NCBI GenBank assembly: GCA_947498505.1
Contig: CANMKG010000010.1
Coordinates: 1 to 64,000 of the forward strand
Length of the DNA: 64,000 nt
From: an uncultured Maribacter sp.
GTDB taxonomy: Bacteria > Bacteroidota > Bacteroidia > Flavobacteriales > Flavobacteriaceae
Reading direction: 5' to 3'
Part shown: piece by piece, positions 1 through 64,000 of the stretch
Layout of the letters: each line of letters begins with the position of its first letter
How positions within the stretch are numbered: position 1 is the first letter of the stretch
Made by a program: the position numbers and the translations under genes
Notes under the pieces: model-generated
The model's database searches: none
What the model was told of the DNA's origin: nothing
What the model saw: the letters and a program-made list of their open reading frames with translations, nothing else

Positions 1-503
1 TCTGTGATTATTGTTCCATTTAAAATGTTCTCCGTCTGAACAGCATCATCTGCTAACTTTGCATTCGTTACTGCATCGTTAGCTATATCTATAGTAACAT
101 CATCTAAAAGAGCATTAGTATTTCCTCCTATTAATATTGTATTATTGGGCGAATTAATATCACCGTCTCCAGTTAAACTACTCAAATCTGCAGTTACAGT
201 TCCTCCATTTTCTAATTCAAGAGTTAATTCGTTTGTCCCAGAATCAAAATTAAAAGTTTGTATTTGCTGACTATCTGTTGAAGTTAACTCCCAGGTATCC
301 CCATCCCAGAAATATATAGTTCCTGTATTTGTATTTACATAAATATCACCAATATCTGCACCAGTAGGTGTGCCTGCTCCGGGGGCAGTGACGTCGGTAC
401 CACTTAATACCTCACAATTACATTGATCCTCCAACGTAACCGTAGTCTGGGAGAACGCTATTCCAGATATCAGAAAAACTGTTAACAGTACTATTTTCTT
501 CAT
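1..503 (-). CDS. Secreted adhesin-like protein, N-terminal part only (gene runs off the window)
   Basis: The frame opens at ATG 503 (minus) and stays open to base 1, giving about 167 residues with no stop. The first 19 residues (MKKIVLLTVFLISGIAFSQ) are a signal peptide. A segment follows with the pattern GDIYVNTNTGTIYFWDGDTWE, typical of short beta repeats at the start of flavobacterial surface proteins. Near the break lies an Ala/Asp-rich stretch (DAVTNAKLADDAVQTENIL) of the kind that recurs in tandem in large adhesin- or tail-fibre-like proteins. It lies on the same strand as the next two giant surface proteins. The C-terminal sorting signal is outside the window, so the export route is unknown. 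I do not recognise a catalytic domain. Confidence 0.75.
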   Translation of the reverse strand, partial: MKKIVLLTVFLISGIAFSQTTVTLEDQCNCEVLSGTDVTAPGAGTPTGADIGDIYVNTNTGTIYFWDGDTWELTSTDSQQIQTFNFDSGTNELTLELENGGTVTADLSSLTGDGDINSPNNTILIGGNTNALLDDVTIDIANDAVTNAKLADDAVQTENILNGTIIT

Positions 504-569
504 GACACTTTCTTTAATCAAAATCTTTGATAATTTTTTGTTATTACTATTAGGTGTTTCCACCTACAC

Positions 570-752
570 TTATAAGCCTAGTTTAATTCCGCTATTTTTT
601 TTGAATCCTTTATTTAGAAAAAAATAAAGTTTAAGAGGTGATGTGGGGGCATCAAATTTTTCATCATTCTTCCGAATTGATGAAAAATTATTCAAACTGG
701 TTAGCTTACTCATGTTTTCGATTTGGTTAATTATTTTATGGTAATTACTCAT
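570..752 (-). CDS. Possible small protein of 60 residues in a long intergenic gap
   Basis: This is the only sizeable frame in the 467-bp gap 504-970. It starts at ATG 752 and encodes 60 residues, Asn/Lys/Ser-rich, with no signal peptide and no family I recognise. In its favour, a TAnnTTTG box (TAATTTTG, minus strand, 781-774) lies about 20 bp upstream of the ATG. Against it, there is no TTG box at the right distance, no homologue known to me, and the composition is that of AT-rich non-coding DNA. The rest of the gap shows nothing clear. It could equally be the 5' leader of the adhesin-like gene that starts at 503. Confidence 0.25.
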   Translation of the reverse strand: MSNYHKIINQIENMSKLTSLNNFSSIRKNDEKFDAPTSPLKLYFFLNKGFKKNSGIKLGL

Positions 753-970
753 CTATGGAATAATTACACTCTACAAAATTAGATTTATGACCTCCATAGG
801 AAAATAATTGTTGTGTAAACGGTATATACTACTGTCAAGACCTATTTTTTTGAGGTTTTAGTATGCATTTCATCTAATTTTTGGATTGTTCGTTAGTCGA
901 TAAGGCTAATTATAATGGCGTTTTTCAAACGATTTAATTTGTAAGAAATTACACCTAAAAATTAGCTGTA

Positions 971-3900
971 TTAATTTCTATTTACCCTATGAGTTATTCT
1001 TCTGTTGGTTATTACAGTGGTTGCTCTAATGGTTAAAACAGCTGTGTTTGAAGTTTCTTCTACACATACATATGTAGAATTAGATACCAATACTCTATAC
1101 TGATTTCCATGCTCTGTTGTGGTTGCATTGGTTATAGTTAATGTATTTGTAGTTACACCACTATGAACTCCTGTGTTAGCTAAATCTACCCAGCTTGAGC
1201 CATTAAACAATTGCCATTGATAACCATCTGCATTTGTGGCTGAAACTGTCATTGTTCCTGTACAACCTGGACATAGTGAAATATTAGTGGGTTGGGTGGT
1301 AATTGCTGGCGCTACTCCTGCTTCTCTATAATCAAATACCAAATTGGTATCTACATCTGCGGGAATCGTATATCCATCTGTATTGCCAATTACAAGTCCT
1401 GTGATTAGATCATATCCTGTTCCTTCCAATTCTCCTGTAGTTGTTCCACTTTCTGTAAATCCTGCTTCTTGAACATCATTACATCCATCATCATCAGAAT
1501 CTATTTCCATAGCATCTATGTTTCCATCAGTATCAGAGTCGGATAGGGTATAGTTTATGGTTTCTACATTTGGGGCACTTTGTACTATGTCTGGAACACC
1601 ATCTGTTCCTACTGCTCCATTTAATACTCCATTGGTATGGGATTGATTATGGCCTGCTTCTACTGCATCATATATACCATCATTATCACTGTCTAAATCT
1701 AAACTATCAGGAACACCATCATTGTCTGTATCTCGACAATTACTGATATCTTCTACTGTAACAAAATCTAATGCCGCTCCGTCTGCTGTAAAACTTGGTG
1801 TAGCTTCAAATGATATGGTTGTTTGCGTGGTTGTTGCTACAAAGGTTTGTTCAAAATAAAACCATTTCTTTGGTCCCATGATTCCTGAAACTATTCCTTC
1901 TGCTTTTGTTAATAGGGTTTGATTTATTAAAGAGTTATTTCCTGAATCAATAACATCTACATCTAAGGTAACTTGTGCTCCTTTTGCATGACCTACATCT
2001 TCGCCCCAATAAAAAGAGAAGCGATATGTATTTCCAACCGTAGTATTTATTACTTGAGAGAGAATATTATTTACTCCTCCTGTTACATTGTTGTTACCCA
2101 TAACATCTAAATACTGGACGCCATGATATTCATCTGCAAAAGTGGCTCCTCCTGACCAACCTGGAGTTTCGCCTCCTACCCAACCATCAAGGTTTTGAGT
2201 GTATGTCCAACCTGCTAATGTATTAGCATTATAGGTAGCTCCTATAAAGGTTCCTGCTGCTCCTGTAAAGCCTCCAGGGAATACTACCGCATCTGTAAAG
2301 TCTTGTTGTTCAAAGGATGGGTTTATTACTAAATTACCACAACCTTCATCGGTATCTAAAATACCATCATTGTCATCATCAAAATCTAATGCATCTACAA
2401 TAGTATCGTTGTCGGTATCGGGTCTGTCATCTAAAGCATCTCTAAAATCTGCATCGCCTCCTGTTGTTGCATCATTATCTGAATCTAAAAGTGTCAAAGG
2501 TGCCGTTAATACATTATCTATAGTTCCTCCTGGGTCATTGTATCCTGTTAAATCGGTATCTATCCCATCATCTAATCCATCATTATCGGTATCTTCTCCT
2601 GCCAAGGCTATTCCTGCTTCGGTGGTATCCATATGTCCTTCATTATCACTATTTAAATCTAAATAATCGGGCTCATCTGTTCCATCTGTATTGGTTGGGG
2701 TTAACCCTCCTATATAGGCTGAGTTAACTCCATTGTTTGCTGTATAGGTGGCTGGGGAATCGTTATTAGATATTGTATACCCTATTGTTGTTTGGGCTTC
2801 TACATTATCCGGTATTCCATCGCCATCACTATCTAAATCTAAATCGTTATTTATACCATCTTTATCGGTGTCTATACTTGCTGTCCAAATAATTGCTTTA
2901 ACTAACAAATCTTCACCTGCGGTATTGAACACTCCACTATCATTTGCATGAGGTACTATGACTCTTCTACCAGGAGCAACGCCAGATGGTATAGTTTCTC
3001 CTTCTTCCCATGCTGCCAGAGATATTTCTCCGTTTGGATGCAGTCCTAATATTGTTCCAGTACCTATGTCTAAACTGTTTGTTCTATAAGACGCATTACC
3101 TATATTGTAATTCCCTAACGCAAGTCCTGCTGTTATTGGATGTGTATTATTTGTTATTTGAACATCTGTGGTGTTAGTAGTTGCTCCTTGGCTAGCTCCT
3201 AAAATTTCGTCATGAAGAAAAGTTTCACTTGTAATTACTCCACGATTAGTTGTCGCCATATTCGCAACGTTTGCAAAAGCAGTACCGCTATTTGCATCTT
3301 CATAAATAAAAGTTACTGCATAATCATTGGCGTTACCTCCAACATTGTCATCTACTACGGTTACTGTATATCCTAAAGCTATTAATTTATCTATGGTATT
3401 TTGTTCTTCACTCCCAGGTGTTCCATTAGTTACCCATAAAACAGTTCTTGGACTCTCTACCAAATCTAAAATACCATCATTGTCATCATCTAAATCTAAT
3501 CCATCTGGAACTCCATCGCCATCATTGTCTTCACATGCGTTTACGCCTACGTCTTGATAATATGTATTGGTAGTATTATACGCGGCTCCAACAACTTGCC
3601 CTGTTGAAGTAACTGTTGGAGTACCAGAACCATATGTTCCATTATCGTCTGCATCTGCATTGGTAACCAATCCTAAATAGGCTTCATCAGCATCAGAACA
3701 CCCATCACTATCACTATCAGTATTTTTCGAAAAACCACAAGGAGTATCTGTACTAAAAGCGAAATTATCTAACCCATGAGGGTCTCTTGCTGTAGAAGAA
3801 ATGCTTTCTGTAAGAATGTCATATCTAATAGTAATAGTACTAACTGGGTTATCGGTTACGAAACCAAAACTTGTCTCCGTATTTTGACCTGCAATTGCGG

Positions 3901-6646
3901 TTCCTCTGGGTAAATTATTACCGTCTAAAATATTAACAGGCCCTGTAATGTCATCTCCAATAATATTATCTTTTATCGATGCAATTAAAGTTCCATCTGC
4001 ATATACAGCGTAACTTAAAAGTGGGTCATCTCCAATAATAGTATCCAAAATGTCAACCATATCAAAACTAAATGCGGTAACTGGATTTGTAAAGTTTATA
4101 GTTACTGTATAAAAGTCTCCTGCGGTACCACCTTGTTCTGGCTCTACATATACAGCATCACCAGAATTCCCTGACTTAAAAGACCCTCCAGTGGTTCTTC
4201 TAAATTCGTTTCTATTGGTTGTAATATAACTAGTACTATATGTCATGGTACCGTTACTAAAAGTTACTACACTGCTTACTCCAGAACCATCGCCTGATGC
4301 TGTAGATGAAAAATCATTATTACCATTAAGTACGGTAAGACTTAACTGTCTATTAAAAGCTTCTTTTTGAAATCCAGATTCTAAATACCCATTTGCATTG
4401 GTATTATTGCCAACCACAAAAACACGATAATCCCCATCTATCCAATCTAAGGCTTCCGCTTGAGGCTCTACCACTCCCGCTAAAGGTGGACATTCCTGAG
4501 TATCTAGAATACCGTCGTTATCATCATCTAAATCACAAACATCATTTATCCCATCTCCATCGGTATCAATTCCAGTTAAATCTGTACATGGTTCCTGTAT
4601 GTATACTGTTGCAGTATCACTTTTTCCTAAAGCAGGGCATAAAGACACAGTGGAATCTGTAATTGTATAATCAAAACTTGTTCCTGTGAAATAAGTTCCA
4701 GCACTGTAGGTAAAAGTTACCAAGCCAGCATCAGCATCATCAATCACCACTGTTCCAATAGCAGGTTGAACAACACTTTCGATAAAGAAATTTTCGCCAT
4801 CTGGTTCTGAGTCATTATCAAACAAACTTATTTGAACAGATACAGAATTTCCTTGGGATACAACTGCTAAATCATCTTCTGCATTTGGTGGATTTACGTT
4901 TTCTAAAATTTCAGCATCTGTGGTAGACATATCATAATGATTGGTGCCCGGAATTGTACTAGGAGTTGCAATAATTGTTGAAATAAGCCTAGAAAATCCT
5001 GAAGGTTCAGATGGGTCATAAAAATTAGGATAACGTACTTCTATAATATAAGTTTCATCTTCACCTAAAGGCAGTCCAAAATGTACTTCTTCAGGGCTTT
5101 GGGTTCCATGGCCAAATACACCATTTACCTGACGTAATCCACTAACAATGTTTCCTGCACAATCCCTAATTAAAACATTTGTCCCTAAGGCTACTCTTGG
5201 AGGAAGTCCACCCGTAGCACCATTTGCACCTCTATCCTCAGAAACATCTATTAATAAATGATTGTTTCTATTAGCTGCGGCTAGGTCATTTATAAATAAT
5301 TGATTAGAACTACCGTTAATATTCATGTAAATATCTAAATCGCCATCATCATCAATATCTATCATTGTAGTTCCTTCTCCATCTCTGGTATTAAAAGTTT
5401 CTGAGTCTAAACTAAAAGTCATTGCAGTACCACTACCAATTACTCCTGGTGCTGGTGTTGGACTATTTAATTGATTTATAAATAGGTAACTTCTATTATT
5501 AGCTACATTACCAGGAGCATCACCCACGAATAAAATATCTATATCTCCATCATTATCTATATCTCCTCCAGTAACCGCATCTATACCATTAGATGAAGTA
5601 CCGCTATCTAAATTACTTGGTTGTGGTAAACCTGGAAAAGTTGTAGCTCCTAAGGGAGTCCAAACACCTGGTCCATCATTTCTAAATATTTGCGTAAGTC
5701 CGTTTTCTGTCCATACAGCATCTAAATCGCCATCGTTATCTAAATCCCATAGCCCGTTAGCTCCTTTATTGTTATTTGCTGCTTGGGCTAAGTCTGAGCC
5801 ACTAGTAAAAGTACCTCCTTGATTTAAGAAAAAATCATTTTCATTACGTTTACGCATAAAAATATCTACCCAACCGTCATCATTAACATCGGCTGCAGAA
5901 CCATAGTCACCATCCGTTGCAAACTGATTCAATCCAAAATTTACAACGCCATTACCATTACCCGTAGTAATATGTGTAAAAAGTGCATTAGCTGCGGGAT
6001 TAACAACCGTATGTGTAGTATGATCTATATAATTATTTCTTAGAAGTTCTATTCCGTAATTATGACTATCAAAAAAGATGTCTAAATCACCATCTCCTTC
6101 AAAATCAAAAAAACCAGCTCCTTCACAATTTATAGCACTAATTGTTATTGTAGCATTATTATTTTCGCCGACCGTTATTGGAGTTGTGCCTCCTGCTCCA
6201 TCTCCAAAGGTTCCATTTGCATTCTGTATAAATATCTGAATTGCCACTACTGATGTATTCGTACCTGAACTAGTCATCATAAAATCTGGCTTTCCATCTC
6301 CATTTAAATCACCCCATGCTGCTTGCCTTTCTGCTCTATCACCTGCTATCATTCCTGGCGCTAATGTAGTCTGTACATTGGTAAATGTACCATCTCCATT
6401 ATTACGCATAAGGTAATTTCGCAGAGAGGTACTATTCTGAAGAACAAGAACATCTATATCCCCATCGCCATCAAAATCGGACCAAGCATGTCCTCCATCT
6501 TTATTTCCGCCTAAATTTAAACCGTAAGATGCTGCACTCTCTATGAAAGTGGTTTGGGCGTTAGTGTTTTTTATAAAACAAATAGATAGAATACATGTAA
6601 GTAGGTATATGTTCTTTCTAGAATTATATAATGTGCTTTTAAGCAT
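971..6646 (-). CDS. Giant secreted FG-GAP/UnbV/thrombospondin-3 repeat protein
   Basis: A 1891-residue protein with a signal peptide ending near residue 30 (NTNAQ). Residues about 35-455 hold VCBS/FG-GAP propeller repeats with the Ca-binding core DxDGDGDxD (for example DFDGDGDIDVL, DIDDDGDLDIY). Residues about 459-545 match the ASPIC/UnbV domain that often follows them. A cadherin-like domain spans about 589-680. Several thrombospondin type 3 Asp-rich blocks come next (DTDGDGINDVCD and similar), interleaved with a DUF642-like carbohydrate-binding module at about 1435-1637 (NLVINPSFE motif). An Ig-like domain lies at about 1780-1870. The protein ends in a short basic tail, VITNRRITHRVNRN, closely shared with the next gene, and lacks a recognisable type A or CHU_C sorting domain. 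Likely a cell-surface adhesion or polymer-binding protein; the ligand is unknown. Confidence 0.85.
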   Translation of the reverse strand: MLKSTLYNSRKNIYLLTCILSICFIKNTNAQTTFIESAASYGLNLGGNKDGGHAWSDFDGDGDIDVLVLQNSTSLRNYLMRNNGDGTFTNVQTTLAPGMIAGDRAERQAAWGDLNGDGKPDFMMTSSGTNTSVVAIQIFIQNANGTFGDGAGGTTPITVGENNNATITISAINCEGAGFFDFEGDGDLDIFFDSHNYGIELLRNNYIDHTTHTVVNPAANALFTHITTGNGNGVVNFGLNQFATDGDYGSAADVNDDGWVDIFMRKRNENDFFLNQGGTFTSGSDLAQAANNNKGANGLWDLDNDGDLDAVWTENGLTQIFRNDGPGVWTPLGATTFPGLPQPSNLDSGTSSNGIDAVTGGDIDNDGDIDILFVGDAPGNVANNRSYLFINQLNSPTPAPGVIGSGTAMTFSLDSETFNTRDGEGTTMIDIDDDGDLDIYMNINGSSNQLFINDLAAANRNNHLLIDVSEDRGANGATGGLPPRVALGTNVLIRDCAGNIVSGLRQVNGVFGHGTQSPEEVHFGLPLGEDETYIIEVRYPNFYDPSEPSGFSRLISTIIATPSTIPGTNHYDMSTTDAEILENVNPPNAEDDLAVVSQGNSVSVQISLFDNDSEPDGENFFIESVVQPAIGTVVIDDADAGLVTFTYSAGTYFTGTSFDYTITDSTVSLCPALGKSDTATVYIQEPCTDLTGIDTDGDGINDVCDLDDDNDGILDTQECPPLAGVVEPQAEALDWIDGDYRVFVVGNNTNANGYLESGFQKEAFNRQLSLTVLNGNNDFSSTASGDGSGVSSVVTFSNGTMTYSTSYITTNRNEFRRTTGGSFKSGNSGDAVYVEPEQGGTAGDFYTVTINFTNPVTAFSFDMVDILDTIIGDDPLLSYAVYADGTLIASIKDNIIGDDITGPVNILDGNNLPRGTAIAGQNTETSFGFVTDNPVSTITIRYDILTESISSTARDPHGLDNFAFSTDTPCGFSKNTDSDSDGCSDADEAYLGLVTNADADDNGTYGSGTPTVTSTGQVVGAAYNTTNTYYQDVGVNACEDNDGDGVPDGLDLDDDNDGILDLVESPRTVLWVTNGTPGSEEQNTIDKLIALGYTVTVVDDNVGGNANDYAVTFIYEDANSGTAFANVANMATTNRGVITSETFLHDEILGASQGATTNTTDVQITNNTHPITAGLALGNYNIGNASYRTNSLDIGTGTILGLHPNGEISLAAWEEGETIPSGVAPGRRVIVPHANDSGVFNTAGEDLLVKAIIWTASIDTDKDGINNDLDLDSDGDGIPDNVEAQTTIGYTISNNDSPATYTANNGVNSAYIGGLTPTNTDGTDEPDYLDLNSDNEGHMDTTEAGIALAGEDTDNDGLDDGIDTDLTGYNDPGGTIDNVLTAPLTLLDSDNDATTGGDADFRDALDDRPDTDNDTIVDALDFDDDNDGILDTDEGCGNLVINPSFEQQDFTDAVVFPGGFTGAAGTFIGATYNANTLAGWTYTQNLDGWVGGETPGWSGGATFADEYHGVQYLDVMGNNNVTGGVNNILSQVINTTVGNTYRFSFYWGEDVGHAKGAQVTLDVDVIDSGNNSLINQTLLTKAEGIVSGIMGPKKWFYFEQTFVATTTQTTISFEATPSFTADGAALDFVTVEDISNCRDTDNDGVPDSLDLDSDNDGIYDAVEAGHNQSHTNGVLNGAVGTDGVPDIVQSAPNVETINYTLSDSDTDGNIDAMEIDSDDDGCNDVQEAGFTESGTTTGELEGTGYDLITGLVIGNTDGYTIPADVDTNLVFDYREAGVAPAITTQPTNISLCPGCTGTMTVSATNADGYQWQLFNGSSWVDLANTGVHSGVTTNTLTITNATTTEHGNQYRVLVSNSTYVCVEETSNTAVLTIRATTVITNRRITHRVNRN

Positions 6647-6683
6647 GGTAAAGTATTCATTATAGATTTAGCGGGAACTATAA

Positions 6684-6715
6684 CAAAAATAAATGCATAC
6701 GCTTACTAACAACAA
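6684..6715 (-). promoter_or_regulatory. Bacteroidota-type promoter of the FG-GAP protein gene
   Basis: On the minus strand a TATTTTTG box (6691-6684) fits TAnnTTTG, with TTG (6712-6710) 18 bp upstream. Transcription would start near 6678, about 30 nt before the ATG at 6646. The call rests on the consensus match only. Confidence 0.55.
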
Positions 6716-6830
6716 TTAATGTTGTGTAGGCACTAATAAACATGGTATATATCTAAAATTTAGAGGTTAGATAAATTAAAAAAAAATCTACAAAAAATAC
6801 ATTTGTAATCCAAGTACTACAAAAATATTT

Positions 6831-9800
6831 TTATTCTTTTTTAACTCTATAAGTTATTCTTCTATTAGTAATAACAGAATAACTTTTTACTGTGCTAAAG
6901 GGAGAAAATTCAGAAGTAGAATTACTTAATGTTGCGGTTGCGGTTATTAAACTACCAATACCTACACTAGGAGGGACAGTTATTTGAAACTTAAATTCAT
7001 TTGTATTATCTGTATTGCCATCATTATCCGTATAAAGTGATGTTCCATTGTCTAAATCTGCACTGCTACCCTCTATAAAACTACCTAAGTATATTTGCCC
7101 TTCTCCATAGTCTACCGATTGACCCAGTTGGTTATCTCCTGCACTAGCAGTACCTTCACTTACATCAGTTACAAAAAATTCTATTGTAGTTCCAGGCGTA
7201 GACCACCCCGATATTATTATTTGAGAGCCAGAAAGAAAAATATTAGACAGTAAAGGAAAGTTTATAAGTCCATTTGGCCCATTATCAACATCATTCAATT
7301 CATTTAACGTTACGCCATCTCCCACAGAATTTGATGCATCTAAATCGATTCCAAGTGCAGCTCCCGCTGTTCCGTTTGCGTAAAAAGAATTTTGTGTAAT
7401 TAAATTTCCTGAAGTATTTCCTCCTGATAATACAATACCTGAACCTCCATTACTGAAAATTATGTTGTTAGAAACCAAAGAATTACTACCATCTAGTAAT
7501 ATCCCTGCATTCTCTACATTAGCCATACAAATTCCTCCGTTTTGTCCTGAAGTTGTTATGGTGTTTTCTATTATCGAAATACTTCCTGCACTTCCATCGC
7601 CATCTATTCCCAAACTAGCAGCACTATCAATAAGATTTTGCTCAATGACTATTCCCGAACCACTACTAATTGTAATATTATCATCACACACGCCATTACC
7701 ATTAGAGGTTATATGGTTATTTTGAATGGTTACTGAGGTCCCTCCATTTATAAACACTCCCGCGTCTACATTAGTAGCTATATAATTCCCATCTACTATA
7801 GCAACGCCTCCTGAAATTTCTATACCATAATCTATATTACCTGCATTATTTCCTATCGCATTAACTCCCAATAAAGATTCTAAAACACTTGTATTTCCAT
7901 TTTGAATTCGAATGCCCGCATTATTCCCTCCATATACCGAAATATTACGTATAACGACATTAGTACCTTGCGTATTTAAAACATCGCCATTATTCTTATG
8001 CACTTGTATTTCTGGTCGATTAAAATCCGGAAGAGTTATCCCTGATCTACCTACTAAACTTCCCCCAGAACCTACAGTCCCCGAATTTGAATTTCCAGAA
8101 TACGCTGTCTGTGTTCTTCCGTCTATAATCGTATTATCCCCAAGAATAGTAGTTAAAGGATTACCATCGGAGACTAAAATATTAAAATAGCCACTTGCAT
8201 AACCTGTATCCGCGGTACGTCCCATACTATCACTAGTAGGTGGTATCATAAAAATAGAAGTATCCTCTCCTACAAGCGGGTCAAAAATACTATTGGCTTC
8301 AATATTTAAACCTGTTTCGTCTAAATTATTAGCATTAACTATAAATTGCTCTAAAGATCCTTGCCCATCTTCATTGGTATTGACAATAGTATTAAAGTTA
8401 AAGCCAAAATCCAATCCAATAACGCCTTCACTAGCAATAGAAACCGTTGAAACTGTTTGGGCATTTGTTAATATTCCTGCAGCCACATCTTCACCAGACG
8501 GATTAGCCCCTCCAACTTCATTAATAACACCACTAAAACCAACACCAGCAACATAATTTTCTCTATATGTTTGTACAGGTAAACAAGTGGTACAACTGAC
8601 CCCGCCTATTCTACTAGAATTAACCGTATTATTTACCACTCTTACACTGTAACTCCCATTTTCCATACCACCCATAGAATATTCTCCGGTGGAATCGCTA
8701 AGCGTAAATTCTTGAAATACACCAGCGTTATCATACAATTCTACTCTGGCATTATTTACTCCTATTCCATTTGCAGTGGTCATATCTCTACCTGAACCAC
8801 CTCCATAATTAATATCTTCAAATATATTTCCTACAATTAAATTACTAGGAACCTTAACTAAAACCATGTTGGCTATAACAAAATCTTGTCCGGTATGAAC
8901 ATCTACCGTAATTTGTGAATCTGCAGCTGAGATATAGGATGAAATATCAAATGTATCTAAATCTAAGCCGTAGGAATCATTATAATTAATTATACCCGAT
9001 GGTGTGTTATTAAAAATTGTTGAATTGTAAGCATTATTACCTGTTTGTCCGCCATCACCAGAGAGTATTGTCGTTGTTCCACCTTGATCCGTAACGGTTA
9101 GTGCTTCTCCATTTGGATTTGTTGTACCAGAGCTACTACCATCTAAAGTACTGTCTCCTTCCCAAGATAGAACTGTTGTTTTTGCATCTGTAGATCCAAT
9201 AGCATAAAACCCGTCTAAAGTATAAGATTGCGATGTATTACTTTCTCCTTTAAAACCATGATACATATTTATAGACACAGCTGGCAAAGTATCTTCTTCA
9301 TAAAAAACTAACAAAGACCATCCTCCTAATACAGTTCCTGTACTACAATAATTTGCAAAAACATTTGTATTATCAACATCTAAATCCGTAAAATCGTATA
9401 CATTAGTCGTTGGGTCTACTATTCCTTCAATTATTGATGTAACATCACTCATCATTCCATAAAAAAGTCTCCCACCACTCATTGAAGCTCCATAAACAAA
9501 GTCGGCATTCACTGCCTGACCTTCAAAAGTTACTTCCGTATCTGGTACTTGATTAGAATGTGACCATAATAAAAATGCTTTAGTTATTACACCTGTAGGT
9601 GGAATAACGCTTGTTAAACCATTAACGGTTGAAGTTGTTTTTATAGAGCAATATGTAGGATTATTTGCATCTCTAAGAGAACCTCCTGTTACAGAATAAT
9701 CATAATACCCATTAAACTCATTAAATAGTGTAAGAGGAACTTCTGTTAAAACTACTTCATTATCATTAATTGTTCCTGTTGCCGTATCTGTTATATCAAC

Positions 9801-10862
9801 AGAAATATCCGTTACAGATGTAAAACCTATAGTAAATGTTTCAGAGGATTCATAAAAATTGTCATCAGTAATTAAGACTATTATCTGATCTGTATCTCCA
9901 GTTGTACCATTAAAATTTAATGTTCCCGTATATAAGCCTGAACCCGTGGTATAATCCACTCCTTGGGTCGCTGTTCCTGCTGTTATTTGGTAATCAACAG
10001 TAAAAGCTCCAGGTCGTGATCCACCTGTATGACTTACCGTAAATACTGCCGAACCAGAATCTTCATCAACAGAAACGTTTGCAACCTGAATTACTGTCGC
10101 CGCATCGTCATTAATAATAGTTCCGGTTGCTGTATCTGTTATGTCAACAGAGGTATCTGTTACAGAAGTAAATTGAATTGTGTAGGTCTCATTAGATTCA
10201 ACATCTAAATCATCGGTAATCAAAACTGTTATTTGATCAGTATCACCTACTGTCCCATTAAAATTTAATGCCCCGTTATATATTCCAGAACCCGTGGTGT
10301 AATCAATTCCCTCTGTTGCTGTCCCAGCAACTATATTATAATTAGCTGTAAAAGCACCTGAAGTATTAGCCCCTGAATGCGTGATGGTGAAAGTAGCTGT
10401 ACCTGCATCTTCATCAACAGAAACATCATTAACAATAATTTGCGGAGTCGGAAGGGAACCATAATATTCTACGGAGGAAGTATTATTTGTTGTTCTACAG
10501 CTCCATCTATTTAATCTAACCTTAACCTGTCCTGTATATGATGCTACAAACGTTATTTCAGATTGTCTTCCACAAAAATCATCGTTATAGTCAATAAACC
10601 CACCTGAGTTGTCTCTTATCGTTAATTCGGTATCCCAATTAGCAAGTCCACATGTACTAACCGTGTATGTACCGCCATTGGTAATATTCATTAAAAAATA
10701 TTCTCCTGCTCCAATACTTGGAGTAAATGATGATGTGGCAACAGGCGTAACTGTATCACCTGAATATGAGCCAGTATCATCACACTGTCCGTTTACGTCA
10801 CCAGCATAACAAATACACAATAATAAAATAATAAAAATACTTTTACTAACCGTTTTCATCAC
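6831..10862 (-). CDS. Giant secreted Calx-beta / parallel beta-helix protein
   Basis: 1343 residues with a signal peptide (cleavage near residue 25, NGQC). Residues about 27-125 form a beta domain with several Cys. Two Calx-beta domains follow at about 140-250 and 257-368; they are alike and carry the motif VDEDxGxAxFTxxHxG and an ending resembling TATGTINDD. A DUF3344-like region spans about 375-670 (YDFTDLDV, GGWSLLVFYEE). A SdrD-B-like Ig fold follows at about 678-755. From about 850 to 1190 are Asn/Gly-rich right-handed beta-helix coils (NGVCDDNITISSGSGI style). The C-terminus, SVITNRRITYRVKKE, nearly repeats that of the preceding surface protein. Probably exported to the surface. Beta-helix proteins often bind or cleave polysaccharide, but no catalytic residues can be assigned here. 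Confidence 0.82.
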   Translation of the reverse strand: MMKTVSKSIFIILLLCICYAGDVNGQCDDTGSYSGDTVTPVATSSFTPSIGAGEYFLMNITNGGTYTVSTCGLANWDTELTIRDNSGGFIDYNDDFCGRQSEITFVASYTGQVKVRLNRWSCRTTNNTSSVEYYGSLPTPQIIVNDVSVDEDAGTATFTITHSGANTSGAFTANYNIVAGTATEGIDYTTGSGIYNGALNFNGTVGDTDQITVLITDDLDVESNETYTIQFTSVTDTSVDITDTATGTIINDDAATVIQVANVSVDEDSGSAVFTVSHTGGSRPGAFTVDYQITAGTATQGVDYTTGSGLYTGTLNFNGTTGDTDQIIVLITDDNFYESSETFTIGFTSVTDISVDITDTATGTINDNEVVLTEVPLTLFNEFNGYYDYSVTGGSLRDANNPTYCSIKTTSTVNGLTSVIPPTGVITKAFLLWSHSNQVPDTEVTFEGQAVNADFVYGASMSGGRLFYGMMSDVTSIIEGIVDPTTNVYDFTDLDVDNTNVFANYCSTGTVLGGWSLLVFYEEDTLPAVSINMYHGFKGESNTSQSYTLDGFYAIGSTDAKTTVLSWEGDSTLDGSSSGTTNPNGEALTVTDQGGTTTILSGDGGQTGNNAYNSTIFNNTPSGIINYNDSYGLDLDTFDISSYISAADSQITVDVHTGQDFVIANMVLVKVPSNLIVGNIFEDINYGGGSGRDMTTANGIGVNNARVELYDNAGVFQEFTLSDSTGEYSMGGMENGSYSVRVVNNTVNSSRIGGVSCTTCLPVQTYRENYVAGVGFSGVINEVGGANPSGEDVAAGILTNAQTVSTVSIASEGVIGLDFGFNFNTIVNTNEDGQGSLEQFIVNANNLDETGLNIEANSIFDPLVGEDTSIFMIPPTSDSMGRTADTGYASGYFNILVSDGNPLTTILGDNTIIDGRTQTAYSGNSNSGTVGSGGSLVGRSGITLPDFNRPEIQVHKNNGDVLNTQGTNVVIRNISVYGGNNAGIRIQNGNTSVLESLLGVNAIGNNAGNIDYGIEISGGVAIVDGNYIATNVDAGVFINGGTSVTIQNNHITSNGNGVCDDNITISSGSGIVIEQNLIDSAASLGIDGDGSAGSISIIENTITTSGQNGGICMANVENAGILLDGSNSLVSNNIIFSNGGSGIVLSGGNTSGNLITQNSFYANGTAGAALGIDLDASNSVGDGVTLNELNDVDNGPNGLINFPLLSNIFLSGSQIIISGWSTPGTTIEFFVTDVSEGTASAGDNQLGQSVDYGEGQIYLGSFIEGSSADLDNGTSLYTDNDGNTDNTNEFKFQITVPPSVGIGSLITATATLSNSTSEFSPFSTVKSYSVITNRRITYRVKKE

Positions 10863-10920
10863 TCTTCAAATTACTCAATGAAAAACCTATTTGAATAGAT
10901 TTTTCAATTCGGACATATAT

Positions 10921-10928
10921 CAAAAGTA
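10921..10928 (-). promoter_or_regulatory. Possible -7 box of the Calx-beta protein gene
   Basis: On the minus strand TACTTTTG fits TAnnTTTG, 58 bp upstream of the ATG at 10862. No TTG was found at 17-23 bp upstream, so the call is weak. The remaining gap to 11109 shows nothing else. Confidence 0.3.
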
Positions 10929-11109
10929 TATGAAAGCTAATGTCCACCCTAAAAAATGTTGTGAAAACGCCCTATTACCACATGAATTGGGTTAACGATG
11001 GAGGTCAAAGAAATACTTTTTGCCTCATGAACAACTACAATATGAATCTTACATCTTAAAACTAATGCTCAGAAATTAGTCTTTTTAGAAATCCAATATT
11101 AAATTTACA

Positions 11110-13071
11110 CTATTTTAAAATAATAAACTCCGATCTACGATTAAGCTCATGGTCTTTTCCTTTACAACGAACACCATTAGCACAATTGTTTATAAGTTTA
11201 GTTTCCCCATAACCTTGTTCCTCCAAACGATCTGCAGAAATTCCTTTAGAAACCATATATGCAGTGGTAGCCTCCGCCCTTTTTTGCGATAACCAGAGGT
11301 TATAGGAATCTTTACCTCTACTGTCTGTATGTGAATTAACCTTTATTTTTAGACTTGGATATTTTTCCATTGCGGCTATTACCTTTTCCACTTCAATTTT
11401 AGAGTCACTTCGTATATCATACTTATCAAAATCGAAATATATGGTACTTAATTGTAATAGTTTGGCCAAATCATCACCGTAACCAGCAGTAACCTTATCT
11501 CTCTCCAAATAAAAATCAATTATTTTAGGTTTTCCATCCGATTTACCTATATATTCTTCGAAAGGAATATAACCCTCTACAACAGCCCTTACAAAGTTCC
11601 CTTGATTACAGTCTAGTGTTAAACTGTAATCCCCATTATTATCTGTAATAACTGTTAATATTTCATTATTATCAATATCAATAACTTTAACAGTTGCTCC
11701 TACAAGAACTTCGTTAGAAATTTTATCTCGTACTGTTCCTGTTATTTTTTGCAAACATTCTAATTTTAAAGGTTCCTCTTCAATAAACCTATAAATATCA
11801 TCAGCACCACTACCTCTTTCCCTATTGGAAGCAAAATACCCTTCCTTAGTATCACTATTAAAAATGAATGTAAAATCATCCATGTTACTATTTACAGGTC
11901 TTCCAATATTTTGAATGTGTTGGTTGCGATTACTTTTCCGCAATTTTACAGCAAAAATATCTAACCCGCCTAATCCAGGATGTCCATCGGAAGAAAAATA
12001 AAGTACGCTATCTTTTGATATAAAAGGAAATGTTTCTCGTGCTTCTGTGTTTATAACATCTCCCAGATTAACAGGATTTCCATACTCTCCAAATTCTTTA
12101 ACTTCTACCTTAAAAATATCAGATTCTCCTCTAGTACCAGGCATATCCGAAGCAAAATAAAGCGTTTTTTCATCAGGGCTTAAAACAGGATGCGCTGTTG
12201 AATAATTATCACTGTTAAAAGGTAGTTCTACAACTCTATCCCACTCACCGTCTATTAATTTTGCTTTAAATAGTTTTAACCTTACAACTCCTTTTTCGTC
12301 ACGCACATACTTACCATCACGGATGTTGTTTCTTGTAAAATACATAGTTTCTCCATCCTTAGTAGTAACGGAGGTGGATTCATGCCATCTTGTATTTACG
12401 TTTTCATTAAACTTAATAACTTTTGAAAACGAAACACTATCTGCGTTTACTTTATATAAATCTAAAAAGTCTTTAGCATTCCATGTATGCCTGTATCTAG
12501 CAAAATTCCCTGTATCTCTATCTGAAGAAAAAATAAGCCCCTCTTTGTAGAATGATGGAGCAAATTCAGAGAACATTGTATTGTATTCAAAAGGTTTAAT
12601 CTTATACCTGCCCGAATTTTTCTTAATTTCCTCTATATAGTTTCTCTCATTTTTAAATCTATTGGCTCTAACATCCTCAGATGTTACTTCAATAAATTTA
12701 TCCATCACCGAATTAGACATTTCGTAATCTCCAAGTGATTTTAAAGTCTGAGAATATCTAAAATAATGCTCTGGAGAAACTTCTTTCGGATACTCGTCAA
12801 CCAACTTTTTATATATCTGAGCCGCTTCTTGGTAATTTGCATTAAAATAGTACGAATCTCCCAACTTTTTTAGCAGAGAACTGGAAACGTATCCTTTATC
12901 AAGAACTCGTTTATAAATATCTATTGCAGGGCTAAACGAATACTTATCGTAATTTCCGTCACCTTTAGTGGCTAACTTTTCTTCTTTGGAAATTGGTTTT
13001 TCTTGAGCATAATTAAATCCGCATATTAAAAATGCAAATATTAATATAATAGCATGTAGTTTTTTTAACAT
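11110..13071 (-). CDS. OmpA-family outer-membrane protein with TPR, PD40 and carboxypeptidase-regulatory domains (T9SS-associated type)
   Basis: 653 residues with an N-terminal signal (ICGFNYAQ). TPR-like helices occupy about 35-150 and WD40-like PD40 beta-propeller blades about 170-415 (LSPDEKTLYFASDMPG, SKDSVLYFSSDGHPG). A carboxypeptidase-regulatory-like Ig domain follows (about 436-515, GTVRDKISNEVLVGATV). The OmpA peptidoglycan-binding domain covers 539-653, with YFDFDKYDIR and the NRRSEF end. This architecture is the usual partner of PorP/SprF proteins and resembles PorE, which links the type IX secretion apparatus to peptidoglycan. The stop is 11 bp past the end of the upstream gene pair's reading order (gap 13072-13082), so it is probably co-transcribed with the PorP-like gene and the type B substrate. 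Confidence 0.85.
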   Translation of the reverse strand: MLKKLHAIILIFAFLICGFNYAQEKPISKEEKLATKGDGNYDKYSFSPAIDIYKRVLDKGYVSSSLLKKLGDSYYFNANYQEAAQIYKKLVDEYPKEVSPEHYFRYSQTLKSLGDYEMSNSVMDKFIEVTSEDVRANRFKNERNYIEEIKKNSGRYKIKPFEYNTMFSEFAPSFYKEGLIFSSDRDTGNFARYRHTWNAKDFLDLYKVNADSVSFSKVIKFNENVNTRWHESTSVTTKDGETMYFTRNNIRDGKYVRDEKGVVRLKLFKAKLIDGEWDRVVELPFNSDNYSTAHPVLSPDEKTLYFASDMPGTRGESDIFKVEVKEFGEYGNPVNLGDVINTEARETFPFISKDSVLYFSSDGHPGLGGLDIFAVKLRKSNRNQHIQNIGRPVNSNMDDFTFIFNSDTKEGYFASNRERGSGADDIYRFIEEEPLKLECLQKITGTVRDKISNEVLVGATVKVIDIDNNEILTVITDNNGDYSLTLDCNQGNFVRAVVEGYIPFEEYIGKSDGKPKIIDFYLERDKVTAGYGDDLAKLLQLSTIYFDFDKYDIRSDSKIEVEKVIAAMEKYPSLKIKVNSHTDSRGKDSYNLWLSQKRAEATTAYMVSKGISADRLEEQGYGETKLINNCANGVRCKGKDHELNRRSEFIILK

Positions 13072-13082
13072 GTAATTCTATT

Positions 13083-14033
13083 TTAAAAGAAACGTGGTGA
13101 TACTAATCCCTTAAACGATCTTAATAACTCATATCTTAAAAAGATCTCGAAAGAGCCATCGTTAAATTGAGTTCCTCCTAAGTCTGTTGTTTCTCTATCG
13201 TAAGCTAAACCAACCATAAACTGATCGCTAATTTGAAATCCTATTAGTCCACTTAACGCTGCATCCCATCTGTATGCTGCGCCTAGGGTTAATTTATCAT
13301 TAAACATAAAATTTGCAGAAACATCAAGTTGCAAAGGAGCTCCAGAAACTGCCTTAGTTAAAAGTGCTGGTTTAAACTTCCAGTCTGGGTGAATGTCAAA
13401 AACATATCCTGTTATTAGGTAAAAATTCAATCTGTCTTTAGATAAAAAATTTACCGCATTAGCGTCATCATTTTCATTATCAAAATGCTCTGTTTCAAAT
13501 AAATTAGGAACCGAAAGTCCTAAATAAAACTTACTAGTATGGTAGTATGCACCAACTCCAACATTTGGAGAAAACCTATTTTCAATATTATCAACATTAA
13601 CTGGCTCAAACTGATGTTTCTCTAAACCTGCGAAATCCAAGTTTATTAAATTACCTCCAGCTTTAAGTCCAAATGAAAGTTTTCCATCAAAGGAAACATC
13701 TATTGTGTAAGAAACTAAGGCGTCAAAATAGGTTTCTTGAACAACTCCTTCTCCAATTTCATCATGGACAATTGATATTCCATAACCCAATCTACTGTTT
13801 CTTATCGGAGAATGTAAATTTATAGTTGCTGTTTTAGGAGCGCCTTCAAGACCAACCCATTGTGATCTATACAATCCCAAGGCACTTAATTGCCCCCTTG
13901 ACCCTGCATATGCAGGATTTACACTCATGGTGTTATACATGTATTGCGTAAATTGGGCATCTTGCTGCGCAAAAGTACAGTCTAAAGAAAATAAAAGAAC
14001 TATAAGGGAACTATAAAAAAGTCTCTTAATCAT
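13083..14033 (-). CDS. PorP/SprF family outer-membrane protein
   Basis: 316 residues with a signal peptide (LDCTFAQQ). The first mature residues, QQDAQFTQYMYNTMSVNPAYAGS, are the family hallmark, and the rest alternates like an outer-membrane beta barrel, ending in the aromatic residues RFF. Members of this family (SprF in gliding, PorP in Porphyromonas) act beside the type IX secretion system and are needed for surface delivery of a type B substrate encoded next door. Here that substrate is the gene 18 bp upstream and the OmpA-like partner lies 11 bp downstream. This may be one of several SprF-like paralogues in the genome rather than sprF itself, because no SprB-size adhesin is adjacent. 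Confidence 0.87.
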   Translation of the reverse strand: MIKRLFYSSLIVLLFSLDCTFAQQDAQFTQYMYNTMSVNPAYAGSRGQLSALGLYRSQWVGLEGAPKTATINLHSPIRNSRLGYGISIVHDEIGEGVVQETYFDALVSYTIDVSFDGKLSFGLKAGGNLINLDFAGLEKHQFEPVNVDNIENRFSPNVGVGAYYHTSKFYLGLSVPNLFETEHFDNENDDANAVNFLSKDRLNFYLITGYVFDIHPDWKFKPALLTKAVSGAPLQLDVSANFMFNDKLTLGAAYRWDAALSGLIGFQISDQFMVGLAYDRETTDLGGTQFNDGSFEIFLRYELLRSFKGLVSPRFF

Positions 14034-14051
14034 AATAAGTTAGGTAAGTTA

Positions 14052-17000
14052 TTATTTACTTATATATATATAACCACTATCAGTTATACTCTCCTGATTA
14101 TCATTTTCATAATCAAATATATAAAAATATACACCAGCAGGTAAGTAATCGTCTGCTTTTAAGGTTGATCTTCCTTTAGATCGACCATCAAAAGTATTGT
14201 TAACATTATTATAGTTTTCTCCTTCATAGACCGCAACTCCCCATCTATTAAAAATCCTGAGGGTATTATTTTTAGCATTCTCTACTCCTTCTATGAATAA
14301 AAAGTCGTTTTTTAAATCCCCATTTGGAGTAATCAACTCAAAAACAATTATTGCATCGTCTTCTTTATCATCTGTTGGATCAAGGTAATCTGGTGTTCCA
14401 TCACCGTCTGTATCATCATTGGTTGGGTCGCCATCACCATCTGCATCTTCATCTGGAGTGTCTATACCATCGCCATCATCATCTAAATCTCTATAGTTTA
14501 CATCCTCTGTCCCATCTGTATCTGGTAAATCATTCGCTGGATCATCTATCTCATCATTTACATCAAAACCATCATTTACATCAGAACCTTCATATCCATC
14601 ATCTAAACCATCACCATCTGTATCTACTCCTGTAAAGGTCTGATCGGGTACACCATCAAAATTGAAGTCGTTACCCTCATTGTTATCTGGTACTAAATCA
14701 TTATCACTATCTAAATCAATATAATCTTGAGTGTCTTCTCCGTCTGTATTTACCGGTGTTAATCCCGTAGGATACGCACTATTTACTCCATTGTTAGAGG
14801 CATAAGTCGCAGCATCATCATTCGCAGGTGCTATATAACCATCTGTGGTTTGTGCTTCAACATTATCTGGTATACCATCATTATCTGAATCAATATCTAA
14901 ATGGTTTGGGTATCCATCATCATCTGTATCCAAAGGATCGGTTAATGGATCATCATCACCATCTAAATTTGGATCTTCTTCTGTATCTAATATACCATCA
15001 TTGTCATCATCTAAATCTGTACTGTCAGGTACGCCATCACCATCAGTGTCTGGACCATCATCTGTTGGGTCAAGGTAATCTGGTGTTCCATCACCGTCTG
15101 TATCATCATTGGTTGGGTCGCCATCACCATCTGCATCTTCATCTGGAGTGTCTATACCATCGCCATCATCATCAAAATCTCTATAATTTACATCCTCTGT
15201 CCCATCTGTATCCGGCAAATCATTCGCTGGATCATCTATCTCATCATTTACATCAAAACCATCATTTACATCAGAACCTTCATATCCATCATCTAAACCA
15301 TCACCATCTGTATCTACTCCTGTAAAGGTCTGATCGGGTACACCATCAAAATTGAAGTCGTTACCTTCATTGTTATCTGGTACTAAATCATTATCACTAT
15401 CTAAATCAATATAATCTTGTGTGTCTTCTCCGTCTGTATTTACCGGTGTTAATCCCGTAGGATACGCACTATTTACTCCATTGTTAGAGGCATAAGTCGC
15501 AGCATCATCATTCGCAGGTGCTATATAACCATCTGTGGTTTGCGCTTCAACATTATCTGGTATACCATCATTATCTGAATCAATATCTAAATGGTTTGGG
15601 TATCCATCATCATCTGTATCCAAAGGATCGGTTAATGGGTCATCATCACCATCTAAATTTGGGTCTTCTTCTGTATCTAATATACCATCATTGTCATCAT
15701 CTAAATCTGTACTGTCAGGTACGCCATCTCCATCAGTGTCTGGACCATCATCTGTTGGGTCAAGGTAATCTGGTGTTCCATCACCGTCTGTATCATCATT
15801 GGTTGGGTCGCCATCACCATCTGCATCTTCATCTGGAGTGTCTATACCATCGCCATCATCATCAAAATCTCTATAATTTACATCCTCTGTCCCATCTGTA
15901 TCCGGCAAATCATTCGCTGGATCATCTATCTCATCATTTACATCAAAACCATCATTTACATCAGAACCTTCATATCCATCATCTAAACCATCACCATCTG
16001 TATCTACTCCTGTAAAGGTCTGATCGGGTACACCATCAAAATTGAAGTCGTTACCTTCATTGTTATCTGGTACTAAATCATTATCACTATCTAAATCAAT
16101 ATAATCTTGAGTGTCTTCTCCGTCTGTATTTACCGGTGTTAATCCCGTAGGATACGCACTATTTACTCCATTGTTAGAGGCATAAGTCGCAGCATCATCA
16201 TTCGCAGGTGCTATATAACCATCTGTGGTTTGTGCTTCAACATTATCTGGTATACCATCATTATCTGAATCAATATCTAAATGGTTTGGGTATCCATCAT
16301 CATCTGTATCCAAAGGATCGGTTAATGGATCATCATCACCATCTAAATTTGGATCTTCTTCTGTATCTAATATACCATCATTGTCATCATCTAAATCTGT
16401 ACTGTCAGGTACGCCATCTCCATCAGTGTCTGGACAAATAACAGGTTGTAAACTAAAACTTATACCACTATTAACTATAGCTGATGTATAAAATTCTAAA
16501 TTATCTGTTGGTGTGGTTGATTCCCATGTAAACCTTACTCCTTCATCAATGTCACCATTAGTTGTATTTTCAACAAAAAAATCTCCTCCGTTTGAGCCAT
16601 TTATAACTCCAGAGGGTAAACTTGTAACCTGATTATACTCCGCATTGGTAGAAACAACACCATCTATTCCCATTGCCGGAATTCTTGGAGAATGCTGACC
16701 TACTATCATAACAGGTATTCTACCCGATACCGTAAACTTAGTTCGTATACCATCTTTTACGTAAAAGAAGTTTCTATCACTATACGTACTTGCTCCAGTA
16801 ATTGAAACAATAACACTTCCAGTTGGAAGTCCCCATTTACTACTTAAATCAACATTTGTTGCAGATAAACTACCGTCATCTACTCCTCGTGCAAAACCAA
16901 AATCAGAAGGTAATAACATTACCAATGGAGATTCTGTACATTCAGAAACATTTAAAACATTTTCTTCCAGATGATTTGTAGTGAAATCTGCTGTATTAAG

Positions 17001-17117
17001 TGAATTTTTCTTAGGATTATCAAAAGAAGATGTAATGACTAGGCCAAAAGAAAAAATAACCAAAAAAGTTATTTTAACAATTATACTCTTAAATTTATTA
17101 ATAGTAGTGTTTTCCAT
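14052..17117 (-). CDS. Type IX secretion type B substrate with three near-identical Asp-rich repeats
   Basis: I place the start at ATG 17117 (MENTTINKF), giving 1021 residues; the longer frame from 17147 adds ten residues without a signal-peptide function. A hydrophobic export segment lies at about 10-30. A unique beta-rich domain follows to about residue 225. Residues about 228-915 are three copies of a 230-residue unit made of thrombospondin-3 type Ca-binding loops ([19 protein letters not shown]). The last about 95 residues ([40 protein letters not shown]) form the gliding-motility-type C-terminal domain (CHU_C, type B sorting signal). Such proteins are exported by the T9SS and stay attached with the help of a PorP/SprF protein, which is the next gene. 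The likely role is surface adhesion or a calcium-stiffened stalk. Confidence 0.85.
14371..16434 (-). repeat. Three tandem 690-bp coding repeats, about 98-99% identical
   Basis: The unit boundaries 14371, 15061 and 15751 start with the same sequence and the period is exactly 690 bp (230 codons, in frame). The third copy loses similarity at about 16434. By eye only about 11 positions vary among the copies. The variant pattern is mosaic: near the 3' end of the gene (14371-14700) copy 1 is the odd one out, whereas from about 14730 to 14980 (and equivalents) copy 2 is the odd one out. Copy number may vary between strains and assemblies may collapse it. Confidence 0.95.
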
Positions 17118-17487
17118 AAATGATAGTTTAATTAAACTAATCACCATGGCGAAATAGGCTATTTTGGTTGAGATAAGATTGTGGGCAAATTCTTAAAATC
17201 GTGTGCAAGATATATTTTAAATGCATATCGACAAACAGTTTTGAGTGGATTAATAGGAAAAATTCGACAATTACTGCTTTTTTTCGACAAAGTGTCATCT
17301 GTAAAAAACAAAAACATCTTAATATTAAAAAAAGAGTATGTTTTTTTAGATTATTGAGTAAAACAAAAGAAAAACATTCAATAAACCCCTGTATATCAAC
17401 ATTTTTAACCCAAAAACTTTTATTCTCTAATGATTTTCGCAAAAGAATTTACCTTAATCTAGATAACCTTAAATCTTTTATTTACCG

Positions 17488-17495
17488 TATTTTTG
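17488..17495 (+). promoter_or_regulatory. Possible -7 box of prfC; rest of the 391-bp divergent gap appears empty
   Basis: TATTTTTG fits TAnnTTTG and lies 13 bp before the prfC ATG, which would make the mRNA nearly leaderless. No TTG box sits at the right distance. The gap 17118-17508 separates divergent genes and must hold promoters for both, but I see no other convincing signal or gene in it. Confidence 0.3.
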
Positions 17496-17508
17496 CGCAA
17501 ATTTTGTT

Positions 17509-19098
17509 ATGGATTTTAAGGAACAGATAGAAAGTAGAAGAACTTTTGGAATTATATCTCACCCAGATGCGGGGAAAACGACTTTAACTGAAAAATTATT
17601 GTTATTTGGAGGCGCAATTCAAGAAGCGGGAGCCGTTAAAAATAATAAGATAAAAAAAACTGCCACTAGTGACTTTATGGAAATAGAACGTCAACGTGGT
17701 ATTTCCGTAGCTACTTCTGTCTTAGCTTTTATCTACGATAACAAAAAAATAAATATCCTAGATACTCCGGGACACAAAGATTTTGCTGAAGATACCTTTA
17801 GAACGCTTACAGCTGTAGATAGTGTAATTGTAGTTATTGATGTTGCAAAGGGGGTTGAGGAGCAAACAGAAAAACTTGTTCAGGTTTGTAGGATGCGCAA
17901 CATTCCCATGATTGTTTTTATCAACAAGTTGGATAGAGAAGGAAAAGATGCTTTTGATTTGTTAGATGATTTGGAACAAAAACTGGGATTAAAGGTTACA
18001 CCCTTAAGTTTCCCAATAGGTATGGGTTATGATTTTAAAGGTATTTATAATATCTATGAAAAAAATGTAAATCTTTTCAGCGGAGATAGTAAAAAAAACA
18101 TTGAAGACACCATAGCTATTAAAGACCTTAACAGTCCAGATTTAGATGAATTGGTTGGTGAAAATTCCGCAAGCGAATTGAGAGATAATTTAGAACTGGT
18201 TGAAGGTGTATATCCAAATTTTGACAAAGAGGCCTATTTACAAGGACATCAACAACCCGTATTTTTTGGTTCTGCCTTAAACAATTTTGGTGTTCGGGAA
18301 TTGTTAGATTGTTTTATTGATATTGCACCATCTCCAAGAGCCAAAATGGCAGAAGAAAGATTAGTACAATCAAACGAAAAAGAACTTACCGGCTTTGTAT
18401 TTAAAATTCATGCGAACATGGATCCCAAACATAGAGACCGTTTAGCATTCGTTAAAATTGTCTCAGGAACTTTTGAAAGAAACAAACCGTATTTGCACGT
18501 TCGCCATGGTAAAAAGTTAAAATTCTCTAGCCCGAACGCGTTTTTTGCGGAAAAAAAAGAAATCGTTGATGTTTCATATCCAGGAGATATTGTTGGCTTA
18601 CATGATACTGGAAACTTTAAAATTGGTGATACCCTTACGGAAGGAGAACAATTAAATTATAAAGGTATTCCAAGTTTTTCGCCTGAGCATTTTAGATACA
18701 TTAATAACGCTGATCCAATGAAAGCAAAACAGCTATACAAAGGTATTGATCAATTAATGGACGAAGGAGTTGCTCAACTGTTTACATTAGAAATGAATGG
18801 ACGAAAAGTTATTGGTACAGTTGGTGCTCTCCAGTTTGAAGTTATTCAATATCGTTTAGAACACGAATATGGAGCTAAATGTAGTTATGAAAATTTCCCA
18901 GTATACAAAGCGTGCTGGGTTGAAGCGGATGATGTTAAAAATGAAGAATTCAAAGAGTTCAAACGGGTAAAACAAAAATTCTTAGCTCAAGATAAAAGAG
19001 GACAATTAGTGTTTTTAGCGGACTCCCAATTTTCATTGCAAATGACGCAACAAAAATATCCCACAGTTAAACTACACTTTACTTCAGAGTTTAGTTAA
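17509..19098 (+). CDS. prfC: Peptide chain release factor 3
   Basis: 529 residues, the usual RF3 length. A translational GTPase: P-loop HPDAGKTT at 18-25, switch region with RQRGISV, G3 DTPGHKDF, G4 NKLD, then the RF3-specific second and third domains (KIHANMDPKHRDRLAFVKIVSG; GALQFEV; YENFPVYKACW). RF3 uses GTP to remove RF1 or RF2 from the ribosome after peptide release. The ATG at 17509 gives the expected N-terminus (MDFKEQIESRRTFGIISHPD). It is the only plus-strand gene between the surface block and the RNA polymerase block, transcribed alone, and ends at a strong bidirectional terminator. Confidence 0.96.
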   Translation: MDFKEQIESRRTFGIISHPDAGKTTLTEKLLLFGGAIQEAGAVKNNKIKKTATSDFMEIERQRGISVATSVLAFIYDNKKINILDTPGHKDFAEDTFRTLTAVDSVIVVIDVAKGVEEQTEKLVQVCRMRNIPMIVFINKLDREGKDAFDLLDDLEQKLGLKVTPLSFPIGMGYDFKGIYNIYEKNVNLFSGDSKKNIEDTIAIKDLNSPDLDELVGENSASELRDNLELVEGVYPNFDKEAYLQGHQQPVFFGSALNNFGVRELLDCFIDIAPSPRAKMAEERLVQSNEKELTGFVFKIHANMDPKHRDRLAFVKIVSGTFERNKPYLHVRHGKKLKFSSPNAFFAEKKEIVDVSYPGDIVGLHDTGNFKIGDTLTEGEQLNYKGIPSFSPEHFRYINNADPMKAKQLYKGIDQLMDEGVAQLFTLEMNGRKVIGTVGALQFEVIQYRLEHEYGAKCSYENFPVYKACWVEADDVKNEEFKEFKRVKQKFLAQDKRGQLVFLADSQFSLQMTQQKYPTVKLHFTSEFS

Positions 19099-19112
19099 AA
19101 ACTTTCGTGAAT

Positions 19113-19150
19113 AAAAAAAGCCTTGAAATAAATATTTCAAGGCTTTTTTT
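19113..19150. terminator. Bidirectional terminator between convergent prfC and DUF3467 genes
   Basis: The perfect stem AAGCCTTGAAAT / ATTTCAAGGCTT has an A7 run on the left and a T8 run on the right, so it works as an intrinsic terminator on both strands. The stop codon of the minus-strand gene (19149-19151) overlaps its right edge. Confidence 0.9.
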
Positions 19151-19457
19151 ATGCTTCCCCTGTTGGTCCAAAATTTAACGGAATTGAAGGCTGCTCGTAA
19201 TCTTTAATAGTGCCATGCGCTTTTTCAAAACGATTAACATTATCATTTAACGCCTTCAAAAGTTTTTTAGCATGTTGGGGAGTAAGCACAATTCTACTTT
19301 TAACCTTTGCTTTTGGAGCTCCAGGCATCATACTAATAAAATCTACCACAAACTCTGAAACTGAATGATTAATTATGGCTAGGTTAGAATAAATACCCTC
19401 AGCAGTTTTCTCATCTAGCTCTATATTAATTTGTTTCTGATTTTTATTATCCTCCAT
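19149..19457 (-). CDS. DUF3467 protein
   Basis: 102 residues, matching the DUF3467 pattern: IELDEKTAEGIYSNLAIINHS, EFVVDFISMMPG, KSRIVLTPQHAKKLLKALNDN. No signal peptide and no membrane segment. The biochemical function of this family is not known. It lies directly after rpoC on the same strand, as in other flavobacteria, but a terminator hairpin (19484-19518) stands between the two, so it is probably expressed by read-through or from its own promoter. The ATG at 19457 is followed by the expected charged N-terminus. Confidence 0.85.
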   Translation of the reverse strand: MEDNKNQKQINIELDEKTAEGIYSNLAIINHSVSEFVVDFISMMPGAPKAKVKSRIVLTPQHAKKLLKALNDNVNRFEKAHGTIKDYEQPSIPLNFGPTGEA

Positions 19458-19483
19458 AAGTTTTGTAATAATTATATAATCTA

Positions 19484-19518
19484 AAAAAGATAACCCTCAA
19501 TATTTAATTGAGGGTTAT
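19484..19518 (-). terminator. Intrinsic terminator after rpoC
   Basis: On the minus strand a 12-bp perfect stem (ATAACCCTCAAT paired with ATTGAGGGTTAT, five-base loop) is followed by TCTTTTTT. It lies 9 bp past the rpoC stop and 27 bp before the DUF3467 start. Confidence 0.85.
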
Positions 19519-19527
19519 TATAAATAT

Positions 19528-22500
19528 TTAGAATTTCAACGCTTCCTTACGTGCCATTATTTCATCGTATTCCTCTTTGGAACCAACAATAATATTATCG
19601 TAATCTCGCATTCCCGTTCCTGCTGGAATTTTATGTCCAACAATTACGTTTTCTTTCAATCCTTCTAAAGTATCAACTTTACCGCTAACAGCAGCTTCAT
19701 TTAATACCTTAGTAGTTTCCTGGAATGATGCGGCAGAAATAAACGACTTAGTTTGTAACGACGCACGTGTAATTCCCTGAAGAATTGGTGTAGCCGTTGC
19801 CGCCACAGCGTCTCTTGCACTTACTAAAGCTTTATCTGCGCGTTTTAATATAGAGTTTTCATCTCTTAACTCTCTAGCTGTAATAATTTGACCAGCTTTT
19901 AAGTTTTCAGATTCACCAGCATCTTCAACTACCTTCTTACCAAATATCTCATCATTTTCAACAATAAAATCGTCTTTATGAATCAACTGGTTTTCTAAGA
20001 AAATAGTATCTCCCGGATCTTGTACTCTTACCTTACGCATCATTTGTCTAACAACAACTTCAAAGTGCTTGTCATTAATTTTCACACCCTGTAAACGGTA
20101 TACTTCTTGTACCTCATTTACTAAGTATTGTTGTACTGCAGATGGTCCTTTAATTGCTAAGATATCTTCTGGAGTAATAGAACCATCAGACAATGGCATA
20201 CCCGCTCTAACATAATCATTTTCTTGAACAAGAATCTGATTAGAAAGTTTAACCAAGTATTTTTTAATTTCTCCTAGTTTAGACTCAATAATTATTTCAC
20301 GGTTACCTCTCTTTATTTTACCAAAAGAAACAACACCATCAATTTCAGAAACCACTGCTGGGTTTGATGGATTACGAGCTTCAAACAGCTCAGTAACTCT
20401 TGGAAGACCACCAGTAATATCACCTGCTTTTGCAGATTTACGTGGAATTTTTACAAGAACCTTACCTTCTTTTATTTTATCCCCATCATCAATCATAATG
20501 TGAGAACCTACTGGAAGGTTATATGAACGTAAAACTTCATCCTTATTATTCTTAATTAATAATGTTGGAATTAGTTTTTTGTTTCTAGATTCAGAAATCA
20601 CTTTTTCTTGGAAACCTGTTTGTTCATCTATTTCTACTTGATAAGTAACTCCTTGCTCAATGTTTTCGTAAACAATTTTACCAGAGAATTCAGAAACAAT
20701 AACACCATTATATGGATCCCAAGTACATATTACATCTCCTTTTTTAACCTTGGCTCCATCTTTAATATTGATTTGAGAACCGTAAGGAATGTTATTTGTA
20801 CTTAATGTAATTCCAGTGTTAGGATCTACTATTTTAAGTTCTGATGTTCTAGAGATTACAATTTCGGCAGCATTACCTTCACCGTCTTCTCCAGTTACAA
20901 CTCTTAAATCTTCAATTTCGGCAATACCGTTAAACTTAGCTTCTAATCTGTTCTCTTCAGAAATGTTACCTGCAATACCACCAACGTGGAACGTACGTAA
21001 CGTAAGTTGTGTACCTGGCTCACCAATTGACTGTGCCGCAACAACACCAACAGCTTCACCTCTTTGTACCATTTTATTAGTAGAAAGGTTTCTACCGTAA
21101 CATTTAGCACAAATACCTTTTTGAGCTTCACATGTTAATGCTGAACGTACTTCAATAGTTTCTATCGGAGATGCTTCAACCTTCTTAACATCAGACTCCA
21201 TAATCTCTTGACCTGCTTCAAGAAGCACCTCTTGAGTTAATGGATCAACAACATCATGCAAAGAAACTCTACCTACAATTCTCTCTCCTAATGACTCAAC
21301 AATTTCTTCATTTTTCTTCAATGCAGAAACTTCAACACCTCTTAAGGTTTCACAATCTTCAATGTTAATAATAACATCCTGAGATACATCAACTAAACGA
21401 CGAGTTAAGTAACCTGCATCCGCAGTTTTAAGTGCCGTATCTGCAAGACCCTTACGAGCACCGTGAGTAGAAATAAAATATTCAAGAATTGATAATCCTT
21501 CCTTAAAGTTTGAAAGAATTGGATTTTCAATAATTTCTCCACCACCTGCTGTAGATTTTTTAGGCTTAGCCATTAATCCACGCATACCTGTTAACTGACG
21601 AATTTGCTCTTTAGAACCCCTTGCACCAGAATCAAGCATCATATATACAGAGTTGAAACCTTGTTGATCCTCACGGATACGTTTCATGGCCAACTCAGTT
21701 AACATTGCATTGGTAGATGTCCAAACATCAATTACCTGATTGTAACGTTCGTTATTAGTAATTAGACCCATGTTATAATTTGCCATAATACCATCGACTT
21801 GACCGTTGGCATCAGAAATCATATCATGCTTCTCTTTTGGAATAATAATATCCCCTAAACTAAATGATAATCCTCCTTTAAATGCGAATTCATACCCTAA
21901 AGTTTTAATTCTATCTAAGAAATCAGCTGTTGTTGGAACATCAGTTACTGCCAATATTCCACCAATAATATCTCTTAAAGATTTTTTATTTAATACGTCA
22001 TTAATATAACCCGCCTGCTCTGGAACCTCTTTGTTAAATAAAACTCTACCTACTGTTGTTGGTATAATTTTATAAACCAATTCTCCTTCTTCGTTAAAAT
22101 CTTTAGCACGTACTTTAATACCGGCATTAAGATTTACTCTTCCTTCATTAAAAGCAATTTCAACTTCTTCAGCTGAATAGAAAGTTAATCCTTCACCAAT
22201 AATTGGCACTTCAGGAGTGGACTTTCTTTCTTTGGTCATATAATATAAACCTAATACCATATCCTGAGAAGGTACAGTAATTGGCGAACCGTTTGCAGGG
22301 TTTAATATGTTATGAGAAGCTAGCATTAATAATTGAGCTTCTAATATTGCCTCAGGCCCCAGTGGTAAATGCACCGCCATTTGATCCCCATCAAAATCCG
22401 CATTAAATGCAGTACAAACTAGTGGGTGAAGACGAATTGCTTTACCTTCAATCAACTTAGGTTGGAAAGCCTGAATACCCAAACGGTGTAACGTAGGAGC

Positions 22501-23826
22501 ACGGTTAAGTAATACAGGATGCCCTTTAAGAACGTTCTCAAGAATATCCCAAACTACTGGTTCTTTTTTATCTATTATTTTCTTGGCAGACTTAACTGTT
22601 TTTACAATACCTCTTTCAATTAATTTTCTAATTACAAAAGGTTTGTATAACTCAGCCGCCATATCCTTTGGAAGACCACATTCAAATAAACGCATTTCAG
22701 GTCCAACAACAATTACCGAACGAGCAGAATAATCTACACGTTTACCAAGTAAGTTTTGACGGAAACGACCTTGCTTACCTTTTAATGAATCTGAAAGTGA
22801 TTTTAAAGGTCTGTTAGATTCTGTTTTTACCGCTGACGCTTTACGTGTATTATCAAACAATGAATCTACCGCCTCTTGAAGCATACGCTTCTCATTTCTA
22901 AGAATTACTTCAGGAGCTTTTATTTCAACAAGACGCTTTAAACGATTGTTACGTATAATAACTCTACGGTACAAATCATTTAAGTCAGAAGTAGCAAAAC
23001 GACCACCATCTAAAGGAACTAATGGACGTAATTCTGGTGGAATCACCGGAATTACCTTCATAATCATCCACTCAGGAAGGTTTTCTCTATTTTCTTGAGA
23101 TTCTCTTAGTGCCTCAACAACTTGAAGACGTTTTAATGCTTCAGTTTTTCTTTGCTTAGAAGTTTCTGTATTTGCCTTATGTCTTAAATTGTAAGAAAGC
23201 TCTTTTAAATCTATTCTAGCTAACAAATCAATTAAACATTCAGCACCCATCTTAGCTATAAACTTATTAGGGTCTGTATCTTCTAAATATTGATTTTCTT
23301 GTGGAAGTTCTTCCAGTATGTTTAAATATTCTTCTTCGGTAAGGAAATCCATTTTATTAACTTCCTCTCCTTCTGGCCCTTTAGCAATACCTGGTTGAAT
23401 AACTACATATCTTTCATAGTAGATTATCATATCCAATTTCTTGGAAGGTAAACCTAATAGGTATCCTATTTTGTTTGGTAATGAACGGAAATACCAAATA
23501 TGAGCAACAGGAACTACTAAACTAATATGTCCAACTCTATCTCTACGTACTTTTTTCTCCGTTACTTCAACACCGCATCGGTCACAAACAATACCTCTAT
23601 AGCGAATTCTTTTATACTTACCACAAGCACACTCATAATCCTTAACAGGACCAAATATACGCTCGCAAAAAAGACCATCGCGCTCTGGCTTATGCGTTCT
23701 ATAGTTTATAGTTTCAGGCTTTAAAACTTCACCTTTAGACTCTCCTAAAATTGCTTCAGGAGATGCCAATCCAATTGAAATTTTATTGAACCTTTTTACT
23801 TGGTTATTATCTTTTATTCTAGCCAT
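19528..23826 (-). CDS. rpoC: DNA-directed RNA polymerase subunit beta prime
   Basis: 1432 residues, the length usual in Bacteroidota. An N-terminal zinc finger (CACGKY...CDRCG, about 66-86), the catalytic Mg-binding motif [12 protein letters not shown] at 475-486, the bridge-helix/trigger-loop region ([29 protein letters not shown]), and the second zinc site ([14 protein letters not shown], about 896-910) are all present. It forms the active centre with RpoB. It lies 57 bp downstream of rpoB on the same strand and ends at its own terminator. The start ATG 23826 gives the expected [21 protein letters not shown]-terminus. Confidence 0.98.
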
Positions 23827-23883
23827 AATATAATGGTGATACTAAATTAACAATGTGTTCTAAAATCGTTTTAATCGATTTGT

Positions 23884-26800
23884 TTATTCCTCTAATCTTA
23901 TGTCAAGCCCTAAACCTTTTAGCTCGTGCATTAATACATTAAAGGATTCTGGTAAACCAGGTTCTGGCATTGTTTCGCCTTTTACAATAGACTCATATGT
24001 TTTTGCTCTACCAATTACGTCATCGGACTTAACCGTTAAAATTTCACGTAAAGTTGCAGATGCTCCATATGCTTCTAATGCCCAAACTTCCATCTCTCCA
24101 AAACGTTGACCACCAAACTGTGCTTTACCACCTAATGGCTGTTGTGTAATTAAAGAGTAAGGTCCTATAGATCTAGCATGCATTTTATCGTCTACCATAT
24201 GTCCAAGTTTCAACATATAGATAACACCAACTGTGGCTGGTTGATCAAAACGTTGTCCTGTTCCTCCGTCATGTAAGTAAGTATGTCCAAATCTTGGAAT
24301 ACCAGCTTCATCAGTATACGCATTAATCTCCTCCAAAGTAGCACCATCAAAAATTGGCGTTGCATACTTTCTACCTAATTTAAGACCTGCCCATCCAAGA
24401 ACAGTTTCATAAATCTGCCCGATATTCATACGAGAAGGTACACCTAACGGATTTAATACAATATCCACTGGAGTTCCATCTTCTAAGAAAGGCATATCTT
24501 CATGACGAACAATTCTAGAAACAATACCTTTGTTTCCGTGACGTCCTGCCATTTTATCTCCAACCTTAAGCTTACGTTTTTTAGCAACATAAACCTTAGC
24601 TAACTTCATGATACCCGCTGGTAACTCATCACCAACTGAGATTGTAAACTTATCTCTTCTTAAGTTACCTTGAAGATCATTTAATTTAATCTTATAGTTA
24701 TGAAGTAAATCTGCTACTGAAGCGTTACACTCTTTATCCGTTGTCCAGCTTCCTCCTACCAAGTGAGCAAAATCATCCACAGAGTTTAACATCTTCATGG
24801 TATATTTTTTACCCTTTGGTAATACTTCCTCTCCTAAATCATTTAAAACTCCTTGAGATGTTTTACCATTTACTAAAGTGAACAGCTTCTCAATTAATAC
24901 ATCTTTTAATTGTTGGAACTTCACTTCGTACTCTAACTCTAGGTTAGATATAGCCTCTTTATCTTCAGACCTCTTACGCTTGTCTTTTATTGAACGAGAG
25001 AATAACTTTTTATCAATAACAACACCTCTTAAAGATGGTGAAGCTTTTAATGAAGCATCTTTAACATCTCCTGCCTTATCACCGAAAATTGCACGAAGTA
25101 ATTTTTCTTCTGGTGTTGGATCAGATTCACCTTTTGGCGTAATCTTACCAATTAAAATATCTCCAGGTTTTACTTCAGCACCTATTCTAATCATTCCGTT
25201 TTCATCAAGGTCTTTTGTGGCCTCTTCTGAAACGTTAGGAATATCATGGGTAAGTTCTTCAGCTCCCAGTTTAGTATCTCTAACCTCTAAAGAATATTCA
25301 TCTACATGAATTGATGTGAATATATCTTCACGAACAACTTTTTCCGAGATAACAATTGCATCCTCAAAGTTATATCCTTTCCAAGGCATAAAGGCAACAG
25401 TAAGGTTTCTACCTAAGGCAAGTTCACCTTTTTCTGTAGCGTAACCTTCACATAGCACTTGTCCTTTTTTAACTCTATCACCTTTTTTAACAATAGGCTT
25501 TAGGTTAATACTTGTACCTTGGTTAGTTTTTCTAAACTTAACTAATTTGTACGTTTTAGAATCTTCTTCAAAACTTATTAATCGTTCTGCTTCTGTTCTA
25601 TCATACTTAATTGTAATCTTTTGAGAATCTACATACTCAATAATTCCATCTCCCTCAGCATTAATTAACACTCTAGAATCTGAAGCTACTTGACGCTCTA
25701 AACCAGTACCTACAATCGGAGATTGTGGTTTTAATAATGGTACTGCCTGACGCATCATGTTAGACCCCATCAATGCACGGTTTGCATCATCATGCTCCAA
25801 GAAAGGAATTAATGATGCCGAAATAGATGCTATTTGATTTGGCGCAACATCCGTATAATTAATTTCAGATGGATTCACCACTGGGAAATCTCCCTCTTCT
25901 CTAGCAATAACTTTATCACTATTAATAGAACCATCTTCTTTTAAAGGAATGTTTGCTTGCGCAATTTTCATTCCTTCTTCTTCTTCTGCACTTAAATATC
26001 TATATTCAGCGGTATCAACCTTAGACTCATCAACTTTACGATAAGGAGTTTCTAAGAATCCCATTGGGTTTACCTTAGCAAATACTGCTAAAGAAGAAAT
26101 TAATCCAATATTCGGACCTTCAGGCGTTTCAATAGGACACAATCTTCCGTAGTGTGTATAGTGCACATCACGAACCTCGAAACCTGCTCTTTCTCTTGAA
26201 AGACCCCCTGGCCCAAGAGCAGATAATCTTCTCTTGTGTGTAATCTCTGCTAATGGATTTGTTTGATCCATAAACTGAGATAACTGGTTTGTTCCGAAGA
26301 AAGAATTAATTACTGATGATAACGTTTTTGCGTTAATCAAATCTATCGGTGTAAATACTTCATTATCACGAACATTCATTCGCTCACGAATAGTCCTCGC
26401 CATACGAGCCAAACCTACACCAAACTGTTGAGATAATTGCTCTCCCACAGTACGTACACGACGATTAGAAAGGTGATCAATATCATCAATCTCTGCTTTG
26501 GAGTTTATTAACTCTATTAAGTACTTTATTATAGTAATAATATCTTCTTTGGTAAGCACTTGCTTATCCATTCCGATATCTAACTGCAATTTTTTGTTCA
26601 TTCTATAACGACCAACTTCACCTAAGTTGTAACGTTGATCAGAGAAGAATAACTTGTCAATTATACCACGAGCTGTTTCCTCATCTGGCGGTTCTGCATT
26701 ACGTAATTGACGATATATATGTTCTACTGCTTCCTTTTCAGAGTTAGTAGGGTCTTTTTGTAAGGTATTATGAATAATGGCATAATCAGACTGCGCATTA

Positions 26801-27693
26801 TTTTCTTTATGCAAAAGAATTGTTTTTACATCGGCGTCAATAATTTCCTGAATATTTTCCTTATCAAGAATAGTGTCACGATCTAAAACAATCTCGTTTC
26901 TTTCAATAGAAACAACTTCGCCAGTATCTTCATCAACAAAATCCTCATGCCATGTATTTAAAACTCTGGCAGCAAGTTTTCTTCCTAATACTTTTTTAAG
27001 TCCAGCATTAGAAACTTTAACCTCCTCAGAAAGGTCAAAAATTTCTAAAATATCTTTATCTCGTTCAAAACCAATTGCTCTAAACAATGTGGTAACCGGT
27101 AATTTTTTCTTTCTATCAATGTAAGCATACATTACGCCATTGATATCTGTAGCAAATTCTATCCAAGAACCTTTAAAAGGAATAACTCTTGCAGAATAAA
27201 GCTTTGTACCATTTGCATGGAAAGACTGACCAAAGAAAACACCAGGAGAACGGTGTAACTGAGAAACTACTACACGCTCAGCTCCGTTGATAACAAAAGT
27301 ACCACTAGGAGTCATGTAAGGTATTGTTCCTAAATATACATCTTGAACAATAGTTTCAAAATCTTCATGTTCTGGGTCTGTACAATACAGCTTAAGTCTT
27401 GCCTTTAATGGCACACTATAAGTAAGTCCACGCTCAATACATTCTTGAATAGAGTATCTAGGTGGATCAATAAAATAATCTAAAAATTCTAATACAAACT
27501 GATTTCTAGTATCAGTTATTGGGAAGTTTTCCATGAAGGTGTTATATAAACCTTCATTGCCTCTTTCATCAGATTTAGTTTCAAGTTGGAAAAAATCTTG
27601 AAACGATTTAATCTGAATGTCCAAGAAATCCGGGTAATCCGGAGTATTCTTAGCTGATGCAAAATTTATTCTTTCGGTCTGATTTGTGAACAT
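23884..27693 (-). CDS. rpoB: DNA-directed RNA polymerase subunit beta
   Basis: 1269 residues. Characteristic segments are RSPGVFF, the rifampicin-pocket region ([32 protein letters not shown]), [14 protein letters not shown], and the C-terminal [24 protein letters not shown]. It is the second largest catalytic subunit of RNA polymerase. The rifampicin cluster looks wild type ([16 protein letters not shown]). It lies 133 bp downstream of rplL with an attenuator-like hairpin between, and 57 bp before rpoC. Confidence 0.98.
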
Positions 27694-27761
27694 CTATGGA
27701 CAGTATTTTGATCGTGAATACTAAAAGTGGGTTGTGTACATCATTATACACATTCTATATA

Positions 27762-27805
27762 AAAAGGCTTAGGTCTAGCCGCAAAAAAGCGAAAAGACCT
27801 AAACC
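27762..27805 (-). terminator. Attenuator-type terminator between rplL and rpoB
   Basis: On the minus strand an 11-bp stem (GGTTTAGGTCT paired with AGACCTAAGCC, one G-U pair; + positions 27795-27805 and 27767-27777) with a loop containing GC-rich complementarity is followed by TTTTTATA. It lies between rplL (stop 27827) and rpoB (start 27693). A partial terminator at this site is a known way to make more L7/L12 than polymerase. Confidence 0.75.
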
Positions 27806-27826
27806 AAATTTCCTATGGAATTGCTA

Positions 27827-28207
27827 TTATTTAAGCTCAACTTCTGCTCCAGCTTCTTCCAATGAGTTCTTGATTCCTTCTGCTTCGTCTTTAGAAACAC
27901 CTTCTTTAATTGCTTTTGGTGCGCTATCAACGATATCTTTAGCATCTTTTAATCCTAAACCAGTTAATTCTTTAACCAATTTAACAACTGCTAATTTAGA
28001 AGATCCAGCCGCTTTTAAGATTACATCAAATTCTGACTTTTCTTCAGCAGCCTCACCACCACCAGCAGCTCCACCACCAGCAGCAACAGCAACTGCAGCA
28101 GCTGCAGGCTCTATACCGTACTCTTCTTTTAATATATCAGCTAATTCATTTACTTCTTTTACAGTAAGATTAACTAATTGTTCTGCGAAATCTTTTAATT
28201 CTGCCAT
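27827..28207 (-). CDS. rplL: Ribosomal protein bL12 (L7/L12)
   Basis: 126 residues. The N-terminal dimerisation helix region ([26 protein letters not shown]), an Ala/Gly-rich hinge at about 35-55 ([22 protein letters not shown]), and the C-terminal domain that recruits translation GTPases ([35 protein letters not shown]) are all recognisable. It lies 48 bp after rplJ, and the two products assemble as the ribosomal stalk. An attenuator downstream probably lowers rpoBC expression relative to this gene. Confidence 0.97.
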
Positions 28208-28255
28208 TTTACTATCGTTTAATAAATTTTTAAAATATAATTGTTTTAGTGCGTA

Positions 28256-28774
28256 CTACTCTCTTTCTGATAATGTTTTAAGAATTCCAGCAAGCTTACC
28301 GCCACCAGACTTAAGTCCAGAAATAACATTCTTAGCAGGAGATTGTAATAATCCAATAATCTCGCCAATCATTTCTTCTTTAGACTTAATACTCACTAGA
28401 GTATCTAAATTTTCATCACCAACATAAATTGCCTCTTCAACGAATGCTCCTTTTAGCAAAGGCCTATCAGACTTTTTTCTAAAAGTTTTAATAAGCTTTG
28501 CAGGTGCATTACCTGTTTCAGAAAACATTAATGAAGTATTTCCTTTAAGTACCTCTGGCAATTCACCAAATTCCTTATCAGAAGCTTCCATTGCTTTTGC
28601 AAGCAATGTATTTTTTACTACCGCAAGTTTAATATCCGCTTTAAAACACGCTCTTCTTAAGTCAGAAGTGGTTCCAGCATCTAAACCTGAAATATCTGCT
28701 AAATAAATAGTAGAACTTTCAGCTAACTGCGTAGTCAAATCCTGTACAACGATTGCTTTTTCTTCTCTTGTCAT
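28256..28774 (-). CDS. rplJ: Ribosomal protein uL10
   Basis: 172 residues. Family features are the N-terminal MTREEKAIVVQDLTTQLAES, VVKNTLLAKAME, and LLKGAFVEEAIYVGDE, followed by a C-terminal helix region that binds L7/L12 dimers. It forms the base of the ribosomal stalk on 23S rRNA. It lies 27 bp downstream of rplA and 48 bp upstream of rplL. I looked for a distinctive L10 leader structure in the short gap to rplA and saw none. Confidence 0.96.
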   Translation of the reverse strand: MTREEKAIVVQDLTTQLAESSTIYLADISGLDAGTTSDLRRACFKADIKLAVVKNTLLAKAMEASDKEFGELPEVLKGNTSLMFSETGNAPAKLIKTFRKKSDRPLLKGAFVEEAIYVGDENLDTLVSIKSKEEMIGEIIGLLQSPAKNVISGLKSGGGKLAGILKTLSERE

Positions 28775-28801
28775 AATTGAAATTTTTAACTACCAGCTAG
28801 A

Positions 28802-29491
28802 TTAAACTGTTTTAGGATCTAATTGAACACTAGGACTCATTGTGCTAGACATAAATACTGACTTCACATAAACTCCTTTTGCAGCAGATGGCTTTAACTT
28901 GTTTAAAGTTTCCAATAATTCTTTAGCATTGCCTGCAATTTTATCAGCAGAGAAAGATGCTTTCCCTATAGCCGCATGCACAATACCAGTCTTATCAACT
29001 TTAAAATCAATTTTACCAGCTTTTACCTCAGTCACAGCTTTTGCCACATCCATGGTTACTGTTCCTGTTTTTGGATTAGGCATTAAACCTCTAGGTCCTA
29101 AAACACGACCTAATGGACCTAGTTTACCCATAACACTTGGCATTGTGATAATTACATCAACATCTGTCCAACCGCCTTTTATTTTATCCAAATACTCATT
29201 CAACCCAACATAATCAGCACCAGCTTCTTTTGCCTCTGCTTCTTTATCTGGGGTTACTAAAGCCAAAACTTTAATATCTTTACCTGTTCCGTGAGGAAGT
29301 GTTACAACTCCACGAACCATTTGATTTGCCTTTCTAGGATCAACTCCTAAACGAACAGCAATATCAATTGATGCATCAAATTTTGTATTAGTTATCTCTT
29401 TTACTAAAGCAGAAGCTTCATCAACAGAATAAAGTTTGTCTTTATCTATTTTAGCATATGCTTCCTTTTGCTTTTTAGTCAACTTTGCCAT
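28802..29491 (-). CDS. rplA: Ribosomal protein uL1
   Basis: 229 residues, usual length. Diagnostic segments are [31 protein letters not shown], the signature [29 protein letters not shown], and a C-terminal [21 protein letters not shown]. It binds the L1 stalk of 23S rRNA and in many bacteria represses the rplK-rplA mRNA. It lies 18 bp after rplK. Confidence 0.97.
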
Positions 29492-29509
29492 TTAATTACT
29501 TTTAAGATT

Positions 29510-29947
29510 TTAAAAAGGTCTTTTACCTGAAACTTTAAGACCCATAGATCTTGCTGTTCCTGCAATCATACTCATTGCTGATTCCACAGTAAAAGCGTTA
29601 AGGTCTACCATTTTATCTTCAGCAATTGCCTTGATTTGGTCCCATGTAACGCTACCGTTTTTTACTCTGTTAGGTTCGCCAGATCCTTTTTTAATCTTAG
29701 CTGTCTCCAATAGCTGAACTGCCGCTGGTGGTGTTTTTACTACAAAGTCAAATGACTTGTCTTTGTAAACGGTGATAACAACTGGTAATACTTTACCTGG
29801 TTTATCCTGTGTACGAGCATTAAACTGCTTACAGAATTCCATGATGTTAACGCCGGCAGCACCTAAGGCGGGTCCAACCGGTGGCGATGGATTCGCTGCA
29901 CCTCCCCTAACTTGTAGTTTAACTACTTTACCTACTTCTTTTGCCAT
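29510..29947 (-). CDS. rplK: Ribosomal protein uL11
   Basis: 145 residues. N-terminal domain with [32 protein letters not shown] (thiostrepton-site region) and C-terminal rRNA-binding domain ending in [16 protein letters not shown]. It lies in the conserved order nusG-rplK-rplA, 66 bp after nusG and 18 bp before rplA. Confidence 0.97.
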
Positions 29948-30013
29948 TGTTTAAAATTAAATTGAAAGTGTGTTATTTGGAAGCAACACTACTTTATAAA
30001 TATGTAACACTAA

Positions 30014-30565
30014 TTAAATTTTCTCAACCTGCATATAGCTAAGCTCTAATGGAGTTTTTCTTCCAAAAATCTTAACCATAACTTCTAGCTTACGTTTTTC
30101 CTCATTAATCTTCTCCACTGTACCGTTAAATCCATTAAACGGACCATCTATAACCTTTACTGTCTCTCCAAAAACAAAAGGTATAGCTACACTATCTGTA
30201 GTAACAGCCAACTCATCAACCTTACCTAGCATTCTATTAACCTCTGATTTTCTTAGTGGCACAGGATCCCCTCCTTTTGTTTCCCCTAAAAAACCAATAA
30301 CATTAGTAATAGAACGAATGATATGCACCATTTCCCCTCCAAGATTGGCTTTCACCATAATATATCCCGGAAAGTAAACACGTTCTTTATTTATTTTTTT
30401 TCCATTTCGGATTTGAACTACCTTTTCAGTAGGCACCAAAACCTCATCTAAGTAATCTGAAAAACCTAATCTAGCTACCTCACTTTCGATGTAACCTTTT
30501 ATCTTGTTCTCTTGACCACTTACAGCCCTAACTACGTACCATTTTTTATCTAAAACTTCAGACAT
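30014..30565 (-). CDS. nusG: Transcription termination/antitermination factor NusG
   Basis: 183 residues with the NGN domain (KKWYVVRAVSGQENKIKGYIE; VFFPGYIMV-like segment VYFPGYIMVKANL) and the C-terminal KOW domain (FVFGETVKVIDGPFNGFNGTVEKIN). It binds RNA polymerase and modulates pausing and Rho-dependent termination. It is separated from secE by 8 bp, the classical secE-nusG pair. Confidence 0.96.
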   Translation of the reverse strand: MSEVLDKKWYVVRAVSGQENKIKGYIESEVARLGFSDYLDEVLVPTEKVVQIRNGKKINKERVYFPGYIMVKANLGGEMVHIIRSITNVIGFLGETKGGDPVPLRKSEVNRMLGKVDELAVTTDSVAIPFVFGETVKVIDGPFNGFNGTVEKINEEKRKLEVMVKIFGRKTPLELSYMQVEKI

Positions 30566-30573
30566 AGAGCTTT

Positions 30574-30762
30574 TTAATTTAAAACGTTATCGAAATACAA
30601 ACGAATAACCTTACTAAACACAGAATCCACACCCCATGTAGCTAGTGCAAATAATATAGAAAATACCGCTACCACTACCATAAGATTTGAAGATTCTGCA
30701 CGCGTAGGAAGCGTAACATTATTTTTTAACTCCTCAAAAGACTCCTTAATATATGTTAACAT
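30574..30762 (-). CDS. secE: Protein translocase subunit SecE
   Basis: 62 residues with an amphipathic N-terminal helix (YIKESFEELKNNVTLPTRAESSNL) and one membrane span at about 27-45, the minimal single-span SecE form typical of bacteria outside the enterics. It clamps SecY in the translocon. It lies 8 bp upstream of nusG and 57 bp after tRNA-Trp, as in many bacteria. Confidence 0.94.
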   Translation of the reverse strand: MLTYIKESFEELKNNVTLPTRAESSNLMVVVAVFSILFALATWGVDSVFSKVIRLYFDNVLN

Positions 30763-30819
30763 TGCTGTTTAGTTTTCTGTTCAACTAGAAGTAGTTTTCT
30801 CTAACCTAACTTCTTAAAG

Positions 30820-30892
30820 CACGGGAGGAGAGACTCGAACTCCCGACACCTGGTTTTGGAGACCAGTGCTCTACCAACTGAGCTACACCCGT
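30820..30892 (-). tRNA. tRNA-Trp (CCA)
   Basis: 73 nt on the minus strand. The acceptor stem ACGGGTG / CTCCCGT has one mismatch and the discriminator base is G. D arm GCTC...GAGC, anticodon loop CTCCAAA (anticodon CCA) and T loop TTCGAGT are present. No CCA is encoded after the discriminator. It lies between tuf and secE. Confidence 0.95.
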
Positions 30893-30944
30893 ATAATTAA
30901 ATATAAAAATCCTCAATTCAAGGACCATTATATTTATTTCTTAT

Positions 30945-30991
30945 TTACATTGAAAGGTATCCAGCCTAAGCGGGACACCCTTACAATGTAA
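30945..30991 (-). other. Long imperfect stem-loop between tuf and tRNA-Trp
   Basis: Outer arms TTACATTG and CAATGTAA pair perfectly (30945-30952 with 30984-30991). After one A-A mismatch AAGG pairs with CCTT, and an inner TATCC/GGACA part follows. No T run follows on the minus strand, so this does not look like a simple intrinsic terminator. It may be a processing site or a 3'-end stabiliser of the tuf mRNA. Confidence 0.55.
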
Positions 30992-31004
30992 TATCTATAA
31001 AATT

Positions 31005-32192
31005 TTAATCTAAAATCTTAGTAACCTGACCAGCACCTACTGTTCTACCACCTTCACGTATTGCAAAGCGCAATCCCATGCTCAATGCGATTGGAGACAA
31101 TAAATCAACTGTAATTGTCAAGTTATCACCAGGCATTACCATCTCTACTCCTGAAGGAAGATTAATAGTACCTGTAACATCCGTTGTTCTCACATAGAAC
31201 TGAGGACGATAGTTATTATGGAATGGTGTATGACGACCACCTTCTTCTTTCTTAAGGATATAAACCTCAGCCTCAAATTTAGCGTGTGGCTTAACAGAAC
31301 CTGGCTTACAGATAACCATACCTCTTTTGATATCTGTTTTTTCAATACCTCTTAATAAGATACCTACATTATCACCAGCCTCACCTCTATCTAATATCTT
31401 ACGGAACATCTCAACCCCAGTAATTGTAGAAGCTAATTTTTCAGCACCCATACCAATAATATCTACAGCATCACCAGTGTTAGCAACCCCAGTCTCAATA
31501 CGACCAGTAGCTACAGTACCACGACCAGTAATTGTAAATACATCTTCAACAGGCATCAAGAAGTCTTTATCAACATCTCTCTTTGGAAGTTCAATCCAAG
31601 CATCAACCTCTTCCATTAACTTCATTACTGTATCAACCCACTTTTGCTCACCGTTAAGTGCACCTAAAGCAGAACCAGCAACAACAGGTCCATTATCACC
31701 ATCATACTCATAGAAAGAAAGCAATTCTCTTACCTCCATCTCAACAAGCTCTAATAATTCCTCATCATCAACCATATCCACTTTATTCATGAATACAACA
31801 ATTCTTGGAATACCAACCTGGCGACCTAAAAGGATGTGCTCACGTGTTTGTGGCATTGGACCATCAGTAGCAGCAACTACTAAAATAGCACCATCCATCT
31901 GAGCAGCACCAGTAACCATGTTTTTTACGTAATCCGCGTGACCAGGACAATCAACGTGTGCGTAGTGACGATTAGCCGTAGCATACTCTACGTGAGAAGT
32001 ATTAATTGTGATACCTCTTTCTTTTTCTTCCGGAGCGTTATCGATAGAATCGAAACTTCTTAACTCAGAAAGACCTGCATTAGCCAATACTGTAGTAATA
32101 GCAGCAGTTAATGTAGTTTTACCGTGATCTACGTGTCCAATAGTACCTATATTTAAGTGCGGTTTGGAACGATCAAAAGTTTCCTTTGCCAT
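31005..32192 (-). CDS. tuf: Elongation factor Tu
   Basis: 395 residues. G1 GHVDHGKTT at 19-27, effector loop [13 protein letters not shown]3 DCPGHADY, G4 NKVD, and the three-domain arrangement ending in [13 protein letters not shown]. It delivers aminoacyl-tRNA to the ribosome. It follows four tRNA genes and precedes tRNA-Trp, secE and nusG, the same order as thrU-tyrU-glyT-thrT-tufB-secE-nusG in Escherichia coli. The start at 32192 has no Shine-Dalgarno sequence. Confidence 0.98.
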
Positions 32193-32249
32193 GTTTAATG
32201 AATTTTAATAATCTTAGTTTATATTAGTGTACAATTTATACCTTAATTG

Positions 32250-32321
32250 AGCCAATGACGAGATTTGAACTCGTGACCTCTTCCTTACCAAGGAAACGCT
32301 CTACCCCTGAGCTACACCGGC
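32250..32321 (-). tRNA. tRNA-Thr (GGT)
   Basis: 72 nt on the minus strand. Acceptor GCCGGTG pairs with CATTGGC through two G-U pairs; discriminator T. Anticodon stem TTTCC/GGAAG, loop TTGGTAA (anticodon GGT). It lies 57 bp before tuf. Confidence 0.95.
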
Positions 32322-32427
32322 GTAAAGTTTTTACAATCACTTCTTTTACAATAGAATTGCCCCTTGATAGCGAATCGTCCCTGTATGCCCAAGGCATGTA
32401 CAGGAATGACAATACTGTCAAACTTAG

Positions 32428-32500
32428 AGCGGGAGACCGGGTTCGAACCGGCGACATTCAGCTTGGAAGGCTGACGCTCTACCAACTGAGCTACTCCCGC
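32428..32500 (-). tRNA. tRNA-Gly (TCC)
   Basis: 73 nt on the minus strand. Acceptor GCGGGAG / CTCCCGC, discriminator T, anticodon loop CTTCCAA (anticodon TCC), T loop TTCGAAC. The 106-bp spacer to the next tRNA-Thr contains a small imperfect hairpin (32379-32404) of unknown role. Confidence 0.95.
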
Positions 32501-32602
32501 ATTTAATTTTCAAAATTTTGATTGCTTTTCAAAACAATCGTGCAATATTAGTCTTTTTTTAGTTATTTTCTAAAAAACAACCAAAAACTATTTAAAAAAT
32601 AG

Positions 32603-32684
<82 letters not shown>

Positions 32685-32780
32685 AAACCAATATTTTAAG
32701 AACTTTTTTCGAGCTGCAAAAGTAATACTTTATTCACTCTTTTCAAATCAAAACAAAATCTAAAATTTTGTTCTTTTTTG

Positions 32781-32854
32781 AGCCGATGGAGGGACTCGAA
32801 CCCACGACCTGCTGATTACAAATCAGCTGCTCTAGCCAGCTGAGCTACATCGGC
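32781..32854 (-). tRNA. tRNA-Thr (TGT)
   Basis: 74 nt on the minus strand. Acceptor GCCGATG / CATCGGC, discriminator T, anticodon stem CTGAT/ATCAG with loop TTGTA (anticodon TGT). First gene of the tRNA-tuf transcription unit. Confidence 0.95.
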
Positions 32855-32876
32855 ATTTTCATGCTTTTTACAGCAT

Positions 32877-32903
32877 AAAAAAGTCCGCTATTTCTAACGG
32901 ACT
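32877..32903 (-). terminator. Terminator after hpf, just inside the tRNA-tuf promoter
   Basis: On the minus strand AGTCCG / CGGACT with a 10-base loop is followed by six T. It sits between the -7 box of the tRNA promoter (32905-32912) and the first tRNA, so transcripts from upstream would end here while those initiated at the promoter would begin inside the stem. Confidence 0.6.
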
Positions 32904-32904
32904 G

Positions 32905-32933
32905 CAAATGTATACGTTTTTTTGTTTATTCAA
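32905..32933 (-). promoter_or_regulatory. Promoter of the tRNA-tuf unit
   Basis: On the minus strand TTG (32933-32931) and TACATTTG (32912-32905) are 18 bp apart, an excellent Bacteroidota promoter. Expected start near 32899, about 45 nt before the first tRNA. Confidence 0.65.
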
Positions 32934-32955
32934 AACAAAAATTAAAAAAAATTAT

Positions 32956-33258
32956 TCAAGCATGCGCTCTTATTTTTTCCTTCTTTTTTATAAGCTTGCG
33001 TTCCAAGGAATTACAAGCAGAGTCTACAGCCTCCTCAAAGGTCTTACATTGTTTTTTTATTATAAATTTATCTTTAGGTACATTTAATTTTATTTCTACA
33101 ATCTTATTTTCTTTTGATTTTGTGTTACCAAGTTTCATATAAACTTCAGAACTAATAACCTTACTGTAGAACGTTTCTAATTTGTCAAGTCGTGTTTGCA
33201 CGAAATTAAACAATTCACCATCTGCATTAAAATTAACGGATTGTGCATGTACTTTCAT
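32956..33258 (-). CDS. hpf: Ribosome hibernation promoting factor (HPF/RaiA family, short form)
   Basis: 100 residues when started at ATG 33258 (MKVHAQSVNFNAD), which fits the family better than the nine-residue longer frame from 33285. The beta-alpha-beta-beta-beta-alpha fold is apparent: KVHAQSVNF, LFNFVQTRLDKLETFY, EVYMKLGN, KIVEIKLNVP, and a basic C-terminal helix (AVDSACNSLERKLIKKKEKIR). It binds the small ribosomal subunit in the stationary phase. There is no long C-terminal dimerisation domain, so it is the short type. It is encoded between the recombinase and the tRNA cluster. Confidence 0.88.
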   Translation of the reverse strand: MKVHAQSVNFNADGELFNFVQTRLDKLETFYSKVISSEVYMKLGNTKSKENKIVEIKLNVPKDKFIIKKQCKTFEEAVDSACNSLERKLIKKKEKIRAHA

Positions 33259-33298
33259 AGAATAAAATTTTAATAGATTAAACAATATCTAACTCTAA

Positions 33299-34189
33299 CT
33301 ATTTACTACTTCGAGGATGTGAAGCAGCATGTACTTTCTTAAGCTCGTCAATACTATTATGAGTATAAACTTGTGTTGACGCCAAACTGGAATGCCCTAA
33401 CAACTCTTTAACTGAATTTAAATCTGCTCCCTTATTTAGAAGATGAGTTGCAAATGTGTGCCTTAAAATATGTGGGCTCTTTTTTACTTTGGAGGACACC
33501 TTACTAAAGTACTTATATATAATTCTATAAACAAGTGTTTCATATATTTTATTGCCCGCACTAGTAAGAAAAACAAAATTATTTTCGGGAACACGCATAA
33601 GAATACTTCTTTCATTAAAGTAAGCTTGAAAAGCTTTCACAACTGAAGGTAAAAGAGGTACAATTCTTTCTTTATTTCTTTTCCCTAATACTTTTAAATT
33701 TCCTTGAGACAAATCAACATCTGCCACTTTTAGATTTACTAGTTCTGCTCTTCGAATACCTGTAGAATACAACAACTCTATTATTAACTTATCACGTATT
33801 CCTTCAAAACTGTCCTCATATGTAATTTGAGAAAGCACATTCTGCATTTCTTCTTCCGAAAAAGGAACTTCAACTTTTTTTGCTGTTTTTAGCGCTTTAT
33901 GTTTTGCTAGTGGATTAACTTTTATTTCATCAATTCTGAGTAAAAATTTATAGTACGCTTTTAACGAGGCTATTTTTCTGTTTATAGTTCTGTTTGTTAC
34001 ATTAGAATTCACCAAGTCAACAATCCAACTTCTAACTAAACTATACTCTGCAAGAACAATATCATCCATATCAAAGGTGACCCTACAAAATGCGCTAAAC
34101 TCTTCAATATCTTTTTTATAAGCACCAACAGTATGTTTGGAATAGTTTTTTTCCAAAGTAAGATATGCTATAAAAGAATCCACTGCCAT
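33299..34189 (-). CDS. Tyrosine recombinase, XerC/XerD family
   Basis: I start at ATG 34189 (MAVDSFIAYL), 296 residues; the longer frame from 34207 would overlap the -7 box. N-terminal core-binding SAM-like domain (about 1-90) and catalytic domain with Arg in STGIRRAELVNL, the HILRHTFATHLL box, and LGHSSLASTQVYTH supplying the second His and the Tyr nucleophile. It probably resolves chromosome dimers at dif. Bacteroidota commonly have two Xer proteins, and from sequence alone I cannot say which this is. The neighbours rpsU and hpf are conserved in flavobacteria, so this is a housekeeping rather than mobile-element recombinase. Confidence 0.88.
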   Translation of the reverse strand: MAVDSFIAYLTLEKNYSKHTVGAYKKDIEEFSAFCRVTFDMDDIVLAEYSLVRSWIVDLVNSNVTNRTINRKIASLKAYYKFLLRIDEIKVNPLAKHKALKTAKKVEVPFSEEEMQNVLSQITYEDSFEGIRDKLIIELLYSTGIRRAELVNLKVADVDLSQGNLKVLGKRNKERIVPLLPSVVKAFQAYFNERSILMRVPENNFVFLTSAGNKIYETLVYRIIYKYFSKVSSKVKKSPHILRHTFATHLLNKGADLNSVKELLGHSSLASTQVYTHNSIDELKKVHAASHPRSSK

Positions 34190-34204
34190 ATGGTTTAAAG
34201 TTAC

Positions 34205-34212
34205 CAAAGTTA
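34205..34212 (-). promoter_or_regulatory. Possible -7 box of the recombinase gene
   Basis: On the minus strand TAACTTTG fits TAnnTTTG, 15 bp upstream of the ATG at 34189. It rules out the longer start at 34207, which it would overlap. No clear TTG upstream. Confidence 0.4.
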
Positions 34213-34236
34213 TCTTTGCGCTACATTATATATCAT

Positions 34237-34264
34237 AAAAAAATCCCGCAAGTTGCGGGATTTT
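34237..34264. terminator. Terminator after rpsU
   Basis: The GC-rich stem ATCCCGCA / TGCGGGAT with flanking A and T runs on both sides serves the minus-strand rpsU (stop 34293). It is followed by TTTTTTT on the minus strand. Confidence 0.88.
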
Positions 34265-34292
34265 AATTTGTACACTAATAAAAGCTTAGAGA

Positions 34293-34487
34293 TTAAATTT
34301 CTTCTAAATCTCTTAAACCTTGTATATATTGAGCTTTTTGTATTTGCGCTCTTCTTTCAACTGAAGGCTTTGTAAACTGCTGACGCTTTCTTAATTGACG
34401 CATTGTACCAGTTTTATCAAACTTTCGCTTAAAACGCTTTAAAGCTCTATCTATGTTTTCTCCTTCTTTTATTGGTATTATTAACAT
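34293..34487 (-). CDS. rpsU: Ribosomal protein bS21
   Basis: 64 residues starting at ATG 34487 (MLIIPIKEGENIDRALKRFKRKF). The basic helical body (RQLRKRQQFTKPSVERRAQIQKAQYIQG) is typical. bS21 sits on the small-subunit platform. In Bacteroidota it helps to hold the anti-Shine-Dalgarno end of 16S rRNA out of action. Unlike the neighbouring genes, this start is preceded by a near-perfect Shine-Dalgarno sequence (34497-34502), which fits autoregulation by bS21 described for Flavobacterium johnsoniae. Promoter and terminator frame it as a single-gene unit. Confidence 0.95.
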   Translation of the reverse strand: MLIIPIKEGENIDRALKRFKRKFDKTGTMRQLRKRQQFTKPSVERRAQIQKAQYIQGLRDLEEI

Positions 34488-34496
34488 GGGCAATAA

Positions 34497-34502
34497 CCTC
34501 CT
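34497..34502 (-). promoter_or_regulatory. Strong Shine-Dalgarno sequence of rpsU
   Basis: On the minus strand AGGAGG (within GAGGAGGTTATTGCCC) lies 9 bases before the ATG at 34487. Such motifs are nearly absent upstream of the other genes in this window. Confidence 0.85.
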
Positions 34503-34522
34503 CTCTTTTGTGATTAAGGCTG

Positions 34523-34551
34523 CAAATATACTATTTATATCTAAATTGCAA
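34523..34551 (-). promoter_or_regulatory. rpsU promoter
   Basis: On the minus strand TTG (34551-34549) and TATATTTG (34530-34523) are 18 bp apart. Transcription would start near 34517, leaving about 30 nt of leader that contains the Shine-Dalgarno sequence. Confidence 0.65.
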
Positions 34552-34569
34552 ACTTTAATTTAAACATAT

Positions 34570-35742
34570 TTAATTTTCCAATGCTGGCTTATAAGTCTTT
34601 TTATCAATAATCATTTTTGATAAAATCTCTTTTAAGATTTCTGAAGTGCCACCACCAATAGGTCCACACCTACTATCTCTATACAATCGCGCAAGTGGAT
34701 AATCTTCCATAAATCCATAACCTCCTAACATTTGCAAACAATCATAAATTGTTTCATCTGCCATTTTCGTAGATAGTAATTTAGACATTGTAGCCTCTTT
34801 CACCACATATTCTCCTTTATCTAAGCGCGATGCTACGGAATAATTAAATTCTCTGCACATTGTCATTTCAGCTGTTCTCTCCGCTATTTTATGTCTCAAC
34901 GCTTGATATTGATCTATCTTTTTTCCAAATGCTGTTCTTTCAGACATGTATTCAACCGCGTAATCTAAAGCATACTCTGCTCTAGCGTGAGCATTAACAC
35001 CCATTATTAAACGCTCTAAAGCAAAATGCTGCATAATGTAAGGGAAACCTTTGTTTTCTTCTCCCATCAAATTTTCCTTGGGAATCTTTACATTATCAAA
35101 AGCAATTTCACCAGTGTCTGATGCTCGCCAACCTAACTTATTTAACTTAGAGGCACTAACGCCTGCGGTTTCTCTATCAACCACAAAAATGCTTATTCCT
35201 TTATTCCCCAGCTCAGGAGAAGTTTTAGCAGCAACTACTAAGTAGTCACTATAAACGCCATTAGTTATAAATGTTTTAGAGCCATTTAACACATAAAAAC
35301 CACCCTCTTTTGTCGCGGTTGTTCGCATACCAGAAACATCAGAACCTGCAAAAGGTTCAGAAATACATAAGCACCCTACTTTTTCTCCAGAAATACTAGG
35401 AGCTAAATATTCTTGTTTTATTCTTTCATCTCCTTCTTTTGAAATATGCGTCATTGCTAAATACATATGCGCCCATATTGCCGCAGCAAAACCCAATGAA
35501 TTAATTTTCTGAAGCTCCTCTAAAAGTATAACCATATACAAAAGGTCTAGTTCTAGTCCTCCATATTTGGCAGGGTATGTTAAACCTAAATACCCCATAT
35601 CTCCGAACTTTTTCCAAATGAATCGGTCTATGGTTCCAGATTCTTCCCACTTATCTACATGTGGTACAACTTCTTTCTTCAAAAAATCTTTAAGACTATC
35701 TCTGAACAACTTATGTTCTTCGGTAAAATATCTTTTATCCAT
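34570..35742 (-). CDS. Acyl-CoA dehydrogenase
   Basis: 390 residues, full length for the family. The N-terminal helical domain, the middle beta domain with the FAD signature (CLCISEPFAGSDVSGMRT; about 124-142) and KTFITNG, and the C-terminal helical domain with LGGYGFMEDYPLARLYRDSR are all present. The site that carries the catalytic Glu in medium-chain enzymes (YEGT) reads GGGT here. Glu256 (HARAEYALDY) aligns with the alternative base of the long-chain and isovaleryl enzymes. It oxidises an acyl-CoA to the 2-enoyl-CoA and passes electrons to ETF. Substrate cannot be fixed by sequence alone. It has no pathway partners next to it. Confidence 0.9.
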   Translation of the reverse strand: MDKRYFTEEHKLFRDSLKDFLKKEVVPHVDKWEESGTIDRFIWKKFGDMGYLGLTYPAKYGGLELDLLYMVILLEELQKINSLGFAAAIWAHMYLAMTHISKEGDERIKQEYLAPSISGEKVGCLCISEPFAGSDVSGMRTTATKEGGFYVLNGSKTFITNGVYSDYLVVAAKTSPELGNKGISIFVVDRETAGVSASKLNKLGWRASDTGEIAFDNVKIPKENLMGEENKGFPYIMQHFALERLIMGVNAHARAEYALDYAVEYMSERTAFGKKIDQYQALRHKIAERTAEMTMCREFNYSVASRLDKGEYVVKEATMSKLLSTKMADETIYDCLQMLGGYGFMEDYPLARLYRDSRCGPIGGGTSEILKEILSKMIIDKKTYKPALEN

Positions 35743-35771
35743 CTATAAACTTGAGTATGCAATTACCTGAC

Positions 35772-36635
35772 TTATTTCAGGGTCAAATATAGCTTAATTT
35801 TATCAATTTTATCTTTAGGGAAATTTTCAATTTTTAACAATTCATCAAAGGATTTGATAGTTTTATTGTCATTTCTATAATCCAAAATACCATATGCTAC
35901 TTTTTTTTGAATATATGGCAATTTATATAGTTCTATAACAGAAGCTGTATTAATATTTATTTTTCTAATTACTGGTGTTTTTAGCACCTGAAAATGTTTT
36001 AACGCCCGCTCAACTACCTCATTCTCTAGCCCGTAAACATCGTACAATTGTTCATTTACAAAAAAGCCTCCCAATTTATCTCGAAACTTTACTATTCTTC
36101 CTGATAATTTATCTCCTATCCCATAAATGCTTTTAAAATCATTAACGGTAGCAGAATTAATATCTTTAATTACACTTGATTTGACTGAAGATTTTTTTGC
36201 AATTTTATGATTACTTTTTGCATTTTTCCACTTCGGAAATTTAAAGTACTTGGAAATTGATTTTAACAAAGAATCGGAAACTTTGGTTATCTCCTGAAAC
36301 TCTGAGGTAGAATTCACATACTTATTTTTAGCCCTAAAAGCATGAAGCCTATCAATTTCATCAACAGACATACCTAGCACATAGCCCTTGTAATCTGATA
36401 TAAAATTGGGATTAAAAGGGTAAACGGCTACAGTATCCTTTTCTAAGGCTTTCGCCTTTAAGCTATCAATTTTATACTGAAGTGACTTATTAAGGGCAAA
36501 AGTTTTATTTGCTTTAGATGCTGAATTATATGTTACATAAAAGTATACCCCTTGCACCAATACTATTAAAAATAGCAAAAAGAAAATCCCACTTTGTTCT
36601 TGTTTGTTGAACCTAAGGTGGGATTTTAATTTCAT
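35772..36635 (-). CDS. Membrane-anchored helix-hairpin-helix (ComEA-like) protein
   Basis: 287 residues. One membrane span at about 17-35 follows a short basic N-terminus. Three helix-hairpin-helix units occur in the C-terminal two thirds: about 83-130 (degenerate), 160-215 (DINSATVNDFKSIYGIGDKLSGRIVKFR) and 230-280 (ININTASVIELYKLPYIQKKVAYGILDYR). This is the form of ComEA proteins, which bind DNA at the cell surface during uptake, but no com genes lie nearby. It ends 30 bp upstream of the acyl-CoA dehydrogenase. Confidence 0.8.
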   Translation of the reverse strand: MKLKSHLRFNKQEQSGIFFLLFLIVLVQGVYFYVTYNSASKANKTFALNKSLQYKIDSLKAKALEKDTVAVYPFNPNFISDYKGYVLGMSVDEIDRLHAFRAKNKYVNSTSEFQEITKVSDSLLKSISKYFKFPKWKNAKSNHKIAKKSSVKSSVIKDINSATVNDFKSIYGIGDKLSGRIVKFRDKLGGFFVNEQLYDVYGLENEVVERALKHFQVLKTPVIRKININTASVIELYKLPYIQKKVAYGILDYRNDNKTIKSFDELLKIENFPKDKIDKIKLYLTLK

Positions 36636-36647
36636 AATCGCTATTAA

Positions 36648-38252
36648 TTATTTTCCGATAGTTTTTATAGCTTCTAAATATCTATTTAATTGTTTTTTAA
36701 CAACAGGAAATAAAAAATAAAGTCCTACCATATTGGGAAAAACCATCGCAAAAATCATTGCATCAGAGAACGACCAAATAGAACCCATACTCGCTGCTGC
36801 ACCAATAACAACAAAAGTTAAGAACAAGAATTTATATGTTAAATCAGCTTTTTTACCCCTACCGAACAAAAATTTCCAAGATTGCAAACCGTAGTAAGAC
36901 CATGATATCATTGTAGATACAGCAAACAATACTACAGCTATTGTCAAGAACACTCCTGAATAGGGGATATATTTAGCAAAAGCTTTAGAGGTAATACCAG
37001 CTCCTTGAACAACTTCATTTCCAATCATTACAGCTCCACTACCATCGGCACTTACATCAGCTCCATACTCAAAGAAACCTCCGAAATTGAAAATTATAAT
37101 TACCAACGCAGTCATTGTGCATATAACAACAGTATCAATAAAAGGCTCTAGTAACGCTACCAAACCTTCAGAAGCTGAATATTTTGTTTTAACAGCTGAG
37201 TGAGCAATAGACGCAGAACCTGCACCTGCTTCATTAGAAAAAGCAGCTCTTTTAAATCCTACTAATAGAACCCCAATAATACTACCAACACCTACAGCAG
37301 TGGGATTAAATGCTTCGGATATTATTAAACCGATTGCATCATCTATTAAAGAGAAATTACTGAAAATAATATACAGGCAGGCCAGAATATATAAAACCGC
37401 CATTAATGGAACTACTTTTTCAGTAACAGAAGCAATTCTTTTAATACCACCTATAATAATAATCCCCACTAGAATGGCAATTATCACACCTATTGCCGTA
37501 CCTGCCATTGCACTTTCCAAACCAAATAACTCTTTAAGAACAATTGTAGCTTGGTTTGACTGCGCTGCGTTACCACCTCCAAAGGAACCACCAATACAAA
37601 ATATGGCAAAAATTACTGCTAATACTTTACCAGCTTTTTTAAAACCTCTTTCTTTTAATCCTTTACTTATATAATACATTGGACCACCATAAACAGTTCC
37701 GTCAGGACCAACGTCTCTATATTGTACTCCTAGAGTACATTCCACAAATTTGGTTGACATTCCAAGAAGTCCGCAAATAATCATCCAGAAAGTAGCGCCA
37801 GGTCCACCTAAAGCAATTGCTAGGGCAACACCGGCAATATTACCATTCCCCACAGTACCAGAAACAGCAGTAGCTAATGCCTGAAAATGAATTACTTCCC
37901 CCTCTTTACTTTCATCTCCAATAGTATCAACAATATCTCCATCAACCACATTTACCTCAGATTTTTCAACCCCATGATGGTCTATTTCATCATACTTACC
38001 ACGAACGGTATTTATGGCTTTTCCAAAATACCTAATGTTAGGAAAGCCAAAGTATATTGTAAAAAATAAAGCACTCAATACTAAAAGCAACAACACAAAC
38101 GGAACTCCAAATACTTCAAAGAAAATTACTGCGGAGAAAAAATCTGAAACTGGTTTAAAAGCTTGATCAATTTTTTGATCTAAACCAACATCTTGTGCAA
38201 TCGTAAACAAAGGAGAAAATAATGCGAGTAATGCAAGAAGTTTGTACTTCAT
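36648..38252 (-). CDS. Alanine or glycine:cation symporter, AGCS family
   Basis: 534 residues with about eleven membrane spans. Family signatures are ALATAVSGTVGNGNIAGVALAIALGGPGATFWM, QYRDVGPDGTVYGGPMYYI and GFKRAAFSNEAGAGSASIAHSA. It imports small neutral amino acids with Na+. The N-terminus carries an extra hydrophobic segment resembling a signal peptide (LLALLALFSPLFTIAQ) before the first transport helix, which is common in marine Bacteroidota homologues. It is separated from the HhH protein by 12 bp and is probably co-transcribed with it. Confidence 0.93.
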   Translation of the reverse strand: MKYKLLALLALFSPLFTIAQDVGLDQKIDQAFKPVSDFFSAVIFFEVFGVPFVLLLLVLSALFFTIYFGFPNIRYFGKAINTVRGKYDEIDHHGVEKSEVNVVDGDIVDTIGDESKEGEVIHFQALATAVSGTVGNGNIAGVALAIALGGPGATFWMIICGLLGMSTKFVECTLGVQYRDVGPDGTVYGGPMYYISKGLKERGFKKAGKVLAVIFAIFCIGGSFGGGNAAQSNQATIVLKELFGLESAMAGTAIGVIIAILVGIIIIGGIKRIASVTEKVVPLMAVLYILACLYIIFSNFSLIDDAIGLIISEAFNPTAVGVGSIIGVLLVGFKRAAFSNEAGAGSASIAHSAVKTKYSASEGLVALLEPFIDTVVICTMTALVIIIFNFGGFFEYGADVSADGSGAVMIGNEVVQGAGITSKAFAKYIPYSGVFLTIAVVLFAVSTMISWSYYGLQSWKFLFGRGKKADLTYKFLFLTFVVIGAAASMGSIWSFSDAMIFAMVFPNMVGLYFLFPVVKKQLNRYLEAIKTIGK

Positions 38253-38340
38253 AATAATAATTTTGTTTTTTTAATTAGTCAGGAAAAAACGCAATATCCT
38301 AAAAATAAAGTACCAAATCAAATAATAACTTAAAAGAAAT

Positions 38341-39348
38341 TTAATCTAAATGGTACATTTCATTCAATTTTTTAATTTGCTCAGGCCTGCCAAGTACAAT
38401 AACTTTTCCTTCTGCTTCCAACTGTAACTCAGCATCGGGATTAATAATATATTTACCATTAGGATCAACATAACCTATTATTGTACAACCTGTTTTTCTT
38501 CGTAAATCTAAATCTCTGAGTGATTTACAATTTTGACCAGAAACAAAATTTTCAATAGGTACTTCTTCTAAATTAGTAGTATTTTCTCCTTCGGTAGATA
38601 ACTTATCCATAAATGTTATAAGGTCTGGCATTACCACTAAAGATGCCATATGATCACCTCCTATTTTATCTGGCATAATTACGGTATTAGCACCAGCAAG
38701 CATTAACTTTTTTTGAGAAGGAATTAAAGAAGCTCTACTTATGATATATAGTTTTTTATTTAATTGCCGTGCCGACAGAACTATAAATAAGTTTGCAGAA
38801 TCAATAGGTAATGCCGTTATCAAATATTTAGCACGAGCAATACCAGCTTCAATCAAAATATCGTCCTCACTCGCATCACCTTCAACAAAAAGCACCTCAT
38901 CCTCGTATTTTTCAATAACTTCTTTATTATTTTCAATTACAACAAAGGGTTGGTTATATGCTTTTAATCTTTCAACAGCCTGGGAACCATTACGGCCATA
39001 CCCACAAATTACTACGTGACCCGATAGCTTATCAATTTTTTGTTTCACTTTTTTCTTTTTTAATAGTTGCATGGAGTTTCTACCCAATATATATTCTGTG
39101 ATAACAGAAATAGCAAAACCTACAATAAAAACACTTGACACAATTAACATCAAAGTGAATATTTTACCTTCGGGTTCTAATGTTTTAACCTCTGAAAACC
39201 CTACAGTAGTCACTGTAATGATTGTCATATAAAGGGCATCTAACCATCCAAAATCGGAAATAAACCTGTAACCAAATACCCCGACAATAAGTACAGCTGT
39301 CATTAAAAAAATGGCTAGGTAAAGTTTTGAACGAAATAATTTCCCCAT
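38341..39348 (-). CDS. Two-span potassium channel with RCK (TrkA_N/TrkA_C) domains
   Basis: 335 residues. Two membrane helices (about 10-30 and 65-87) flank the pore loop with selectivity filter TTVGFSE (47-53), where the usual Tyr-Gly pair is Phe-Ser. The cytoplasmic part has a TrkA_N Rossmann domain starting at HVVICGYGRNGSQAVERL (about 111) with the acidic ligand of NAD in VIENNKE, then a TrkA_C domain at about 245-335. Likely a K+ (or less selective cation) channel gated by ligand binding to the RCK ring. It lies 3 bp after the PspC gene. Confidence 0.88.
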   Translation of the reverse strand: MGKLFRSKLYLAIFLMTAVLIVGVFGYRFISDFGWLDALYMTIITVTTVGFSEVKTLEPEGKIFTLMLIVSSVFIVGFAISVITEYILGRNSMQLLKKKKVKQKIDKLSGHVVICGYGRNGSQAVERLKAYNQPFVVIENNKEVIEKYEDEVLFVEGDASEDDILIEAGIARAKYLITALPIDSANLFIVLSARQLNKKLYIISRASLIPSQKKLMLAGANTVIMPDKIGGDHMASLVVMPDLITFMDKLSTEGENTTNLEEVPIENFVSGQNCKSLRDLDLRRKTGCTIIGYVDPNGKYIINPDAELQLEAEGKVIVLGRPEQIKKLNEMYHLD

Positions 39349-39351
39349 ATA

Positions 39352-39579
39352 CTACAAATCAAAAACGGAAGTCCGTTTGGTATAAATTAAATCTTTAATT
39401 CTAAGCCAGAATGCCAAAAACAAATACAAAGCAAAACCAAAACCTAAGGTACCAAAGGTTACATAAATAAATGAGGTTCTAACAACTCGTGCTCGTATTC
39501 CTAAACGTTCTGCAATACGACCGCAAACCTCGAAACCCCTTTTTTGAAAATAGTATACTATTTTATAAAAAAACTTCAT
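39352..39579 (-). CDS. PspC domain protein
   Basis: 75 residues. The N-terminal part, KRGFEVCGRIAERLGIRARVVRTSFIY, is the PspC motif, followed by one membrane span (about 37-60). Small PspC proteins act in envelope stress signalling in enterics; the role in flavobacteria is unclear. It is packed between DUF2851 (3 bp away) and the K+ channel (3 bp away), so the three genes form one transcription unit. Confidence 0.85.
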   Translation of the reverse strand: MKFFYKIVYYFQKRGFEVCGRIAERLGIRARVVRTSFIYVTFGTLGFGFALYLFLAFWLRIKDLIYTKRTSVFDL

Positions 39580-39582
39580 TAA

Positions 39583-40872
39583 TTAAAGGTAATTATTTTG
39601 GCTCAATAAATGCGTTCCAATACTACATTCAAGGCATTTATTTTTTGAACAATACTCATTATATAACTCTATTACCCCTTGACTTTCCATTGCGTTTTTT
39701 GACAAAACACCCAAAGTACTAAAATTAGAAACAATAGTGTTTTCTTCGTTTTTTAATGCTAACAGAATACCTATTAATTCTTCATTAATCTCTTTGCCCA
39801 AATATTTGGCATAAGAAAATTTTAATGGTAGTATCGTATTTATAACCAGTAAGTCTACAAACTTTTTGGTTAATGTTTTTATTCGGTGTTTAGATGTTTT
39901 TCCGAAGGTGTAATGGGTATTCCAATACAAACTCGCTGCTACATCAAAAACACTGTATAAATCTTCTAAAGTTTTTGCTTCAATTATAGTACTAAATAGA
40001 TTTTGATTTTTAGTGTAAACCTGCACTAACTGTGATAGTCTAATTGTTGGAAAATTTGGTGGCCTTAACTTAAAGAAATGAGGTTTTTCAATTCCCTCAG
40101 AAGCTAAATCAAACTTACTACTCAAATAGGCAAATTCTTTTTTAAGCCCTAAGAAATAAGAATCTGTTATTTCTTGACTTTCCAACAAACCTAACATTCC
40201 ATATAATAAACTCTCAAACTGAAAACCATTTTTTTGAACCTTACGAGCAACAGCAAAGTCCAGCGACTTTCCTAAGCTTAAAAAAGACGCTCCGTTTATT
40301 TTAGACCCAAAACTTTTTAAGAGTAACACAAATAACGTTTGCTCCCAGTTATTTTTTGTGTCTTGCAACAAATTACTAACCAAAACCGATTTTCTTTCAA
40401 GACGTTCAAAATACAAACGCTCTATCCAATTCTCAATCAAAAAACTGTCAACAGTTTTTACCTGATTATCACAATGAATAAACTTATTTATACGATTCGT
40501 AAATAAATCATTGTAATCACTCAATAAGGTTTCCGAAATATATTTATTTAGTACCAGTGTAGGTATTTGCGAATTATCACTCCTAAATACAGTTACATCA
40601 TCCTCCCAAACAACATGAAGAATTACGTTGTTATAGTTTTCATCCGTTTCATGACCATGAGCATACCAGTCGGACGATTTTACGTGAATTTCAACATTTC
40701 CTGCCCACAATTGATTATCTATTCGAACTTGAGCATTAAAAAAATCTGGACCGGCAAATTTATTATGCGTTCCTACCGCTACAATATCAAGAATATCTCC
40801 TTTAGCAGTTGTTAATTTTTTTTGCTGAATTTTTTTGTACTTCCATACAAAGTGCAATAAATCTTCGCGCAT
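39583..40872 (-). CDS. DUF2851 family protein
   Basis: 429 residues, matching the Bacteroidota family DUF2851: MREDLLHFVWKYKK start, GDILDIVAVGTHNKFAGPDFFNAQVRID, WAGNVEIHVKSSDWYAHGHETDENYNNVILHVVWEDD. The C-terminus bears a Cys-rich end (CSKNKCLECSIG). No signal peptide. The function is unknown. The N-terminal D-x-F-N-A and E-I-H-V-K-S pattern recalls nuclease folds, but I would not assert activity. First gene of the DUF2851-PspC-channel unit. Confidence 0.87.
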   Translation of the reverse strand: MREDLLHFVWKYKKIQQKKLTTAKGDILDIVAVGTHNKFAGPDFFNAQVRIDNQLWAGNVEIHVKSSDWYAHGHETDENYNNVILHVVWEDDVTVFRSDNSQIPTLVLNKYISETLLSDYNDLFTNRINKFIHCDNQVKTVDSFLIENWIERLYFERLERKSVLVSNLLQDTKNNWEQTLFVLLLKSFGSKINGASFLSLGKSLDFAVARKVQKNGFQFESLLYGMLGLLESQEITDSYFLGLKKEFAYLSSKFDLASEGIEKPHFFKLRPPNFPTIRLSQLVQVYTKNQNLFSTIIEAKTLEDLYSVFDVAASLYWNTHYTFGKTSKHRIKTLTKKFVDLLVINTILPLKFSYAKYLGKEINEELIGILLALKNEENTIVSNFSTLGVLSKNAMESQGVIELYNEYCSKNKCLECSIGTHLLSQNNYL

Positions 40873-40917
40873 AATATAAAAGTGAAAAGTCTATTTTTCA
40901 ATAGACGGTTTAGCAAA

Positions 40918-41229
40918 TTACTCAGCTACATCACCCTCCCAATTCATAAAACCACCTTCTAAGTTATAGGCATTTTCAAAACCTAAACTATTCATAATTG
41001 CACAAGCCTGTCCACTACGATTTCCTGACCTACAGTACACATAATAGTTTTTTGACTTATCTAATTTTTCTAGTTCTTCAACAAATTCCTCTCCTAAATA
41101 TATATCAATATTAGTTGCTTTAGGAATATACCCTTCCTCTACTTCTTCCTCTGTTCTTACATCTAAAACAAATGCATTAGCATCATTTGCTAGTTGTTCT
41201 TCCCATTCTTCTTGTGATAAATTTGCCAT
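40918..41229 (-). CDS. Single-domain rhodanese
   Basis: 103 residues from ATG 41229 (MANLSQEEWEEQL); the longer frame to 41280 adds an unlikely hydrophobic lead. The active-site loop CRSGNRSG starts at Cys66, and the family motif FVLDVRTEEEVEEGYIPKATNI is complete. It transfers sulfane sulfur or acts in redox sulfur handling. It lies divergent from the MarR gene, 139 bp apart, and upstream of DUF2851. Confidence 0.88.
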   Translation of the reverse strand: MANLSQEEWEEQLANDANAFVLDVRTEEEVEEGYIPKATNIDIYLGEEFVEELEKLDKSKNYYVYCRSGNRSGQACAIMNSLGFENAYNLEGGFMNWEGDVAE

Positions 41230-41340
41230 TTTAATAATCTTTAATACCCCAAAAGTAAGGTATTTAGTCAAAAAAAACATACATAATGTTTTAACATAAA
41301 ATTAATATGAATTTTTAAACAGCATTAAAAAACATAAATA

Positions 41341-41367
41341 CATTTGTATATACAAATGTTGTATACA
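41341..41367 (+). promoter_or_regulatory. Perfect 18-bp palindrome overlapping the marR promoter: candidate MarR operator
   Basis: CATTTGTATATACAAATG (41341-41358) is a perfect inverted repeat ending 10 bp before the ATG at 41369. A second shorter palindrome, TGTATACA, follows at 41360-41367. A TACATTTG box (41339-41346) fits the -7 consensus and lies inside the first palindrome, so a bound dimer would block transcription. Confidence 0.7.
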
Positions 41368-41368
41368 C

Positions 41369-41815
41369 ATGAATGTAGAAGAAATTTTAAAAACTGACAA
41401 AAAAATTCCTCTTGACAAGAGAACAATAGTTCATATTGTGTTAGTTAGTCACAAACTAAACGAAATTGTCTCGTTAGCACTAAAGCCTTATGATACTTCT
41501 ATTCAACAATTTAATGTACTCCGAATTTTAAGAGGACAAAATGGTAAACCTTGCAATCTTGGTACGATTAATGAAAGAATGGTTACTAAAATGAGTAACA
41601 CAACAAGGTTAGTAGATAAATTAATCTCTAAAGGTTATGCTGAACGTGAAACTTGTGAAACAAACAGAAGAAAAATAGAAATATACATTACGGACACAGG
41701 AAAAAATGCATTAAAAAAAATTGATGTAGCAGTTGCAAAAGCTGAAAAAAAACTAGTTGAAAATTTTTCAAAAAAAGAACTAGAAACCTTAAACCTTTTA
41801 CTAGATAAATTCTAA
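41369..41815 (+). CDS. MarR family transcriptional regulator
   Basis: 148 residues with the winged helix-turn-helix of MarR at about 40-115: FNVLRILRGQ, LGTINERMVTKMSNTTRLVDKLISKGYAERE, NRRKIEIYITDTGKNAL. It probably represses its own operon through the palindrome just upstream. The nitroreductase starts 4 bp after its stop and yceI follows, a cluster common in flavobacteria and tied to quinone or electrophile stress by analogy. The inducing ligand is not visible from sequence. Confidence 0.9.
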   Translation: MNVEEILKTDKKIPLDKRTIVHIVLVSHKLNEIVSLALKPYDTSIQQFNVLRILRGQNGKPCNLGTINERMVTKMSNTTRLVDKLISKGYAERETCETNRRKIEIYITDTGKNALKKIDVAVAKAEKKLVENFSKKELETLNLLLDKF

Positions 41816-41819
41816 CAAA

Positions 41820-42452
41820 ATGAGTGATTACATTAAAAGTTTACAATGGCGCTATGCCACCAAAAAGTTTGATTCTTCAAAAAAATTATCCGAAGAACAA
41901 CTAAATTTTATTCTTGATTCACTACAACTTAGTGCTTCTTCATACGGACTACAGCCTTACCACATTTTTGTAATAACCAATACCAAAATTAGAGAAACTT
42001 TAAAAGCAGCCTCATGGGGTCAATCACAAATAACGGATGCTTCTCATCTTATCGTTTTTGCAAATCAGACCACATTTAATGACAGCCTTGTAGATGATTA
42101 TATTGCAAACGCTGAAGACACCAGAGAGCTACCAGAAAATACGCTTAAAGATTATGGCGATTTTATGAAAACTTCGTTAATGCCATTATCTGATGAAATT
42201 AAAAATATTTGGACGTCCAAACAAACATACTTAGCTTTAGGCAATTTACTTTCAGCAGCAGCCTCAATTAATGTTGATGCATGCCCTATGGAAGGTTTTG
42301 AAGTAGAAAAATATAATGAAATTCTTGGGCTTTCAGCAAAAAACCTTAGTGCATCAGTAGTTGCAACTATAGGGTTTAGGTCTGACGAAGATGAAACGCA
42401 GCATTATAAAAAAGTGCGTAAATCAAAAGATAAATTGTTCACCGAAATATAA
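41820..42452 (+). CDS. NAD(P)H-dependent nitroreductase family oxidoreductase
   Basis: 210 residues of the FMN nitroreductase fold (NfsB-like): SLQWRYATKKFD at the N-terminus (phosphate/FMN binding Arg and Lys), LQLSASSYGLQPYHIFVITN, and SVVATIGFRSDEDETQHYKKVRKSKDKLF at the C-terminus. It would reduce quinones, nitroaromatics or other electrophiles using NAD(P)H. It is translated 4 bp downstream of the MarR gene and is very likely controlled by it. Confidence 0.9.
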   Translation: MSDYIKSLQWRYATKKFDSSKKLSEEQLNFILDSLQLSASSYGLQPYHIFVITNTKIRETLKAASWGQSQITDASHLIVFANQTTFNDSLVDDYIANAEDTRELPENTLKDYGDFMKTSLMPLSDEIKNIWTSKQTYLALGNLLSAAASINVDACPMEGFEVEKYNEILGLSAKNLSASVVATIGFRSDEDETQHYKKVRKSKDKLFTEI

Positions 42453-42491
42453 TTAATGTAAACACTATTAATAATTAAATAAATTAAAACC

Positions 42492-43067
42492 ATGAAAAAG
42501 AGTATTTTAAGTTTAGCACTAGCGGTTATTTGCAGCCTTGGTGTTACAGCAGCTCCAATTGACGGAGATAAAAAAGAAGTAAAAACCAGTGAAAGTAAAG
42601 TTACCTGGAAAGGCTACAAAGTTACTGGTTCGCACACAGGAACCATTAATTTAAAATCTGGTTCATTAGTGTTTGATGGAGATAAATTAACAGGAGGAGA
42701 ATTTGTTGTAGATATGACAACTATAAACACGACTGACCTGGAAGGAGAGTACAAAGGAAAGTTAGATGGACATTTAAAATCAGACGATTTTTTTGGTGCA
42801 GAAAAGCACCCCACTTCTAAGTTGGTTTTTACAAGTTCAAAATCTTTCAATAAAAATTCGTACACTGTAACAGGTGACCTAACTATTAAAGGAATTACAA
42901 AAGCAGTAACTTTTGTTGTTTCGGTATACGGAAATAAAGCTACTGCTACTATCAAAATTGATAGATCTAAGTACGATGTAAAATACGGTTCAGGTTCTTT
43001 TTTCGAAAACCTTGGTGATAAAACTATTTATGATGAGTTTGATTTAGTTGTAGATTTGGTCTTCTAA
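42492..43067 (+). CDS. YceI family lipid-binding secreted protein
   Basis: 191 residues with a signal peptide (SLALAVICSLGVTAAP). The lipocalin-like YceI pattern is present: SKVTWKGYKVTGSHTGTINL, GGEFVVDMTTINTTDLEG, HLKSDDFFGAEKHPTSKLVF, TGDLTIKGITKAVTF. Proteins of this family bind polyisoprenoids or amphiphilic quinone-like molecules in the periplasm. It ends the MarR-nitroreductase unit and is followed by a strong terminator. Confidence 0.92.
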   Translation: MKKSILSLALAVICSLGVTAAPIDGDKKEVKTSESKVTWKGYKVTGSHTGTINLKSGSLVFDGDKLTGGEFVVDMTTINTTDLEGEYKGKLDGHLKSDDFFGAEKHPTSKLVFTSSKSFNKNSYTVTGDLTIKGITKAVTFVVSVYGNKATATIKIDRSKYDVKYGSGSFFENLGDKTIYDEFDLVVDLVF

Positions 43068-43087
43068 ACTAAACTATTGCATAGTTT

Positions 43088-43128
43088 AAAACCTCATTAC
43101 TTATAACAAAGTAATGAGGTTTTATTAT
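43088..43128 (+). terminator. Terminator after yceI
   Basis: The 13-bp stem AAAACCTCATTAC / GTAATGAGGTTTT (43088-43100 with 43111-43123) with a ten-base loop is followed by an AT-rich tail. Confidence 0.88.
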
Positions 43129-43143
43129 TTTTAGCACTGGCTA

Positions 43144-43174
43144 TTGGCTATTTTAAAAATCATTTCTATATTTG
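43144..43174 (+). promoter_or_regulatory. trp operon promoter
   Basis: TTG (43144-43146), 20 bp spacer, then TATATTTG (43167-43174), a full match to the Bacteroidota -7 consensus TAnnTTTG. The start of transcription is expected at about 43180, so the leader peptide ATG (43182) is almost at the 5' end of the RNA. Confidence 0.75.
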
Positions 43175-43181
43175 AACCTTA

Positions 43182-43238
43182 ATGAGAAACAAAGGGATAA
43201 ATACTTGGTGGTGGAGCAACTTACGAAAAACATCGTGA
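43182..43238 (+). CDS. trpL: trp operon leader peptide with three consecutive Trp codons
   Basis: The frame reads MRNKGINTWWWSNLRKTS and stops with TGA at 43236. Three TGG codons stand in a row at 43206-43214, an extreme enrichment for an 18-residue peptide. It lies between the trp promoter and a terminator hairpin ahead of trpE. It would act as the sensor of charged tRNA-Trp: a ribosome short of Trp-tRNA stalls on the TGG codons. The stop codon lies within segment 2 of the downstream fold, as needed for the classical scheme. No Shine-Dalgarno sequence precedes it, and the RNA leader is only a few bases long, which suggests leaderless initiation. Confidence 0.88.
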   Translation: MRNKGINTWWWSNLRKTS

Positions 43239-43301
43239 GCATAGCATCATTGTAGTAAAACTATATAAAGGCTTGTCATCACGACAAGCCTTTACTTTTT
43301 T
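43220..43301 (+). promoter_or_regulatory. trp attenuator: competing 1:2, 2:3 and 3:4 hairpins
   Basis: Segment 1 CTTACGA (43220-43226) pairs with segment 2 TCGTGAG (43233-43239). Segment 2 TCGTGA (43233-43238) can instead pair with TCACGA (43279-43284), extended by ATAGC (43241-43245) with GCTTGT (43271-43276), allowing one bulged base. That antiterminator occupies the left arm of the terminator. The terminator is an 11-bp stem AAAGGCTTGTC / GACAAGCCTTT (43267-43277 with 43283-43293), followed by ACTTTTTT. Stalling at the Trp codons covers segment 1, frees segment 2 and favours read-through. A ribosome reaching the stop at 43236 covers segment 2 and lets the terminator form. Confidence 0.82.
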
Positions 43302-43323
43302 AAAAAACTTAATATTTTATCTA

Positions 43324-44721
43324 ATGACGTACCAATTAGAGACACATTTTAAAAAAATACTTGCAGACACTATTACTCCTGTTAGTGTATATTTAAAAAT
43401 TAGAGACCGTTTTCCAAATAGCATCTTATTGGAAAGTAGCGATTATCATGCTAATGATAACAGCTTTTCTTATATCTGTTGCAACCCTATTGCCTCAATA
43501 AAAGTTGAAAACGAAATAGTAACGCAACAATTCCCCGATGGAACTTTAGAAGAAACTGTTATTACTGATACTACTGACGTAGTAGGTATTTTAAATGATT
43601 TTAGTCAAAAGTTTAAAGGAAGTAAAAACGATTTTAAATTTATTAATAACGGCTTGTTTGGATACATGGCTTATGATGCGGTACGGTATTATGAGGACAT
43701 TAGTATTTCTAAAAAAGAAAATAGCGTTACTATTCCAGACATTTATTATGCGGTATATCAAAACATAATAGCTATAGACCATTTTAAAAATCAGGCGTAC
43801 ATTTTTGCGCATTGTTACGATACCCAAAGTAACATTGCCGAAATAGAACAAATACTTAATATTAGAAGTTTTGCTTCATATAATTTTTCAACGCAAGGCG
43901 AGCCAACTTCCAATCTCAAAGATGAAGAGTACAAAGCACATGTAGAACTGGCCAAAAAACACTGCCAACGTGGTGATGTTTTTCAGTTGGTACTTTCAAG
44001 ACGTTTTTCTCAAGAGTTTAAAGGAGATGAATTTAATGTTTACCGCGCCTTACGTTCAGTAAACCCCTCGCCATATTTGTTTTATTTTGATTATGGTGAT
44101 TTTAAAATATTCGGAAGCTCTCCTGAAGCACAACTTATTGTAAAGGATGGAAAAGCTGAAATTCATCCAATAGCAGGAACCTTTAAGAGAACTGGTAATG
44201 ATGAACAAGATGCCATACTTGCTAAAAAACTCACCAAAGACGATAAAGAAAATAGTGAACATGTAATGCTTGTAGACCTAGCCAGAAATGACCTAAGTAG
44301 AAATGGCAACATGGTTACTGTTGAAAACTATAGAGAAGTTCAATATTTCTCTCACGTAATTCACTTAGTATCAAAAGTTACTGGACAAAAAAAGAACGAT
44401 ATCCCAACAATGAAAGTAGTTGCAGATACTTTCCCTGCTGGAACATTAAGTGGAGCACCTAAACATATGGCAATGCAGCTTATTGAAAAATACGAGAAAA
44501 CAAGTCGAGGATATTATGGCGGAGCTATAGGTTTTATGGATTTTGAAGGTAATTTTAATCATGCCATTATGATTAGAACATTTTTAAGCAAAAACCATCA
44601 ACTACATTACCAAGCAGGTGCTGGTTTAGTAGCCGCTTCTAAACCCGAAGACGAATTGCAAGAAACGTATAACAAATTAGGCGCCTTAACTAAGGCTCTG
44701 GAAATAGCAAAATCCATCTAA
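43324..44721 (+). CDS. trpE: Anthranilate synthase component I
   Basis: 465 residues from ATG 43324 (MTYQLETHF). An earlier in-frame start at 43273 lies inside the terminator hairpin and is rejected. It converts chorismate to anthranilate with glutamine-derived ammonia from TrpG. Family motifs are LLESSD near residue 31 (the LLES segment of the tryptophan feedback site), FQLVLSRRFS, GSSPEAQL, HPIAGTFKRTG, EHVMLVDLARNDL, FPAGTLSGAPK and GYYGGAIGF. Both product inhibition and attenuation are therefore expected. First structural gene of trpEGDCFBA. Confidence 0.96.
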   Translation: MTYQLETHFKKILADTITPVSVYLKIRDRFPNSILLESSDYHANDNSFSYICCNPIASIKVENEIVTQQFPDGTLEETVITDTTDVVGILNDFSQKFKGSKNDFKFINNGLFGYMAYDAVRYYEDISISKKENSVTIPDIYYAVYQNIIAIDHFKNQAYIFAHCYDTQSNIAEIEQILNIRSFASYNFSTQGEPTSNLKDEEYKAHVELAKKHCQRGDVFQLVLSRRFSQEFKGDEFNVYRALRSVNPSPYLFYFDYGDFKIFGSSPEAQLIVKDGKAEIHPIAGTFKRTGNDEQDAILAKKLTKDDKENSEHVMLVDLARNDLSRNGNMVTVENYREVQYFSHVIHLVSKVTGQKKNDIPTMKVVADTFPAGTLSGAPKHMAMQLIEKYEKTSRGYYGGAIGFMDFEGNFNHAIMIRTFLSKNHQLHYQAGAGLVAASKPEDELQETYNKLGALTKALEIAKSI

Positions 44722-44723
44722 AA

Positions 44724-44751
44724 TCCTCCCCTATCCCTCCAAAGGAGGGGC
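44724..44751. repeat. Palindromic repeat element, copy 1 (trpE-trpG gap)
   Basis: A CCTCCCC...GGAGGGG palindrome in the 44-bp gap. Its reverse complement aligns with the second copy at 44802-44830, so the two form an inverted pair flanking the trpG start. Confidence 0.7.
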
Positions 44752-44765
44752 ATAAAATTATATAT

Positions 44766-45392
44766 ATGAGTCAAAATAAAACAAACAACGAACAGCAAAA
44801 TTCCTCCCCTTTGGGGAGGCCGGGTGGGGCAACCGTATTAGTCATAGATAATTACGATAGTTTTACCTATAATTTGGTTCACTATTTAGAAGATTTAGAT
44901 TGTGAGGTTGTTGTTAAAAGAAACGACCAACTTACTTTGGATGAAGTGGATGCTTTTGAGAAAATTGTTCTTTCCCCTGGCCCCGGTATACCAGACGAAG
45001 CTGGTCTTTTAAAAGAAATCATTACTAAATATGCTCCAACAAAAAGCATATTTGGAGTATGCTTGGGTCAACAAGCCATTGCAGAAGTTTTTGGAGGATC
45101 ATTAATTAATTTAGACGATGTTTATCATGGTATTGCCACCAAAATAGAAATCGCAAAACCAAATGACATTTTGTTTAAGGGGCTACCTAAAGAAATAGAA
45201 GTAGGTCGTTATCACTCATGGGTTGTAAATCCAGATATGCCAGACGTATTAGAAGCCACTTCTTTTGACGAAAATGGACAAGTAATGTCGCTACGTCATA
45301 AAACCTACGATGTTTCTGCTGTACAATATCATCCAGAATCGGTATTAACGCCTCAAGGAAAAGAAATATTGAAAAACTGGTTAAACAATTAA
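44766..45392 (+). CDS. trpG: Anthranilate synthase component II (glutamine amidotransferase) with an inserted palindromic element in its N-terminus
   Basis: 208 residues of class I glutamine amidotransferase: VLVIDNYDSFTYNLVHYL, catalytic Cys99 in GVCLGQQ, and YHPESVLTP with the catalytic His and Glu. It supplies ammonia to TrpE. The normal start of the fold is VLVIDNYDSF. Here 22 extra residues precede it, and residues 12-22 (NSSPLGRPGGA) are encoded by a palindromic repeat (44802-44830). No ATG, GTG or TTG lies between the repeat and the fold, so translation probably starts at ATG 44766 and reads through the element. Confidence 0.93.
   Translation: MSQNKTNNEQQNSSPLGRPGGATVLVIDNYDSFTYNLVHYLEDLDCEVVVKRNDQLTLDEVDAFEKIVLSPGPGIPDEAGLLKEIITKYAPTKSIFGVCLGQQAIAEVFGGSLINLDDVYHGIATKIEIAKPNDILFKGLPKEIEVGRYHSWVVNPDMPDVLEATSFDENGQVMSLRHKTYDVSAVQYHPESVLTPQGKEILKNWLNN
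44802..44830. repeat. Palindromic repeat element, copy 2, inside the trpG coding frame
   Basis: CCTCCCCTTTGGGGAGG followed by CCGGGTGGGG. Inverted relative to copy 1 at 44724-44751. It encodes residues 13-22 of TrpG without breaking the frame. Confidence 0.75.
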
Positions 45393-45395
45393 AAA

Positions 45396-46388
45396 ATGAA
45401 AAAAATATTAAATCGACTTATTAATCATGATATTCTTGCCAAAGAAGATGCAAAGCAAGTTCTGGTTAATATTGCTAAAGGAGATTACAACACTAGTCAG
45501 ATAGCGGCATTTTTAACCGTATACATGATGCGTAGTGTTACTATTGAAGAACTAGAGGGTTTTCGTGATGCTCTTTTAGAACTTTGTTTAGCTGTTGATT
45601 TATCAGCATATAATCCTATAGATTTATGTGGTACAGGTGGTGATGGCAAAGACACCTTTAATATATCTACATTGGCTTCATTTGTAACTGCTGGTGCAGG
45701 AGTTAAAGTAACCAAACATGGCAATTATGGTGTTTCTTCCGCTTGTGGTAGTAGCAATGTAATGGAGTTTCTTGGTATTAAATTTAGTAATGATGCTGGT
45801 TTTCTTGAAAAATCTTTAAATGAGACAGGTATTTGCGTTTTGCATGCACCATTATTTCACCCAGCAATGAAAAATGTGGCACCAATTAGAAGAGAACTGG
45901 GTGTAAAAACATTTTTTAATATGTTAGGCCCAATGGTAAATCCCGCTTTTCCAAAAAATCAGATGGTAGGTGTTTTTAATTTAGAACTTGCCAGAATGTA
46001 TGGTTACCTATACCAAAATACGGATAAAAATTTCACTGTATTACATGCTCTTGATGGTTATGATGAAATTTCGCTAACAGGAAACACAAAAACCATTTCC
46101 AATAATTCTGAGGGAATGATAAAACCTTCAGACTTTGGATTAGAACCTATACAACAATCTCAAATTTATGGCGGAGATACTGTGGAATCTTCTGCACAAA
46201 TATTCATGAATGTATTACAAGGCAAAGGTACAGCACCACAAAACAACGTAGTTTGTGCAAATGCTGGAGTTGCCATTGCAACCGTTAAAAACATTTCTCC
46301 TAAAGAAGGTTTTGAACTTGCCAAAGAATCTCTGTTAAGCGGTAAAGGATTAGAAACTCTTAAAAAATTACAAAACTTAAGTGCTTAA
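45396..46388 (+). CDS. trpD: Anthranilate phosphoribosyltransferase
   Basis: 330 residues. The PRPP-binding loop GTGGDGKDTFNISTLASF and the KHGNYGVSSACGSSNVMEFLG segment are diagnostic; TFFNMLGPMVNPA is the anthranilate-site motif. It joins anthranilate to PRPP. It is a separate protein from TrpG, unlike the enteric fusion. It starts 3 bp after trpG, and its stop overlaps the trpC start by one base (TAATG). Confidence 0.96.
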   Translation: MKKILNRLINHDILAKEDAKQVLVNIAKGDYNTSQIAAFLTVYMMRSVTIEELEGFRDALLELCLAVDLSAYNPIDLCGTGGDGKDTFNISTLASFVTAGAGVKVTKHGNYGVSSACGSSNVMEFLGIKFSNDAGFLEKSLNETGICVLHAPLFHPAMKNVAPIRRELGVKTFFNMLGPMVNPAFPKNQMVGVFNLELARMYGYLYQNTDKNFTVLHALDGYDEISLTGNTKTISNNSEGMIKPSDFGLEPIQQSQIYGGDTVESSAQIFMNVLQGKGTAPQNNVVCANAGVAIATVKNISPKEGFELAKESLLSGKGLETLKKLQNLSA

Positions 46389-47170
46389 TGGATATTTTAG
46401 AAAAAATAGTAATTGATAAACGAAAAGAAGTAGATTCCGTAAAATCTATTATTCCGGTTTCGCAATTAGAAAATTCTGTGCTTTTTAGCAGAGAAACCAT
46501 TTCATTAGCTAACGCTTTAAAAAACAGTAATTCCGGTATTATTGCAGAACATAAAAGACGCTCACCCTCAAAATCTATTATCAACAATAGCTTAAATGTT
46601 CAAGATGTAGCAACAGGTTACGAAAAAGCAGGTGTTTGCGGCATGTCCGTTTTAACTGATGGCAAATATTTTGGTGGCGCTTTAAATGATTTATTGCTTG
46701 CCAGAGCCTCAGCGAAGATTCCGTTACTGCGTAAAGAGTTTATTATTGATGAATACCAAATACTAGAAGCAAAAGCCCATGGTGCAGATGTAATTCTTTT
46801 AATTGCTGCAATTCTTACGAAACAAGAAATTAAACAATTTTCGGAGTTCGCTAAAAGCTTACAACTAGATGTACTTTTAGAAGTTCATAATGAGGAAGAA
46901 TTACACAAATCCATTATGCCCAGTTTAGATATGTTAGGAGTTAATAACCGAAACTTAAAAACTTTTGAAGTTAGCTTAGAAACTAGTAAAACACTTTCAG
47001 CATTAATCCCTAACGATTTTGTAAAAGTATCAGAAAGCGGTATTAGTTCTGTGGACGCTATTAAAACATTACAACCTTACGGATACAAAGGTTTTTTAAT
47101 AGGAGAAAACTTTATGAAAACCAACAATCCTGGTGAGAGTGCAACCCACTTTATTAATAACCTTGTTTAA
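46388..47170 (+). CDS. trpC: Indole-3-glycerol phosphate synthase
   Basis: 260 residues, (beta/alpha)8 barrel. Motifs: IIAEHKRRSPSKSII (catalytic Glu/Lys), VLTDGKYFGGALNDL, PLLRKEFIIDEYQI, LGVNNRNLKTFEV, VSESGIS, and GFLIGENFMK. It closes the indole ring. It is a free-standing enzyme, not fused to TrpF, and overlaps trpD by one base. Confidence 0.96.
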   Translation: MDILEKIVIDKRKEVDSVKSIIPVSQLENSVLFSRETISLANALKNSNSGIIAEHKRRSPSKSIINNSLNVQDVATGYEKAGVCGMSVLTDGKYFGGALNDLLLARASAKIPLLRKEFIIDEYQILEAKAHGADVILLIAAILTKQEIKQFSEFAKSLQLDVLLEVHNEEELHKSIMPSLDMLGVNNRNLKTFEVSLETSKTLSALIPNDFVKVSESGISSVDAIKTLQPYGYKGFLIGENFMKTNNPGESATHFINNLV

Positions 47171-47182
47171 TTCATTAAAGAG

Positions 47183-47851
47183 ATGAGTGATTATTATTAC
47201 ACAAAAAAAGAGCAGCCTCAGCGTATAGGTTTTCCTAAACTCAAAATTTGTGGTATGAATCATAATATCTCAGAAGTAGCCAGTTTAAAACCAGACTACC
47301 TTGGGTTTATATTTTGGAAACCTTCAAAAAGGTGTTTTAATACGCAAATGCCACAACTACCCCACAGCATTAAAAAAGTAGGCGTCTTTGTAAACGAAAC
47401 CATTGATGAGATTATAAACAAGGTAAAAAAGTACAGCTTACTTGGAATACAATTACACGGTAGCGAAAGCCCTGAGTTTTGTAAAGAACTCAAAGAAAAA
47501 GCTAAAGGTGTTAAAATCATAAAAGTATTTTCCATTAAAAATCAATTCAATTTTGATGTTTTAAAGGAATTTGAAAATGTTTGCGATTTCTATTTGTTTG
47601 ACACCAAAGGAGAATTACCCGGAGGAAATGGTTACACCTTCGACTGGAGTGTTTTAGAAAATTATCCTTTTACCAAACCCTTTTTTTTAAGTGGAGGAAT
47701 TGGATTAGAAGAAGCGGATAAAATAATAGCTTTTTTACAAACCGAAGCTTCTAAATATTGCTATGCGTTAGATGTGAATAGTAAGTTTGAAATAGAACCT
47801 GGATTAAAAAGTATAGAAAAATTAAAGCAATTTATTGCAAAAGTAAAGTAG
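47183..47851 (+). CDS. trpF: Phosphoribosylanthranilate isomerase
   Basis: 222 residues with LKICGMN (catalytic Cys) at about 24, DYLGFIFWKPSKR, GIQLHGSES, and the phosphate-binding LSGGIGLEEAD, plus the catalytic Asp in ALDVNSKFEIEPG. The N-terminus has about 20 residues more than most homologues (MSDYYYTKKEQPQRIGFP) before the first strand. It isomerises PRA to CdRP between TrpD and TrpC. It starts 12 bp after trpC. Confidence 0.95.
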   Translation: MSDYYYTKKEQPQRIGFPKLKICGMNHNISEVASLKPDYLGFIFWKPSKRCFNTQMPQLPHSIKKVGVFVNETIDEIINKVKKYSLLGIQLHGSESPEFCKELKEKAKGVKIIKVFSIKNQFNFDVLKEFENVCDFYLFDTKGELPGGNGYTFDWSVLENYPFTKPFFLSGGIGLEEADKIIAFLQTEASKYCYALDVNSKFEIEPGLKSIEKLKQFIAKVK

Positions 47852-47909
47852 CAAAAAATAAGCGTCGAAAACATTAGGCTTTTAACATTCGATATAAAGA
47901 ATTAAGAAT

Positions 47910-49091
47910 ATGAATTATAACGTTGACGAAAAAGGGTATTATGGCGATTTTGGAGGAGCTTTTATCCCTGAAATGCTTTATCCCAACGTAGAAAATCTCA
48001 GACAACAATACCTTAAAATAATGGCTGAACCTTCTTTTAAAGAAGAGTTTGACCAATTATTAAAAGATTACGTTGGCAGACCCTCCCCATTGTATTTCGC
48101 AAAGCGATTATCAAAAAAGTACAACACTAAAGTCTATTTAAAAAGAGAAGATTTAAACCATACTGGAGCGCATAAAGTAAATAACACCATTGGGCAAATA
48201 TTAATGGCAAAGCGTCTTGGCAAAAAGCGTATTATTGCCGAAACAGGAGCAGGTCAACACGGAGTTGCAACAGCAACGGTTTGCGCTTTAATGGGGATTG
48301 AATGTATTGTATATATGGGTGAGATAGATATTGCTCGTCAAGCACCAAACGTTGCCCGAATGAAAATGTTAGGCGCAGAGGTAAAACCTGCAATGTCCGG
48401 GAGTAGAACCCTAAAAGATGCTACTAACGAAGCTATTCGCGATTGGATTAATAACCCAGTAGATACCCATTACATTATTGGTTCGGCTATTGGTCCTCAC
48501 CCCTATCCAGATATGGTGACTCGTTTTCAGTCAGTTATTTCTGAAGAAATTAAATGGCAACTAAAAGAAAAAGAAGGTCGTGAAAATCCTGATTATGTAA
48601 TTGCTTGTATTGGTGGTGGCAGTAATGCCGCAGGTACTTATTACCATTATTTACATGAAGAAGATGTTAACATTATTGCGGTCGAAGCTGCTGGATTAGG
48701 AATTGATTCTGGTGAAAGTGCTGCAACCTCTGCCTTAGGCAAAGAAGGTGTTATACACGGATGCAAAACCTTATTAATGCAAACCAAAGATGGTCAAATT
48801 ACAGAGCCATATTCAATCTCTGCTGGTTTAGATTATCCTGGTGTTGGTCCAATGCATGCGCATTTACATAAAACAGGAAGGGCAGAATTTGTTTCCGCAA
48901 CTGATGATGAAGCCATGCAAGCTGGATTAGAACTTACCAAATTAGAAGGTATTATTCCTGCTATTGAAAGTAGTCATGCACTTGCCGTTTTTAAACACAA
49001 ATCCTTTAAACCAGATGATGTGGTTGTAATTAGCCTATCAGGTCGTGGTGATAAAGATTTAGATAATTATATAAAATATTTTAAGCTTTAA
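47910..49091 (+). CDS. trpB: Tryptophan synthase beta chain
   Basis: 393 residues, TrpB1 type. The PLP-binding Lys sits in LNHTGAHKVNNTIGQ, and GGGSNAAGTYYHYL binds the phosphate of PLP. GAGQHGVATATVCALMGI is the activating loop. It condenses indole with serine. It starts 58 bp after trpF, the largest gap within the operon, and is followed by trpA after 6 bp. Confidence 0.97.
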   Translation: MNYNVDEKGYYGDFGGAFIPEMLYPNVENLRQQYLKIMAEPSFKEEFDQLLKDYVGRPSPLYFAKRLSKKYNTKVYLKREDLNHTGAHKVNNTIGQILMAKRLGKKRIIAETGAGQHGVATATVCALMGIECIVYMGEIDIARQAPNVARMKMLGAEVKPAMSGSRTLKDATNEAIRDWINNPVDTHYIIGSAIGPHPYPDMVTRFQSVISEEIKWQLKEKEGRENPDYVIACIGGGSNAAGTYYHYLHEEDVNIIAVEAAGLGIDSGESAATSALGKEGVIHGCKTLLMQTKDGQITEPYSISAGLDYPGVGPMHAHLHKTGRAEFVSATDDEAMQAGLELTKLEGIIPAIESSHALAVFKHKSFKPDDVVVISLSGRGDKDLDNYIKYFKL

Positions 49092-49097
49092 AATATT

Positions 49098-49859
49098 ATG
49101 AACAGAATTCAACAAAAGCTACAAGAGGACAAAAAATTACTCTCTATATATTTTAGTGCGGGCTTTCCTTCACTTAATGATACCGTATCAATTATTCAAG
49201 ATTTAGAAAAAAATGGCGTTGATTTTATTGAGATTGGACTCCCCTTTTCTGATCCTTTAGCTGACGGTCCTACAATTCAGGAAAGCTCTACAATTGCATT
49301 AAAAAATGGTATGACTACTGAAATTCTTTTTAATCAATTAAAAGATATCAGAAAATCAGTAAACATTCCACTTATAATCATGGGATATTTTAATCCCATG
49401 CTACAATATGGTGTTGAAGCTTTTTGCACTAAATGCAAAGAGATTGGTATTGACGGGTTAATCATTCCGGACCTTCCTTTAGATGTTTATGAAAGAGAAT
49501 ACAAAGCAATTTTTGAAAAGCATGGTTTACTTAATATCTTTTTAATTACCCCACAGACGGGTGATGAACGTATACAACAAATTGATGCTGCCTCAAACGG
49601 ATTTATCTATATGGTAAGTTCTGCAGGTGTAACTGGATCACAATCTGGTTTTGGTAACACTCAGGAAGACTATTTTAATAGAATTGCCAAAATGAATTTG
49701 AACAACCCTCAAATTGTTGGTTTTGGAATTAAGGATAAAGAAACATTTAATCAGGCTACAAAAACAGCAAAAGGTGCTATTATTGGATCTGCATTTATCA
49801 AACATTTAAATACTAATGGTGTAAATGAGATTGCGAGTTTTGTAAAAGCTATCAAGTAA
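49098..49859 (+). CDS. trpA: Tryptophan synthase alpha chain
   Basis: 253 residues. The catalytic Glu in FIEIGLPFSDPLADGPTIQ, PDLPLDVYEREY, and GFIYMVSSAGVTGSQ (loop) are conserved. It cleaves indole-3-glycerol phosphate and channels indole to TrpB, encoded 6 bp upstream. Last biosynthetic gene of the operon; a short membrane gene starts 5 bp after its stop. Confidence 0.97.
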   Translation: MNRIQQKLQEDKKLLSIYFSAGFPSLNDTVSIIQDLEKNGVDFIEIGLPFSDPLADGPTIQESSTIALKNGMTTEILFNQLKDIRKSVNIPLIIMGYFNPMLQYGVEAFCTKCKEIGIDGLIIPDLPLDVYEREYKAIFEKHGLLNIFLITPQTGDERIQQIDAASNGFIYMVSSAGVTGSQSGFGNTQEDYFNRIAKMNLNNPQIVGFGIKDKETFNQATKTAKGAIIGSAFIKHLNTNGVNEIASFVKAIK

Positions 49860-49864
49860 TTCTT

Positions 49865-50089
49865 GTGCAATTTATAAATAACTGGAAACTAATAATATTG
49901 CTATGCCTAGTTTTAGGCATGGCACCTTTTTTTCCGGAACCACATCTGTTTGGAAAAATAAAATGGATAGCAGGTGGTGCTGTTGGTATGGGTGGCAAAG
50001 ATTGGTTTGATGTGCTACTCCACGGTTTCCCATTTGTATTATTAATTCGGTTAGTTATTTTAAAGTTAATACTACGCTTCAAAAAATAG
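49865..50089 (+). CDS. Small conserved membrane protein
   Basis: 74 residues from the TTG/ATG region at 49865 with two hydrophobic spans (about 8-22 and 50-68) joined by a polar loop (FPEPHLFGKIKWIAGGAVGMGGKDWFDVLLHG). Homologues of this length and pattern (LAPF-PEPH, DWFDxLLHG) are widespread and sometimes labelled as RND-related, without known function. It is 5 bp after trpA and may be carried on the trp message. The start codon is uncertain. Confidence 0.65.
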   Translation: MQFINNWKLIILLCLVLGMAPFFPEPHLFGKIKWIAGGAVGMGGKDWFDVLLHGFPFVLLIRLVILKLILRFKK

Positions 50090-50129
50090 AAATGATTACA
50101 TTTATGTGTTGAATATTTCAGAACACAAA

Positions 50130-51623
50130 ATGAGAAAAATAGCACTTCTATTACTTATACTTATTACCAATACTGTGGTTGCTCAAAACAAAGAGCAACT
50201 CCAAACCAAAGTCCGCCAAAGCGTTGCCGAACTCAAAGAGTTTATCGCCATACCTAATGATGCTTTAGACCATGCTGATATTAATAGAAACCTAACTTGG
50301 CTTACACAAAAGTTTAATGCTAGAGGTTTTAACTCTACCATACTACCTACTTCAGGAGAATCGCTTTTTTTTGCTGCGCTTCCTATGGAAGACAATAAAC
50401 CAACCATATTATTTTATATGCATTTTGATGGCCAATCCGTTGACCCATCTAAATGGGATCAACCCAACCCCTATGAAGTAGTTTTAAAATCTAAAAAAAA
50501 TGATACTTGGGAAACCCTTCCTATTGACACGCTTAATGCTAATTTAAATTATGATTTTAGACTTTTTGGGCGATCAACTTCCGATGATAAAGGCCCTATT
50601 GTAATGCTTTTAAATACCATTGACCTGCTACAACAAAACAAAGTTGATATTCCTTTTAATGTTAAAGTAATTTTAGATTCTGAAGAGGAAAAAGGTAGTA
50701 AGCCTTTACCCAAAGCTGTTAAAGAATATAGCGAACTGTTACAGTCCGATTTTCTAATAATTAATGACGGCCCTGTTCACATTACCGAAAAACCAACCAT
50801 TGTTTATGGTTGTCGTGGAATTACCACTCTTACCTTAACCACTTATGGTCCAATAAAACCTCAACATAGTGGACATTACGGAAATTATGCTCCAAATCCT
50901 GGTTTTCAGCTAGCTGAAGTTTTAGCAAGTATGAAAGACCATGAAGGAAAAGTAACCATTGACGGTTATTATGACGGAATAACTTTTGATGAAAATACAC
51001 TAAACGTTTTAAAAAGTGTTCCTGATGATTTTGATGTAATTAATAATAACCTTGCTATAAAAAGCCCAGAAAAGGTAGGTAGCTTTTATCAAGAAGCACT
51101 ACAATACCCATCGTTAAATGTTAGAGGATTACACTCTGGTTGGGTTGGAAAAAAAGCGAGAACCATTGTTCCTGAAAGTGCTACAGCTGAAATTGATATT
51201 AGATTGGTACCCGAAACTGATGGAACTCATTTAAAAAACTTGGTAAAAAAGCATATCGAAAAACAAGGTTTTTACATCACAGATGAAGAACCCGACAAAA
51301 AAACAAGAATGGCGCATAACAAAGTTATTCTGGTTAAAGAAGGTTCTGTTACTGATGCTTTTAGGACTAATTTAGATAACCCTTACGGCAATTTTTTAGT
51401 AAAAACATTAACAAATACATTTAGCCAAAATCCTGTTCAAATAAGAACAATGGGGGGCACCGTACCTATTGCACCATTTATTAACCAATTAAAAATTCCT
51501 GCTTTTATAGTTCCAATGGTTAACCCAGATAATAACCAACACAGCCCCAATGAGAACATAAAAATTGGACAAATAGCTTACGGAATCCAAGTATTTTATA
51601 GCATTTTAAGTAACCCTATGTAA
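50130..51623 (+). CDS. Secreted M20-family metallopeptidase
   Basis: 497 residues from ATG 50130, which gives a good signal peptide (MRKIALLLLILITNTVVAQ); the frame from 50106 would mask it. M20 motifs: ligand His in FYMHFDGQSVD, GRSTSDDKGPIVMLL with the bridging Asp, catalytic Glu pair in LDSEEEKGS, and TMGGTVPIAPF near the end. Zn-dependent exopeptidase acting in the periplasm or outside. It precedes a DinB gene by 10 bp and follows the trp region on the same strand. Confidence 0.9.
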   Translation: MRKIALLLLILITNTVVAQNKEQLQTKVRQSVAELKEFIAIPNDALDHADINRNLTWLTQKFNARGFNSTILPTSGESLFFAALPMEDNKPTILFYMHFDGQSVDPSKWDQPNPYEVVLKSKKNDTWETLPIDTLNANLNYDFRLFGRSTSDDKGPIVMLLNTIDLLQQNKVDIPFNVKVILDSEEEKGSKPLPKAVKEYSELLQSDFLIINDGPVHITEKPTIVYGCRGITTLTLTTYGPIKPQHSGHYGNYAPNPGFQLAEVLASMKDHEGKVTIDGYYDGITFDENTLNVLKSVPDDFDVINNNLAIKSPEKVGSFYQEALQYPSLNVRGLHSGWVGKKARTIVPESATAEIDIRLVPETDGTHLKNLVKKHIEKQGFYITDEEPDKKTRMAHNKVILVKEGSVTDAFRTNLDNPYGNFLVKTLTNTFSQNPVQIRTMGGTVPIAPFINQLKIPAFIVPMVNPDNNQHSPNENIKIGQIAYGIQVFYSILSNPM

Positions 51624-51633
51624 TTACTAAACA

Positions 51634-52161
51634 ATGACTGCAATTGAAATATTAAGTAAACAAACCAAAGATGCTTATGATTGGGTAAACAAATTGGTTA
51701 CTAATATCCCAGAAACTAGTTGGAACACTACTACAGATGTTTTAGAATCTAATATAAGTTGGCAAGTAGGGCATTTAGTAATTAGCATGTATTATCACTC
51801 CATATTGGTTATTAACGGACATGATAAAGACGTTTTTGACGAAGTTCCGCTTAAACAATATTCAGAGTTATACGCATATGGTAGTGCTCCAAAAAATTCA
51901 GCCAGTAAAGCTACGGCATCAGACTTATTGAATCATTTGAATATTGTCATGGAAAAATCACTCAAAAGCATTAACAGTGTAACCGTAGCGCAACTTCAAG
52001 AAAAACTGGTTCCAGGTAAAGTAGAACATCCTGTTGCTAAAACTAAATTTGAGGCAATAGATTGGAATGTAAAACATGTAATGTGGCACTGTGGGCAAAT
52101 TGCTACTTTAAAACGCATCGTAGATAAACCCCATAATTTTTTACTTAAAAAAACGGAATAA
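51634..52161 (+). CDS. DinB family protein
   Basis: 175 residues, four-helix DinB/YfiT-like fold: metal-binding His candidates in SWQVGHLVISMYYH and the C-terminal VMWHCGQIATLKRI. The family includes thiol S-transferases and many proteins of unknown role. It starts 10 bp after the M20 peptidase, so the two probably share an mRNA. Confidence 0.87.
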   Translation: MTAIEILSKQTKDAYDWVNKLVTNIPETSWNTTTDVLESNISWQVGHLVISMYYHSILVINGHDKDVFDEVPLKQYSELYAYGSAPKNSASKATASDLLNHLNIVMEKSLKSINSVTVAQLQEKLVPGKVEHPVAKTKFEAIDWNVKHVMWHCGQIATLKRIVDKPHNFLLKKTE

Positions 52162-52210
52162 AATTGTATCATATATAAACAAATTCATCAATCATTAAAT
52201 CAATCAAAAC

Positions 52211-52849
52211 ATGAGAAAAGCAATCTTTTTAGTAAGTACACTATGTGTAACATTAACTTCCTTTGGACAAACCATTAACTTAAAAGAGCAACTAAAATCA
52301 AATCATATAACGGTTGTAAATCGCGAAATTGCAGCTTACGAAACTAATGCAATTGAGCTAGATGCTCGTGAAGGAGACGGACTTGCAATTTTAAAGGAAA
52401 CTTCGTTTAAAACAGGCTCAGCCACCATTGAAATAAAAGGAGAAAACAACCCTGGTAAAAGTTTTGTTGGACTAGCTTTTAATATTCAAAACGATTCTAC
52501 CTATGAAGCTGTGTATTTTAGACCTTTTAACTTTGTAGCGGAACAACCCAATCGCAGAAGTCACATGGTGCAATACATACACCACCCTACATATACATGG
52601 CACAAATTACGAAACGAAAGAACTGGTGAGTTTGAAGCCGAATTAAAAACACCTCCACAACCCGATAACTGGTTTAAAGCCACAATTGCCGTAACGGACA
52701 CTAAAGTATTGGTTTATTTAAATGATGAAGAAGCCCCTTTTTTAGAAGTAGAAAGATTAACAAAAACTACCTCCGATAAAATTGGATTATGGACAGGATT
52801 TGGATCTTCTGGAAGATTCAAAAATTTAGTGTTGTCTGCAAAGCAATAG
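52211..52849 (+). CDS. Secreted LamG-like / DUF1080-like protein
   Basis: 212 residues with a signal peptide (LCVTLTSFGQ). The beta-sandwich pattern is that of laminin-G-like or DUF1080 domains: FKTGSATIEIKGENNPGKSFVGLAFNIQNDSTYEAVYFRPFNF, WHKLRNERTGEFEAEL, KVLVYLNDEEAPFLEVERL, KIGLWTGFGSSGRFKNLVLS. A role in carbohydrate binding is likely by fold, but no enzyme is attached. It is preceded by a 50-bp gap with its own short leader. Confidence 0.78.
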   Translation: MRKAIFLVSTLCVTLTSFGQTINLKEQLKSNHITVVNREIAAYETNAIELDAREGDGLAILKETSFKTGSATIEIKGENNPGKSFVGLAFNIQNDSTYEAVYFRPFNFVAEQPNRRSHMVQYIHHPTYTWHKLRNERTGEFEAELKTPPQPDNWFKATIAVTDTKVLVYLNDEEAPFLEVERLTKTTSDKIGLWTGFGSSGRFKNLVLSAKQ

Positions 52850-52886
52850 TACCATCATTTTAACAGGTTTTACAACCCTAAAAAGC

Positions 52887-53189
52887 ATGATTTACATTAC
52901 TCAGCTAATTTTTATTAAAAAAGGAAAAGAAGTTGTTTTTAATAAGTTCGAAGCACTGGCTATTCCTATTATTAGTGATTACAACGGCAAACTAATTTAC
53001 CGTTTAAGACTCACGCAAGATAATTACATTACTAGTGAAGAAGAGTTGCCTTATGAAATTCATTTTGTTTCGTTTGGTTCAGAGCAAGACTTTGTAAATT
53101 TTTCTAATGACGAACGCAGAAAATCCTTTTTACATCTTAAAAATGACGCTATAAAATCATCTTTTTTGGTAAAGGGTGTTAAGTTGTAG
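52887..53189 (+). CDS. DUF1330-like small protein
   Basis: 100 residues with a dimeric alpha-beta barrel pattern (MIYITQLIFIKKGKEVVFNKFEALAIPIISDYNGKLIYRLR; ELPYEIHFVSFGSEQDFVNFSNDERRKSFLHLK). The resemblance to DUF1330 or EthD-type proteins is by pattern; no active site is assigned. It is on the same strand 38 bp after the LamG-like gene, and convergent with the Dus gene 12 bp away. Confidence 0.7.
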   Translation: MIYITQLIFIKKGKEVVFNKFEALAIPIISDYNGKLIYRLRLTQDNYITSEEELPYEIHFVSFGSEQDFVNFSNDERRKSFLHLKNDAIKSSFLVKGVKL

Positions 53190-53201
53190 ATGATATAAGT
53201 A

Positions 53202-54158
53202 CTATCTATTATTTTTTTGAGCTGCAATTATTTCTTCAACGGCATTCCTATATTTATAAGGGTTTCCTGCTTTTTTAATTGCCTTAAATACTTTTTGAGG
53301 ATTGTGTGTAGACTTTGAAAAAAACTCCCAAAAGCCCTGCATTTTCATTTTTATAGGTGTTGGCCCAGAAAGTTTAGCATCGTACTGACTATAAATAGTA
53401 TCATGAAATTCTTTAAAAATATCCCAGCGATTAGCAGGGTACACCGTAGTATCTGCTTTTATCATACTCGGTAAAAATGGGTCAGCAATGAGCCCTCTAC
53501 CAATCATAAAATGGGTAATTGATGGGAAACGTTCTCGAAGCGCCTTAAACGCTGCTACAGTAGTAATATCACCGTTATAATATAAGGTATGTTTTGCTAC
53601 ATCTATACATTTTTGAAATGCATCTAAATCTACACCACCTTTGTACAATTGTTTCCCCAAACGAGCATGTATTGCCACGTTTTTAAGCGGATACTTATCT
53701 AATACCGCAAAAGCATCTAGAATTTCATTGCTATTCTCATATCCTAAACGCATTTTCATAGAAATGGTAACATTGGTTTCGGTATGTGCACGGTCTAAAA
53801 TATGATCTATTTTTTCCGTATTACAAATAAGTCCAGAGCCCATACCGCTTTTTGTCACCATAGGGTACGGACAACCCAAATTCCAATTAAGCTCTGTATA
53901 TCCTAAAGATTGAATGTACTTTATAGTATGCAAAAATTCATCAGCACTGGCGGTCATCACCTGCGGTATAACTTCTAAACTAGTATTTATTTCAGGATTT
54001 AAATCGCGTTGATATGATCCCTTTATCACCATTTTTTTATTGTACCGTATATAAGGCGCGTAATAGGTATCTATTCCACCAAAAAAATGCTGCTGCGCAT
54101 TACGAAAAATATAATCGGTAAAACCTTGTAAAGGAGAGGATAATAATTGGTACGACAT
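53202..54158 (-). CDS. tRNA-dihydrouridine synthase
   Basis: 318 residues of the Dus flavoprotein family: SSPLQGFTDYIFRNAQ at the FMN site, ELNWNLGCPYPMVTKSGMGSGL with the catalytic Cys, SMKMRLGY, AIHARLGKQLYKG, YYNGDI and FMIGRGLIADPFL. It reduces uridines in tRNA with NADPH. The CPYPMVTKSGMGSGL form is the DusC-like subgroup; substrate position is not decidable here. Isolated gene. Confidence 0.92.
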   Translation of the reverse strand: MSYQLLSSPLQGFTDYIFRNAQQHFFGGIDTYYAPYIRYNKKMVIKGSYQRDLNPEINTSLEVIPQVMTASADEFLHTIKYIQSLGYTELNWNLGCPYPMVTKSGMGSGLICNTEKIDHILDRAHTETNVTISMKMRLGYENSNEILDAFAVLDKYPLKNVAIHARLGKQLYKGGVDLDAFQKCIDVAKHTLYYNGDITTVAAFKALRERFPSITHFMIGRGLIADPFLPSMIKADTTVYPANRWDIFKEFHDTIYSQYDAKLSGPTPIKMKMQGFWEFFSKSTHNPQKVFKAIKKAGNPYKYRNAVEEIIAAQKNNR

Positions 54159-54253
54159 TCATGCTTTTTAAAGCGGTAAAGATAATGGAATATGTTGTTT
54201 TTCAGGTCTGTGAATTTCGTTTAACCTTGGTTAAACAATATTCCGCATAAACC

Positions 54254-54868
54254 TTAATACTCAAATTCTAGTATTTTTTTAAGTTTTAATAAATCTAGCC
54301 TATTAGGATATCTACGTATTAGTTTTTCGAGCAATTTCTTTGCCTTTTTACAATCTTCGAATTCACTTTCGCACCTATAGCAATACGCCATTGCAAGACG
54401 ATAATTAGCATCATATTCCTTTGGAAAAAGTGTAAGTGCCTCTTTATACTGAAAAATTGCATTATGCCATTTTTTTTTGCTCAACCACAAATCTCCGTCT
54501 GCAATCAAATCCAAATATTCCTTTTTATCTTTTTCTAATTGAATGCTGTCGGTGGTTTCTTCTGCCATTTTATTGGCTTTAAAATCATGGTAAATTGGGA
54601 ATCCTATAATAAAAAAGCAAGCTATAAAAAGTCCTATATAAATATAACTTCTTTTTTTACGCTCTCTTATAACTTTTACTCGAATTTCAGAAAGCTGTTT
54701 TTTAGTCGCTTTTTTAAAATTTACTTCTCCGTCAGCTGCCTTTAAATATTCCTTTTTTAAATTTAAAAAAGACCTGTCTTTGAGAAACATTCTATTACGT
54801 CTTAACAACTTTTTATTGTTCTTAAGACTATTAATCATTCCTTGAATACTTCCTCCTCCGCCCACCAA
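54254..54868 (-). CDS. Membrane protein with C-terminal TPR repeats
   Basis: 204 residues as read from TTG 54868; GTG at 54865 would give nearly the same protein (GGGGSIQGMINSLKNN start, which is a recognisable flavobacterial N-terminus). A cytoplasmic basic region, one span at about 75-95, and TPR-like helices at about 118-200 (AIFQYKEALTLFPKEYDANYRLAMAYC). The TPR part would bind another protein. It lies 94 bp downstream of the kinase-like gene and could belong to the same signalling system, but no overlap links them. Confidence 0.6.
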   Translation of the reverse strand: MVGGGGSIQGMINSLKNNKKLLRRNRMFLKDRSFLNLKKEYLKAADGEVNFKKATKKQLSEIRVKVIRERKKRSYIYIGLFIACFFIIGFPIYHDFKANKMAEETTDSIQLEKDKKEYLDLIADGDLWLSKKKWHNAIFQYKEALTLFPKEYDANYRLAMAYCYRCESEFEDCKKAKKLLEKLIRRYPNRLDLLKLKKILEFEY

Positions 54869-54962
54869 ATTATATACTGATTTTTTTCAATTATTAAAGT
54901 TTTTCATTTATAATAAATAAGAGCTCAACACTTAAAATGCAATTCATAACATTTTTTATAAA

Positions 54963-56024
54963 CTATATACTGATGGGATTGCTTTTATTTAACTTTATAT
55001 CGAAAATATTTTTAGCAAAATCAACTCCTTCACAAGTATCAATATCATTCCCACATATAACGTTAAATTCTCCTTCATTTAATTCAATCATCTGTTTTAT
55101 TCTCCACATCCCTATGCCATCTCCATTTTTACCTAACTTTTTAGCAGAACTTCCAGATATTCCCTCTACAAAAATCCTATCTCTTTCGTTCTCATGTATA
55201 TAAAGACTCATCATTTCAATAGACATAGTCACAGAATCAAAATCCTCATTAAAGTCCACATAAATTACTGTACCTGGTTTTGAGTATTTTGCTGAATTTT
55301 CAAAAAGATGATACAACGCAACTTGAATAGTTTCATAATCTATAGAAACTTTACCATAAAAATCTGAAACTTGAACATAGATATTTTTTGATGTAAAATC
55401 ACCAAAGAAAGTATGCAAAACATTAAGCACCACCACTCTAAATGGATACTTCACAAACTCTAAATCAGCACTGTCATCTCTATCAAGTTTCTTGTATATG
55501 GAAAATTCTGACTTCATATGGATGTTATGTTTCGCAATACGTAAAAACATCATGGCAGCCTTTCTTTTTTTTGAAAACAATTCTTTCTCTATATAATCAA
55601 TTTGAGTTCTCCAGTTTTCCGAAAGAACTTCCTGCGGAATTAAATTATATATCTCTTGAATATTGTGGGCATTTATTGAAGTTAAATTATGAACTAAACG
55701 ATTCACTTTTTGTTGCTCCGTCTTTTTTACTTCGCTAATAATTTGATCTCTAGGTATAACTAAATCATAATAAGCGTACGAAAGTGCCTCTAGTTTATCC
55801 CTAAACAGTTTTGTGGTCTTTGTATTACCACAACATAAAAAAGTAGTTCCCTTTTTATTTATGATTTTACCCTGTCTTCTGTTTTTTACCAAGTATAAAG
55901 GACATTTAGATGATAATTTTCCATTCGTCTCACAAGAATTATAACAATTTTCACAATCGCTTTTTAAATTATTAGATATAACATTACCATTATTATCAAT
56001 GATTTTAAAATGATTAATCATCAA
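54963..56024 (-). CDS. Cys-rich histidine-kinase-like protein
   Basis: 353 residues. The N-terminus has Cys24-x2-Cys27-x3-Cys31-x9-Cys41-Pro and a Cys64-Cys65 pair, a pattern that could bind a metal or Fe-S cluster. A coiled-coil-like DHp region carries a candidate phospho-His, His112, in RLVHNLTS, and a second helix (RIAKHNIHMKSEFSIYKK). The HATPase domain follows with the N box ALYHLFENSAKYS (about 236-248), and the G box NGDGIGMWRIKQMI (about 300-313). No membrane span. It overlaps the downstream-partner receiver gene by 11 bp (56014-56024), so the two are a matched pair. I infer a redox- or metal-sensing kinase; the signal is unknown. Confidence 0.72.
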   Translation of the reverse strand: MMINHFKIIDNNGNVISNNLKSDCENCYNSCETNGKLSSKCPLYLVKNRRQGKIINKKGTTFLCCGNTKTTKLFRDKLEALSYAYYDLVIPRDQIISEVKKTEQQKVNRLVHNLTSINAHNIQEIYNLIPQEVLSENWRTQIDYIEKELFSKKRKAAMMFLRIAKHNIHMKSEFSIYKKLDRDDSADLEFVKYPFRVVVLNVLHTFFGDFTSKNIYVQVSDFYGKVSIDYETIQVALYHLFENSAKYSKPGTVIYVDFNEDFDSVTMSIEMMSLYIHENERDRIFVEGISGSSAKKLGKNGDGIGMWRIKQMIELNEGEFNVICGNDIDTCEGVDFAKNIFDIKLNKSNPISI

Positions 56025-56598
56025 ACAAGCCTTCTATTAAATTACTAAATTGAAAAGGTTCTGCATCCTTGGATAAACAGCCATCAACTTCTCTTAAAGC
56101 CTTATGAAACCTATCTCCTTTTGTATCAGCAGAATATATTATTATTTTTTTGTCAATGTATTTTTTCTTAAGAGCAGAAGCCAACCCTAGACCTTCATCT
56201 TTAAAAAGTGTAGAACCAACACCATTAATATCTACAAAAATTATATCTGATTCTTGCACTTTTAAATCATCAAGGTTAATAACATCCTTTATTGACTTTG
56301 TACTTTTCCATCCCTGCTTTTTAAGTATTGAAACTATATGAAAATCGTTATGATTATCATCTATAAACAATATCTTTATAGTCTCCTTAAGTCTATTTTT
56401 TTTTCTCTCAAAAGATTCAACTTTGTTTACTTTTTCATGTGAAGAATTTATATTGTTATGGATAGTTATCTTTCCTGTATTAGTAGAAATAGTTCGTTTA
56501 GATTTTTTCTTTTTCCTATCATTCAAAAAATAAGATAATAATATCCCAACAACTACCGCTCCGACACCACTAAAAATCCATTCGTAATATCCTGTCAT
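56014..56598 (-). CDS. Membrane-anchored receiver-domain protein (partner of the Cys-rich kinase)
   Basis: 194 residues. A single N-terminal span (about 6-24) is followed by a basic linker and a receiver domain from about 75: acidic pair Asp80-Asp81 (FIDDN), phospho-acceptor Asp123 (IIFVDING), Ser156 (IIIYSAD), Lys177 (LSKDAEPF). All key receiver residues are present, but there is no DNA-binding or enzymatic output domain. It is translated just before and overlapping the kinase-like gene. The pair may act at the membrane, with the receiver as a phospho-switched docking site. Confidence 0.75.
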   Translation of the reverse strand: MTGYYEWIFSGVGAVVVGILLSYFLNDRKKKKSKRTISTNTGKITIHNNINSSHEKVNKVESFERKKNRLKETIKILFIDDNHNDFHIVSILKKQGWKSTKSIKDVINLDDLKVQESDIIFVDINGVGSTLFKDEGLGLASALKKKYIDKKIIIYSADTKGDRFHKALREVDGCLSKDAEPFQFSNLIEGLFDD

Positions 56599-56800
56599 TT
56601 ATTCGATTCTTAATTTGTTCAACTATTGACCTAGTAACTATTAGCTACTTTTATTGATGTTCATTATCAAAACATCGTGTAAATTTCCCACAAAACAAGA
56701 AATAAATAAAACAGAAATGCGTAATGAGCGTAAATACTTATCAACCAAATGTTTAAAACTGGGCACGTTTTCCTACAGGGCGGGGGGTTTGGGGGGACAA

Positions 56801-56834
56801 AAAAACCTCCTTCGTCTTCGCTCAGGAGGTTTTT
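56801..56834 (-). terminator. Terminator-like hairpin at the end of the ppc 3' region
   Basis: AAAAACCTCC pairs with GGAGGTTTTT across a 14-base loop, and on the minus strand it is followed by a T run. It lies about 240 bp past the ppc stop, at the left end of the repeat array, whose units repeat its right half. A G-rich run (56779-56798) follows. Confidence 0.6.
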
Positions 56835-57050
56835 ATAAACTTATTTTCTTGAGAAATCTTTCTAATCGCTCAAGAGGTTTTTTATAAACTTATTTCATGA
56901 GAAATCTTTCAAATCACTCAGGAGGTTTTATATATACTTGTTTTCTTGAGAGATTTTTACAATCACTCAGGAGAGTTTGTAGATTTAGCTTTTTCCAAAC
57001 CGATTTTCACATCGCTCAGGAGGTTTTTTCCACTTGTTCAGGAGAATCTA
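56819..57050. repeat. Array of five degenerate 48-49-bp tandem repeats
   Basis: Units begin with the core CRCTCARGAGG at 56819, 56867, 56915, 56964 and 57013. The spacings are 48, 48, 49 and 49 bp. Each complete unit can fold a small hairpin from CTTGAG or CCTGAG with CTCAAG. It lies between the ppc stop (57075) and the start of the receiver gene (56598), and contains no gene. The rest of the 476-bp gap has only a short open frame that reads through the repeat and which I do not believe. Confidence 0.8.
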
Positions 57051-57074
57051 CAGCTTTATATATTATTCTATAAT

Positions 57075-59621
57075 TTAAGCTGAGTTTCTACTAGCGTTAA
57101 TGTTACCATATAAAGATCTAATAACAATCTTTTCATACAGCTCATTAAAGCTTGTTTTTTCTCCTATTTTCTGTAAAGCATATTGTTGAATTACCAATAA
57201 TGGCAACACAATGTTTTCTCTAATTTTTACGGACTCTCTAGAAACAGGCTCTTGTTCCATTAAAATTTCCATATCAGAAATTAATAACAACATTTCTTTA
57301 GAAAGCTCAAACTCATTAAAGAGTATCATCCAGAAATCACCATATTCCTCATTGTTTTTCATGTAACTGGTAAGTCCAAAGTGACATTTAGACAACGCCA
57401 TCATACTATTCAACATTAAGGTTTTAAAGAAAGGCACCTCTTTAAACAAGGTTTTTACCTCTTCAATTCTACCTTGATCTTGTAATGTTTTTAAAGCCGT
57501 ACCAATACCAAAATATCCTGGTACATTTTGCTTTAACTGACTCCATGATCCTACAAACGAAATAGCACGTAAATCTGTTAACTCTAATTTAGCCTTATTT
57601 CCACGCTTACCTGGTCTACTTCCAATATTGGCTTTACCATAGTACTTTAATGTACTCATGTGCTCCAAATAAGACATAAACTTATCGTGTTGCTTTAAGT
57701 TATCGTACTTGGTAAAACTTAATGCAGAAAGTTCATCTATCAACGCTCGGTGTTCTTCAGAAATTACATTTTCGTTACCAAAAATATTGTTAGAAAGTCC
57801 CGCTGTTAACAATTGCTCACAATTGTACATAAAGTGGTCTTTTGTACCATATGTACTAGTAATGGTTTGCCCTTGTATGGTTAACTGTATCTCATTATTA
57901 GCAATATCTTTTGTTTGAGCGGCGTAAAAACGATGCGTTTTTCCTCCTCCACGTGCCGGTGGTCCTCCACGACCATCAAAGAATACTACTTTAACATCGT
58001 TTTGAGCACATATAAATGATAGCTTTTCTTTGGTTCTTAATATTTCCCAGTTAGCTTTTACATAACCACCGTCTTTGGTTCCATCAGAAAAACCAAGCAT
58101 TATGGTTTGCTTACGACTACGAAGATTAATATGGCTGTTATACTGATTTAAATCGAACAGATATTGCATAGTTGCCTCTGCCCCATCCATACCTTTCATA
58201 GTTTCAAAAAGAGGAACAATATCAAAAGTGATGTCCTCAGCTTTCCAACCACACCATCTAAATAAAGTATGAACAAATAGTATTGAGAAAATATCTTCAG
58301 AATTACTAATGATATAACGGTTACAACCTTGCTCTCCGTTTTTAGCCTGAATGTCTTTTAACTGAATAATGTTTTTAATAGTATCCTTTACAATTTCTTC
58401 ATCGTAATCATCAGGAGACAAACTAAAATCGTTAGTTAAAAGTGCCTGCTCCAACTCTTTATCTGAAAGTTCAGTAATACTTTCTTTAACAACACCATTT
58501 TGCCTTAAAATGGTTTCAATAACCTTAGTATGTATACTGTGATCTTGACGGATATCTATAGTTGCAAAGTGCGTTTTAAAGATTCTTACTTTATCCATAA
58601 AATGGTCAAGTTCTTTAATATACAGTCCGTGATACTTGGCAACAAGTATTTCTCTTATAATTTCTAACGGTCCAATAATATCATTATAACCCACCGTTTT
58701 TGATGGATTAAACATAGCGATATACAAATTAGCTCGTAGTACATTTATGTGCTCTTGAAGATCTTTAAAAGTTAACTTGTTTTGTAACTTTTTTAAATCG
58801 TTATAATAGCACTTCATTAAAGTAACACGCAACTCATCAGCAACATCATTGGTTATTGCCGCGGTTACAAACGGATTTCCATCACGGTCACCACCTGGCC
58901 AAAAACCAAGTTTCATGATATCGTAATTTTCAAAATCGTTTCTGTTAATATTTTCTTTTATGTAAGCAAACAAATCACCAATAGCATCATAATACACATT
59001 ACGCAACATGTATATAATGTTTTTAGCTTCGTCTAATGGTGTTGGCTTTTTAGAATTTAATAGCGATGTTAATCCTAATTGCTGAAGTTTAACATCAATA
59101 TCATCAATCTTATCTTCTAAAATTAGTGATCGCAGATTGGTAATAATATCTAAGATAGATTTATTATAAAACTGCGTTGGGTGTGCTGTTAATACAATTC
59201 TAGCACTAAAGGTGGACAATTTATCCGCGATTAAATCCCAACTTTTATTTTTATCTACTAATTGAAAGTAATCTTTAATAGTAAGGTTAGTACTATGTTC
59301 TTGCAGTTTTGGAAAAGCAGCATCTTCAACACTATCATACAATACAACTTGACGCTCAACGTATTGAATAATCTTAAACATAAAATCAATACGTTCCTTT
59401 TCTGAATCTATATTCACGAAGTTCTGGAAAAACCCGTCTAATATTTCTCTAGGATTAAGACCAGATGCCAATCCTTTTTGACACTGATCCAGCATCAAAG
59501 GAATTAACATTCCTACGTTTTCAATATTTCTATACGGTAGATTTAAAAACAAGCTGTTATAAACATTAAACTTGTTACTTACCGATTTTTTAAAATCTTT
59601 TTGTCGCTGTAATTGATGCAT
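57075..59621 (-). CDS. ppc: Phosphoenolpyruvate carboxylase
   Basis: 848 residues starting at ATG 59621 (MHQLQRQKDFKKSV). The longer frame to 59669 begins with a TTG lying inside the -7 promoter box and is rejected. Catalytic motifs: VLTAHPTQF (His), FWPGGDRDGNPFVT, MLGFSDGTKDGGYVKANW, FFDGRGGPPARGGG and ISFVGSWSQLKQN; the C-terminal segment ends NASRNSA, near the conserved RNTG-like end. It carboxylates PEP to oxaloacetate to refill the TCA cycle. Isolated gene with its own promoter. Confidence 0.95.
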   Translation of the reverse strand: MHQLQRQKDFKKSVSNKFNVYNSLFLNLPYRNIENVGMLIPLMLDQCQKGLASGLNPREILDGFFQNFVNIDSEKERIDFMFKIIQYVERQVVLYDSVEDAAFPKLQEHSTNLTIKDYFQLVDKNKSWDLIADKLSTFSARIVLTAHPTQFYNKSILDIITNLRSLILEDKIDDIDVKLQQLGLTSLLNSKKPTPLDEAKNIIYMLRNVYYDAIGDLFAYIKENINRNDFENYDIMKLGFWPGGDRDGNPFVTAAITNDVADELRVTLMKCYYNDLKKLQNKLTFKDLQEHINVLRANLYIAMFNPSKTVGYNDIIGPLEIIREILVAKYHGLYIKELDHFMDKVRIFKTHFATIDIRQDHSIHTKVIETILRQNGVVKESITELSDKELEQALLTNDFSLSPDDYDEEIVKDTIKNIIQLKDIQAKNGEQGCNRYIISNSEDIFSILFVHTLFRWCGWKAEDITFDIVPLFETMKGMDGAEATMQYLFDLNQYNSHINLRSRKQTIMLGFSDGTKDGGYVKANWEILRTKEKLSFICAQNDVKVVFFDGRGGPPARGGGKTHRFYAAQTKDIANNEIQLTIQGQTITSTYGTKDHFMYNCEQLLTAGLSNNIFGNENVISEEHRALIDELSALSFTKYDNLKQHDKFMSYLEHMSTLKYYGKANIGSRPGKRGNKAKLELTDLRAISFVGSWSQLKQNVPGYFGIGTALKTLQDQGRIEEVKTLFKEVPFFKTLMLNSMMALSKCHFGLTSYMKNNEEYGDFWMILFNEFELSKEMLLLISDMEILMEQEPVSRESVKIRENIVLPLLVIQQYALQKIGEKTSFNELYEKIVIRSLYGNINASRNSA

Positions 59622-59666
59622 ATTCTTCTTATTTCGACCTTGTAAATTGTCTGTTTTGAATTGTAC

Positions 59667-59694
59667 CAAAGGTAAAGTACAAATTCCCGGGCAA
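59667..59694 (-). promoter_or_regulatory. ppc promoter
   Basis: On the minus strand TTG (59694-59692) and TACCTTTG (59674-59667) are 17 bp apart, matching the Bacteroidota consensus. The RNA would start near 59661, about 40 nt before the ATG at 59621. Confidence 0.6.
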
Positions 59695-59822
59695 ATATCG
59701 GTATAATAATAAAACTGTAACGTCTGCTACGGCTCAAAAAACAAAATAACATTACTAGCCAATAAAACTAACAAGTTGCGCCTAACGGATTTTTACTAAA
59801 ATCCTGAAAACTAGTTCACCAA

Positions 59823-60632
59823 CTAAATTTTAGATTTTAGCACTTTGTTTTTCTGTTTAAAAAAAGAAGCTTTGAAAAAGCTATGCACATAAAAGGCGGC
59901 AATACCTCCTACAACGGGAGAAACTATATACACCGTAAAAAAGCTAAATGAAACTTGTGGAAAAGCAGCTAAATTCCAACCCGCAAAATACGCCAATACT
60001 CTTGGTCCAAAATCCCTTGCAGGGTTTAATCCTGCTTGCGTGTACGGAGCAACTACACATATTATTAACGTAACCGTTAATCCAATAAAAACTGGCACCC
60101 ATTTTTCTATTTTCAATTTAGTTTCGGTCAACTTAAAAATCGAAAAAACTAGTGTGAAAGTACCCAAAAGCTCCATTAAGCAAGCCAGAAGCACTGTTAT
60201 CTTTAAAGTATCTTTATAGCCAGGATTGGGAAAAAATTCACCAAACATCATAGCTGTTTCTTGTGATGCCAAACTACCGCGTATTATACCATTGGCCTGC
60301 TCATAACTAGCAATATCTCCTTTAAAAATAGCATACAATAAAAAACCAGCTAGAAATGCACCAACGGTTTGACTAAGTATATACCCTGGAAGTTTTTTTA
60401 GGGAAAGTTTTTTTGCCCAACACATGGCAACGCTAACAGCAGGGTTTAAATGTGCAGGACATATATTTTTTGTAGCGTAAATAGCTATAGCCACTCCTAC
60501 ACCCCAAACTAAAGCGACTTCTAATAGACTTCCAAAGGTTTGGAACAAAATGGTAACTGCTATAGAACCGCAACCAACAAATACCAGTATAAATGTGCCT
60601 AGTAATTCCCCAAGGTACTCCTTTACATTCAT
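59823..60632 (-). CDS. MIP family aquaglyceroporin, candidate arsenite channel
   Basis: 269 residues with six spans and the two half-helices HLNPAV (NPA at 63-65) and GLNPARD (NPA at 203-205). The Asp after the second NPA is the mark of glycerol-type channels rather than water-only channels. It overlaps the arsenate-reductase-like gene by 4 bp (ATGA). In Sinorhizobium meliloti an aquaglyceroporin (AqpS) replaces ArsB in an arsR-aqpS-arsC operon and lets arsenite leave. The same gene content here argues for that role. Confidence 0.88.
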   Translation of the reverse strand: MNVKEYLGELLGTFILVFVGCGSIAVTILFQTFGSLLEVALVWGVGVAIAIYATKNICPAHLNPAVSVAMCWAKKLSLKKLPGYILSQTVGAFLAGFLLYAIFKGDIASYEQANGIIRGSLASQETAMMFGEFFPNPGYKDTLKITVLLACLMELLGTFTLVFSIFKLTETKLKIEKWVPVFIGLTVTLIICVVAPYTQAGLNPARDFGPRVLAYFAGWNLAAFPQVSFSFFTVYIVSPVVGGIAAFYVHSFFKASFFKQKNKVLKSKI

Positions 60633-61243
60633 GCCTTTATTTTAGAAAATATATAACTTAACTCCGATGCAATTTGTACACTACGTTCGTGATATTTTTC
60701 CTGCTGCTGCGGTGTATTATCAAATGCTTTAGGATCTTCAAATGTTATTGGAATTCGCTTTTCTGCACCCGGTATAAATGGACAACCTGCATCAGCACTT
60801 GAACATGTCATAATCGCTGCAAATTCAGATACTGGGTTAAAAGCATCATCATAGGTTTTAGAGAAACATATGGCAGCATGGTTGTTTTCGCTAAACTTTA
60901 CACTGTAAACAGGGTTTTTTCCTTCTGATAAAGCAGTAATTTTAAACCCGGTATTTTCTAACGTTTTTCCTATCATTGGAAACATAGCTGTTGCCTCTGT
61001 ACCTCCGGAATAACATACCACATTATTTATATTATAATGAGCAGCCATTACTTGCGCCCAAATTTGTGACAAATGACTTCTACGTGAATTATGCGTACAA
61101 ATAAAATTTAATCGCACCTCATTATTAGCATCCACTTTTGTTTGAATAAAATCCACTAAAGGTTGCAGTGTATTTTTACGTTCTTCGGAAATAGCATCAA
61201 AAGTTAAACTTGAAATAAATTGTGTTAATTCTGGAAATATCAT
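60629..61243 (-). CDS. Low-molecular-weight phosphatase family arsenate reductase
   Basis: 204 residues. The phosphatase-type loop C-T-H-N-S-R-R-S starts at Cys49 (NFICTHNSRRSHLSQ). Family members reduce arsenate to arsenite through a Cys relay; other Cys residues that could resolve the disulfide are present further on (CFSKTY, TCSSADAGCPF). It is longer than typical thioredoxin-type ArsC (about 130). It lies 34 bp after arsR and 4 bp inside the aquaglyceroporin gene. Confidence 0.85.
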   Translation of the reverse strand: MIFPELTQFISSLTFDAISEERKNTLQPLVDFIQTKVDANNEVRLNFICTHNSRRSHLSQIWAQVMAAHYNINNVVCYSGGTEATAMFPMIGKTLENTGFKITALSEGKNPVYSVKFSENNHAAICFSKTYDDAFNPVSEFAAIMTCSSADAGCPFIPGAEKRIPITFEDPKAFDNTPQQQEKYHERSVQIASELSYIFSKIKA

Positions 61244-61277
61244 TCTATGTTTTTTTGTAATATGTACTTAAAATGCC

Positions 61278-61610
61278 TTAACAGCATTCTCCTAAATTGG
61301 TTGGTTTTTGATTTAAAAATACTTGCAAATAGGTCGAAACATTTTTCCAATTTTTAATATCTATGCAGTAGCAAATGCTTGTACCTTCAATATTACCTTT
61401 TAATAAACCTAAATTTTTAAGCTCTTTAAGGTGTTGCGATATTGTAGCTTGCGAAAGACCAATCTCATTGACTAAATCTCCACAAACACACGCATTAACT
61501 TTGAACAAATGTTGTAAAATAGCAACTCTGGCTGGGTGCCCAAGTACTTTAGCTATATTGGCAAGTTTATTTTGCTCAAGAGTATATATTTCACTTTTTG
61601 TAGTTCCCAC
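61278..61610 (-). CDS. ArsR-family metalloregulator
   Basis: 110 residues, winged helix of ArsR/SmtB type: VLGHPARVAILQHL, recognition helix LSQATISQHLKELKNLGLL. Candidate As(III) ligands are Cys41 and Cys43 (NACVCGDL), matching the ELCVCDL-type site, with further Cys at 80, 82, 109 and 110. It would release DNA on binding arsenite and so open expression of the two genes downstream. First gene of the cluster. Confidence 0.9.
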   Translation of the reverse strand: MGTTKSEIYTLEQNKLANIAKVLGHPARVAILQHLFKVNACVCGDLVNEIGLSQATISQHLKELKNLGLLKGNIEGTSICYCIDIKNWKNVSTYLQVFLNQKPTNLGECC

Positions 61611-61625
61611 GCGGTATTTTTATTA

Positions 61626-61641
61626 ATTGCAATATTACGAT
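61626..61641 (-). promoter_or_regulatory. Imperfect inverted repeat upstream of arsR: candidate operator
   Basis: On the minus strand ATCGTAATATTGCAAT matches its own reverse complement at 12 of 16 positions and lies 15 bp before the arsR ATG. The position suits an ArsR operator, but the sequence alone does not prove it. Confidence 0.4.
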
Positions 61642-61662
61642 GAATACAAAAACTTACAAACG

Positions 61663-61698
61663 AAAAAAGGCTACACCATGTGAACATAACGTAGCCTT
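61663..61698 (-). terminator. Terminator after the GyrI-like gene
   Basis: On the minus strand AAGGCTAC / GTAGCCTT (with an inner ATGT/ACAT helix) is followed by TTTTTT. It ends the unit of the gene at 61724-62182 and separates it from the ars cluster. Confidence 0.8.
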
Positions 61699-61723
61699 AA
61701 CATTAGATTTTAAAAGAGTTTAT

Positions 61724-62182
61724 TTACTTTACTGCTATTAAAATATCAACCTCAGCGTTTTTAGCATCCATAGATTTTTCTCCGTACACCTCAAAATCAG
61801 CAGTGTAAGCCCTATTCAAATCTGTGTTCCAAATCTCTACCCAGGTATCGTAAACTACATTTTTATGTAAATCTCCTTTAGATACAAATTTTTCATATTC
61901 TCCCCCATCAAATGTCACGCCAATCATCCCTTCAGGAATACCGTCTAACGTACTTACTTTACACCCCAAAATTGTGTCATAAGGTTTAGTATAATCGCTT
62001 TCGTAATTCGTGTAAATAGATAATACAGCATCTTCCACTCGATTTGGAATTTTGCTTACTATATTCTCAGACATAAACCTATCCCAAAGGGCAGGTATAT
62101 CTTTGGCTCCCTGCTGATTTTCATTTGTTGTTCTAATGGTAATCCCAATTACCTTAAAAGGTGCAATACTTACTTTTTCCAT
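61724..62182 (-). CDS. GyrI-like / AraC effector-binding domain protein
   Basis: 152 residues of the GyrI-like small-molecule-binding fold: IAPFKVIGITIRTTNENQQGAKDIPALWDRFMSENI, the repeated half (VSTLDGIPEGMIGVTFDGGEYEKFVSKGDL) and TWVEIWNTDLNRAYTADFEVYG. Stand-alone members bind small hydrophobic or cationic molecules. It is preceded by the WYL regulator gene, 51 bp away. Confidence 0.85.
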   Translation of the reverse strand: MEKVSIAPFKVIGITIRTTNENQQGAKDIPALWDRFMSENIVSKIPNRVEDAVLSIYTNYESDYTKPYDTILGCKVSTLDGIPEGMIGVTFDGGEYEKFVSKGDLHKNVVYDTWVEIWNTDLNRAYTADFEVYGEKSMDAKNAEVDILIAVK

Positions 62183-62233
62183 ATTTTTAATTTTAATACT
62201 GTAAAAGTAAATTGGGTCTATGTCAGCTAGCTG

Positions 62234-62947
62234 TCAGGGGTAATATGTTTCCCATTTTTTTCTTTCTTCCTCAAAAAACTCTTGAAGTGTTAAATTATGG
62301 GGTTCAAAAATAGTCTGAGTTTGTTTTAATTTTTGAATACAATCCAACCTAAACATTCTAAACTCCTTCCGCAATCTACAAAAAGCAACAAGTGTCCAAT
62401 TTTCTTGCGTATGCAGCAGTGCAAAAGGTTCTATATCTCTTTGTGTATCTACCTTTTTAAGAGAATGGTAATCAATACGCAAAACCTGAAAACTTGTTAT
62501 CGCCATTTGTATTTGAATGAGATAATCGCTCGTTTGCACATTTTCATAATTAGCTCTAACAATCAACCTCTCGGATAATAATTCAGTTTTATCTTTCTGT
62601 GAATATTTTAAAACAGACTTAATTTTTTCAATAGCACTGGAATAAGAATTGGTAAGTGATTTGTCTTTGTTACGATTTATTATTTGCTCCGCGGTGATTA
62701 ATGCATTAGCTTCTTCCTCGGTAAACATTACAGGTGGAATTTTATATCCTTCCATTATAGAATACCCTTTACCCTCTTCGGTTACAATAGGAATTCCAGA
62801 CTTTTCGAGGGTACGAATGTCTCTATACACCGTTCTAATACTTACATCATGCTTTTCGGCAATGTCTCTTGCCGTAACAATACGTTTAGACTGCAGTTGT
62901 GTTAATATTGCTGTTAAACGAGCTAATCTGGGCTTTTCTTTTTCCAT
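62234..62947 (-). CDS. YafY-type transcriptional regulator (HTH plus WYL)
   Basis: 237 residues. N-terminal HTH_11 (LARLTAILTQLQSKRIVTARDIAEKHDVSIRTVYRDIRTLEKSGIPI) followed by a WYL-type ligand-binding part at about 135-215 (WTLVAFCRLRKEFRMFRLDCIQKL, a WTL form of the motif). Such proteins respond to small ligands or nucleic acids. The neighbours are a GyrI-like binder and two membrane proteins, which suggests one multi-gene response unit, though no operator is evident. Confidence 0.87.
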   Translation of the reverse strand: MEKEKPRLARLTAILTQLQSKRIVTARDIAEKHDVSIRTVYRDIRTLEKSGIPIVTEEGKGYSIMEGYKIPPVMFTEEEANALITAEQIINRNKDKSLTNSYSSAIEKIKSVLKYSQKDKTELLSERLIVRANYENVQTSDYLIQIQMAITSFQVLRIDYHSLKKVDTQRDIEPFALLHTQENWTLVAFCRLRKEFRMFRLDCIQKLKQTQTIFEPHNLTLQEFFEEERKKWETYYP

Positions 62948-62996
62948 TGGAGTTTCACTTTACAAAGACCCAAGAAAAATACGAAAGCTAAATTAA

Positions 62997-63695
62997 CTAC
63001 AATTGCATTTTTTTAAATTTTAACGGTCTAGCTCCCATAATTATCAACCATAAGCATATACCCAACTCCCCTATTGAAGCAGGCAACCCCACTATTGTTG
63101 CAAAAGTTGTTTTATAAAAGTCCGGGTATAAAAAATTTCCAAAAAAGGTAACTAAGTATCCAAAACATCCTAACATTAAAAATATTCCTAAAATTTTTGG
63201 CAAAAAACCAGATTTAAATACCAAATAACCAAACGGCAACAACCACAAGCCCCAAAATATTTGAGAAAGCTCTACTCCATTATCATACATATGAAGCTGA
63301 TACATTACTTCATTTTCCAATTCTACGCCTCCGTCAACTAAACCTGTATTTTTTATTAATGTAAGTACTGAGAATTTGCTCAAAATATTTACAAATGAAA
63401 TAGGAACACTTACTAGTGCAAAAACCGCCATAAATATCGCATGGTTTTTATTTACTTTATATAACAGCTTATACAAAACCAATACAAGTGCTATAAATGA
63501 TAAAAAAGTTATTACACCACATACAACACCCAGTTTAAACAGCATTTCAGAATCTATAATATTCTGTAATGTTTGCGTTGCATCATCCCATACTATTAAT
63601 TTTGAAGGGATATACAGGAGATTTAAAATTCCGAATATTACTAATATTAGGTAAAGTACTCCTGCTATTCTGGCTGTTTTATTTATTGACTTCAT
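62997..63695 (-). CDS. DUF4386 membrane protein
   Basis: 232 residues with six hydrophobic spans. The DUF4386 pattern is clear: INKTARIAGVLYLILVIFG at the start and FWGLWLLPFGYLVFKSGFLPKILGIFLMLGCFGYLV in the second half. Function unknown. It lies between the WYL regulator and the DUF6326-like gene, 22 bp from the latter, and likely shares its transcript. Confidence 0.85.
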   Translation of the reverse strand: MKSINKTARIAGVLYLILVIFGILNLLYIPSKLIVWDDATQTLQNIIDSEMLFKLGVVCGVITFLSFIALVLVLYKLLYKVNKNHAIFMAVFALVSVPISFVNILSKFSVLTLIKNTGLVDGGVELENEVMYQLHMYDNGVELSQIFWGLWLLPFGYLVFKSGFLPKILGIFLMLGCFGYLVTFFGNFLYPDFYKTTFATIVGLPASIGELGICLWLIIMGARPLKFKKMQL

Positions 63696-63717
63696 GGTTT
63701 TTGATACTTTAATTTTA

Positions 63718-64000
63718 CTATTGCTTGCGAACTACTTTTGGCCACTTAACGGCATACCAAACAATTAAAGCAGTGATAAAACTTTCTAAAACTGCCAAAA
63801 GCACATAAAACGCATACCAAGAAGTTAATGAACTATAAATGATGTACAGCATCATGAGCGTAAAAAGTGTTCCGAAAACAATATTAAGCCATCTGCTAAT
63901 TTTTGGTTTTAGTAATATGGATAAGAAAATCATAAACGCTGGAATAGCCATAACCACAGCCGCAGAAAACAATTTAAATGGCGTATCTAGTATATTAACC
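63718..64000 (-). CDS. DUF6326-like membrane protein, 5' end outside the window
   Basis: The frame is open from the window end: reading continues upstream of the TTG at 63972 through VNILDTPFKLFSAAVVMA without a stop. The visible 94 or so residues hold AIPAFMIFLSILLKPKISRWLNIVFGTLFTLMMLYII and the end FITALIVWYAVKWPK, the pattern of DUF6326 proteins. Three spans are visible. The start is off the edge. It is encoded upstream of the DUF4386 gene. Confidence 0.75.
   Translation of the reverse strand, partial: VNILDTPFKLFSAAVVMAIPAFMIFLSILLKPKISRWLNIVFGTLFTLMMLYIIYSSLTSWYAFYVLLAVLESFITALIVWYAVKWPKVVRKQ

Follow-up and report, generated by a model that had tools for sequence, protein, structure and literature searches.

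How might a ribosome control an attenuator when the leader RNA appears to begin almost at the start codon of its own leader peptide? Attenuation requires a ribosome close behind RNA polymerase and, since Bacteroidota are described as having no Shine-Dalgarno sequences (PMC6847099), the loading of a ribosome on a leader of ~120 bases is a testable question. It is raised here by a locus in the window (the whole stretch of 64,000 nucleotides that was analysed, from an uncultured Maribacter sp., contig CANMKG010000010.1), for which the original prediction had proposed ribosome-mediated attenuation of trpE by a leader peptide with three consecutive tryptophan codons.

The leader ahead of trpE and its known relatives

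The element precedes a complete trpEGDCFBA operon encoded on one strand (Table 1), and the YceI-domain gene upstream of it closes with a terminator-like hairpin of its own (43087-43124, 16 pairs). The nearest named TrpE relatives come from uncultured Maribacter sp. (92% identity), followed by Arenibacter, Pareuzebyella, Cellulophaga, Flagellimonas and others, all of them Flavobacteriaceae. The parts that had been predicted lie on the sequence at the positions given for them: the -7 box, whose end is separated from the leader ATG by seven bases, the frame with three consecutive TGG codons, the stop codon within segment 2 and, ahead of trpE, an intrinsic terminator with an 11-pair stem, a 5-base loop and a T tract.

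Table 1 Features of the trp leader and the operon downstream, in window coordinates
Feature	Position	Strand	Basis
-7 promoter box of Bacteroidota (TAnnTTTG), TATATTTG	43167..43174	+	sequence; consensus from PMC9723704
Putative transcription start, 4-6 nt past the box	43179..43181	+	4 or 5 nt spacing reported for F. johnsoniae, PMC6847099
Leader peptide ORF MRNKGINTWWWSNLRKTS with TGA stop	43182..43238	+	sequence; WW/WWW frame in 131/133 trpE-upstream regions including the window
Start codon ATG of the leader ORF	43182-43184	+	sequence
Three Trp codons TGG TGG TGG, proposed stall site	43206..43214	+	sequence
Leader stop codon TGA, inside segment 2	43236-43238	+	sequence
Segment 1, CUUACGA, pairing with 43233-43239	43220..43226	+	fold of the no-ribosome state; register not conserved in the family
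Segment 2, UCGUGA (43233-43238) with extension 43239-43245	43233..43245	+	94.0% of cells paired with terminator loop and 3' arm; extension from forced fold
Segment 3, part of terminator 5' arm (43271-43276), then UCACGA (43279-43284, loop and start of 3' arm)	43271..43284	+	alignment, forced fold
Intrinsic terminator: stem 43267-43277/43283-43293, loop 43278-43282, T tract 43296-43301	43266..43301	+	terminator scan; 99.6% of stem cells paired, 129 genera
trpE, first gene of the controlled operon	43324..44721	+	PF00425, PF04715
trpG, trpD, trpC, trpF, trpB, trpA, in this order	44766..49859	+	ORFs; Pfam GATase, Glycos_transf_3, IGPS, PRAI, PALP, Trp_syntA

The run of tryptophan codons is not special by itself, because TGGTGGTGG occurs five times in the window (shuffle mean 0.22). 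The complete pattern TTTG-N2-20-ATG-N3-33-TGGTGGTGG is found there once and was held by two of 100 dinucleotide shuffles, and the leader RNA folds with a z score of -4.46 relative to its shuffles, none of which (0/200) folds as well. Read on the minus strand, the attenuator hairpin (43265-43295) is terminator-like too, with 14 pairs and a T-rich tail. The terminator word AGGCTTGTC was considered as a general terminator word of the 4.08-Mb genome and rejected: it occurs eight times on the forward and five times on the reverse strand, two of these occurrences being the attenuator's own arms, against two and five for a reversed-pattern control.

The leader matches Rfam family RF01692, 'Bacteroidete tryptophan peptide leader RNA', over model positions 1-131 with 48.6 bits (E 4.8e-5), 0.4 bits below the gathering cut-off of 49 bits; at the cut-off, Rfam returns five tRNAs only from the window, and the leader match surfaces when the cut-off is lifted. 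As RF01692 is described, its members lie upstream of trp biosynthesis genes in Bacteroidota, which is also the position of the window leader (trpE at 43324, complete operon). Five of seven same-genus genomes reach the cut-off (G001, 51.6 bits; G002, 51.3; G003, 58.9; G004, 57.7; G005, 51.8) and two score below it (G006, 44.2; G007, 45.9); alignable WWW leaders are present at loci L022, L024, L012, L014, L020 and L029. With the genome of the window counted, matches were obtained in 31 of 60 genomes near the window (E <= 0.001; 24 over the cut-off) and in 47 of 395 genomes of the phylum (E <= 0.01; 37 over the cut-off).

The RF01692 match, together with earlier reports, indicates that the window attenuator is of an already described kind. 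Weinberg et al. 2010 (PMC2864571) list the Bacteroid-trp motif in their Table 1, a Bacteroid-trp RNA has been noted ahead of the trp operon of Flavobacterium psychrophilum, as in the window (PMC6414381), and RNA-seq of that species is reported to give clues for leader-peptide attenuation before amino-acid operons (PMC9723704). The Rfam family shares with the window element the position ahead of trpE, the WWW frame, a hairpin and the first terminator arm. However, its model stops within the terminator 5' arm and is thus without the helix that, in the window, joins segment 2 to the terminator loop and 3' arm.

To avoid circularity, conservation was assessed in a set anchored on TrpE and independent of the RNA model. 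TrpE was searched for in 149 genomes, each representing one genus of the family; 136 have it, and 133 of these have usable upstream sequence (G485, G562 and G498 were left out). In 131 of the 133 regions, the 600 nt upstream of trpE contain a short WW or WWW frame (WWW in 116). The reverse strand has four such regions, and 20 dinucleotide shuffles gave a mean of 2.15 and a maximum of 5 of 133. Of the two regions without such a frame, that of G501 is cut by a contig end and still contains TGGTGGTGG; in the other, from G455 (L185, a genome of ~1.6 Mb), no WW leader was seen by eye upstream of trpE, where coding sequence appears to reach close to the gene. Because WW/WWW frames are this frequent in the TrpE-anchored regions, the RF01692 search in the 60 genomes near the window under-counts the element. 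By eye, two attenuators stand in series at L031 (G037; 101-360) and L186 (G540): a tandem pair of WW/WWW leader peptides precedes the trp genes, and a separate terminator-like hairpin follows each peptide.

Competing helices and modelled ribosome positions

The helices were aligned across 129 genera, G008 being left out for want of a terminator call and G023 because the script picked the wrong terminator. In the terminator stem (3:4), 1370 of 1376 cells are paired (99.6%) and nine of the 11 pairs have changes on both sides. The core of the alternative 2:3 helix, UCGUGA/UCACGA, is paired in 725 of 771 cells (94.0%), falling to 4.1-51.9% when slid by one to three columns, and three of its six pairs have changes on both sides; since the sequence pair is identical in 100 of 129 genera, most of this support is plain conservation. 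Two outlier helices, GGATTCA/TGAATCC in G423 and ACCGGAT/ATCCGGT in G544, find non-cognate matches in 0/129 genera each way, and these cognate-only pairs are stronger evidence for 2:3 than the conserved core. Covariation thus bears out both the terminator and the predicted antiterminator.

The third helix fared differently. In the register of the original prediction, 1:2 is paired in 488 of 894 cells (54.6%), which is not above the slid control (up to 56.8%). What stood is the pairing of segment 2 with upstream sequence: in leaders folded up to the terminator its mean probability is 0.80, compared to 0.40 in two-base-block shuffles, and it exceeds that of the leader's own shuffles in 114 of 115 genera. 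Given that the fixed register fails and upstream pairing persists, sequestration of segment 2 seems to be kept while its exact partner shifts among genera.

Segment 2 is marked by the motif T[CT]G[TC]GA, found in 115 of 130 genera. The motif is conserved as RNA, and not through coding constraint, because it is found in each of the three frames of the leader, whose stop codon falls inside it in 57 genera, downstream of it in 32 and before it in 26. The first base of the stop codon lies between 13 bases before and 8 after the first base of the motif in 114 of the 115, and a terminating ribosome would reach the motif in nearly all of them, perhaps excepting two cases at -11 and -13 if the front edge of the ribosome is taken to lie 12 bases past the A site. 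Of the 15 genera that lack the motif, two (G471 and G023) have no cognate helix, in G023 with the terminator wrongly chosen by the script; in G484 and G486 the cognate pair is not better than many non-cognate pairs, and 62-120 of 129 foreign leaders fit the terminator equally well in G009, G453, G087, G532, G010 and G466.

A short tryptophan-rich peptide ahead of a tryptophan gene could also suggest a device like TnaC, where free tryptophan is sensed by the nascent peptide, in place of a stall caused by scarce charged tRNA. The end of the peptide is not the conserved part here, because its last residues vary and the RNA motif can fall in any of the three frames or past the stop; such sensing, moreover, has the wrong sign for a biosynthetic operon, and we regard this explanation as extremely improbable.

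In the window, segments 2 and 3 pair continuously over 43279-43284 (UCACGA, 6 bp). When the 2:3 helix is forced, further pairs form between 43239-43241 and 43274-43276 and between 43243-43245 and 43271-43273, in agreement with the extent predicted for segment 3. In the 109 of 130 genera with both the motif and a full six-base match, 2:3 gains 6.31 extra pairs on average, compared to a shuffle mean of 5.54; the number exceeds that in shuffles in 70 of the 109, and the energy with the extension is -11.8 compared to -9.6 kcal/mol. Because of these extra pairs with the 5' arm, in the window and across genera, an antiterminator of unusual topology that touches just the loop and 3' arm of the terminator was dropped as a candidate.

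The use of the helices was modelled by masking the 5' side of the RNA to ~12 bases past the A site, an assumed distance, and exposing the remainder stepwise. In these folds the RNA without a ribosome adopts 1:2 (0.95-1.00) and then the terminator. With a ribosome stalled at the second or third tryptophan codon, the probability of 2:3 is predicted to be 0.99-1.00 from 43284 to 43288; with a stall at the first it would be 0.92 at 43284 and 0.27 by 43287, from which point 1:2 and 3:4 win again. A ribosome at the stop codon reduces 2:3 to 0 in the model, and the terminator would form from 43286. The predicted exclusion of one fold by the other, with a stall hiding segment 1, is thereby reproduced in the modelled states. 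Once 43290 is exposed the terminator wins in every state (for the stall at the third codon, -22.2 kcal/mol compared to -15.3 with 2:3 forced), and because of this, antitermination must, as modelled, be kinetic. Antitermination in the classical trp attenuator is likewise regarded as kinetic.

These states suggest the following mechanism, of which we infer the 5' end, the stalling and the regulation by tryptophan. A ribosome would start on an AUG a few bases from the 5' end of the RNA and translate MRNKGINTWWWSNLRKTS. When charged tRNA-Trp is scarce, it would stall on UGGUGGUGG and cover segment 1; segment 2 would then capture the emerging part of the terminator 5' arm, the loop and the first bases of the 3' arm, and RNA polymerase would continue into trpE. 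When tryptophan is ample, the ribosome would arrive at the UGA within segment 2 and hide that segment, letting the terminator form, as it would also do with no ribosome present, when segment 1 would sequester segment 2.

A run of tryptophan codons, a stop codon that falls in segment 2, helices that exclude one another, and an intrinsic terminator with the trp operon behind it make it very probable that the element, as had been proposed, attenuates transcription of that operon by way of a ribosome on the leader. What the analysis shows are the parts themselves, how they are conserved and covary, and, in the modelled folds, their dependence on ribosome state. With Escherichia coli trpL the element shares a leader peptide with tryptophan codons, three exclusive helices and a terminator ahead of trpE. 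The E. coli leader has a Shine-Dalgarno site and a longer 5' UTR, whereas that of the window would be almost absent.

Terminator stems and other amino-acid leaders

Two further amino-acid leaders were seen in the genome of the window. At L188 (848-795, minus strand), a histidine leader, MRNTNMHHHFHTGSQAR, lies ahead of hisG with a terminator formed by CCCGTTTGA/TCAAGCGGG. Histidine-rich leaders are present in 26 of the 30 hisG loci examined, this genome included; hisG itself was found in 49 of 60 genomes, and 25 of the leaders are comparable with their trp counterparts. Rfam gave no match to the histidine leader in the window's own genome, and among the five loci scanned L204 alone showed a weak His_leader match, below the cut-off. 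A structured element ahead of hisG has already been noted, and pheA is also mentioned, in the F. psychrophilum study (PMC9723704). At L189 (773-702, minus strand), a phenylalanine-rich leader, MTKQYFWNGFTFYFFFKRGTGLF, is placed upstream of a prephenate dehydratase domain match and is followed, by eye, by a terminator-like hairpin.

The histidine leaders bear on the near-invariance of the trp terminator stem, GGCTTGTC/GACAAGCC, which is identical in 91 of 129 genera. Such constancy might reflect a second function, with the terminated leader RNA also acting in trans as a small RNA; a trans role has been reported for the trp leader peptide in Sinorhizobium (PMC7298713), and in the 25 shared genera the inner 5' arm has a mean pairwise identity of 0.90 in trp compared to 0.79 in his. 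However, the stem of the hisG attenuator is nearly as conserved, with CCGTTTGA in 20 of the 25, and four of the other five his arms are the same arm read one base on, which lowers the 0.79 figure. Because the trp 5' arm pairs in the antiterminator as well, constraints in cis can suffice for the identity of the stem. We therefore keep the trans-acting RNA just as a weak rival, and an improbable one, to a stem maintained by attenuation.

Distance from the promoter box to the leader start codon

In F. psychrophilum the box is reported to span -12 to -5 (PMC9723704), and in F. johnsoniae many promoters, taken as bona fide, have 4 or 5 nt between the box and the transcription start (PMC6847099). 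In the window, box and AUG are 7 nt apart, compared to this expected 4 or 5 nt, and the leader would have a 5' UTR of about 1-3 nt. The almost leaderless RNA that the original prediction had remarked upon as odd in fact recurs, as judged from spacing, in many genera.

Spacing could be scored in 125 of 130 genera, five having no box or no in-frame ATG. All but three of the 125 (122) have a box that matches TAnnTTTG perfectly, compared to 5.5% of shuffled windows. The AUG follows the box by 4-5 nt in 31 genera (5 nt in 24), where distances evenly distributed from 0 to 22 nt would place 2/23 (p 4e-8, kinship ignored). There is also a broad second mode at 16-20 nt. By eye, G008 (AUG) and G550 (GUG) also start 5 nt past the box and stand outside the count of 31. 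For G468, scored at 0 nt, the ATG taken is probably one that is in frame but lies upstream, outside the transcript, and three of the 31 genera have a second in-frame ATG before the tryptophan codons.

A tree of TrpE was built from 46 of the 133 genera, those with a nearly full-length protein, so that it lacks 15 of the 31 genera with a spacing of 4-5 nt; two labels were set by hand (G008, 5; G021, 18, with a TTG at 17), and the group of neither changes. Of the 19 genera in the clade of the window (support 97/89), 16 have a spacing of 4-5 nt and three, including the window, one of 7 nt, none being longer. Across the tree, well supported branches force at least two changes of the spacing trait.

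Named relatives were taken from the 80 nearest records, which are close kin and not independent; 77 were scored, the others being L230 (where 500 nt contain no TGGTGG), L238 (which has no box) and L223 (where a TGGTGG of the upstream gene was taken). Three have a spacing of 4 nt, 51 of 5, three of 6, 13 of 7 and three of 8, and four are longer (17, 17, 28 and 30), which places 54 of 77 at 4-5 nt. The start codon is ATG in all 77, although GTG was allowed in the scoring. All records of Zobellia, Eudoraea, Flagellimonas, Allomuricauda, Muricauda and Muriicola among these relatives are at 5 nt, Arenibacter and some Maribacter are at 7-8 nt and Aquimarina is at 17 nt.

The same attenuator might instead be transcribed from a second promoter further upstream, giving a longer 5' UTR and leaving the box at 43167 minor or unused. 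Distances of 16-21 nt from box to AUG in many genera are in keeping with this, as is the report that leaderless transcripts make up only 5.5% of the mRNAs mapped in F. psychrophilum (PMC9723704). Yet the box is near-universal and far above its shuffled frequency, the distances spike at the start-site spacing both in the family (31 of 125 genera) and among the named relatives (54 of 77, 51 of them at 5 nt), the clade of the window holds none beyond 7 nt, and the upstream YceI gene has its own terminator. We consider the second promoter unlikely. Because the AUG sits exactly at start-site spacing, we lean towards a leaderless layout kept by selection: in the clade of Maribacter, Zobellia, Cellulophaga, Flagellimonas-Allomuricauda and Eudoraea, and in some others, the attenuator would run leaderless, with its AUG at the first base of the RNA or, in the window, 1-3 bases off, and with coupling to transcription retained.

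Leaderless trp leader peptides have been described in Streptomyces lividans, where trpL1, like the window leader, has a WWW run and lies ahead of trpE (PMC8079986); it belongs to another phylum and precedes a monocistronic trpE, and the likeness noted here is one of layout. A search of open-licence papers found no report of a leaderless trp leader peptide in Bacteroidota.

To the described RNA family, the present comparison adds an antiterminator with a frame-independent motif, near-universal presence in the Flavobacteriaceae set and clade-wide comparative evidence for a peptide start at the transcript end. The comparative set supplies the antiterminator missing from the Rfam model, and the distances from box to AUG point, in one clade, to a start at the very first base. 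If this is true, the ribosome would load the moment the 5' end emerges from RNA polymerase, which would provide coupling without Shine-Dalgarno sites.
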